Below are positions 1 to 38,066 of a DNA stretch of 38,066 bases, piece by piece (the first letter of the stretch is position 1; each line of letters starts with the position of its first letter). The position numbers and the translations under genes were made by a program. Under the pieces are notes generated by a model, which worked only from the letters and a program-made list of their open reading frames with translations, was not told where the DNA came from and searched no databases. The stretch spans positions 1-38,066 of the forward strand of contig JBDRUF010000012.1 of the NCBI GenBank assembly GCA_039801245.1, read 5' to 3'. Source of the DNA: a candidate division WOR-3 bacterium. Lineage in GTDB: Bacteria; Hydrothermota; Tepidihabitantia; Tepidihabitantales; Tepidihabitantaceae.

Positions 1-413
1 TTACCCCCATGTTCCCGATAGGCAGGATTGCGCAGAACATATATCCAGGCGCGGCGGATGTTTTCCTGATAATAGTCGCTACCGGTGATTTGGTGATGCC
101 TTGACCAGACCCAGATTGCCTCCTGGGTGTTATCGGTCTCAATTATTGTCGGCAGATGCTCTGCCTCAATGATGCCGCCAAAATCGGGTGAAAGTGAGTC
201 TGAAACCTGATACCGGGCAACAAATTCGCAGACCCATTTTTTCCTTTTCAGATAGTTGAAGCGTCGGGGTCCGAAAGGAGTGATTTCCGGTCTTGGCAGA
301 TATTCTCCCTTATATCTCTTCTCATACCTCTGGATTTCATCTTCAGACCAGATTCGGGTTGCGATAGCGATTGAGACCAGGGCAAGAATGGATAAAAACA
401 GCCGGCGTATCAT
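1..413 (-). CDS. Partial exported protein, unknown function
   Basis: The frame is open from an ATG at 413 to the left edge of the window, so only the N-terminal 137 residues are visible. It begins MIRRLFLSILALVSIAIA, a typical Sec signal peptide (two Arg, hydrophobic core, small residues before the cut), so the product is probably exported. The mature part is rich in Trp, Tyr and Arg (for example EAIWVWSRHHQ), and I recognise no family. A promoter at 421-448 ends 7 nt before the ATG, which fixes the start and implies a leaderless message. The real size and function lie outside the window. Confidence 0.75.
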   Translation of the reverse strand, partial: MIRRLFLSILALVSIAIATRIWSEDEIQRYEKRYKGEYLPRPEITPFGPRRFNYLKRKKWVCEFVARYQVSDSLSPDFGGIIEAEHLPTIIETDNTQEAIWVWSRHHQITGSDYYQENIRRAWIYVLRNPAYREHGG

Positions 414-420
414 CTAAGGC

Positions 421-448
421 AGTATAACCTCTAAAAATAAAAAGTCAA
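421..448 (-). promoter_or_regulatory. Sigma70-type promoter, leaderless
   Basis: On the minus strand, TTGACT (448-443), a 16-bp spacer and TATACT (426-421) lie 7 nt before the ATG at 413. Transcription would start at or next to the A of the ATG. Confidence 0.7.
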
Positions 449-506
449 GTCGGGATGGCTTTCAAACATACTTTCAAAGAAAGGTTAGGGGTAGATGCGA
501 GATACA

Positions 507-540
507 GGGTCGCCCGAAGGCGAGCCCGGGGCCTGCCCCC
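507..540. repeat. GC-rich double hairpin in an AT-rich intergenic gap
   Basis: Two palindromes sit back to back between the genes ending at 603 and starting at 413. The first is GGG-TCGCC-CGAA-GGCGA-G-CCC (507-527) and the second is GGGG-CCTG-CCCC (528-539). On the minus strand they lie after the stop of the adenosine-kinase-like gene, so they could end its transcript, but no clear T-run follows. A dispersed REP-like element is the alternative. Confidence 0.4.
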
Positions 541-602
541 TTGATTTGGTATGAATTTTTAAATTATTGTTAGACAAATACTTGTATTGATGAGCTTAAA
601 AG

Positions 603-1085
603 TTATGCCTTATACCCTATTTTTCTTAAGAACTCCTTGCGCTCCTTTGTCTCGGTTTCGGCTTCAACACCTTTGGGCTTTTCGCCGTCAATCACCCCTA
701 AAATCCCTCTGCCGGTTTCATCTTCAGCAATCACCACCTTGACCGGATTGGCGGTGGCGCAATAGATTGAGCAGACCTCCTGAATCTGCTTGAGCCCGTT
801 TAACACATTTATCGGATAGGCGTTGCCCAGAATGATGATAAAGGAGTGACCGGCACCGATGGCAAGGGCGTTTTTAACTGCCAGCGCCTCAAGTTCGGCA
901 TCGGTTCCTGAGTGGCGGACAAGGCAGGGACCTGATGACTCGCAGAAGGCGAGACCGAATTTTATGCCCGGAACCGTGGTAACAAGCAGTTCGTGGATGT
1001 CCTCTATCGTTTTGATGAAGTGGGACTGACCCAAGATGATGTTGGTATTTTCTGGCTTTTCAATAGGGACGGTCTTTAGTTCCAT
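603..1085 (-). CDS. Adenosine-specific kinase family protein
   Basis: The 160-residue product matches the small family named adenosine-specific kinase (PF04008, formerly DUF355), known mainly from archaea and thermophilic bacteria. Family hallmarks are the FGLAFCESSGPCLVR stretch at about residues 43-57, the GAGHSFIIILGNAYPINVLN segment at 78-97, and the C-terminal GVIDGEKPKGVE motif at about 130-141. The length is normal for the family. It lies 8 nt after the exported protein encoded at 1094-2518, with a GAGGTG Shine-Dalgarno, so the two are probably co-transcribed. The biochemical activity of the family rests on limited data, so the name is a family label rather than a proven reaction here. 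Confidence 0.85.
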   Translation of the reverse strand: MELKTVPIEKPENTNIILGQSHFIKTIEDIHELLVTTVPGIKFGLAFCESSGPCLVRHSGTDAELEALAVKNALAIGAGHSFIIILGNAYPINVLNGLKQIQEVCSIYCATANPVKVVIAEDETGRGILGVIDGEKPKGVEAETETKERKEFLRKIGYKA

Positions 1086-1093
1086 TTCACCTC

Positions 1094-2518
1094 CTATCTT
1101 AAGATGGTGATTTTTCCGGTTTGGCTAAACCCTTCGGCCTGGCAGTTATAAAAGTAAATTCCCGGAGAAAGGTTTCGGGCATCAAAGGTGGCGCTCAGTT
1201 TGCCTGGTGTTTCAGCGGTAAGGGGCAGGGATTTCACAAGGGTGCCGTCAGGGCGATAGATGTTCATTAGGGCGCTGTTTGCAAAGGGATGGTAGAGGAT
1301 GAAGGTGGTCCTGTTAATGAGCGGGTTGGGAAGGACGGTCAATTTAGCCTCACCAGGCAGAATAGCTCTTTTTTCTTCAGAACCGGTAGGCTCAACATTG
1401 AAGGTTATCATTGTGCTTTCCGGCGAGCAGACCGGCCAGGTTGTCCAGAATTCAATGTTGTTGTTAAGAGAGAAGGAGTCCATCGCCCAGATGTAGTAGT
1501 CAATGCGCGCAGCACCAGACACCTCAGGGATGGTAAAGTAATAGGTATTACCTTGGAGAGAATCGGGTGGAACTCCTATCCAGTTGCCCTGATTGATCCG
1601 ATAGAATAAGGACTCGGTACCCAGAGCCTTATTATCAGTAATTGTTGACCAGACAACATAAGGACCTAAATAGGTGGTGTCGGACCAGACCCGGGTGTTA
1701 GCAAATACTGGCGGTCTTAAATCCCAGCCCGGAATTGAGCAGGTTTCAACCTGCATAAATGTCTGAACCGTTATAAAGTCGGGCGAGGCGCCGTTCTGGC
1801 TTAAAGCCGCGCAGACGCCGTTGCCGCCGGAGAAATGTCCAGGAACAACCCACTCATAAATCCAGCGGCGGTCAAGTGTGCCCATATTGTCAGAGTAGAC
1901 CATATAGTCCTGAATCACAAGGCAGGGCCAGAAATAGTCACCGGACATCGGCACCTTGACCTTGCCTTTGGCAATAATGCGTTTCTGGTGCTGCTCGGCT
2001 GCCTGATAAATAATCCCGGGGTAGATTTCATACTGCCAGGTCCAGGCGGTAATCCAGCTGGCGCCATAGTACATCGGCAGGCTGTAAAGCAGACCGTCAG
2101 GACGGTAGTTGCCGATAAAACGGAAACCGCCCTGGGTGAAGTCAATGCCATCGGCATAAAGGGCAAATGAGTCAAGATAGAGATAGGTCTCGCTCTCCGA
2201 GCCGTCACCCAGGGTGTCAAACTCGCAGATATAGGGTGGGGGCGAATCATTTTCCATGGTGTCCGGTGCGGGATATCTGCCTTCGGTGTAGATGCGCAGT
2301 CCAGTCTTGGCGCGGAGTTGACCGGGATAGGCGGTAACGTCCCAGACCTGACGGGTGGAGTCAAATGGTGTCCAGTTAAATGGTGATGAGTTCTGCTTGA
2401 ACCGGCTGTAGGTGTCAATCACCAGAGGAACCTCATGCCTCTCAATCGTAATATTATGGGCGATTCCTGAGCCCACAACTCCAACTGCTAACAGTAGCCA
2501 AAAGGTCTTTTTCTTCAT
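1094..2518 (-). CDS. Exported protein with C-terminal sorting domain
   Basis: The 474-residue product starts with a signal peptide (MKKKTFWLLLAVGVVGSGIA). It ends in a roughly 80-residue module of the Por secretion tail type (PF18962-like): LTVLPNPLINRTTFILY, then GTLVKSL, then NLSPGIYFYNC and a final KITILR. Such tails direct cargo of type IX-like systems to the cell surface. The middle part is rich in Trp, Tyr, Asp and Pro and shows a Fn3-like stretch (DNKALGTESLFYRIN, about residues 293-307). I do not recognise a catalytic domain. The start is supported by an AAGGAGCGG Shine-Dalgarno and the promoter at 2537-2564. It is the first gene of a pair with the adenosine-kinase-like gene. Confidence 0.8.
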   Translation of the reverse strand: MKKKTFWLLLAVGVVGSGIAHNITIERHEVPLVIDTYSRFKQNSSPFNWTPFDSTRQVWDVTAYPGQLRAKTGLRIYTEGRYPAPDTMENDSPPPYICEFDTLGDGSESETYLYLDSFALYADGIDFTQGGFRFIGNYRPDGLLYSLPMYYGASWITAWTWQYEIYPGIIYQAAEQHQKRIIAKGKVKVPMSGDYFWPCLVIQDYMVYSDNMGTLDRRWIYEWVVPGHFSGGNGVCAALSQNGASPDFITVQTFMQVETCSIPGWDLRPPVFANTRVWSDTTYLGPYVVWSTITDNKALGTESLFYRINQGNWIGVPPDSLQGNTYYFTIPEVSGAARIDYYIWAMDSFSLNNNIEFWTTWPVCSPESTMITFNVEPTGSEEKRAILPGEAKLTVLPNPLINRTTFILYHPFANSALMNIYRPDGTLVKSLPLTAETPGKLSATFDARNLSPGIYFYNCQAEGFSQTGKITILR

Positions 2519-2536
2519 TGCCGCTCCTTTTTAGCA

Positions 2537-2564
2537 ATATTAACACTTATCCCCAAGTTGTCAA
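2537..2564 (-). promoter_or_regulatory. Sigma70-type promoter for the exported protein
   Basis: On the minus strand, TTGACA (2564-2559), a 16-bp spacer and TAATAT (2542-2537) are followed by a leader of about 12 nt with an AAGGAG site before the ATG at 2518. This is a leadered promoter. Confidence 0.65.
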
Positions 2565-2597
2565 GTTAAAATCGTTTTTATTGTAAAAATTCCGACA

Positions 2598-2632
2598 TTG
2601 ACAAAACAAAGGTTTTGTGTAGTAATTATATA
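2598..2632 (+). promoter_or_regulatory. Promoter of fmdB-like gene, -10 unclear
   Basis: A perfect TTGACA lies at 2598-2603. The -10 is ambiguous within an AT-rich run (TAGTAA at 2620, TAATTA at 2623 or TATATA at 2627). An AAGGAGGAG Shine-Dalgarno follows before the ATG at 2649. Confidence 0.5.
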
Positions 2633-2648
2633 AAAAAGGAGGAGTTCT

Positions 2649-2945
2649 ATGCCAGTTTATGAGTTCAGTTGCGAGGATTGTGGTAAGAAGTTTGATGTTA
2701 TCGCCACCCTTGAGGAAAAGGAGGCAGGCTTACAGCCGGTATGTCCCAATTGCGGCGGAATGAGGGTGCGGCAGGTGTTTGGTCGTTTTACCGTGGTGGG
2801 GGGCTCGAAGAGCGAGATTGATGAGGAGCTGCCAGACTTAGAGGGCGAGGATTATGGAGAGGAGGGGTTTGATGAGTTGGAGGAGGAAGAGGGGTTTGAA
2901 GGTGATGAGGACATTGGCAGCCTTGATGAGGATTTGGATATTTAA
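2649..2945 (+). CDS. FmdB-family zinc-ribbon protein with acidic tail
   Basis: The 98-residue protein opens with MPVYEFSCEDCGKKFDV, the signature of the FmdB/CxxC_CxxC_SSSS zinc-ribbon family (PF09723). The metal-binding pairs are Cys8/Cys11 and Cys32/Cys35. Residues after about 55 form an extremely acidic tail (EGEDYGEEGFDELEEEEGFE), much longer and more acidic than the usual Ser/Gly-rich tail. The role of the family is not established; the name comes from a putative regulator of formamidase and amidase genes. A strong Shine-Dalgarno precedes the ATG. A CvpA-like membrane protein gene follows after 14 nt and is probably in the same transcript. Confidence 0.85.
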   Translation: MPVYEFSCEDCGKKFDVIATLEEKEAGLQPVCPNCGGMRVRQVFGRFTVVGGSKSEIDEELPDLEGEDYGEEGFDELEEEEGFEGDEDIGSLDEDLDI

Positions 2946-2959
2946 ATTAAGGGGGAGTT

Positions 2960-3466
2960 ATGAGGTGGTTTGACTGGGTGTCGATTGGTATTGTGGGGGC
3001 TATGGCGATAATCCAGACGGTGAGGACCAGCAAAGCGGGGAGTATGAGCCTTGCCCTGTTTGAAATGGGTGGACTGATAGTTGCTGCACTTGGTGCCAAT
3101 GTTTTTGCTGGTCCTGTTTCCCAGGCGATAGGGATGCAGCGGGCGATAGTATTGATAGTTCTTTTCTTCATCTTTACTATGCTCGGCTTCTTTTTTGCAC
3201 AGTGGCTTTTTGCAACTATCGGCTGGTCTTTTGCACCGTTTGATACCTTTTTAGGTTTGATATGGGGGGTGGCAGCAGGATGGGTTATCGCCCATATGGT
3301 GTTGCGGATAATAATGGAACTGCAGGGTCCAAAAGGTGCGGTTGCCAGTACCATTGGCAACGCCCCGGTTGCTGGAGAGATTTATTATTTTAAAGGCTGG
3401 AACGCACTGATGAGGTTTTTGTTTAAGGTAGGGCTTGGACCGGACTCTACGCTTGATGTCAATTAA
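2960..3466 (+). CDS. CvpA-like membrane protein
   Basis: The 168-residue product has about four hydrophobic segments (roughly residues 8-24, 31-51, 60-85 and 93-115). It opens with FDWVSIGIVGAMAIIQTVRTSKAGSMSL-type sequence, followed by a Gly-rich helix. This resembles the CvpA (colicin V production, PF02674) family, in which an Asp in the first helix, a Gly-rich loop and four helices are typical. The match is by overall pattern only. A Shine-Dalgarno (AAGGGGGAG) precedes the ATG. The next gene has its own promoter starting 10 nt after this stop. Confidence 0.55.
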   Translation: MRWFDWVSIGIVGAMAIIQTVRTSKAGSMSLALFEMGGLIVAALGANVFAGPVSQAIGMQRAIVLIVLFFIFTMLGFFFAQWLFATIGWSFAPFDTFLGLIWGVAAGWVIAHMVLRIIMELQGPKGAVASTIGNAPVAGEIYYFKGWNALMRFLFKVGLGPDSTLDVN

Positions 3467-3475
3467 GACCAGTTT

Positions 3476-3503
3476 TTGACTTGTTATGCTCCTTTTTTAA
3501 AAT
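3476..3503 (+). promoter_or_regulatory. Leaderless promoter of B12 / methylmalonyl-CoA cassette
   Basis: TTGACT (3476-3481), a 16-bp spacer and TAAAAT (3498-3503) lie 5 nt before the ATG at 3509. No Shine-Dalgarno is present, so a leaderless start fits. It probably drives the four genes from 3509 to 7017. Confidence 0.7.
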
Positions 3504-3508
3504 TAAAA

Positions 3509-4018
3509 ATGGTCCAGGTTTATACCGGCGATGGCAAGGGAAAGACAACCGCTGCCTTTGGTTTGGCGCTGCGTGCGGCTGGGCATAACTGGCGGGTTTT
3601 AGTTGTCCAGTTTATGAAAGGAGACAGCGGCTATGGTGAGGTGGTGGCGGCAAAATATGTTCCTGGACTTGAGGTGAGGCAGTTCGGGCTGAAGACATTT
3701 GTGGAAAAGGGAAACCCAAAAGCAGAGGATTTGGCACTTGCCCGGGAGGGGTTGAATTTTGCCAGAAGCGCAATCAATTCCGGGAAATATCAGTTGGTGA
3801 TTCTTGATGAGATAAATGTGGCGGTTGATTATGGTCTTTTGCCGCTGGAAGAGGTTTTAAGTCTCTGCCAGGAGTGTCCGTCAGATGTGGAACTGGTTTT
3901 GACCGGTAGGGGGGCGAAGGCTCAATTGCTGGAAATTGCCGACCTGGTAAGTGAGATAAAAGAGATCAAGCATCCTTTTCAAAAGGGGGTTGTCAATCGA
4001 GTCGGAATTGACCATTGA
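3509..4018 (+). CDS. cobO: Cob(I)alamin adenosyltransferase, CobA/BtuR type
   Basis: The 169-residue enzyme would attach the 5'-deoxyadenosyl group from ATP to Co(I) corrinoids, making adenosylcobalamin. The family P-loop is at residues 7-14 (GDGKGKTT), followed by AAFGLALRAAGH. VVQFMKG and the LVILDEINVAVDYGLL segment (Walker-B-like) are also visible, and the C-terminal [13 protein letters not shown] is typical. I chose the ATG at 3509 over the upstream TTG at 3476 because that TTG is part of the -35 box. The gene overlaps the start of meaB and stands first in a cassette whose product, methylmalonyl-CoA mutase, needs exactly this cofactor. In E. coli the family member is CobA/BtuR and in Pseudomonas it is CobO. 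Confidence 0.9.
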   Translation: MVQVYTGDGKGKTTAAFGLALRAAGHNWRVLVVQFMKGDSGYGEVVAAKYVPGLEVRQFGLKTFVEKGNPKAEDLALAREGLNFARSAINSGKYQLVILDEINVAVDYGLLPLEEVLSLCQECPSDVELVLTGRGAKAQLLEIADLVSEIKEIKHPFQKGVVNRVGIDH

Positions 4019-4953
4019 GCAGTTGCTTGAGTGGTTCCAGCGAGGGGACCGGCGTGCCTGCGGTCAGGTTATTTCCCTTGTAGAAAACGAGTCAGCCGAT
4101 GCGGTTGAGATTTTAAACCGCCTTTATCCACTGATGGGCAAGGCGTATCGGATTGGGATAACAGGACCTCCTGGTGCTGGGAAAAGCACCTTGGTGGAAA
4201 AACTGGTGTTGCTCGCCCGGAAAGAGGGGCATTCGGTTGGTGTGGTGGCGGTGGACCCGAGTTCACCCTTTTCCGGGGGTGCGGTGTTGGGTGACCGGGT
4301 GCGAATGGCATCACTTTTTACCGACCCTGGGGTCTACATCCGTTCAATGGCAACCAGAGGCAGCCTCGGTGGTCTTGCCCTGCGCACTAAGGAGGTTTGT
4401 GATGTCCTCGACGCCTTTGGCAAGGACTACATTTTTATTGAGACGGTTGGAGTTGGTCAGATGGAGCTTGACATCGCTGAAGCGGCTGATACCACTGTTG
4501 TTGTCCTTGTCCCTGAGTCCGGGGATTCCATTCAGGCGCTCAAAGCCGGATTGATGGAGATTGGAGAAATCTACTGTGTGAATAAAAGCGACCGTGAAGG
4601 TGCTGACCGGATTGTCCTTGAGATTGAAACGATGCTGGAGTTGAGACCGAAAAGTGACTCTTGGGTTCCCCCGGTGGTTAAAACATCCGGCTTGAGCGGC
4701 ACAGGGGTTGGCGAGCTTTATGAAAAGATTTGTGCCCATCGCCGGTATCTTGAAAGTTCTGATGTTCTTAAAAACCGCCGGCGCAAGGCAGTACGAGTTG
4801 AGGTTGAAAGGCTGATTGAGGAGAGACTGCGTCGGCGGTTCTGGCAGGATGCCAGGGTTAATGAGCGGCTTGAGGAGCTGATTGCTGAGGTAATAAAGCG
4901 AAAGATCTCACCTTATCAAGCAGCAGCAATACTCCTAAACGAAAGGGGGGTTG

Positions 4954-4961
<8 letters not shown>
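3990..4961 (+). CDS. meaB: Methylmalonyl-CoA mutase-associated GTPase MeaB/ArgK
   Basis: This G3E-type P-loop GTPase chaperone loads and protects adenosylcobalamin on methylmalonyl-CoA mutase. Visible motifs are the P-loop GPPGAGKST (residues 59-67), [21 protein letters not shown], the [10 protein letters not shown] switch region and the NKSD base-recognition motif near residue 198. The C-terminal helical arm ([20 protein letters not shown]) is the family's dimerisation region. At 323 residues it has normal length. The start is uncertain: TTG at 3990, directly after AAAAGGGGG, or TTG at 4008. Both overlap the end of the adenosyltransferase gene. The stop overlaps the start of the mutase gene, so translation is probably coupled. 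Confidence 0.92.
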
Positions 4962-6606
<1,645 letters not shown>

Positions 6607-6615
6607 GAGGCAAAG

Positions 6616-7017
6616 ATGGGGAAAAAACTGCGTATCCTCATTGCCAAACCCGGGCTTGACGGACATGACCGCGGTGCCAAGGTTGTGGCACGGGCTTTGC
6701 GTGATGCCGGGTTTGAGGTTATATATACCGGATTGCATCAGACACCGGAGATGATTGCCGAGACCGCAATTCAGGAGGATGTTGATGCTGTCGGACTTTC
6801 CATCCTTTCTGGTGCCCATATGACCCTTTTCCCGGAGGTGATGCGGCTCTTAAAGGAAAAGGGTGGTGGTGACATTCTGGTTTTTGGCGGTGGTATCATT
6901 CCCAAGGAGGATATGGAGGCGCTTTATAAGATGGGCTGCGGCAGGCTTTTTGGTCCGGGCACACCAACCCAAGAGATTGTTGATTACCTGAAGGAAAAGT
7001 TTCCTGACCGGGTCTAA
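6616..7017 (+). CDS. mcmA2: Methylmalonyl-CoA mutase, B12-binding small subunit
   Basis: The 133-residue Rossmann-like cobalamin-binding domain has all the diagnostic motifs: DGHDRG (residues 15-20, with His17 the lower axial cobalt ligand), SILSG (62-66) and GGG (91-93). It carries a short Shine-Dalgarno (TTAGGAGGC) and starts 9 nt after the large-subunit stop. The pair forms the two-polypeptide enzyme found in archaea and some bacteria. A long stem-loop directly follows its stop codon. Confidence 0.95.
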
Positions 7018-7055
7018 CCGCTGAAGTATATATAAAAATATACAAAATTCAGCGG
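7018..7055 (+). terminator. Extended stem-loop after the mutase operon
   Basis: CCGCTGAA (7018-7025) pairs perfectly with TTCAGCGG (7048-7055). Inside it, GTATAT (7026-7031) pairs with ATATAC (7038-7043), with a four-A bulge and a six-base loop. The hairpin starts at the first base after the stop codon. No T-run follows, so it may stabilise the 3' end or act with Rho rather than as a classical intrinsic terminator. Confidence 0.55.
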
Positions 7056-7348
7056 GGTGAAATTGAGTTAATCCTTGCAGTTTCGTAACTTAGGCCAGGA
7101 ACGATTTTTGCCGGGGGATAATCCCCCTGATAATTTTGGACCTGCTATTGAAAATAGGATTTGTGGCTTTTTCTCGGTTGATTTCAAGGTCTGTCTTTAC
7201 TATCAGAACCGCCGGTAATTTTTGTTTGCGATAAGGTTTTAAGTGATGCGGAATGGTTGTGGTTAAATATATCAGCGGGTTGGAAGTTGAATCGAATTAA
7301 GGGATGGTTTGAGACTCAATTCTGAAGATAAGGACCGAAATCTTACTA
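7056..7348. other. Intergenic stretch, no gene seen
   Basis: About 290 bases separate the mutase stem-loop from the tRNA promoter. The only clear structure is a perfect hairpin, GGGGG-ATAAT-CCCCC (7113-7127). I find no credible ORF and no RNA family I can name. Minus-strand open frames that cross this area run antisense through tRNA-Arg and tadA and are spurious. Confidence 0.5.
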
Positions 7349-7376
7349 TTGACTTTTGCTGCAGGCAGCATAAAAT
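7349..7376 (+). promoter_or_regulatory. Promoter of tRNA-Arg / tadA / tRNA-Ser
   Basis: TTGACT (7349-7354), a 16-bp spacer and TAAAAT (7371-7376) lie 12 nt before the mature 5' end of tRNA-Arg, a normal distance for a tRNA promoter. No other promoter is obvious before the M6 protease gene. Confidence 0.75.
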
Positions 7377-7388
7377 CACGATGATGAA

Positions 7389-7462
7389 GCGCCCGTAGCT
7401 CAACTGGATAGAGTGCCGGACTACGAATCCGTAGGTTGCGCGTTCGAATCGCGCCGGGCGCA
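7389..7462 (+). tRNA. tRNA-Arg (anticodon ACG)
   Basis: A full cloverleaf is visible. The acceptor stem is GCGCCCG/CGGGCGC, the D-arm is GCTC...GAGT, the anticodon loop is CTACGAA with anticodon ACG, and the T-arm is GCGCG-TTCGAAT-CGCGC. The discriminator base is A. CCA is not encoded. The outermost anticodon-stem pair appears to be a C/T mismatch. This is the one bacterial tRNA whose A34 is normally deaminated to inosine, by TadA, encoded immediately downstream. Confidence 0.95.
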
Positions 7463-7482
7463 TTGAAAAGGAAGATACGGTC

Positions 7483-7947
7483 TTGGTTAAAGAGGACGAA
7501 ATCTGGATGAGAGTGGCGCTGAAGGAGGCAAGGCTGGCGTTTGCCGAGAATGAGGTGCCGGTTGGATGTGTTGTTGTCAAGGATGGTAATGTTATTGGGA
7601 GGGGGCATAACCGGGTTGAAGGGCTCTCGGACCCGACCGCGCATGCTGAGATCCTTGCCTTAACCGCAGCCAGCACCACCCTGCAGAACTGGCGTCTGTC
7701 TGGGACAACGGTATATGTCACGGTTGAGCCCTGTTTGATGTGCACCGGTGCACTGATCCTTGCCCGTCCGAAAAGGGTGGTTTTCGGGGCAAGGGATGAG
7801 AAGTTTGGCTGTCTCGGTTCAAGATATGATATTATTAAGGACAACAGGTTCAATCATCGTTTTGAGGTTACCGGCGGGGTTCTCGCAGATGAGGCGGTGG
7901 CGCTCCTGCAGGAGTTTTTCAAGAAGCGGCGGGAGGAAAAGGATTGA
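7483..7947 (+). CDS. tadA: tRNA-specific adenosine deaminase TadA
   Basis: This 154-residue deaminase converts A34 to inosine in tRNA-Arg(ACG), allowing one tRNA to read CGU, CGC and CGA. The zinc site is complete: HAE at residues 54-56 (zinc His54, proton-shuttle Glu56) and PCLMC at 83-87 (Cys84, Cys87). NEVPVGCVVV and FGARDEKFGCLGS are family signatures. The start is TTG 7483, which has AAGGA about 10 nt upstream and gives the expected N-terminal helix; ATG 7507 would cut into it. It lies 20 nt after its own substrate tRNA and 3 nt before tRNA-Ser. Confidence 0.95.
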   Translation: MVKEDEIWMRVALKEARLAFAENEVPVGCVVVKDGNVIGRGHNRVEGLSDPTAHAEILALTAASTTLQNWRLSGTTVYVTVEPCLMCTGALILARPKRVVFGARDEKFGCLGSRYDIIKDNRFNHRFEVTGGVLADEAVALLQEFFKKRREEKD

Positions 7948-7950
7948 AGG

Positions 7951-8039
7951 GGAGAGATGGCCGAGCGGACGAAGGCGCGTGACTCGAAATCACGTATACC
8001 CTTTCAAGGGTATCGGGGGTTCGAATCCCTCTCTCTCCG
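7951..8039 (+). tRNA. tRNA-Ser (anticodon CGA)
   Basis: This 89-base class II tRNA has a GGAGAGA/TCTCTCC acceptor stem and the anticodon stem-loop CGTGA-CTCGAAA-TCACG with anticodon CGA. Its long variable arm is TACCC-TTTC-AAGGGTA-like, as required for serine, and the T-loop is TTCGAAT. The discriminator is G. CCA is not encoded. It follows the tadA stop codon by 3 nt, so it must be cut out of a longer message. Confidence 0.95.
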
Positions 8040-8075
8040 TTTGAGACGGTGTTTTACTAAAGAAAGGTGTCTTTT

Positions 8076-11000
8076 TTGAAAAGGTTTATTCCATTGACAA
8101 TCTATTTTCTGTTTTTGGCTTTGGCGCTTGAGGCCGGTCAAATCAAAATTGTGCGCACCCCCGGTTATAAAAGTCCAAAACAGGTTGAAGTGACAAAGCG
8201 CCTTGTCCCGGCAATGACAAATTGGCAAAAGGAGGCGGCACCCTTTGCCCGCTTTCGTTTCAGACCAACCGATAAGGATATGGCGAGAATCAACCGGTTG
8301 CGCCAGGGGCAGGTTGATACGGTGCGGGTTCTCTGCCTCAGGGTTGAGTTTGTCGAGGATACAACCCCATTGACAACCGGTAATGGCAAGATGGACACCT
8401 TTGGTTTTCTCTCACCAGATTCCGGGCTTTTCTATGACCCTCCCCATTTCAAACTTTATTTTGAGAGGATGATGGAGGGTTTGCGCAACTACTATCGGGC
8501 ACAGTCGCTGGGCAAACTTTATATCGACTTCAAGGTGATGCCTGAAGGAGAAAAGGATGCGTACCAGTTGCCCAGAGAGATGATGTTTTACGGGGACACT
8601 TTATCTTATGAAGGTATTGAGTTCGGACTGGTCAGGCTGATGCACGATGCGTTAAAGATTGCGGATGAGGACCCTAATATCAGGTTCAGGGATTATGATG
8701 AGTTTATCATCTTTCACGCTGGTAGCGGTTTGCAGTCGGATTATGCCGCGGATGGTAGATGGGACAGCCCTTATGATTTGCTTGCCGGTGAGATTCCTCC
8801 AGGTGCGATTGAGGCGTACCTGGGTGTGCCTTATATCCTGGTTGATGAGGGGCAGACAAGGATTGAACAGGCAACGGTTCTGCCGGAAATGATGCGCCAG
8901 GACACTTTGACCGAGAAAGGCGAGACCAACCTTGCGGGAATGGTGGGTCTGGCAGGAACCCTTGCACATGAGTTTGCCCACCTTTTGGGTGCGTACGATT
9001 TATACGATGTTACCGGTGTAACAATGGGTGTTGGCGCCTGGAGCCTGATGGGTTATGGTGGCTGGTTGGGCGATTACGGTGCCGGTGCACCGCCGGGTGT
9101 AATTCCCGGTTTTCTTGATGCCTACAATCGGGTCCAATTGGGCTTTATTAACCCGGTTGTTGTTTCCGTTCCCAAAGAGTCAATATTTGTTTATGCCGCA
9201 GCGATGGACACCGAATTGTTTGCCCAACGTCCTGACAGCCTTTGCCCGACGATTATCAAAATACCGGTCAATCAGAATGAGTATTTCCTGATTGAAAACC
9301 GCCAGACCGATATCAGAAAACCGGATACAATCATTGTTGATGTTGAGGATGGGGTTTTAATCGGGATTGAATCAAACGAGTATGACTTCTTTCAGCCCGG
9401 CTCAGGGATATTAATCTGGCACATAGACGAGAAGATTATTGCCGATTACGGTCCTTATAATGCCATCAACATCTTTCCTGAACACAAGGGCGTTGACCTT
9501 GAGGAAGGGGATGGGGTACAGGATTTTGATGTCCCCTACTGGAAGATGTACAACTATCAATACGAAATCTATGGTTACAAATACGACGCATTTTCTAAGC
9601 AGGGATATAATGACAGGTTTAACGCCAACACCAATCCCAATAGCGACGGCTATACCGGGAAGACATTTCTTGCGGTTAATCTTCTGGGCGTAAAGGATAC
9701 ATCAGACCGGCTCAAGGATACAGTTATACCGATAAGCGTCAACTGGGAACTTTATCAACCCGGTTTTCCTGTTGACCAGGGAAGAAACAGTCCATTTCGC
9801 TCAAGTTTTGCTGCCGATTTGGACCTTGATGGAACACTCGAAATAATCACCGCAGACAGCGCCGGTCAGGTAAGCGTCTGGCGGGCAGATGGCACGGGCT
9901 ATCGTTATCCCAATGGTGCCTTTGTCAATACCAACACCGCAATCATTGCTGATGTTGCCATTGGGAATGTGGCACCGAACCTCGGTCTGGAGATAGTTGT
10001 TGCTGGAGTTGACCGCAGGGTGAGAATTTATGATGCCCAGGGTCAATTGGTTAAGAGTTTAATTACCTTTGACCGGATTGTGGCTGCACCAACTCTTGCT
10101 GATTTGGATGGCGATGGTTATAAGGATGTGATTGTGGGTTCTACCGACTTAAGGGTTTACGCCTGGAACTATCAGGGTCAGGATTTGCCCGGGTTTCCCT
10201 TTTTTGTCGGTTCAGAAATCAGGGCACCGGTAGCGGTTACTGATACCATCCTTCCCAAAATTGCCATTCTTACTGGTGACCACCGGCTATTGCTATTGAA
10301 TTATGATGGAACGGTTGTTCCCGGGTTTCCGCTTTCCTTGGGTAACTCCCCGTTTTATTCCTGGGCGCAACCAATTGTTGCCGATTTTGACCGCGACAGT
10401 ATGATGGAGATTGCAGTAGTTGCAGGTGGTGGACACAACTACCGGGTTTATATCGTGGAACTGAATGGCAAAATAGTTTTTACCTCACAGGAGTTGATTG
10501 AACACCCATTTACCGGCACAATTGCCTGTGAGGATATTAACAGGGACGGTTTCCTTGATATCATCGCCGCTGCCCGGCACAAACTTTTTGCCTTCAACCG
10601 CAATGCCACCCTCTTAACTAACTATCCGTTTGTCTATGAATCCGCCTATACTGTTCAGGAACTTGCCGGCAACTGGATAATCACCTATGATGTTCCATTT
10701 GAGTATCGTTCCTCACCGGTTATTGCCGATATCAACAATGACGGTATTAGGGATTTGATTATCGGCTCACCTGAATATGGTGTCTTGGGTTTTGACGGTG
10801 GCTCAGGCAGGCTTTTGGACTATTTTCCTTTGATGACAACCGCATCGGTTAGTGCAATCCCCCTGGTCATTGACATTGATCAAGATGGCTTATTGGAAAT
10901 CGTTACTGGCTCAGATAAGGGAATTTTTTATGTCTGGAAAATACCCAATTCCAATCCCCAGGTTAAATGGGGTTGTGCCTATCACGACCCCTGCCATACC

Positions 11001-11330
11001 GGCCTTATTCCTCTTAGCGAAATTCCTTCGCTACCATCTCCCTCTGCGACCTTGGTGGAGGGATTCTATGTTTACCCCAATCCCGCCGGCAAAGAGGTCA
11101 ACATTAGGTATCGGCTTGGTCCGGGGAATAGCAAGGTTTGGTTGATGGTTTTGGATATGAGTGGGCAACCGGTAATAAAGGAGTTTGAGGCGCCAGCAGT
11201 CGCACTTATTGATAATGAGGCACACGTTGACTTGCGAACCATCGCACCTGGACTTTATGTTGTTCGTCTCCGGATTGAGAACGGCTCTCAAAATGAGATT
11301 CGTTTTACCAAACTGGCTATCGTCAGATGA
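8076..11330 (+). CDS. Secreted M6-family metalloprotease with FG-GAP repeats and sorting tail
   Basis: The roughly 1,084-residue exported protease starts with a signal peptide (MKRFIPLTIYFLFLALALEA). The catalytic domain of the M6 / immune-inhibitor-A-like type carries the zinc motif HEFAHLLG at about residue 298, followed by AYDLYD and WSLMGYGGW. From about 580 to 960 there are FG-GAP/VCBS-type repeats with calcium-loop patterns (DLDLDGTLE, DLDGDGYKD, DFDRDSMME, DINRDGFLD, DINNDGIRD, DIDQDGLLE), suggesting a beta-propeller. The last 85 residues form a Por/T9SS-like tail (VYPNPAGKEVNIRY...APGLYVVRL). TTG 8076 is chosen because GAAAGGTG precedes it; GTG 8067 lies inside that site. The stop overlaps the next start as ATGA. 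Confidence 0.88.
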   Translation: MKRFIPLTIYFLFLALALEAGQIKIVRTPGYKSPKQVEVTKRLVPAMTNWQKEAAPFARFRFRPTDKDMARINRLRQGQVDTVRVLCLRVEFVEDTTPLTTGNGKMDTFGFLSPDSGLFYDPPHFKLYFERMMEGLRNYYRAQSLGKLYIDFKVMPEGEKDAYQLPREMMFYGDTLSYEGIEFGLVRLMHDALKIADEDPNIRFRDYDEFIIFHAGSGLQSDYAADGRWDSPYDLLAGEIPPGAIEAYLGVPYILVDEGQTRIEQATVLPEMMRQDTLTEKGETNLAGMVGLAGTLAHEFAHLLGAYDLYDVTGVTMGVGAWSLMGYGGWLGDYGAGAPPGVIPGFLDAYNRVQLGFINPVVVSVPKESIFVYAAAMDTELFAQRPDSLCPTIIKIPVNQNEYFLIENRQTDIRKPDTIIVDVEDGVLIGIESNEYDFFQPGSGILIWHIDEKIIADYGPYNAINIFPEHKGVDLEEGDGVQDFDVPYWKMYNYQYEIYGYKYDAFSKQGYNDRFNANTNPNSDGYTGKTFLAVNLLGVKDTSDRLKDTVIPISVNWELYQPGFPVDQGRNSPFRSSFAADLDLDGTLEIITADSAGQVSVWRADGTGYRYPNGAFVNTNTAIIADVAIGNVAPNLGLEIVVAGVDRRVRIYDAQGQLVKSLITFDRIVAAPTLADLDGDGYKDVIVGSTDLRVYAWNYQGQDLPGFPFFVGSEIRAPVAVTDTILPKIAILTGDHRLLLLNYDGTVVPGFPLSLGNSPFYSWAQPIVADFDRDSMMEIAVVAGGGHNYRVYIVELNGKIVFTSQELIEHPFTGTIACEDINRDGFLDIIAAARHKLFAFNRNATLLTNYPFVYESAYTVQELAGNWIITYDVPFEYRSSPVIADINNDGIRDLIIGSPEYGVLGFDGGSGRLLDYFPLMTTASVSAIPLVIDIDQDGLLEIVTGSDKGIFYVWKIPNSNPQVKWGCAYHDPCHTGLIPLSEIPSLPSPSATLVEGFYVYPNPAGKEVNIRYRLGPGNSKVWLMVLDMSGQPVIKEFEAPAVALIDNEAHVDLRTIAPGLYVVRLRIENGSQNEIRFTKLAIVR

Positions 11331-14056
11331 TTTCCACTCCTTTCTTGATTACCATTTTTATTTCTTTTCTCGAGATAGAGGGATTCGTGAATGAACGGAC
11401 ACCTTTAAATCCTCGTCCTTTACCTGGGTATTTATTGCCCCCGAAAACTATCCACAGCAGGTCTTACAATCTTTCCAAGGATAGCGTTATCCGCAACGAC
11501 TTCCTCTGCAACGACGATGTGTATGGGGGCTGCCAGCAAAAAGGACCAGATATAGCGGTGGGTCCTGATGGTGGCTTTGTCATCTCCTGGTATGAGTTTC
11601 GAGATGGTGATGCTGATATCTGGTTCCAGCGGTTTGATTCTGTAGGAAATCCTATCGGTGTAAATGAAAGGGTAAATACCGATGCTACGCTGGGCTGGCA
11701 GGGCGACCCGGCAACCGCAATTGGCATTGATGGCAAGTTTATCTTTTCCTGGGAGGATAGAAGACAAATCGGCAATTCTGACGTATTTTGCCAGCGTTTT
11801 GATGAACGGGGTTATAGACTGGGTGACAACTTTAGAGTTAGCGATTCGGCAGCAGCTGGTGACCAGAGCATCTCCAGTGTTCACATCGCTCCTAATGGTA
11901 CCGCCCTGATTGTGTGGGATGACCGCAGATATGGGTTGACTGGGGACATCTTTGCCCAGTTTCTCAATCCCGATGGCTCACTCCGCGGAGATAACTTCCG
12001 GGTTAACGATGATGCGATTGGTTGGGCAAATCAGTATGAACCTGATGTGAGTGGTGATGATTCAGGCAGATTTGTGATTGTCTGGATGGATGGCAGGGGA
12101 AACAACCCCTCGGACTGGAACATATTTTGCCAGCGTTTTCGGCTTGATGGCACAAGGATCGGAAATAACTTTCTTGTCACCCCAGATGACAGTATCCAGT
12201 GGTCTCCGAGAGTAGCTGCTGGTCATTCAGGTGATTTTGTCGTGTGCTGGAATGACAGACGCAGAGGCAACTGGGATGTCTATGCCCAGATTTATAACCC
12301 TCAAGGGGAACCGGTAGGAGGTAATTTCCGAGTTAACACCGATACCGGAAATTCCCAGCAGTTATTGGGTGATGTGGCAATAAACAGTTTTAACGAGTTT
12401 ATCATCGTTTGGTCTGATAACCGCGATGGCGATGATGATATTTATGCCCAGCGGTTTGATTTGAGCGGCTCGAGACTCGGACCTGAATTTAAAATAAACG
12501 ATGATCCCGATTCTACCGCGCAAAATATGCCCACGGTGGCTGCCCATCCTGATGGCGGTTACTGGATTGCTTGGGCTGATGCCCGTTCCGGTGATTACAA
12601 CATCTATTGTCAGCGGATTGCCCGTGACGGCACGAGGATAGGGAGAAATTTCCGGGTGAATGATGATAGTGCGAGTGCCCATCAGCGGGTGTCTTCAATT
12701 GGGATGGAAAGGCATGGGAACATATTGATCGCCTGGGAGGATGAGCGTAATACAAATTGTGACATCTACGGAGCAATTATTGATGAACAAGGCCACCAAA
12801 TCAATTCCAATATTAGAATGAATGACGATCCGATTAGGACTCACAACCATTATTATCCGAGTGTGGCTGGCGGCAATAGTCGATTCTTGGTTGCTTGGGT
12901 CGATTCGAGACAGGGCTGGGATATCTATGCCCAGTTCCTTGACGATCAAGGGTACCCGCTTGGTAATAATTTTCTTGTAAATGAAGGAAATGTGGGTGCC
13001 CATCAGTGGTACCCGTATTGTGCAATGGATTCAACCAACCGGGCGGTAATTGTCTGGATGGACAATCGGGCTGGTTTTTTTCAAATATACGCCCGCCTAT
13101 ACGACCCGAACTGCAAACCCATAGGAGCTGAGTTCAATGTTATTGACACAAATGAGGAAGGCTATTATCCCAGTGTGGCGATGAATGTCGAGGGCTATTG
13201 GGTTGTAAGCTGGATGGACTTTCGTGACGGCGATGTCAACATATACTGCCAGCTCTTTAGACCTGATGGGTCTTGGATTGGAGAGAATAAGAGAGTGAAT
13301 ACCGATGCCGCGCAGGTATACCAGGGATTTCCCGCCTGTGCGATTGATAATAACCGCAATATTGTGATCGCTTGGGAGGATACCCGGAATGGCTCCTATG
13401 ATGTTTACATCCAATGGCTTGATTCAACAGGAAATTTAATCGGAGATAATGAACGGGTGAACGACAATCCATTAAATCAGTCGGACTGTTATTCCCCATC
13501 CTGCGCCTTTGACAATTTGGGCAGGTTGGTGGTGATGTTCGATGATGAAAGAGAAATTCCGGGAAATCCCCAGATTTACTGCCAGCGGTTCACGCCGAGC
13601 CGGCTCAGGATGGGCAGCAATCAAAAAATCAACGAACCAAACCTGTTTCCGAAAAATACCCATTGGACCGTTGGGCAGAGTGTGGTCGCAAATGACAGGG
13701 TAATTGGTTTTGCCTGGACAGACAACCGGCGCCACCAAGGCTGGGACATATATGCGAAGTTGACCGACTGGAACCTCATCGGTCTTGCCGAGACGGAAGA
13801 CGGCCCCGTCATTCCGAGCGAAGCGGAGGAATCCCTTCCCGGTCCCACGGTCATCAGGCGGGATAAAAAAGTCGAGATTAAAGGTGAACCAAGAGGAATT
13901 GTGACTCTATATGATGCGACAGGACGACAATTCTATTGCTCCATCCTCCAGTCTAATACTATGGTATTAAATATCAGCCATCTCCGCCCTGGGATTTATT
14001 TTCTGAAATCCCAAAATAGCGGCAGGAAATCAATTAAAAAACTGCTTATTTTGTAA
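11327..14056 (+). CDS. Exported protein with 14 W-x-D-x-R repeats and sorting tail
   Basis: The 909-residue product has a hydrophobic N-terminus (FLITIFISFL). It then carries 14 degenerate repeats of about 55 residues, each with a core like VIVW-D-R-G--DIYAQRFD--G---G-NFRVNDD; examples are FIIVWSDNRDGDDDIYAQRF and WVVSWMDFRDGDVNIYCQLF. The repeat form suggests beta-propeller blades, and 14 would fit two seven-bladed propellers; this is inference. A linker at about residues 824-840 contains VIPSEAEESLPG, encoded by a small palindromic element. The C-terminal 70 residues are a Por/T9SS-like tail (GRQFYCS...LRPGIYFLKS...KKLLIL). The ATGA overlap with the protease gene indicates coupled translation and suggests that both act outside the cell. 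Confidence 0.85.
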   Translation: MISTPFLITIFISFLEIEGFVNERTPLNPRPLPGYLLPPKTIHSRSYNLSKDSVIRNDFLCNDDVYGGCQQKGPDIAVGPDGGFVISWYEFRDGDADIWFQRFDSVGNPIGVNERVNTDATLGWQGDPATAIGIDGKFIFSWEDRRQIGNSDVFCQRFDERGYRLGDNFRVSDSAAAGDQSISSVHIAPNGTALIVWDDRRYGLTGDIFAQFLNPDGSLRGDNFRVNDDAIGWANQYEPDVSGDDSGRFVIVWMDGRGNNPSDWNIFCQRFRLDGTRIGNNFLVTPDDSIQWSPRVAAGHSGDFVVCWNDRRRGNWDVYAQIYNPQGEPVGGNFRVNTDTGNSQQLLGDVAINSFNEFIIVWSDNRDGDDDIYAQRFDLSGSRLGPEFKINDDPDSTAQNMPTVAAHPDGGYWIAWADARSGDYNIYCQRIARDGTRIGRNFRVNDDSASAHQRVSSIGMERHGNILIAWEDERNTNCDIYGAIIDEQGHQINSNIRMNDDPIRTHNHYYPSVAGGNSRFLVAWVDSRQGWDIYAQFLDDQGYPLGNNFLVNEGNVGAHQWYPYCAMDSTNRAVIVWMDNRAGFFQIYARLYDPNCKPIGAEFNVIDTNEEGYYPSVAMNVEGYWVVSWMDFRDGDVNIYCQLFRPDGSWIGENKRVNTDAAQVYQGFPACAIDNNRNIVIAWEDTRNGSYDVYIQWLDSTGNLIGDNERVNDNPLNQSDCYSPSCAFDNLGRLVVMFDDEREIPGNPQIYCQRFTPSRLRMGSNQKINEPNLFPKNTHWTVGQSVVANDRVIGFAWTDNRRHQGWDIYAKLTDWNLIGLAETEDGPVIPSEAEESLPGPTVIRRDKKVEIKGEPRGIVTLYDATGRQFYCSILQSNTMVLNISHLRPGIYFLKSQNSGRKSIKKLLIL
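13807..13834. repeat. Small palindromic repeat element inside a coding region
   Basis: GTCATTCCGAGCGAAGCGG plus AGGAATC has ATTCC (13811-13815) facing GGAAT (13828-13832) around a GAGCGAAGCGGA core. From memory, near-identical palindromes are dispersed in many bacterial genomes and are often translated as VIPSEA peptides. Here it is in frame and lies in the linker before the sorting domain. Confidence 0.55.
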
Positions 14057-14069
14057 AAAGGGAGGGACG

Positions 14070-14723
14070 ATGACCCCTATTATTATATTGACAATAATTG
14101 TGTCACCGGCAGCAAATGATATTACCCTAAAAACATCAAGACGAAATGTAGCAATGCTTGCGTCAATGGTTTTACCCGGAACCGGTCAACTCCTAACCAA
14201 TGCTAAGAATAGGGGAGAGGTAATGCTTTGGCTTGATGGTATTTTCTGGGCAGGATGGGCAGGATTCTCCTGGTATCGCAGCAGTCGGAACCAGGATGCC
14301 CAGTTGATTGCGGCAAAATATGCCCGAGCAGATATCACGATTAAAGACCCCCAATATTACCGGGCATTAGAGCGTTATGACAATGCCCAGGAATACAATG
14401 AGGATATTCGGCGAGAGGCGAGGGATTTATATCCTGATGACCCTGATGCCCAGCGCCGTTATTATGAAAGTCACGGCTATTTTGGGAGGTCTCAGTGGGA
14501 TTGGGAGGCGGATTCAATTAGAATCTACTCCTATTGGCGCACAAGGAGGTCGGCTCGGGATGCGGGTATGACTGTTAGTTTTATCACTGCCGCGCTTCTT
14601 CTCAACCGATTTGTCAGTCTGCTTGACTGTATCTTCTTTACCCCGGGAGCCGACATAAAGCACCGAGTTGAAATCAACCCGAGCCAAAACCAGCCTGGCG
14701 TTGAACTGCGTTACCGCTTCTGA
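14070..14723 (+). CDS. Small membrane protein, DUF5683-like
   Basis: The 217-residue protein has an N-terminal hydrophobic segment, possibly a signal peptide. It then has RRNVAMLASMVLPGTGQLLTN, a pattern seen in DUF5683-type proteins (PGxGQ after a hydrophobic run), and a Trp-rich membrane segment at about residues 52-67. A charged middle part (about 70-160) is rich in Arg, Asp and Tyr. A third hydrophobic segment (about 165-190) and a short beta-like C-terminus (GVELRYRF) that could face an outer membrane follow. No function is known to me. It has a good Shine-Dalgarno (AAAGGGAGGG) and sits between the repeat protein and nadB with 6 to 13 nt gaps. Confidence 0.6.
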   Translation: MTPIIILTIIVSPAANDITLKTSRRNVAMLASMVLPGTGQLLTNAKNRGEVMLWLDGIFWAGWAGFSWYRSSRNQDAQLIAAKYARADITIKDPQYYRALERYDNAQEYNEDIRREARDLYPDDPDAQRRYYESHGYFGRSQWDWEADSIRIYSYWRTRRSARDAGMTVSFITAALLLNRFVSLLDCIFFTPGADIKHRVEINPSQNQPGVELRYRF

Positions 14724-14729
14724 TAGATA

Positions 14730-16331
14730 ATGCAGGAAATAGAGGTTGATTACCTAGTCATTGGTTCGGGCATTGCTGGGCTCTGGTTTGCTTATAAAGC
14801 CGGGCAAAAAGGCAATGTCCTTATCGTAACCAAGAAAGATAGCGCGGAGTCAAATACCAACTATGCCCAAGGTGGTATTGCGGCTGCGGTCGCCGATGAT
14901 GACAACCCGAGATTGCACTATGAGGACACTATAAGGGTTGGGGCGGGGTTGGCTCATCCAGAAATCGTTAAGTTGGTAACCGATGCCGGCCCCAGACTGA
15001 TAAAGGAGTTGTGGGCACTTGGTGTCAACTTCTCGGTCCGTTCTGATAGCAAAGGTGAGCCCCGGTTTGACCTTGGTAGGGAAGGGGGACATCGGAGGCG
15101 GAGAATTGTCCATGCCCAGGACGCCACCGGATATGAAATCGAAAAGGGTCTTTTAAGAGCGGTGCGTGCCCTTGGGAGCGTAAAAATCTGGGAGGAGCAT
15201 TTTACCATTGATTTGATTATTGACGAAGAGGGCGTCTTTTATGGCGCCGTGGTTTTGGGAAAGACAAGCGGAACGATAAAATTAATCAGGGCAAAAGCCT
15301 GCCTTTTAGCCACCGGGGGAATCGGACAGGTTTACCGGCATACCACCAACCCATCAATCGCTACCGGTGATGGGATCGCCATGGCGTTTCGTGCCGGTGC
15401 CAAGGTTGCCAATATGGAGTTCATCCAGTTTCATCCGACATCACTCTTTGGACAGCGGATTGACGACCGGGTTTTTCTTATTACCGAGGCGGTTCGTGGT
15501 GAAGGAGCGGTTCTCAAGACCAGGGATGGTAAGGAGTTTATGAACGCCTACCATCCGGATGGTTCGCTCGCGCCGAGAGATGTGGTTGCCCGGGCAATTG
15601 CTGCTGAGATTTCCCGGCGGGGGGATGAATATGTCTTGCTTGACTGCACCGGGATTCCTCACGATAGTTTGCGTCGGCGGTTTCCCAACATCTATGAGAC
15701 CTGCTTAAGATTTGGCATTGACATCACCCGGGAGCCGATTCCGGTTGTGCCGGCTGCCCATTATGTGTGCGGCGGTGTGGTTGTCAACCAGTGGGGAGAA
15801 ACAACAATTCCGAGGTTATTTGCTGCTGGTGAGTGTGCCTGCACCGGTCTGCATGGGGCCAACCGATTGGCTTCAAACTCCCTTCTGGAGGCGTTGGTTT
15901 TTGCCGAAAGGGCAGCGATTAATGCTACATCTGCCTATGGCAATTTCACCGGACAGCAATCAGCGGTTTTTCCAGCGGAATTAAACCTTGAGTATAAATT
16001 CGGAGCAGACGAGCAGGCCGTTAGTGCCGTTAACCGTTTGCGTGATGTTATGTGGTGTTATGCGGGAATAGTCAGGTCCGACAGCGGCCTTATCCAAGGA
16101 GAAAAGGAGTTAAATAGCCTTGTCCAGGAGGCAGAAAAAATCGGGAAATTAAACTCGGTTCCGGTTCTTGAGATGCACAATATGCTTTTAGTGGCTCGCC
16201 TGATAATGAGGTGTGCTCGGCAAAGGCTGGAGTCGCGTGGTCTTCATTACAATCAGGACCACCCCTTGCCTGATGAACGGTTTGAGCATGATACCATCAT
16301 TTCTAAGGCGGAGTTTGAACCGGTTAATTGA
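14730..16331 (+). CDS. nadB: L-aspartate oxidase
   Basis: The 533-residue flavoprotein oxidises L-aspartate to iminoaspartate, the first step of de novo NAD synthesis. In anaerobes fumarate can serve as electron acceptor. Diagnostic features are the FAD fold VIGSGIAGLWFAYKA at the N-terminus, NYAQGGIAA, the FIQFHPTSLFG substrate region, RGEGAVLKTRDGKEFM, and AHYVCGGVVVNQWG with GECACTGLHGANRLASNSLLEALVF near residues 365-395. The length is typical. No clear Shine-Dalgarno precedes the ATG. Its stop lies 6 nt after the previous gene's reading ends at the 5' side, and its 3' end overlaps the Xer gene. The partner quinolinate synthase nadA is not in this window. Confidence 0.95.
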   Translation: MQEIEVDYLVIGSGIAGLWFAYKAGQKGNVLIVTKKDSAESNTNYAQGGIAAAVADDDNPRLHYEDTIRVGAGLAHPEIVKLVTDAGPRLIKELWALGVNFSVRSDSKGEPRFDLGREGGHRRRRIVHAQDATGYEIEKGLLRAVRALGSVKIWEEHFTIDLIIDEEGVFYGAVVLGKTSGTIKLIRAKACLLATGGIGQVYRHTTNPSIATGDGIAMAFRAGAKVANMEFIQFHPTSLFGQRIDDRVFLITEAVRGEGAVLKTRDGKEFMNAYHPDGSLAPRDVVARAIAAEISRRGDEYVLLDCTGIPHDSLRRRFPNIYETCLRFGIDITREPIPVVPAAHYVCGGVVVNQWGETTIPRLFAAGECACTGLHGANRLASNSLLEALVFAERAAINATSAYGNFTGQQSAVFPAELNLEYKFGADEQAVSAVNRLRDVMWCYAGIVRSDSGLIQGEKELNSLVQEAEKIGKLNSVPVLEMHNMLLVARLIMRCARQRLESRGLHYNQDHPLPDERFEHDTIISKAEFEPVN

Positions 16332-17244
16332 AAAGAGGAATGGTCAGAGAACTTCCTCGGAAATTCTGGAAAAATTTGCCCATTATCTTTTGGTTGAGCG
16401 TGGGGTAAGTGAGACATCGGTTGAGTGTTACCTTACCGATGTGGCACAGTTCCTCAAAGACCAGCCAGCGGTGGCTCGGGAGCCATCGAAAATTCAGCCG
16501 CACCAAGTCCGGGGTTTTATCCGCAAACTGAGTGATTGCGGACTGTCGGTTTCAACAATAGCCCGCAAGTTAATTTCTTTGAGGGCATTTTGCAATTTTC
16601 TTATACATGAGTTTAACTTGCCTTCTTCCCTAATGGTGGATTTGAAGATGCCCAAACAAAGGCGCCTTTTGCCAAATGTCCTCAGTCAGGAGGAGGTGGC
16701 AGAACTGATTAAGGCAACAGATAAGGTTTCAGACCGCTTCTCGCAATTGCGGGCAAAGGCGATGCTTGAGGTTGTCTATGGTGCCGGTCTGCGGGTTTCA
16801 GAACTGTTAAACCTCACTACCGGTGACATTGACCTCGGCGAAAGATTTGTCCGGGTTGTGGGTAAAGGTTCAAAGGAAAGGGTTGTTCCTTTGGGAGAAC
16901 CCGCGATTCAGGCGGTGAAGGATTATCTTGCAATCGCCCGTCCCCATTTTAGCCGCAACCGAACCAGCCCCTATCTTTTCCTGAATGCGCGGGGCAATAG
17001 GCTGACAAGAATGGGTTTCTATAAGATTTTGAAAATGTGTGTCCGGCTGGCTGGTATCAGAGGGAGGGTTACGCCCCATACATTGCGCCACTCCTTTGCT
17101 ACCCATCTCCTTGAAGGCGGCGCAGACCTGCGGGTGGTTCAGGAGATGCTCGGTCACAAAGACATCAGCACAACCCAGGTTTATACCCATATTGACCGAA
17201 GTTATCTGCGTGCTGTCTACAAAACATTTCATCCCCGGGGATAG
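16288..17244 (+). CDS. xerD: Tyrosine recombinase, XerC/XerD type
   Basis: The roughly 318-residue site-specific recombinase carries an N-terminal SAM-like DNA-binding domain (LLVERGVSETSVECYLTDVAQFL) and a full catalytic set: Arg169 (AGLRVSELL), Lys near 193-196 (GKGSKERVVPL), His264 and Arg267 (TPHTLRHSFATHLL), His290 (MLGHKDIS) and the nucleophile Tyr299 (TQVYTHID). This is the arrangement of the housekeeping dimer-resolution enzymes rather than of phage integrases. The start is uncertain: ATG 16288 or TTG 16315, both overlapping the end of nadB. The family assignment is firm. Calling it XerD rather than XerC, or a single XerA/XerH-like enzyme, is a guess. Confidence 0.88.
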   Translation: MIPSFLRRSLNRLIEKRNGQRTSSEILEKFAHYLLVERGVSETSVECYLTDVAQFLKDQPAVAREPSKIQPHQVRGFIRKLSDCGLSVSTIARKLISLRAFCNFLIHEFNLPSSLMVDLKMPKQRRLLPNVLSQEEVAELIKATDKVSDRFSQLRAKAMLEVVYGAGLRVSELLNLTTGDIDLGERFVRVVGKGSKERVVPLGEPAIQAVKDYLAIARPHFSRNRTSPYLFLNARGNRLTRMGFYKILKMCVRLAGIRGRVTPHTLRHSFATHLLEGGADLRVVQEMLGHKDISTTQVYTHIDRSYLRAVYKTFHPRG

Positions 17245-17246
17245 CT

Positions 17247-18245
17247 TTAAATGACAACTACGCCGAAGGTTCCACGGACAATCTTACCAATTACCCTTGA
17301 GCGAGGAATCGCCCTGATTATCCTTTTTGCCCGCTCTGGAGAGGCAAAAGCCACCATCCCCATTCCCATATTAAAGGTCCGATACATCTCCTCCTCAGGA
17401 ACATCCCCCAACTTCTGAATTAGCCGAAAGATGGGTAAAGGGCGCCAGGATGCCTTTTTGATGATGCAGGAGGTCTCCTCTGGCAAAAGCCTCCTGATAT
17501 TTTCATAGAAGCCACCACCGGTAATGTGGGCAAGCGCCTTGATGTGTTTTAACAGGGGATATACCATTTTCAAATAGGAGCGATGCGGACGTAGCAGCTC
17601 TTCACCCAGCGAGCATTTTAAACCTTTTAAACGGGATTTTAAACTTAACCGGTGCATTGAAAAAAGGACCTTGCGGACAAGTGAATAGCCATTGGTGTGT
17701 AGCCCGTTTGAAGGAATTCCGATAGCCACATCACCAGGCTCCAGTCTCTTCGGGTCGACAATCTTATCCCTCTCGACTACCCCGACAATAAACCCGACCA
17801 GATCAAATTCACCGGGTCGATAAATGTCTGGCATCATTGCAGTTTCACCACCAACAAGCGCAATAGCGTTCTGTCTGCAGGCCTTTACCAGCCCTTTGAC
17901 AATTGCGGTGAGCTGGGTGCTACTCAGGTCTGAATGGGCGATGTAGTCAAGGAAAAACAGAGGTCTTGCACCCAAGGTGAGGATGTCGTTGACCGAGTGA
18001 TTGACGATGTCAATCCCTACGGTATCATATCTCGCTGCCATCTTGGCGATTAGCGTCTTTGTCCCCACACCGTCGCAACTGGCAACCAAAACCTGATTTT
18101 TTACCTTCGGCAGTACAAAGAGGGAGCCAAATAACCCAACATCCGAAAGCACCCCAGGAGTTTTCGTTGTACGGACAAGCCGGGCGATTTGTTTTTTTAC
18201 GAGGTTCATCCGTTCGATATCAACTCCCGCATCAAGATAGCGCAT
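17247..18245 (-). CDS. purM: Phosphoribosylformylglycinamidine cyclo-ligase
   Basis: The 332-residue ATP-dependent enzyme closes the imidazole ring to give aminoimidazole ribonucleotide in purine synthesis. Family signatures are YLDAGVDIE at the N-terminus, SCDGVGTKTLIA, GGETAMMPDIY, NGLHTNGYSLVRK and ITGGGFYENIRRLLP. The length is slightly short (about 345 is usual). The promoter at 18251-18279 ends 5 nt before the ATG, so the message is probably leaderless. Its 3' end faces the Xer gene with only 2 bases between the stop codons. Confidence 0.96.
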   Translation of the reverse strand: MRYLDAGVDIERMNLVKKQIARLVRTTKTPGVLSDVGLFGSLFVLPKVKNQVLVASCDGVGTKTLIAKMAARYDTVGIDIVNHSVNDILTLGARPLFFLDYIAHSDLSSTQLTAIVKGLVKACRQNAIALVGGETAMMPDIYRPGEFDLVGFIVGVVERDKIVDPKRLEPGDVAIGIPSNGLHTNGYSLVRKVLFSMHRLSLKSRLKGLKCSLGEELLRPHRSYLKMVYPLLKHIKALAHITGGGFYENIRRLLPEETSCIIKKASWRPLPIFRLIQKLGDVPEEEMYRTFNMGMGMVAFASPERAKRIIRAIPRSRVIGKIVRGTFGVVVI

Positions 18246-18250
18246 AAAAC

Positions 18251-18279
18251 AATCTACCTATGGAAAGGTCTTGAGTCAA
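18251..18279 (-). promoter_or_regulatory. Leaderless promoter of purM
   Basis: On the minus strand, TTGACT (18279-18274), a 17-bp spacer and TAGATT (18256-18251) lie 5 nt before the ATG at 18245. Confidence 0.7.
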
Positions 18280-18376
18280 GTTCTGGTTTTTCTGACACTC
18301 TCAGTTAATAAGAATTGTTCTAAGCTAATAATTTCTAATAACTTGCTTGCCTTTTCTTTTAATAACCAACTTCAGA

Positions 18377-18391
18377 GGGGGAGTAACCCCC
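18377..18391. repeat. GGGGG-N5-CCCCC hairpin
   Basis: GGGGG-AGTAA-CCCCC forms a perfect 5-bp stem with a 5-base loop between purM and the GNAT gene. It has the same design as the hairpin at 7113-7127. Apart from the purM promoter, this 264-base gap shows no other feature. Confidence 0.45.
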
Positions 18392-18509
18392 CGGGTGCAT
18401 CCCGATTCAATAACAACTATACATTTAAATGTGCAGATATTTTTCAATATAAATTTAGATTCTCATGTGGTGTTACCATTAAAATCGTAGGGAGTGAAGA
18501 AAGGAACGG

Positions 18510-19460
18510 CTATAAGGACTTAAAATAGAAGTTGTAGGTGCGGCTCGGGTCCGGACGGAACCCCAAACGCCAGTAGAGGGATAACACCGGGTTGCTGCTG
18601 AAAGAGGCAACAAGCGCAAACTTTGCCCCTTGATTTTTAATCCATTGCAACGCGTAAACCAAAAGCGCCCAGCCAATGCCTTGGTGCCGCCATTGAGGTA
18701 GAACCCCAAACTCGGCAATCTCATAAATCAGTTCTTGGTTTCTATCATCCCGGAAAATTAAAAGATAGCCAATCGGCTTGTTGCCTGCTCGGGCAAAAAG
18801 AAACTGCTCAGGCTGGAACCTTGAATCGGAGGTCTCCCAGTCAAGGTAAACATCACTTACTGGTTCACCCTGATTGGGGATGTCATCGAACACCTGCTGC
18901 GCCAGTGCTGATAATTCCTGCCTTTCCCGTTTAAGGTCAATTGGGGTGATGGTGATGCCTGAAATTGGTTGGTATTCAGGCAGCGATTCCAGGTTGTGCT
19001 GAAAACCGAGCATAGAAATGGGATGGAGGGAAAAACCAAGTTCCATTAATATGGGCGGGTGGATATTGTCAGTGCTGCGGTAGAATATCATCGCCTCATT
19101 CACGCGAAACTTCTTGGCGAGGGTTTGGGCAATAGTAAATAGTTCATCAGTGAGCAAATGATAGCAGTCCCTTCCGCGTGCTTCGGATCCAAGGTAAAGC
19201 CCCATATTAACAATGTCCTTTTGATGCCAAACTGAAACTCGTGCCCAGCCATAGCCGATGATTTTCCCGCTTTTTTCTAAAACCAGCCCCGCCCCATTCT
19301 GCAGCCAGTCAACATTAAAGAGGCGTTCGATCTTTTCAATTGACTCGGCAGGTCGTTGACCGATTTCAGCATAAATCTGATGGGTCAACAAACCGATTGC
19401 CCGAGCATCACTGTTATTCAAGGGGCGGACCTTGAAAACTTGATAATCACCTAAACTCAT
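18510..19460 (-). CDS. GNAT-family N-acetyltransferase
   Basis: The roughly 316-residue protein ends in a clear GNAT domain: EFGVLPQWRHQGIGWALLVYALQWI is the acetyl-CoA-binding A motif (Q/RxxGxG/A), and LSLYWRLGFRPD is the B motif. The N-terminal half (NNSDARAIGLLTHQIYAEIG, then GYGWARVSVW and GSEARGRDCYHLLTDEL) looks like a second, degenerate GNAT fold, so it may be a tandem acetyltransferase. The substrate is unknown. The start could be TTG 19475, which would be nearly leaderless relative to the promoter at 19485-19512, or ATG 19460; I annotate the ATG. Neither has a Shine-Dalgarno. Confidence 0.8.
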   Translation of the reverse strand: MSLGDYQVFKVRPLNNSDARAIGLLTHQIYAEIGQRPAESIEKIERLFNVDWLQNGAGLVLEKSGKIIGYGWARVSVWHQKDIVNMGLYLGSEARGRDCYHLLTDELFTIAQTLAKKFRVNEAMIFYRSTDNIHPPILMELGFSLHPISMLGFQHNLESLPEYQPISGITITPIDLKRERQELSALAQQVFDDIPNQGEPVSDVYLDWETSDSRFQPEQFLFARAGNKPIGYLLIFRDDRNQELIYEIAEFGVLPQWRHQGIGWALLVYALQWIKNQGAKFALVASFSSNPVLSLYWRLGFRPDPSRTYNFYFKSL

Positions 19461-19484
19461 ACCGTGCGTGGGCAATTTTGCTGG

Positions 19485-19512
19485 ATGATAGCAAAATTAT
19501 TCTACCTGTCAA
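19485..19512 (-). promoter_or_regulatory. Promoter of the GNAT gene
   Basis: On the minus strand, TTGACA (19512-19507), a 16-bp spacer and TATCAT (19490-19485) lie upstream of the GNAT gene. The leader would be about 3 nt to TTG 19475 or 18 nt to ATG 19460. It is back to back with the lptF promoter, with 15 bp between the two -35 boxes. Confidence 0.65.
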
Positions 19513-19527
19513 TTAAAATCCGTCCGA

Positions 19528-19555
19528 TTGACATATAAAATTCAAGAGGTATGAT
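19528..19555 (+). promoter_or_regulatory. Leaderless promoter of the LptF/G pair
   Basis: TTGACA (19528-19533), a 16-bp spacer and TATGAT (19550-19555) lie 6 nt before the ATG at 19562. No Shine-Dalgarno is present. Confidence 0.72.
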
Positions 19556-19561
19556 AATTAA

Positions 19562-20803
19562 ATGCGATTACTACACCGCGAGGTGCTAAAGGAATTTCTG
19601 CCCCTGTTTGTTTTTGCCATTCTCGTTTTAGCCTTTGTTTTACTGATGGACCGGCTTTTTCTTTTGGCCGACCTTTTGGTGCGCAAGGGTGTACCGGTTG
19701 GAGTTGTCGGTGAGATTGCATTCTTTTCCCTGCCTTTTGTTATTTCTATCAGCGCTCCTTTGGGCGGATTGATTGGTGGTGTTGTTACATTTGGCAGGAT
19801 GTCCCAGGATAATGAGGTGGCGGTGGTGCGTGCCGCCGGTGTGCCGGCGTGGCGTCTTTTTGTCCCGGTTCTTTTCTTGGGCGCACTGCTTGTCCCGGTG
19901 ATGGTCTTTTTTAACGGCTTTGTGGTTCCGGAAACCCAGCACCGGGTGCGTAATCTCTTGACCGATATTGCCCGAAAAAAACCGGCGCTACGGATTCAGG
20001 AGAGGATTTTTATGGACGACTTCCCGGGCTATATGGTTTATATCGGGTCAATGGATGAGCGTCGTTCAACCGTCACCAATGTGGTCATCTTTGAGCGAAC
20101 CCGCGGCAATCGCACCCCGGCATTTATCACCGCCCCTAAGGGAAAAATTAGCTACACTTCTGACGACCGGTATCTGATTCTCAATCTTTATGATGGAGAA
20201 ATCCACGAACTGATTGAGAGTGGCAACTACCGCCGGCTTTCCTTCCGGGAACATACAATCAACATCCTGACCGATGATGAACTGGTGCGCCGGGGTCGGG
20301 AATACCGCAGTGATGATGAACTGTTTCTGCCGAATCTTTTTAAGCAAGTTGCAACAATAAAAGGAGATGTCGCCAAGTTAAATCAGGAGGTTAAAAAGCT
20401 GAGTCAACAAGCGCAAGGTGATCAGGCGAGACTTATGCACTTGGACGAATTAAAGACAAGGTTACGTTATCGCCGACTTGAAGCGGTTCGTTCCCAGACC
20501 GAGATTCAGAAGAGGTTTTCCCTGGCATTTTCGTGCCTTTTCTTCTTACTCTTTGGAGCACCTGTGGGTTTAATTTTACGCCGGGGGGGGATTGGCACAG
20601 GGTTTATAATCGGACTCGTTTTTTTTGCCGTTTATTACATCCTGCTCCTCGCCGGTGAGAATATGGCAGAAAGTGGCAAATTGACACCTTTTGTTGGAAT
20701 GTGGTTGCCCAATATCGTATTAGTATTACCGGTGACAGAATTACTTTCAAGAACACTTTTTGAATTTTCACCCCTACGGATGTTATTAACCCTTAAAAGA
20801 TGA
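19562..20803 (+). CDS. lptF: LptF/LptG-family permease (first copy)
   Basis: The 413-residue inner-membrane protein belongs to the YjgP/YjgQ family (PF03739). With LptB it extracts lipopolysaccharide from the inner membrane. Predicted membrane segments lie at about residues 13-33, 46-72 and 95-119, and three more near the C-terminus (about 325-345, 352-372 and 380-400), with a periplasmic beta domain between. Conserved elements are the N-terminal LHREVLKEFLPLF and GRMSQDNEVAVVRAAGV. An unusual feature is a coiled-coil-like insert at about residues 258-315 (KLNQEVKKLSQQAQGDQARL), which makes it about 45 residues longer than its neighbour. The next permease starts within its stop (ATGA). Confidence 0.9.
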   Translation: MRLLHREVLKEFLPLFVFAILVLAFVLLMDRLFLLADLLVRKGVPVGVVGEIAFFSLPFVISISAPLGGLIGGVVTFGRMSQDNEVAVVRAAGVPAWRLFVPVLFLGALLVPVMVFFNGFVVPETQHRVRNLLTDIARKKPALRIQERIFMDDFPGYMVYIGSMDERRSTVTNVVIFERTRGNRTPAFITAPKGKISYTSDDRYLILNLYDGEIHELIESGNYRRLSFREHTINILTDDELVRRGREYRSDDELFLPNLFKQVATIKGDVAKLNQEVKKLSQQAQGDQARLMHLDELKTRLRYRRLEAVRSQTEIQKRFSLAFSCLFFLLFGAPVGLILRRGGIGTGFIIGLVFFAVYYILLLAGENMAESGKLTPFVGMWLPNIVLVLPVTELLSRTLFEFSPLRMLLTLKR

Positions 20804-21894
20804 GAATCATTGATCGGCATCTTTTGAAGGAGATGGTTAAGTTTACACTTCTGGCTTTAGCAAGCGTGGTGATTATCTATCTCCTGATAGACCTGTTTGA
20901 GGAGTTGTCCTACTTTACCACGAGAAAGGTCAGTTTCCTGGTAATTCTTAAGTATTATTTCTACAGTTTACCTTCAGCAGCGACACTCTTGTATCCGGTA
21001 AGCCTAATTCTCGCGGTATTTGTTGTTTACGGGCAGATGACAAGATACAATGAAATAGCCGCCTTCAAAAGTTCTGGTATAATTGTCTACCGGCTTTTTG
21101 CCCCGGCGATTGTTGTGGGAGCGATTACTATTATAATTTATCTACTCGGTAATGAGTTTGTTACCGTTCCTTTTAACCGGCGCCTCAGCGACCTCCGCCG
21201 GTATGTGATTGAAAAAAGAGGATCTCCCGAGAACGAAAAAAGACAGGATGTGTATCGCATTGACGCCAATATTGTTTTGTGGGCACGGGAACTGGAGAAG
21301 CCTCATTATGACTTTCAGGGCATAACTTTGAGGAATTTTTTGCTTATTAAGCTTAACAAAAAACGCCGTGTTGTCGAAAGAATAGATGGGGAAATTGCCG
21401 TATACGATGATAGTGGGTGGGTTGGTATGGCTCTGAAAAGGCGAGAATTTGACTCTACGGGCAAGGAAAATTACCATTATCTGGAAAAAGGGGAATTGGA
21501 TATGCTGGAGAAAAAAGCAGTGGAATGGGGTCGCCCGGCAAGACCGGTTGAAGAGATACCAACACTCCTCCTGTCCAGATACATCAATCAGCTAAAGGCA
21601 ATAGGGGAAAATGTTGTCCGAGAGGAGGTTGAATATCACTACCGGTTTTCTTACGCGCTCATTGGGTTAATCGTTGTGCTCTTGGGGCTTCCTCTCTCGG
21701 TAAAATTGCGTCGTGGTGGGGTAATGCTTGGTCTCGGTCTCGGTCTACTTTTTTCCTTTCTTTACTGGGGGGTCATTCAGACCTGCCGCGCACTTGGTGG
21801 TTCCCATGTGGTCACGCCCGCGGTTGCTGCTTGGCTACCCAACCTTATCTTTGCCGCTGTGGCAGCTGTACTTTTCTTCCAAGTAGAAAGATAA
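20800..21894 (+). CDS. lptG: LptF/LptG-family permease (second copy)
   Basis: The 364-residue partner belongs to the same family, with the usual six membrane segments (three before residue 120 and three after about 285) around a periplasmic beta-jellyroll. MRIIDRHLLKEMVKFTLLALA, VYGQMTRYNEIAAFKSSGI and LIGLIVVLLGLPLSVKLRRGG are the conserved parts. LptF and LptG form a heterodimer in known systems, and the 4-nt overlap with the first copy fits a pair made in equal amounts. Which copy is F and which is G is assigned only by order. An lptE-like gene lies about 5 kb away at 27085-27582. LptB, A and C are not in the window. Confidence 0.9.
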   Translation: MRIIDRHLLKEMVKFTLLALASVVIIYLLIDLFEELSYFTTRKVSFLVILKYYFYSLPSAATLLYPVSLILAVFVVYGQMTRYNEIAAFKSSGIIVYRLFAPAIVVGAITIIIYLLGNEFVTVPFNRRLSDLRRYVIEKRGSPENEKRQDVYRIDANIVLWARELEKPHYDFQGITLRNFLLIKLNKKRRVVERIDGEIAVYDDSGWVGMALKRREFDSTGKENYHYLEKGELDMLEKKAVEWGRPARPVEEIPTLLLSRYINQLKAIGENVVREEVEYHYRFSYALIGLIVVLLGLPLSVKLRRGGVMLGLGLGLLFSFLYWGVIQTCRALGGSHVVTPAVAAWLPNLIFAAVAAVLFFQVER

Positions 21895-21900
21895 CCAGCG

Positions 21901-22551
21901 ATGCTTGGCGTTCTCTTTATACCTTTGTTTTTGCTTTCAGCAAATCCTAACAGCATCAGCTGTGACGCTGATAGCGATTGCTATTATCTCCCATCCCAGG
22001 CAATAGTTGCCAAGAAAAAGGCACCAGCGTTGATTCTACTCCACTGTAACGGCGCCACAAGAGAGGATTTGGATACCTGTCGTTTAATTGGCGATTCTCT
22101 TGGCTGGATTTTAGCAACCTGCCATTCAAGCAGAAATCACCGTGACATTCATCTAAATGATGGGGATATCGTTAAGACAATAAACAAATTACTCAGATAT
22201 TATCCGGTTGATACAAACCGGATATATCTTTTCGGATTCTCCGGACAGGGTGTGCAAGCGCTGGCAACAATGTTTTTACATCCAGAACTGGTGCGTGGGG
22301 TGATAACTGTCTGTGCTCATCAAGCCACCTTGAATCTGGCAATGCCAGAACTACTCGACAACCATTTTGTTTATCTTGTAACTCGAAACCAAGACTGGAA
22401 TCTTATGGCTAACTATCAGCTCTACTGGGAGTTAAAGTCCTGGGGTGTAACCTGTACGCTTGCTGTCACTGCAGGCGAGCACAGTGCTGGTTCCTGGCGG
22501 GAGATTCTTTATGGCTGTTACTGGCTTTCTCAGCAAAAACCATCAAAATGA
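21901..22551 (+). CDS. Exported alpha/beta-hydrolase-like protein
   Basis: The 216-residue protein has an N-terminal hydrophobic segment (LGVLFIPLFLLSA) that looks like a signal peptide. The alpha/beta-hydrolase fold is suggested by ALILLHCNGATREDLD (oxyanion region) and YLFGFSGQGVQAL, a GxSxG nucleophile elbow with its Ser near residue 116. A late His is present in TAGEHSAGSW (near residue 194). The overall form resembles dienelactone-hydrolase or esterase-like proteins; the substrate is unknown. It starts 6 nt after the second LptF/G gene and is probably co-transcribed with it. Its last 9 bases overlap the 3' end of polX on the other strand. Confidence 0.7.
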   Translation: MLGVLFIPLFLLSANPNSISCDADSDCYYLPSQAIVAKKKAPALILLHCNGATREDLDTCRLIGDSLGWILATCHSSRNHRDIHLNDGDIVKTINKLLRYYPVDTNRIYLFGFSGQGVQALATMFLHPELVRGVITVCAHQATLNLAMPELLDNHFVYLVTRNQDWNLMANYQLYWELKSWGVTCTLAVTAGEHSAGSWREILYGCYWLSQQKPSK

Positions 22552-24282
22552 ACGCGGGGCGACTTTGTTCAGAAGTTTCAAAAGTTTGTCAAAGGAAAGG
22601 CAATTAATGACATCCTCCTTTTCCAGCCATGCCCGCCGCGCCGTGATGACCCCGTAACGGATCCAGTTCAGTTCCGCAACCGCATGGGCATCGGTATTTA
22701 TTGCCAGTAAAACACCCGCCTCTTTAGCCTTTCTTGCCCAAATGTCATTTAAGTCCAGACGGGCGTAATAGGAGTTAATCTCCAAGACCTTATGAAACCT
22801 TGCTGCATATTCTATCACCCTTTCAAGGTCAATCTCATAACCTGCTCTTTTGCCAATAAGACGACCGCTGGGATGAGCGATAAGATGAACCAAGGGGTGT
22901 TGGATGGCATAACAAATTCGACTAGTTGCCTCCTTACTAAACGCCTGATGAATTGCGGCAATTACCAAGTCGAGCCGGGCAAGGGTTTTATCAGAGTAAT
23001 CAAGTCTGCCACTGGTGGTAATATCAACCTCAGCCGATTTTAACACCCTAAACCCTTTTAACTTTGAATTTAACCTATCAATCTCATCGCACCTCTTTAG
23101 TAATTCATCCTCGTTGAGCCCCCCCGCGTAGCCTGCAGAAACGGAATGCTCAGCGACGGCAATATGAGAGTAACCACGTTCTTGACAGGCAGCAACAATC
23201 TCCTCAAGCGAAGAGTTGCCATCCGAGGCATCGGTATGGATATGAAGGTCACACTTAATGTCCTCTAACTTTATCAACTTGGGCAGCGAACCTTCCTTTG
23301 CCGCCTCAATTTCTCCTCTGTCTTCCCGCAACTCTGGCTCAATATAAGGTAGACCCAAAGCTCGATAAACTTCAACCTCTGTTTTTCCGGCAATACGGCG
23401 CTCACCCTTGAAAACACCGTATTCAGAGATTTTTAAACCTAATTTCTGTGCCATTGAGCGCAGGGCAATGTTGTGGTCTTTGGAACCAGTGAAGTACTGG
23501 AGAGCTGCACCAAAAGCATCGCTTTCCACCACCCTCAAATCAACCTGCCGAACCCCGGTGCCGGTGCCAACAAGGATTGATGCCTTCGTCTCCCCAGCAG
23601 AGACTACTTGTCTGATCAAGGGGTAATTAATAAAGCGTTGAACAATCATCTTGGGGTCGCTCCCAGTTGCTAAGATATCAATATCACCAATCGTTTCTTT
23701 GCCACGGCGCAAGGAACCAGCAACAGCAACCTTTTTTACCTGCGGTTCCTTTTGGAGGTGGGCGATGATAGATTGAGCCAGTTCGTCCGCCTCATTTAGA
23801 TACATCCTTTCCTTAGAATGTTCCGCGGTCTCAATACCTTTGAGGATATTCTCTGCCTTCTTCTCACCCATACCCGGAAGTTTTGCTAACGAGCCATCAG
23901 CCAAGGCCCTTTTTAAACTCTCAAGGTCCTTTACCCCTAATTTTTCATAAACCAGTTTGACCGTTTTCGGTCCAACCCCGGGAATTTCCAAAAGTGTGAA
24001 TAATCCAGGTTCGAGTCCACTTGTTGCCTCTTCAAGTTTTTTCATTTTGCCAGTAGTCAGGTATTCATGAATCTTTTTGGCGATGCCGGATCCAATGCCA
24101 GGAATAGTCTCCAGCCGGTTTGCCTTATCCAGTTCTGCCACATCCTCAGTTAAATCGGCAAGCACCCGCGCAGCCTTGCGATAGGCAAGGACCCTAAACC
24201 CTGTTTCTCCCTTTAACTCTAAGGCGTCGGCGATACGGGCAAAGATTCGGGCAAGTTCCTGATTAACTACCGCCATTTGCAT
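22543..24282 (-). CDS. polX: Family X DNA polymerase with PHP domain
   Basis: The roughly 579-residue bacterial PolX is a gap-filling repair polymerase with a 3'-5' exonuclease. Domain order: an N-terminal 8-kDa-like helical domain (ELARIFARIADALELKGETGFRVLAYRKA), helix-hairpin-helix repeats (IPGIGSGIAKKI, IPGVGPKTVKLV, LPGMGEKKAENI), the nucleotidyltransferase palm with GSLRR and the metal-binding GDIDILA (about residues 189-202), then a C-terminal PHP domain (KCDLHIHTDASDGNSS, AVAEHS, AIHQAF, INTDAH). I take ATG 24282; further upstream codons lie inside the amidohydrolase gene and do not match the family. It overlaps that gene by 16 nt. Confidence 0.93.
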   Translation of the reverse strand: MQMAVVNQELARIFARIADALELKGETGFRVLAYRKAARVLADLTEDVAELDKANRLETIPGIGSGIAKKIHEYLTTGKMKKLEEATSGLEPGLFTLLEIPGVGPKTVKLVYEKLGVKDLESLKRALADGSLAKLPGMGEKKAENILKGIETAEHSKERMYLNEADELAQSIIAHLQKEPQVKKVAVAGSLRRGKETIGDIDILATGSDPKMIVQRFINYPLIRQVVSAGETKASILVGTGTGVRQVDLRVVESDAFGAALQYFTGSKDHNIALRSMAQKLGLKISEYGVFKGERRIAGKTEVEVYRALGLPYIEPELREDRGEIEAAKEGSLPKLIKLEDIKCDLHIHTDASDGNSSLEEIVAACQERGYSHIAVAEHSVSAGYAGGLNEDELLKRCDEIDRLNSKLKGFRVLKSAEVDITTSGRLDYSDKTLARLDLVIAAIHQAFSKEATSRICYAIQHPLVHLIAHPSGRLIGKRAGYEIDLERVIEYAARFHKVLEINSYYARLDLNDIWARKAKEAGVLLAINTDAHAVAELNWIRYGVITARRAWLEKEDVINCLSFDKLLKLLNKVAPRSF

Positions 24283-25748
24283 TTCTGATAAACTACTCTC
24301 CCAGCACAATAGGTGGCGAGGACCTGACAGCAAGGATTTTCCCTTGGGTCGGCATCAAGGACAACGAAATCGGCATCAAACCCGGGTTTGAGGATTCCGG
24401 TTTTGTTTTCAATGCCCAGAGAATAGGAGGCATTGGCTGTGAACAGATCAAAGGCATCTTTGCCTTTGATCCGCTGAGAGACATTGGGCAGAGAAGTTGC
24501 TGCCTTGATTCCTCTAAGAGGGTCCAGTGGCGTGATAGGCGAGTCAGACCCCCCAGCAACGGTAATCCCATTTTCTAAAAGCAACCGCAGTGGATTGGTA
24601 TTTTCCCAGCGTTCCCCAAGTCTTTGAGCATACATCCCGAGAGGCCCCCCCCAAGTGGTTTCAAATACGGGCTGAACGCAAACTATGAGCTTTAACTGCG
24701 CTATGCGCCTTATTAATTCTAAGGACAACAGTTCCGCATGTTCTATGCGATGGCGTAACGGGTTGTCAAAGCCATTTTCAACTAAAGATTCATGGCATCT
24801 GAGTAGTTGCTCAATCGCCCGGTCACCAATTGCGTGAAATGCGGTCTGGAGTTCAAGGTTGGTTGCCTGAGAGATGAATGCAACAATTTCTTCGTCAGTA
24901 TGATAGAGCAGCCCTTTGTATCCAGGTGCATCAGCATAATCCTTAGTCAAAGCAGCGGTATGGGAACCAAATGAGCCATCAATGAGCAGACAGCCGCCAA
25001 TCCTGGCTAAACCGAATTTCCGGGCGATAAACGGATTCCAACTTTGGAGAAAAGGCACCATCCTTATTGGCGCCTCATCAAGGGCATCAAGGAGGGTTTT
25101 CCATTCCTCTTCTCCAAGTTCATTTGAGCCGATGAGAGCTGCAAGGGTAGTAACGCCGTTCTTCACAGCGATTTGTGAGGTAAGTTGAAACGCCTCTTTG
25201 ACAATCTCTTTGGGCAGTTGCCGTTTGAGTTTAGTCGACAAGGACTCATAGGCAGGGCCTCTGACAACACCGGTAGGTTTCCCCGCGCCATCAAGTTCGA
25301 CACCATCACTTACTGTCTCTGGTAGTAATTTAAGCGCCTCTGAATTGCCAACCCCGGAATGACCATCAACCCGGTAAACAAAAACAGGTTTTCTCTGGCA
25401 CAATCGGTCAAGCTCCCGGCGATAGGGATAACGGTGCTCCTGTAAGCGCTCAGGTTCAAGATTAAATCCAAGGATGATTGGCGAATCCGCCTTTTCTCTA
25501 AGAGCTGTGGAGAGGCGCTCTAACACATCTGGAATTGACTTGGCAGGGGAGAGGTCAGGATAAAAAAGCCCCAATCCTGTTTCCAAGGGGTGAACATGGC
25601 TGTCAATAAAACCGCTGCAAATATAGTAACTACCAACCACCTCCTCTGTAGGGATGAGCGCTACTATCCTACCATCTTGAAAAACCATTCTCCCCGGATA
25701 AGGCTCTGTTTCCGGCTCAGGAATCAAAAGCCCAGAAATAACTTCCAT
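24267..25748 (-). CDS. Amidohydrolase, YtcJ-like
   Basis: The 493-residue metal-dependent hydrolase belongs to the amidohydrolase_3 family (PF07969). Metal-site and family motifs are GFIDSHVHPLE near residue 47, ILGFNLEPERL, KPVFVYRVDGHSGVGNS, DGSFGSHTAAL, TAFHAIGDRAIEQLL, HRIEHAEL and VAGGSDSPITPLDPLRGI. The C-terminal GILKPGFDADFVVLDADP is the small beta-barrel part. Members act on varied cyclic or linear amides, and the substrate cannot be told from sequence. The start directly abuts the stop of the methyltransferase gene, and the stop overlaps polX, so it is inside a tight operon. Confidence 0.88.
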   Translation of the reverse strand: MEVISGLLIPEPETEPYPGRMVFQDGRIVALIPTEEVVGSYYICSGFIDSHVHPLETGLGLFYPDLSPAKSIPDVLERLSTALREKADSPIILGFNLEPERLQEHRYPYRRELDRLCQRKPVFVYRVDGHSGVGNSEALKLLPETVSDGVELDGAGKPTGVVRGPAYESLSTKLKRQLPKEIVKEAFQLTSQIAVKNGVTTLAALIGSNELGEEEWKTLLDALDEAPIRMVPFLQSWNPFIARKFGLARIGGCLLIDGSFGSHTAALTKDYADAPGYKGLLYHTDEEIVAFISQATNLELQTAFHAIGDRAIEQLLRCHESLVENGFDNPLRHRIEHAELLSLELIRRIAQLKLIVCVQPVFETTWGGPLGMYAQRLGERWENTNPLRLLLENGITVAGGSDSPITPLDPLRGIKAATSLPNVSQRIKGKDAFDLFTANASYSLGIENKTGILKPGFDADFVVLDADPRENPCCQVLATYCAGRVVYQKCKWR

Positions 25749-27091
25749 CAGCCCTTTCTGACAAGTTTTGTTATTACCTCAATATGGGCGGTCTGGGGAA
25801 ACATATCAACGGGCTCAACCTCCTGACAGGTAAACCCGATTTCCTCCAGGACAACCAAATCTCGTGCTAAGGTTGCAGGGTTGCAGGATATATAAACAAT
25901 TGTATTCGGCTTTAACCGGGCGATCTGACGAAGCGTATCGAAATCACAGCCTTTCCGGGGCGGGTCGAGAATAACAATATCAGCGCTGTCAATTTGAGCG
26001 ATATGTTCGTTCACATCACCTTCAATAAACTGGACATTTTTGGCCATCTGCATCTCGGCGTTAAACCGAGCATCGGCTACTGCACTGGGTTCAATCTCAA
26101 TGCCAATAACCTTTTTCACCTTATCGGCGATAATTAGGCTGAGCATCCCCACACCGCTAAACAGGTCAACAACAGATTCATACCCTGATGGTTCTACAAA
26201 ATTTATAACTTTTCGTGCCAACTCCTCTGTCTGAGATATGTTTACCTGAAAGAAGGACTTAGCGGAGACGCGGAACCCCTTTCCTAAAACGACCTGATTG
26301 ATGTAATCCTTACCATAAAGTGGTGTCGTTTCTTTACCTAAGATGCGATTGGTCCTTTCCGGATTGACGCTCTGCACCACGCCCGTTATTTGCGGCAAAT
26401 CTGCCAGCCTCGCCACTATTTTTGAAGAAATTTTCTTTGTCCGGGTGACGAGGATGACCAAAACACCATTGTCGCCCCCCTGACGCAGGATGATATGCCG
26501 AACATTGCCGAGATGTGCTCGCTCATCATAGGGCTTTTCACCACTCATTATAATCGCCTCGTATAAAATCTGGCGGACATCGTCGAATAGCTCCGGATGC
26601 AAAAGACAGGCAGAGATGTCAATGAGCCGGTGGCTCCTTTTTTCATAAAATCCGATTAAGAGGTTCTTTTGCGCCCCCACCGGGTACTGGGTTTTGTTGC
26701 GGTAGCGCCACTCCGCGGATTGAAATTTGATGTTCTTGACCGGGACATAGATTTTGCCCAAATGCTGAAGGGCATCATTTACCAAGAGTTTTTTCACAAC
26801 CAGTTGCCCGGTATAACTGATATGCTGCAGTTGGCAACCGCCACACCGCCCATAATAAGGGCAGGCAGGTTGAATCCGGAGGGGAGAGGGCTCAATCACC
26901 TCTTCAATCTGCGCAACCGCATAGTCGCGCTTACGCAAAACAATCCTTGCCCTGACCCGTTCTTCAGGTGCGGCAAATGGAACAAACACCTTCAGACCAT
27001 CCAGTTCTGCCAGACCATCCCCTCCCAGGATCAACCTGTTCACAAACAACTCTACCGAACCGGTCTGACGGGAGACCGAACTAATTACCAT
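25748..27091 (-). CDS. rlmD: rRNA/tRNA (uracil-C5) methyltransferase, RlmD/RumA-like
   Basis: The 447-residue SAM-dependent enzyme makes 5-methyluridine in RNA. It has an N-terminal TRAM domain (VELFVNRLILGGDGLAEL...FVPFAAPEERVRARI). The 4Fe-4S cluster motif is C77-x5-C83-x2-C86 (CPYYGRCGGCQ), with a further Cys in SACLLHPE. The SAM-binding motif is VVDLFSGVGMLSLI, and the catalytic region has DPPRKGCD and ISCNPATLARD with the nucleophilic Cys. The cluster separates it from TrmA. Which 23S position it methylates (U1939-like or U747-like) is not evident. It overlaps the lptE-like gene by 7 nt with no Shine-Dalgarno of its own. Confidence 0.9.
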   Translation of the reverse strand: MVISSVSRQTGSVELFVNRLILGGDGLAELDGLKVFVPFAAPEERVRARIVLRKRDYAVAQIEEVIEPSPLRIQPACPYYGRCGGCQLQHISYTGQLVVKKLLVNDALQHLGKIYVPVKNIKFQSAEWRYRNKTQYPVGAQKNLLIGFYEKRSHRLIDISACLLHPELFDDVRQILYEAIIMSGEKPYDERAHLGNVRHIILRQGGDNGVLVILVTRTKKISSKIVARLADLPQITGVVQSVNPERTNRILGKETTPLYGKDYINQVVLGKGFRVSAKSFFQVNISQTEELARKVINFVEPSGYESVVDLFSGVGMLSLIIADKVKKVIGIEIEPSAVADARFNAEMQMAKNVQFIEGDVNEHIAQIDSADIVILDPPRKGCDFDTLRQIARLKPNTIVYISCNPATLARDLVVLEEIGFTCQEVEPVDMFPQTAHIEVITKLVRKG

Positions 27092-27582
27092 GCGGTGATA
27101 ATCTGGCGGGTAATTTCACGGGCAAGTTTTTCAATCGCCTCGCTGAGGGCATCCTCTTCAGATTTTCTTTCCGGTTCGTAGGAAATCCTTGTGCTGATGG
27201 TGCCAGAAAAGAAGGGCTCGTTGCGGACCTGGTCTTGTGCCTCCACCTGGGCGGCGAGGCTGATTTCATAGGCGGAGATGGTCTGCTCGGCATCATAGGC
27301 TGCTGCGGTCCTTGAATAACCTGTTAAGGTAATTGAAACCACCAGGTCCGCGTTTTCTAAGGAGGTCACCCGCAGGTTGCGGTCAGAATTGAAGACCCTT
27401 GGCAAAACCAGGCTTAACTCCTCAGCCAGCCCAGGCTGGGTTGTTGAGTTCTCTACCGCGGTAATGGCAACGGTTTTGAGATGGGGTGGAAGCAAAGAGC
27501 GGGTCGAGTAGCCGCAGGAGATGACCGTAAGAAAAATTGCGGTAATAAATAACTCAAGTTTTGAGTTTGTTAATGATTTCAT
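27085..27582 (-). CDS. lptE: LptE-like outer-membrane lipoprotein
   Basis: The 165-residue lipoprotein has a signal peptide ending LTVISC-GYS, where Cys would be lipidated. The following GYSTRSLLPPHLKTVAITAVENSTTQPGLAEELS is characteristic of the LptE family (PF04390): CGYxxxxxLPxxxxxIxIPxFENxTxxPxLE. LptE plugs the LptD barrel that inserts lipopolysaccharide into the outer membrane. ATG 27582 is chosen because it starts the lipoprotein signal and has AAGGTGG upstream. It overlaps the end of thi4 by 29 nt. No LptD gene is in the window. Confidence 0.82.
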   Translation of the reverse strand: MKSLTNSKLELFITAIFLTVISCGYSTRSLLPPHLKTVAITAVENSTTQPGLAEELSLVLPRVFNSDRNLRVTSLENADLVVSITLTGYSRTAAAYDAEQTISAYEISLAAQVEAQDQVRNEPFFSGTISTRISYEPERKSEEDALSEAIEKLAREITRQIITAW

Positions 27583-28333
27583 CTGCCACCTTCTGTCCGG
27601 AGAGAAACATTCCGCCAAATATCGGACCCATTCTTGGCGCGCCCGCTACCGCATTGGCAGCCATTCCTGCCACCCATAATCCTGGATAGACCTCACAGGT
27701 GTTTTCAAGGACCAGTCTTTCGGCACGTTCAGCCCACATCGGTCCCTCGCCTTCGAATCCGCCGGAAGGGGTGTTGAGTTTGACCTTTGCCTTCTGAATA
27801 AGGCGGTTGACAACCTCGGCAGCATGACCGGTGGCATCGACAACCGCTCTTGCCGAGACCGTGAGCGGGTCAACATGAAGTTTTGCCATCTCCACCGCGC
27901 TCCAGTTTATCACCAGACCGCAAACCCTTTGCTCTATCAAAACCACATCCTCAGCACTGACGAGGTTAAATATCTTGACCCCTGCACGACTAACCCGGAC
28001 AAGCAATGCCCCAAGGGTTTCAAGCGGGTCAAGGACAAAGTAGCCTGGTTTGTGTTCCAGGGGCCTGACGCCCAACTCGGTCATAAGTCCGACCGCCTCC
28101 TTTTGCACAACAATTTCAGAAAACATCATCCCACCTCCAGGCATCCCACCACCAGGTTTTAATGCCCGCTCAAAAACAACGGTCTTTAGCCCCTTTTCTG
28201 CTATTTTCCAGGCTGCGGTCAAACCTGAAGGACCAGCACCAACTATCGCCACATCGGTTTTAAGGTTGTCCAAAAACTTTTCTAAAAACCGCTCAACAAT
28301 CGCTTGGGTAATTTCAACTTCTTTTATCATCAT
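27554..28333 (-). CDS. thi4: Thi4-type thiazole synthase, His (sulfide-dependent) form
   Basis: The 259-residue flavoenzyme-like protein makes the adenylated thiazole precursor of thiamine from NAD and glycine. The FAD/NAD fold is VAIVGAGPSGLTAAWKIA at about residue 28, followed by the family-specific PGGGMPGGGMMF. VVDATGHAAEVVNRL and the C-terminal AVAGAPRMGPIFGGMFLSG are also diagnostic. The sulfur-donating Cys of the yeast suicide enzyme is replaced by His153 (AKLHVDP), as in methanogen Thi4, which uses free sulfide and turns over catalytically. This fits an anaerobic, sulfidic setting. The start is ATG 28333, fixed by the promoter 5 nt upstream. Longer frames upstream lie across that promoter. 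Confidence 0.92.
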   Translation of the reverse strand: MMIKEVEITQAIVERFLEKFLDNLKTDVAIVGAGPSGLTAAWKIAEKGLKTVVFERALKPGGGMPGGGMMFSEIVVQKEAVGLMTELGVRPLEHKPGYFVLDPLETLGALLVRVSRAGVKIFNLVSAEDVVLIEQRVCGLVINWSAVEMAKLHVDPLTVSARAVVDATGHAAEVVNRLIQKAKVKLNTPSGGFEGEGPMWAERAERLVLENTCEVYPGLWVAGMAANAVAGAPRMGPIFGGMFLSGQKVADEIINKLKT

Positions 28334-28338
28334 AATTA

Positions 28339-28366
28339 ATGGTAAACAGATGCCAGCATAAGTCAA
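28339..28366 (-). promoter_or_regulatory. Leaderless promoter of thi4 operon
   Basis: On the minus strand, TTGACT (28366-28361), a 16-bp spacer and TACCAT (28344-28339) lie 5 nt before the ATG at 28333. It probably drives thi4 through polX. I see no TPP riboswitch. Confidence 0.7.
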
Positions 28367-28541
28367 GCGGCTGATGGGGGAAAGAAGCAATATTGTAATG
28401 ACCAATACCATTTTTGCCCTGGGGGCTGTCCCTCGGAAAATTTGGTATCAAGATAAGATTTTAAATTTCAATTACTTAACAGAAAAGGACAGCGCTAATT
28501 TGGTGTATATATACATAAACTTAAGCAGCTGGCTTTAGTTG

Positions 28542-28569
28542 TTGACAAAAGGAAGGGAAGGGTTATAAT
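28542..28569 (+). promoter_or_regulatory. Strong promoter of the DUF4870-like pair
   Basis: TTGACA (28542-28547), a 16-bp spacer and a perfect TATAAT (28564-28569) match the full consensus. The leader to the ATG at 28583 would be only about 6 nt and has no Shine-Dalgarno. Confidence 0.78.
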
Positions 28570-28582
28570 ACCTGCACAAAGT

Positions 28583-28999
28583 ATGGCAGAAATAAAGATT
28601 GAAGGAGAAGGCGAGAACTTATCTCAGGAGATAAGAATCCTGTCGGCAATTGGCTACCTGCCGATGCTTTTCTTTTTACCCCTGATTCTCAGACCAAAGG
28701 ATGGTTTTTGCCGTTTTCACGGTATTCAGAGCCTGGTAATTTTGCTCGCACTGGCAACTGTTTGGGTTGCGATTTACATCCTTGACTTTATCCTGGGCAA
28801 GGTTTTGGGAAGTATGATTCTTTTGGGCTTTATCTTTAAGATTACCGCCTGGCTTGTCCATTATGTTGCCGGGACCGCAATCTCAATTCTGTACATTTTA
28901 TTGATAATTTACTGTTTCATTCAGGCAGCCGCGGGTCAGCGCTGGCGGGTTCCGGTATTGGGAGCCTATGCGGAGCGGCTGCACATCCGTTATGAATAA
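28583..28999 (+). CDS. DUF4870-like membrane protein A
   Basis: The 138-residue protein has three to four membrane segments (about residues 28-42, 53-74, 80-98 and 100-120). The pattern LSAIGYLPMLFFLPLILRPKDGFCRFHGIQSLVIL matches the DUF4870/Tic20-like form, in which a short cytoplasmic CxFH loop joins the first two helices. The next gene encodes a clear relative (FCKFHVKQGIML at the same place), so the pair arose by duplication. No function is established for the family. It has a near-consensus promoter and an almost absent leader. Confidence 0.7.
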   Translation: MAEIKIEGEGENLSQEIRILSAIGYLPMLFFLPLILRPKDGFCRFHGIQSLVILLALATVWVAIYILDFILGKVLGSMILLGFIFKITAWLVHYVAGTAISILYILLIIYCFIQAAAGQRWRVPVLGAYAERLHIRYE

Positions 29000-29019
29000 A
29001 ACCTAAAAAGGAGGAGTCA

Positions 29020-29364
29020 ATGGCAGAGGAAGAAAAAAGGATAGAGAGCGGTGATGATGTGGAAAAGGGCAAAGGCCTGGCCTGGCTATCATATCTTGGG
29101 ATTCTCTGGCTTGTGCCGCTGTTGGCAATGAAGGAGAATGAGTTCTGCAAGTTCCATGTCAAACAGGGAATAATGCTGACAATCTGGTTTGTGGCGATCA
29201 GCATCGTCGGTGCAATACCGTTTATCGGCTGGTTTGTCATCTGGCCAATCGGCTACATCTTCGGGCTTGTTATGATGATAATGGGCATCATCAATGCCGC
29301 CACCGGCAAGTACTGGAAGATGCCATTCTTAGGAGGGCTGGCAGCCAACTGGTTCAAATTCTAA
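29020..29364 (+). CDS. DUF4870-like membrane protein B
   Basis: The 114-residue paralogue of the preceding gene starts with an acidic/basic tail (EEEKRIESGDDVEKGKG). It then has LAWLSYLGILWLVPLLAMKENEFCKFHVKQGIML and two further helices ending AATGKYWKMPFLG, the typical DUF4870 end. It carries an AAAAAGGAGGAG Shine-Dalgarno, unlike its leader-poor upstream neighbour, from which it is separated by 20 nt. The role is unknown. Confidence 0.75.
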   Translation: MAEEEKRIESGDDVEKGKGLAWLSYLGILWLVPLLAMKENEFCKFHVKQGIMLTIWFVAISIVGAIPFIGWFVIWPIGYIFGLVMMIMGIINAATGKYWKMPFLGGLAANWFKF

Positions 29365-29444
29365 AGAGCGATACCTTGTTCTGATAATAAATATTATGTA
29401 AACTAAATAGAGAAACCTGTTAAACCCTTTTAGTCAACTTTAAT

Positions 29445-30485
29445 TTATTCCCTTTCCCCTATTGAAAACTTTGTATACCAGTCCAAAAGAACCCTACCAC
29501 AGTTTTCCCAGAGAAAGTTTTTCCGGATGTGCTCTTTAAGTTCGTTTGTTTTGGGTCTATTCAGGCTCTGTTTTATTGCCCTTTCTATTGATGAAACTGA
29601 TTTTGGTTCAAGATAGGTGGCATAGTTCCCAAAATACTCCTTTGTGCCACCATAGCAGGTTATGCACACCTTTGCTCCTGCCAGCCCTGCCTCAAGTGCT
29701 GAAAGCCCTGGTGTTTCATATAAAGATGGTAATACAAATGTGTCGCAGGCAGCATAGGCAGACTCGAGGAGCGGCGAATCTGGTGCCAGTTGGGGAATCA
29801 ATTTCAGGTTTGGTGCCCCTTCAATAATTTTAAGGCATTTTTGGCTGTATTCATTGTTTAAGACCGGACCGATTATCACCCCGGGTATCCGGTTCTTTTT
29901 TAACACCTGCAACAAAGGCAGGAGGTTCTTTCTGCCCATACCGATGTGACCAACATAGAGAACAAACTCCTTAATCCCGTATTCCTTGATAAAAGGGTCG
30001 GGCTGGGCATAATAAAACCTTTCCTCAACACCATTGGGAACAACCCCGATTTTTTCTTTTGGAATGTCAAAGCCGCGGGCAATCAGCTCTCCTTCCTCAA
30101 CGGTATTAACCAGTATCAGGTCTGCCATCCCGCACAGCTCCTTGCAGAAGAGATGCTCGGTCCAGTACCCGCCATATCTTCTTATTTTTGTTACAACGGC
30201 TAGCGCTGCCCTTAACTTGGCAGGCTGGTGACGGCTGTAAAATACCGGTGTTAATATCAGTTTCATTCCCAGACCTTTTATTGCCCGACCAAGGTGGTAT
30301 GTGCCCACATTGGCGCCAAAAAGGTGGAAAAGGTTGAACTCGCTTAGGTCATATCTTTTCCACGGGTCAAAAAGTTCAACATTAACACCAAGTTTATTCA
30401 AAACCCGGGCAAGTGAGCGAACCTGAACCTCAACACCACCGCCAAGCAAAGTTACCGCTGAGAATGAGCCAAAAAGAGCCTTCAT
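29445..30485 (-). CDS. GT4-family glycosyltransferase
   Basis: The 346-residue cytoplasmic GT-B enzyme would transfer a sugar from a nucleotide-sugar to a glycan. The N-terminal acceptor domain begins LFGSFSAVTLLGGGVEVQVRSLARVLNKLG. The donor domain has VVPNGVEERFY, FVLYVGHIGMGRKNLLPLL and the E-x7-E motif in LPSLYETPGLSALEAGLAG. It is the last gene of the minus-strand glycan cluster and starts about 8 nt after the deacetylase stop. The specific sugar is not predictable. Confidence 0.88.
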   Translation of the reverse strand: MKALFGSFSAVTLLGGGVEVQVRSLARVLNKLGVNVELFDPWKRYDLSEFNLFHLFGANVGTYHLGRAIKGLGMKLILTPVFYSRHQPAKLRAALAVVTKIRRYGGYWTEHLFCKELCGMADLILVNTVEEGELIARGFDIPKEKIGVVPNGVEERFYYAQPDPFIKEYGIKEFVLYVGHIGMGRKNLLPLLQVLKKNRIPGVIIGPVLNNEYSQKCLKIIEGAPNLKLIPQLAPDSPLLESAYAACDTFVLPSLYETPGLSALEAGLAGAKVCITCYGGTKEYFGNYATYLEPKSVSSIERAIKQSLNRPKTNELKEHIRKNFLWENCGRVLLDWYTKFSIGERE

Positions 30486-30493
30486 CTCATCAA

Positions 30494-31993
30494 CTATACC
30501 ATTTCCCCCTTAATCTGCAACCTCCTCTGGATTTGCCTGACCATTTCCTGGATGCGCAGTTTCAATGGGTAGCTTTTTGTCCTGATCTCCTCTCGGTCAA
30601 ATGGCACCACCAGAACCGGTTCCCATTTGAGGGCATCAAAATCTATCCTTTGGGTGGTTAATGGCAGAGTTGCCATTTTTCCCAAATATTTTAGGACAAT
30701 ATTTATATCCGATATCCCGTTCGCCGCCTCTAAATCAATTTCCCCTTCATTAAACCGGCAACTGTATTTGACCCTTTCCCTCTGCTGCCACCATCGGCAG
30801 TATTCGCCAAGTGTCATAAAGGAACCGCACCGCTCAAGCCCATATTTCAGAACCTCGGTGATAACCCTTGGGTAGCGGACAATCATATCCGGATGGTCAT
30901 AGAGAAAACAGGGCTCTCCCCTGGCAATCTGTAAATCAATCACCCTCTGGTAATACTCTATCATCCTCTTTTCATCCATTTTTGCCCAGGCGAGTCTGCC
31001 CAAGGAGACCGGGTGAACTGGAATCTGCATTACCGGGCTTTCCTTTTGATTAACAATCGGTCTGGAAGGGACATCATCATAGGAGTAACCGAACTCGCTT
31101 GAGTATTCAAACCCAAGTTCAGCAAATACCTTATCAAGGGTTTCGTTCCATATCCCATAGGGTGCGGCAACACCTTTGGGATTTACCCCTGCCCTTTTTA
31201 AAATCTCAACACCTTGAGAGAAGTTGCGGTAATTGCGCTCAAAATCGGGATAGATTAGATGCCGGTGGCAGTGGAGTTGAATCTCCTGACCGGAAAGAAC
31301 CTTGACAACATCAACGATGTCATTGGTAAAGGTTGCGGTTCTTAAAAACCAGGTCCATCTCATCTTAAGCCTTTTGGCAATCTCTGCTGCGGCTATAATC
31401 TCTGCAGGTGAACTGAAATCGGTATCAATCCGAAAGCCAAATACTGACCGATGCCCTTTGGGCACGTAGGAGAGGTGGAGATAGGGAATGTTTTGGAAGT
31501 TCAGAATTGCCCTCAGGCAGCCGGCAAAAAGCCTCCTTAGCCCTCCCCTATCTGCAGTGGCAACCGTTTCATAGGGTAGCCTTCTGCCTCTCGCAAGAAA
31601 CCGCTTCAACCTCGTTCCCCGATGCCTAAGCAAGAACTTCGGTTCAAATGGCAGGACAATCAATTGACCAGAGCCGTTGTCTTCACCCTGATAAAGGAAG
31701 TTTTGCCCTTTGTCCGTTTTGCCGGTGTTGGCAGATTTTGGTATCAGACACCAGGCGTTGATGTCAACCAGCCCGGTATTGAAAAAGATTTCGGTTTTAT
31801 CCGGAGCAAGAAATTTGACCCTGACCCTTTTACCAAGAACCTCTTTGGGCAAATCGCTGGTTGTGCTCAAAATGGTCTGACCGTTCCTGGTGTTGATAAA
31901 AACCCGGGCATCAATCTCTTCTACCGCAAAAGGAACCCCCTCCTGTCTTAATAATGAATTAAGGTAAATATCCTGGTCTTTAAGATATACCAT
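30494..31993 (-). CDS. NodB-type polysaccharide deacetylase-like protein
   Basis: The 499-residue protein has a central NodB-homology domain (about residues 188-380). FGFRIDTDFSSP supplies the D-x-D-type catalytic/metal start, and LHCHRHLIYPDF gives the metal His pair. A later AAPYGIWNETLDKVFAELGFEYSSEFGYSYDD and the C-terminal DHPDM complete the fold. Such enzymes remove N- or O-acetyl groups from glycans. The first 180 residues and the last 90 are not recognised. It lies 3 nt before the end of the upstream glycosyltransferase gene, so the two are co-transcribed. Confidence 0.82.
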   Translation of the reverse strand: MVYLKDQDIYLNSLLRQEGVPFAVEEIDARVFINTRNGQTILSTTSDLPKEVLGKRVRVKFLAPDKTEIFFNTGLVDINAWCLIPKSANTGKTDKGQNFLYQGEDNGSGQLIVLPFEPKFLLRHRGTRLKRFLARGRRLPYETVATADRGGLRRLFAGCLRAILNFQNIPYLHLSYVPKGHRSVFGFRIDTDFSSPAEIIAAAEIAKRLKMRWTWFLRTATFTNDIVDVVKVLSGQEIQLHCHRHLIYPDFERNYRNFSQGVEILKRAGVNPKGVAAPYGIWNETLDKVFAELGFEYSSEFGYSYDDVPSRPIVNQKESPVMQIPVHPVSLGRLAWAKMDEKRMIEYYQRVIDLQIARGEPCFLYDHPDMIVRYPRVITEVLKYGLERCGSFMTLGEYCRWWQQRERVKYSCRFNEGEIDLEAANGISDINIVLKYLGKMATLPLTTQRIDFDALKWEPVLVVPFDREEIRTKSYPLKLRIQEMVRQIQRRLQIKGEMV

Positions 31994-31996
31994 CTT

Positions 31997-33139
31997 TCAA
32001 CCGCTGAGCCGCTCGTAGATTTCCATCAGGACCTTCTCCGCATTTTGCCAGTTGTATTTACTCTCTGCCGCACCTCTGCCTGCCAGACCCCGGCGAATCG
32101 CCTCCTCTGGGTTTTCCAGGACCTGATTGAGCGCAGCCGCAATCGCATCTGGTCTTGTCGGGTCAACAAGCCAGCCGCACCGGGCATCATTCACAATCCG
32201 GGCTATCTCCGGAAAGTTGCTGGCAACAACCGCCAAACCGGCGAGCATAAACTCAAAAAGTTTACTGGGCTGATTTGTCCAGTCATTGCCCCTTTTAGGC
32301 TGGAGAAGAATCACCCCACCAAGGCAGGGCCTGATGATTTCAAAAACCTTGGCATAGGAGTCAACCCTTTCAAGGAAGCGGACATTCTCCTCAAGATGGT
32401 TTTCCCTGATAAACCCTTTTGCCCAGGTCTCAATGTCATCACGCGGGTCAAACTCCCCCCTGACCAGGAGCCGCACATTCGGAAACCGTGGCTTTACCAT
32501 TGTCAGCGCCTTTAACAGGCGGTCAAAACCCCTCGGACGGCAGATTAGCCCGGTATAAACAAACCAGGGCTCTCTTTTATTCAAAGGCTCTTTAACCAGT
32601 TCCAGGGGTGCATAATTGGGAACCTGCCTTGCCCTTCTGCCCCGGCGCTGAAACCGTCTTGCCCGCAACGGGTTTGTCTCAATTATTTCATCTGCATTTT
32701 TAGTCGCCCGATATTCAAGACAGGTGACAACCAGCCAGCCAAGAAGGCGCAAGGGCAAGGGAAAGTCATTCCGGTCAAGATACATCTGCGGAAACCACTC
32801 GCACGACTCATAAACTATCTTCACCTTTGGACGATGCCTTTTAATCAGAAATCCAATCCCCAAACACCAGGGGTCACAACAGTGATAAATATCCGCCCGC
32901 TGTTCAATTGCGATTCGGGCAATCTCCTTTAAGGTCAAAACCTTCCTAACCCCTTGATGCTCTTTGACACTGATGAGTTTTATCCCATCTTGATAATGAA
33001 TGCCGCTTTCCCTTCCCAGACCGATGATGGTCACATCATAACCGGCGATTTTGAGCGAGCGCGCCTCCCGGTCAAGAAAGCGGGTGTAATCCGTAGGGTG
33101 GGATGATGTCAAAAAACAGACCCTGATTTTGCGCCCCAT
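31997..33139 (-). CDS. GT4-family glycosyltransferase
   Basis: The 380-residue GT-B enzyme has an N-terminal domain IRVCFLTSSHPTDYTRFLDREARSLKIAGYDVTIIG and a donor domain with PWFVYTGLICRPRGFDRLLKAL, the PSKLFEFMLAGLAVVASNFPEIARIV acceptor loop and GWLVDPTRPDAIA. These are standard glycosyltransferase group 1 features. It is the second gene after the deacetylase-fold (HDAC-like) gene and the first of three tightly packed glycan genes. Substrate unknown. Confidence 0.88.
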   Translation of the reverse strand: MGRKIRVCFLTSSHPTDYTRFLDREARSLKIAGYDVTIIGLGRESGIHYQDGIKLISVKEHQGVRKVLTLKEIARIAIEQRADIYHCCDPWCLGIGFLIKRHRPKVKIVYESCEWFPQMYLDRNDFPLPLRLLGWLVVTCLEYRATKNADEIIETNPLRARRFQRRGRRARQVPNYAPLELVKEPLNKREPWFVYTGLICRPRGFDRLLKALTMVKPRFPNVRLLVRGEFDPRDDIETWAKGFIRENHLEENVRFLERVDSYAKVFEIIRPCLGGVILLQPKRGNDWTNQPSKLFEFMLAGLAVVASNFPEIARIVNDARCGWLVDPTRPDAIAAALNQVLENPEEAIRRGLAGRGAAESKYNWQNAEKVLMEIYERLSG

Positions 33140-33153
33140 TCGTTTATGGGTAA

Positions 33154-33167
33154 GGGTCTAAAGACCC
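33154..33167 (-). terminator. Short stem-loop between HDAC-like gene and glycan genes
   Basis: GGGTC-TTTA-GACCC lies just downstream (minus strand) of the HDAC-like stop at 33173. It has a 5-bp stem and only a weak T-tract. It may be a weak terminator or attenuator; the 33-nt gap still permits co-transcription. Confidence 0.35.
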
Positions 33168-33172
33168 AGTTT

Positions 33173-34135
33173 TTACTTCTCTGTTTTTTCGTTCCTGTTC
33201 TGGTTGTTATTAATGTTATTTTCCTCTGCTGCCTTTGGCGGCAACTGTCCGAGTGCGCGCAGGCACTCCCGCGCGGTATTGACATGAATCTCAACCGTAT
33301 CCTCGGTGTTCAGGGCATAGCCGCCTGCCAAGACCGGCACAACCGGAATCCCTGCCTTATAGCAGTTGCTTATCACCATCCTGTCCCGCAATGCCAGCCC
33401 CCTTTTGGTCAGACGCAATGTCCCCAACTTGTCGTTCATATAAGGGTCCGCACCAGCAACATATATCACCAGCTCCGGCTTGTGCTCCTCAATAATCCTG
33501 GGCACCGCCTCCTGGATGTGCCTCAGATACTCCTCATCACCGGCGTCATCATCAAGCCCGATGTCCCAACTTGAGCGCTCCTTTATCGGATACAGATGCT
33601 CCTGATGGATGGAAAAGGTAAAGACCCTGGGGTCATCCTGAAATATCCGCGCGGTGCCATTGCCCTGATGCAGGTCGCAGTCAATTACCGCCACCCGCTC
33701 AACCTTGCCCTCAGACTGCAGTTTTCTGATTGCCACCGCAATGTCGTTGATATAGCAGAACCCCTCAGCCCGGTCAGCAAAGGCATGATGGAACCCGCCA
33801 CCGATGTGCATCGCAATCTTATCCTCAAGGGCAAAACGGCTGGCAAGGATTGTACCCGAACTGTGCAGGAGAAACCCGAACACAATCTCCCAGGTCAGGG
33901 GCAATTCAGAGCGGACCGTTCTTGATGTCCAGCGCAGGTTCAAGAGGTCGTCAAGATAATCCTTGGTATGCACCAGCCTGATGTCATCAATCACCGGCTC
34001 TGGCGGCTCAAAAAAATCGCCCTCCTGTACCAGCCCCTTGGCAAGCAGCGACTCCTTCACCATCTTATACTTGTCGGTCGGAAAGACATGAACGCCGATA
34101 TTGAAATGATACCGGTCGGAATATACAAATCTCAT
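33173..34135 (-). CDS. Histone-deacetylase-fold (AcuC/class II HDAC-like) enzyme
   Basis: The 320-residue zinc deacetylase has all active-site residues of the arginase/deacetylase superfamily. His116-His117 lie in GGGFHHAFADRAEGFCYIND, the zinc ligands Asp154 and His156 in VIDCDLHQGNGTA, and the third ligand Asp230 in AGADPYMNDKLGTL; the AGGY motif follows. The C-terminal tail is Asn/Lys-rich (ENNINNNQNRNEKTEK). Bacterial relatives act on acetylated polyamines, small amides or lysines. It stands upstream of two glycosyltransferases and a polysaccharide deacetylase on the same strand. The promoter is at 34181-34208, and an AAGGAT Shine-Dalgarno precedes the ATG. Confidence 0.9.
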   Translation of the reverse strand: MRFVYSDRYHFNIGVHVFPTDKYKMVKESLLAKGLVQEGDFFEPPEPVIDDIRLVHTKDYLDDLLNLRWTSRTVRSELPLTWEIVFGFLLHSSGTILASRFALEDKIAMHIGGGFHHAFADRAEGFCYINDIAVAIRKLQSEGKVERVAVIDCDLHQGNGTARIFQDDPRVFTFSIHQEHLYPIKERSSWDIGLDDDAGDEEYLRHIQEAVPRIIEEHKPELVIYVAGADPYMNDKLGTLRLTKRGLALRDRMVISNCYKAGIPVVPVLAGGYALNTEDTVEIHVNTARECLRALGQLPPKAAEENNINNNQNRNEKTEK

Positions 34136-34180
34136 ATCAACTTATCCTTTTGGTTCTTCTGTAATCTTAAATAAGAGAAA

Positions 34181-34208
34181 ATTATAGCAAATAAAAACCC
34201 GTTGTCAA
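34181..34208 (-). promoter_or_regulatory. Promoter of HDAC-like gene and glycan cluster
   Basis: On the minus strand, TTGACA (34208-34203), a 16-bp spacer and a perfect TATAAT (34186-34181) are followed by a leader of about 40 nt containing AAGGAT. This is a leadered, near-consensus promoter. Confidence 0.75.
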
Positions 34209-34220
34209 ACCAATCACCAA

Positions 34221-34748
34221 TCATTGGGCAAAAACCATCCCCTCACCAAACTTTCCATCGCACCGAGCTGCCCTTTCCCATCTCGGTTCAACACGAGTCA
34301 TTGACATTATAAAAATACCTTCCAATCTCTCAGCATAAAACTTCACTACCCAAATGGATTGACCCTTCAAATCATTCGACCCCTGCCTGATTAACACCAC
34401 CCCAAATCCCCTTATATCCCCTCCCCTGACTATCGCCCCGGATAGGACTCGGTGATTCACTCCCCGAGTCACTTATAGATTCACTCCCTGAATCAATTAC
34501 CGATTGAGACCAGGACTGAGTTACCGATTGACCCTCCGATTAATCCAGGCAGTCTCTGGGTAAATCACCCCCTTAGTGAATCACCGAATCAATTACCGAT
34601 TCAATCAGCAACTGAATCGCCGATTCACTCAGGGAATCACTCAGGGGGTCGTTCCCTGGGTCACCCAGGGGGTCACCCCCTGAATTACTCCCCGAATCCT
34701 CTCCCGTACCGTATCTAAGATTGGTTTCTGAATTGGATAAACAACCAT
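34221..34748 (-). pseudogene. Possible decayed repeat-protein gene, or non-coding repeat
   Basis: On the minus strand an ATG at 34748 opens 35 codons up to a TGA at 34643. The same frame then contains eight stops (TGA at 34643, 34631, 34607 and 34583; TAA at 34595, 34523, 34499 and 34475). From GTG 34472 it is open again for 83 codons to 34221. Every stop is the first codon of a 12-bp repeat unit. The repeat would encode a tetrapeptide like G-V-N-R. The C-terminal part (LKGQSIWVVKFYAERLEG, then MTRVEPRWERAARCDGKF) is not repetitive and not recognised. No Shine-Dalgarno is seen at either start. It may be a decayed gene or pure chance in a repeat. Confidence 0.3.
34440..34703. repeat. Degenerate 12-bp tandem repeat array, 22 units
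   Basis: Read on the minus strand, the units follow a consensus near TGAGTGAATCGG; examples are TGAGTGAATCGG, TGATTGAATCGG, TAATTGATTCGG, GGAGTGAATCTA and AGGGTCAATCGG. On the plus strand the five-base slot GANTC recurs every 12 bp at 34454+12k for 21 steps, exact in 9 of them and usually one or two changes off elsewhere. Twelve GANTC sites occur in 253 bp; about one is expected. Some units are inverted, giving palindromes such as GACTCGG/CCGAGTC (34446-34470), GATTCA/TGAATC (34478-34494) and CAGGGGG-TCA-CCCCCTG (34666-34682). No indels break the register. Confidence 0.85.
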
Positions 34749-34977
34749 AAGTTATTTTATTTCAAATATTTATATTATAATCCTCCTCATCTTCCGTCTC
34801 CTCAGCGTAATCACCTTGGGGTTATTTACAGCTAAGATTTGTCGGCGCTATTCGTAAGGTTTGTTCGCTTGATTTATTTTTCCCTTTACATCCGTTTTAA
34901 GACAATGCTTTTCTGGCTTATTCTTCCACAGGCTGGTAATATAAAGCCCTGACAGCCAATGTCAGTAAAAATAAATG
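34704..34977. other. AT-rich intergenic stretch between the repeat array and hslV
   Basis: Next to the array, about 34735-34790 is very AT-rich (with TTATTTTATTTC and ATATTTATATTATAAT). The rest holds no credible ORF. The only clear site is the inverted repeat at 34949-34965. I see no strong DnaA boxes. Confidence 0.5.
34949..34965. promoter_or_regulatory. Inverted repeat upstream of hslV promoter
   Basis: CTGACA-GCCAA-TGTCAG is a perfect 6-bp inverted repeat with a 5-base spacer, centred about 21 bp before the hslV -35 box. It could be an operator or the 3' stem of an upstream transcript. It is not the CIRCE heat-shock operator. Confidence 0.45.
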
Positions 34978-35005
34978 TTTACAGACCAATAGTTGCTGGT
35001 ATAAT
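34978..35005 (+). promoter_or_regulatory. Leaderless promoter of hslV
   Basis: TTTACA (34978-34983), a 16-bp spacer and a perfect TATAAT (35000-35005) lie 6 nt before the ATG at 35012. No Shine-Dalgarno is present. Confidence 0.75.
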
Positions 35006-35011
35006 ATTTTG

Positions 35012-35548
35012 ATGGCTATTGGTTTTCATCACACCACCATCATCGGCGTGCGCCGGGATGATAAGGTGGCGATGGCTTCAGATGGTCAGGTCACCTTGGG
35101 TGAGACCATTCTCAAGCACTCGGCGCGCAAGATAAGAAAACTGCACAATGGCAGGGTTCTTGTCGGCTTTGCCGGTGCTACCGCTGATGCCTTTACCCTG
35201 TTTGAGAGGTTTGAGGCAAAACTTGAGGAGTTCTCTGGGAACCTGCCCAGGGCGGTTGTTGAACTTGCCAAGGACTGGCGCACCGATAGGGTCCTGCGCC
35301 GGCTTGAGGCGCTTTTGGGGATTATGGACCGGCAGTATTCCTATGTTGTTTCCGGTTCTGGTGATGTGATTGAGCCTGATGATGGGATTGTTGCTATAGG
35401 CTCGGGTGGTCCTTATGCCTTAATCGCTGCCAGGTTGCTTTTGAAGCACACCTCGCTTTCTGCAGAAGAGATTGCGCGCGAGGCGATTCAGCAGGCGGCA
35501 GCGGTCTGCGTGTATACCAATAAAGAGATTTTTATTGAGACGATTTAG
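35012..35548 (+). CDS. hslV: HslV (ClpQ) protease subunit
   Basis: The 178-residue N-terminal-nucleophile peptidase forms the dodecameric core of the HslUV ATP-dependent protease. By alignment with E. coli HslV (MTTIVSVRR), the catalytic threonine is Thr8 in [10 protein letters not shown], after a 7-residue propeptide MAIGFHH. The GDGQVTLG-like [48 protein letters not shown] and [10 protein letters not shown]-like motifs are intact. It stands alone: the next gene is on the other strand, so its ATPase partner hslU is not adjacent. The last 4 bases overlap dapB's stop on the other strand. ATG 35012 is set by the promoter; TTG 35009 is less likely. Confidence 0.95.
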
Positions 35549-36264
35549 TCTTTGAGAATGTCAGCCATTGAGTAAAAGCCTGGAGGCTGAGAAACAACCC
35601 AGCGGATTGCCCTGATAACACCAGAGGCAAATGCGGCTCTCGTTTCTGCTCTGTGAACAAGCTCCAGCCTCTCCCCAGGTCCACCAAAAATCAGCCGGTG
35701 CTCGCCAACAACATCACCGGTGCGGATTGAGAAAATTTCTATCCCCCTCTCCCCTATCCTCTCCTTAATCCTTTCAACGAGCATCTTTGCCGTTCCTGAG
35801 GGTGCATCCCTTTTTCTCTTATGATGGGTCTCAATCAGATGGATATCATAATCCGGACCGAGGAGTTGCGCTGTCTCCTGGGAAATTTTTGTTAGAACCG
35901 CCACGCCCAAGGAGAAGTTCGGGGCATATACCACCGGAATCCTTTTGCCGGCATTCTTAAGTTCCTTTAGTTCTTTATCACTCAAGCCGGTGACACCGGT
36001 GATAAAGGGCTTATTTTTATCAGCGCAGAGAAGGAGATTTTTGCCAACCGCCTCAGGAACAGAAAAGTCAACCACCACATCGGTCATCTCAATCAAATCC
36101 TTCAGTTCGGAAACAACCGCACCAGAACCTGCTGGTTTTCCTATCAATGGATGGGATGGGGCTTCAACACCACCGACAAGTTCAATATCATTCTCAAGGC
36201 TTATGAGCCGGGCAATCTCGCCCCCCATTCTGCCACCAAACCCGACAACGACAACCTTAACCAT
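35545..36264 (-). CDS. dapB: 4-hydroxy-tetrahydrodipicolinate reductase
   Basis: The 239-residue NAD(P)H-dependent enzyme is the second step of the diaminopimelate/lysine branch. The nucleotide-binding motif is [13 protein letters not shown] (residues 5-17), and the catalytic/substrate motif [15 protein letters not shown] (145-159) contains His147-His148 and the conserved Lys. It is somewhat shorter than E. coli DapB (273), as in many thermophile and anaerobe versions. An AAAGGAG Shine-Dalgarno precedes the ATG, one base after the dapA stop, so the two are translated in tandem. Confidence 0.96.
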
Positions 36265-37149
36265 CTACTCCTTTAAGTTGAGCCCGTAGTTTTTCAGCGC
36301 CTGGCGCAGGAGGGGCTCATTCTGCGGACTTAAAGGGCAAAGGGGCAGCCTTGGCTCACCTGCCGGCATTCCCAAGAGAGCCATTGCCGCCTTGACCGGA
36401 ATCGGATTGGTCTCCACAAAAAGCGCCTTGATTAATGGAAACAGTTTTAGATGGCGCATCCTTGCCTGTTCAACCCTGCCGGCAAGGAAGTCGTCAACCA
36501 GCCCCTGCACATCTACAGGCACGATATTGGAGGCAACCGAAATGACACCCTTGCCACCAACCGCAAGGATGGGCAGTGTTAATGAGTCGTCACCTGAAAG
36601 CACGGTAACCCGCTCAGCACATCTCTGGATGATCTCGCTGGACTGGTCAAGGCTGCCTGACGCCTCCTTTACCGCAACAACATTCGGGCAGTCTTTAATT
36701 AGCCGCTCGATTGTTGCGGGCAGGATATTGACCACACTCCTGGGCGGGATGTTATAGACAATCAAGGGCAGAGCGGTTGCCTCGGCACAGGCACGAAAAT
36801 GGCGGTATAGCCCCTCTTGAGTTGGTTTATTGTAATACGGGGCAACAACCAGGACCGCATCCACACCCAACGCCTCTGCCCGCTTAATCTGCTTTATTGA
36901 CTTGTGGGTTGAGTTTGTGCCGGCACCAGCGATTACCTTAACCTTGCCCTTTGCCTCACTAACTGCGGTTTCAATCACCATCTCAGTCTCCGCATCGGTC
37001 AGATTGGGTGCCTCACCGGTTGAGCCGCAAACCAATACCCCTTTGACACCCGCTCTTAACTGAAACCTGATGTTTTCCCTTAAGCCCTCAATATCAACCC
37101 CTCCATTCTTAAACGGTGTGATTAATGCGGTGATACAGCCTGAAAACAT
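36265..37149 (-). CDS. dapA: 4-hydroxy-tetrahydrodipicolinate synthase
   Basis: The 294-residue TIM-barrel aldolase condenses pyruvate with aspartate semialdehyde. The Schiff-base lysine is Lys161 in VVAVKEASGS, the catalytic Tyr132 and the Arg137 that binds substrate are in VYNIPPRS, and CGSTGEAPNLT (41-51) is the pyruvate-binding loop. The length equals the family norm. It starts 9 nt after the ftsH stop with an AAGGAGG Shine-Dalgarno, giving the operon order ftsH-dapA-dapB. The C-terminal MPAGEPRLPLCPLS is typical. Confidence 0.97.
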   Translation of the reverse strand: MFSGCITALITPFKNGGVDIEGLRENIRFQLRAGVKGVLVCGSTGEAPNLTDAETEMVIETAVSEAKGKVKVIAGAGTNSTHKSIKQIKRAEALGVDAVLVVAPYYNKPTQEGLYRHFRACAEATALPLIVYNIPPRSVVNILPATIERLIKDCPNVVAVKEASGSLDQSSEIIQRCAERVTVLSGDDSLTLPILAVGGKGVISVASNIVPVDVQGLVDDFLAGRVEQARMRHLKLFPLIKALFVETNPIPVKAAMALLGMPAGEPRLPLCPLSPQNEPLLRQALKNYGLNLKE

Positions 37150-37158
37150 CCTGCCTCC

Positions 37159-38066
37159 TTACAATGGCGGGATTAAACCCTTATCATTCTCCTCTGCCCC
37201 AATGCCCAAAATCCGGTCAACATCTGCCCCGGTCAAGACCTCCTTTTCCAGAAGCGCCTTTGCCAGTGCATCCAGTTTCTCTTTGTTTTCGCTTATCAGC
37301 CGGTGCGCCCTTTCCAGCTGGCTGTCAACAAACCGCTTGATTTCGGAGTCGATGAGCCTGGCGGTCTCCTCAGAAAATGTCCGGTGCAGACCAAGTTCCC
37401 TGCCTAAGAAAATCTCCTCTCCACCCTTGCCAAATGTGAGTGGTCCAACCTTTTCGCTCATCCCCCATTCTGTAACCATCCTGCGGGCAAGGGTTGTTGC
37501 CCGGTCAATGTCATCCCTGGCACCGGTAGAGGTGTCGCCAAAGACAATCTGCTCTGCTGCCCTGCCACCCAGCATCACCGTGAGTTGATTCAAGCAGTAT
37601 TCCCGGGAGTAGATACGCTTGTCATCAAGAGGCAGTTGCTGGGTGACACCCAAGGCCCTGCCCCGCGGGATAATCGTTACCTTGTGAATCGGGTCGGTTC
37701 CCGGAATCAGCCTTGATACCAAGGCATGACCCGCCTCGTGATAGGCAATCCAGCGCTTCTCCTCGTCCTTGATCAAAAGGGAGCGGCGCTCAACACCCAT
37801 AAGAACCTTGTCCTTGGCATCCTCAAAGTCCTGCATCGTTACCGCTGTGCGCGCCCTTCTCGCTGCCAAAAGTGCCGCCTCATTCACCATATTTGCCAGA
37901 TCGGCACCGGAAAAGCCTGGGGTGCTGCGTGCCAAAACCTTGACATCAACATTGGGGTCAACCGTTATCTTGCGGATATGGACCCGCAGAATCCCCTCCC
38001 TGCCCAAGACATCAGGCAGGTCAACCACAATCTGGCGGTCAAACCTGCCCGGTCTTAAAAGTGCCG
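37159..38066 (-). CDS. ftsH: FtsH membrane metalloprotease, C-terminal part
   Basis: Only the last roughly 302 residues are in the window; the frame is open to the right edge. The AAA+ end shows ALLRPGRFDRQIVVDLPDVLGREGIL and the sensor-2 helix region (STPGFSGADLANMVNEAALLAARR). The peptidase domain has HEAGHALV and a late Asp in GARDDIDRATTLARRMVTEWGMSEKVGPL, as in FtsH. The protein degrades membrane and short-lived cytosolic proteins, and the missing N-terminal part would carry two membrane helices. The C-terminus is short and ends NDKGLIPPL. Confidence 0.96.
   Translation of the reverse strand, partial: ALLRPGRFDRQIVVDLPDVLGREGILRVHIRKITVDPNVDVKVLARSTPGFSGADLANMVNEAALLAARRARTAVTMQDFEDAKDKVLMGVERRSLLIKDEEKRWIAYHEAGHALVSRLIPGTDPIHKVTIIPRGRALGVTQQLPLDDKRIYSREYCLNQLTVMLGGRAAEQIVFGDTSTGARDDIDRATTLARRMVTEWGMSEKVGPLTFGKGGEEIFLGRELGLHRTFSEETARLIDSEIKRFVDSQLERAHRLISENKEKLDALAKALLEKEVLTGADVDRILGIGAEENDKGLIPPL

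Follow-up and report, generated by a model that had tools for sequence, protein, structure and literature searches.

A degenerate array of 12-bp units lies upstream of hslV in the window, i.e., the whole 38,066-nt stretch of a candidate division WOR-3 genome that was analysed here. We regard it as probable that this array is an orphaned copy of a track that acts in cis as a binding and nucleation platform, in 12-bp register, for a chromosomal coat-like DNA-wrapping protein. The window belongs to a 1.7-Mb assembly (G000), which was covered by searches and by selected stretches, and the genes in the window, including those for LptF/G, HslV, and a Por secretion tail, indicate a bacterial source. 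The features of the locus are as follows.

33173–34135, minus strand: gene of the histone deacetylase (HDAC) family, flanking and outside the element (PF00850, E-value 3.4e-62).
34137–35022, unstranded: enlarged intergenic region with the array, taken as far as codon five of hslV (blastn comparison of the window with the corresponding hslV loci in the genomes G001 and G002).
34446–34698, unstranded: array in 12-bp register, approximately 21 units, with a T-S-A core per 12 bp and a dyad-symmetric unit (periodic profile, lag-12 identity, and dyad class match).
34638–34698, minus strand: GC-rich palindromic "head" end of the array, containing GGGTCACCCAGGGGGTCACCCCCTGAATTACTCCCCGAAT (the same CCCC/GGGG units occur at the gene-proximal end of related arrays, and short solo copies elsewhere in the genome).
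35009–35548, plus strand: gene of an HslV-type proteasome subunit, flanking and outside the element, starting approximately 310 nt from the array head (PF00227, E-value 1.5e-26).

A refined periodic profile scored the array at 194 bits, with 17.6 bits for the runner-up site in the window, and the bounds given by an earlier sequence-only reading (34440–34703) proved right within a few bases. The lag-12 identity of the array (0.536) was the highest value anywhere in the 38-kb window and exceeded that of all 2000 dinucleotide-preserving shuffles (mean 0.253, maximum 0.369; the maximum across any lag of 5–30 was likewise 0.369), showing that the repeat is real and not random autocorrelation, which that reading had named as grounds for dismissing it. 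The register did not slip along the approximately 21 units, and identity remained at 0.42–0.60 at each multiple of 12 out to 240 bp. Because identity did not decay with distance, the array is a fixed pattern of constrained columns rather than a young tandem expansion. The reported excess of GANTC was also borne out, with 12 sites where approximately one is expected from composition (shuffle mean 2.5, maximum 8); nine of the 12 share one phase, and the other three sit in a phase 4 bases away. The constrained core is nevertheless T-S-A (TGA or TCA) once per 12 bp and not GANTC itself, which is a by-product. Other arrays, including those in sister genera, use other units (ARTC, GAYSAYC, and TGGY), and the proposed connection to CcrM methylation was therefore abandoned. 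In register, the unit reads the same on both strands, with two dyad centers 6 bp apart and a dyad class match of 0.50. An old coding repeat, also suggested earlier, was rejected: the sole open frame (frame 1, of the D-L-P-S type) is open on both strands, the best frame has 36 stops on each, and the most conserved base, T, falls at the wobble position.

The HDAC-family gene and hslV are separated by 886 bp here versus approximately 136 bp in the two same-genus species compared (G001 and G002; blastn), both of which lack the array at hslV. The sequence-only reading had held that the array would be undermined if close relatives lacked it at this position. The absence itself was confirmed, but the array is a member of a family dispersed over other loci, so that it is not thereby made spurious. 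Two related arrays of approximately 250–264 bp were recovered on contigs C1 and C23 of the same genome. These share 81% identity, and between them the core T and A are unchanged in 21 of 21 units, with the other columns averaging approximately 78%. The GC-rich palindromic end also occurs by itself, as short solo copies scattered through this genome. Those of the CACCCCCGGGGGTGAC type, which resemble a head without an array and look mostly intergenic, were noted at C58:1949, C16:24388, C21:11686, C19:4869, and C3:42689, and further ones at C17:17230, C8:20002, C28:15801, and C19:19175 (all in G000). Dispersed palindromic intergenic repeats tied to a gene family are known from the REP/BIME repeats with their RAYT partners; in the present case, however, a strict 12-bp register extends over approximately 300 bp, and the partner is a coat-like protein instead of a transposase. 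Dispersal over unrelated loci and the insertion at hslV relative to sister species would both suit non-autonomous, MITE-like mobile repeats without a binding partner, the 12-bp pattern being merely the internal structure of the mobile unit. We consider this highly improbable, given the strong column constraint after duplication and the stable association with one gene clade described below.

Across the order, a five-unit model built from sequence only matched 15 of the 28 genomes, with approximately 15 arrays in one of them. The arrays fetched were mostly 240–350 bp long (a few shorter pieces measured 93, 122, and 220 bp), kept an unbroken 12-bp register, and had the GC-rich head at one end. 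Gaps between related arrays were predominantly multiples of 12, other sizes occurring mainly in the more distant alignments. The three most conserved columns had a divergence of 0.11 and the six least conserved one of 0.34, an approximately threefold difference drawn from comparisons that include related, and hence non-independent, pairs as well as noisy distant alignments. The earlier idea that spacing is conserved as in protein-array sites thus gained support from both the whole-unit indels and the constrained columns. Two dyads 6 bp apart per unit were found in many arrays; some gene-linked arrays, for example, L250, L251, L266, and L268, are hardly dyad-symmetric. The hits of a pattern scan of named genomes were for the most part short repeats, homogeneous or due to chance, in unrelated taxa and showed no wide distribution. 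Two local observations were made in the genome G014. At L131 (approximately 1000–1250 in L038 coordinates; contig C24), the 12-bp array at 68995–69331 is directly adjoined by a degenerate hexamer repeat (CTCAAC/CTCGAC), and at L136 (positions 1–140; contig C7), a frame beside a shortened array looks like the C-terminus of an IS3-type transposase, so that an insertion may have truncated this array.

Many arrays in the sister genera lie upstream of a gene for a protein of approximately 123 amino acids, referred to here as coat-like. In these arrays the head is turned toward the gene, and the distance from array to start codon has a median of 234 nt (range 88–350). A strong lag-12 array was present upstream in about half of the 60 gene copies sampled, and 27 of the 28 array-bearing genes fell in a single 32-row clade (support 99/97). 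Gene copies with a quite different unit sequence still have a 12-bp array at the same place, and the type of unit tracks the protein subgroup. Seven of 128 control blocks (800 nt each) were positive, corresponding to known arrays and one additional 12-bp repeat close to a coat-like gene. Many coat-like paralogs have no array, indicating that the arrays are not needed by the whole protein family; the subfamily with the PxYL...RE motif lacks them except for one plain VNTR. In the genome G005, a second, separate 12-bp repeat occurs farther upstream of the same coat-like gene at L254 (approximately 567–700; contig C65). At L275 (contig C131), a very homogeneous 24-bp tandem repeat with TCAC.GKTACKS halves, which looks like an ordinary VNTR, lies approximately 295–528 nt upstream of a gene from the array-less coat-like subfamily. 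Four coat-like gene copies were sampled in the genome of the window, and only that at C3:52712 falls in the array clade, its upstream region retaining only a head remnant. No remnant of a coat-like gene was found in the window or beside the arrays on C1 and C23. The array in the window is thus an orphan copy with no coat-like gene adjoining it, and its link to such genes rests on the shared unit sequence.

Tandem sites adjoining the gene of a protein that binds them cooperatively are also typical of partition and iteron arrays, for example, TubC-type sites, which consist of 12-bp pseudo-repeats. The sequence-only reading had offered an iteron or partition site. However, the present arrays comprise 19–30 highly degenerate and often dyad-symmetric units in many dispersed copies, and scans of the flanks (the HDAC-family gene and hslV) and of ten other window proteins identified no rep or par gene, which argues against this assignment. 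Models of defense systems gave no convincing match.

The coat-like protein is homologous to the major capsid proteins of filamentous archaeal viruses (Adnaviria), the sequence match being weak but consistent. The Sulfolobus virus coat protein family (PF12193) was matched by 32 of 42 family members (best E-value 9.3e-8); at the Pfam cut-off of 25.2 bits, one member lies above (L255, 29.4 bits), and most others score 17–24 bits, below it. When a profile of the family was compared with the PDB, the five best matches were the coats of SIRV2, SFV1, SSRV1, and AFV1, with modest E-values of 0.005–0.024. An AlphaFold model (pLDDT 91.6) showed five helices, and in a Foldseek search of this model against the PDB, ranks 1–9 were all adnavirus coats with TM scores of up to 0.70, at E-values of approximately 0.01 despite a probability of 1.00. 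The model has the helical bundle with an N-terminal helix arm that is shared by the capsid proteins of SIRV2, SSRV1, AFV1, SFV1, and PFV2. All 28 genomes sampled from the order have the gene family, and a search of 119 further genomes from the rest of the phylum found it in none. Unlike the viral genes, it is a multi-copy chromosomal family of bacteria: at the seven coat-like loci judged by reading the ORFs, the neighbors were ordinary-looking cellular genes that differed from locus to locus. A virus or provirus of the Adnaviria was considered and rejected, as no companion virus genes were seen at these seven loci. No relatives of the protein were found in collections of viral contigs, phages, or plasmids.

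In the virions of SFV1 (PMC6105669), AFV1 and SIRV2 (PMC5517147), and PFV2 (PMC7189273), A-form DNA is covered at 12 bp per coat dimer. The period of the array therefore equals the published coat-dimer footprint in four solved virions, which is the only agreement on DNA wrapping between the two systems here; a sequence-registered 12-bp array is not described for the viruses in the passages of these reports that were consulted. We propose that each 12-bp unit would be occupied by a single coat-like dimer and that 19–30 consecutive units would form a platform, matched in register, on which such dimers load next to one another at one per 12 bp. Loading may start at the GC-rich head beside the gene, which would be the strongest site, and the loaded dimers would then nucleate a short protein–DNA filament, possibly of A-form DNA, upstream of their own gene. 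Such a filament might serve in the autoregulation (repression) of the adjacent gene, or it might seed local wrapping or packing of the chromosome. The two dyads 6 bp apart in many units are what a row of two-fold dimers predicts. Constraint and register would suit any cooperative dimeric binder equally, and the orphan arrays adjoin unrelated genes; the array might accordingly be the site of another DNA-binding protein, such as a repressor or a nucleoid protein, its 12-bp match to capsid dimers being coincidental. This is unlikely in our judgment, because the linkage tracks one clade of coat-like genes across genera, the unit type tracks the protein subgroup, and the period is that of the published coat-dimer footprint.

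The arrays might also act as RNA, being transcribed away from the gene into a repetitive transcript (long A-form hairpins or a sponge) that the coat-like protein could bind as double-stranded RNA. Both strands of the array fold far better than shuffles (z-scores of −6.2 and −7.4), one strand better than the other, and a conserved promoter-like flank (TAAC-N16-GATAAT) precedes the head and points into the array, for example, at L135 (2100–2228). Furthermore, the unit shows a strand polarity: when the strand that runs away from the gene is read in register, 22 of the 28 gene-linked arrays have more G-T than C-A mismatches. However, permuting whole units barely altered the folding (mean z-scores of −0.5 and −0.2), indicating that no specific RNA fold is present and weakening a role as RNA; the strand bias is reversed in some subfamilies, local hairpin covariation within units was absent, and no Rfam family reached its gathering score. 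A transcript of this kind is therefore very unlikely to be the function of the arrays. A structured non-coding RNA was rejected on the same grounds, the order of units being nearly irrelevant to folding and the only Rfam matches to the array being sub-threshold microRNA noise. Mini-hairpins within units were likewise discarded, with a covariation z-score of approximately 0; only the pair flanking TSA (z-score of 5) and one other pair of columns (z-score of 4) were clearly above shuffles.

The array family is thus probably a docking or starting site for the coat-like protein on the chromosome, of which the copy in the window, in our preferred reading, is an orphan. A broader proposal, which we put forward more tentatively, is that an adnavirus-type capsid fold, either long maintained in the order or shared through common descent, would act there as a DNA-wrapping system encoded in multiple chromosomal copies. 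Each paralog would have its own sequence-registered 12-bp loading track and form sequence-nucleated, possibly A-form filaments on the chromosome. A literature search that covered few subscription papers or preprints gave no report of bacterial homologs of adnavirus coats or of A-form DNA in WOR-3, and an earlier description is possible. According to a 2024 review (PMC10848233), adnavirians are unconnected to viruses of bacteria. A chromosomal gene family of bacteria that has the adnavirus coat fold would connect that realm to cells, and the paired 12-bp arrays would give a first sequence handle on how such proteins select the DNA that they wrap. Furthermore, the existence of array–protein pairs with differing units makes a direct test of binding simple.
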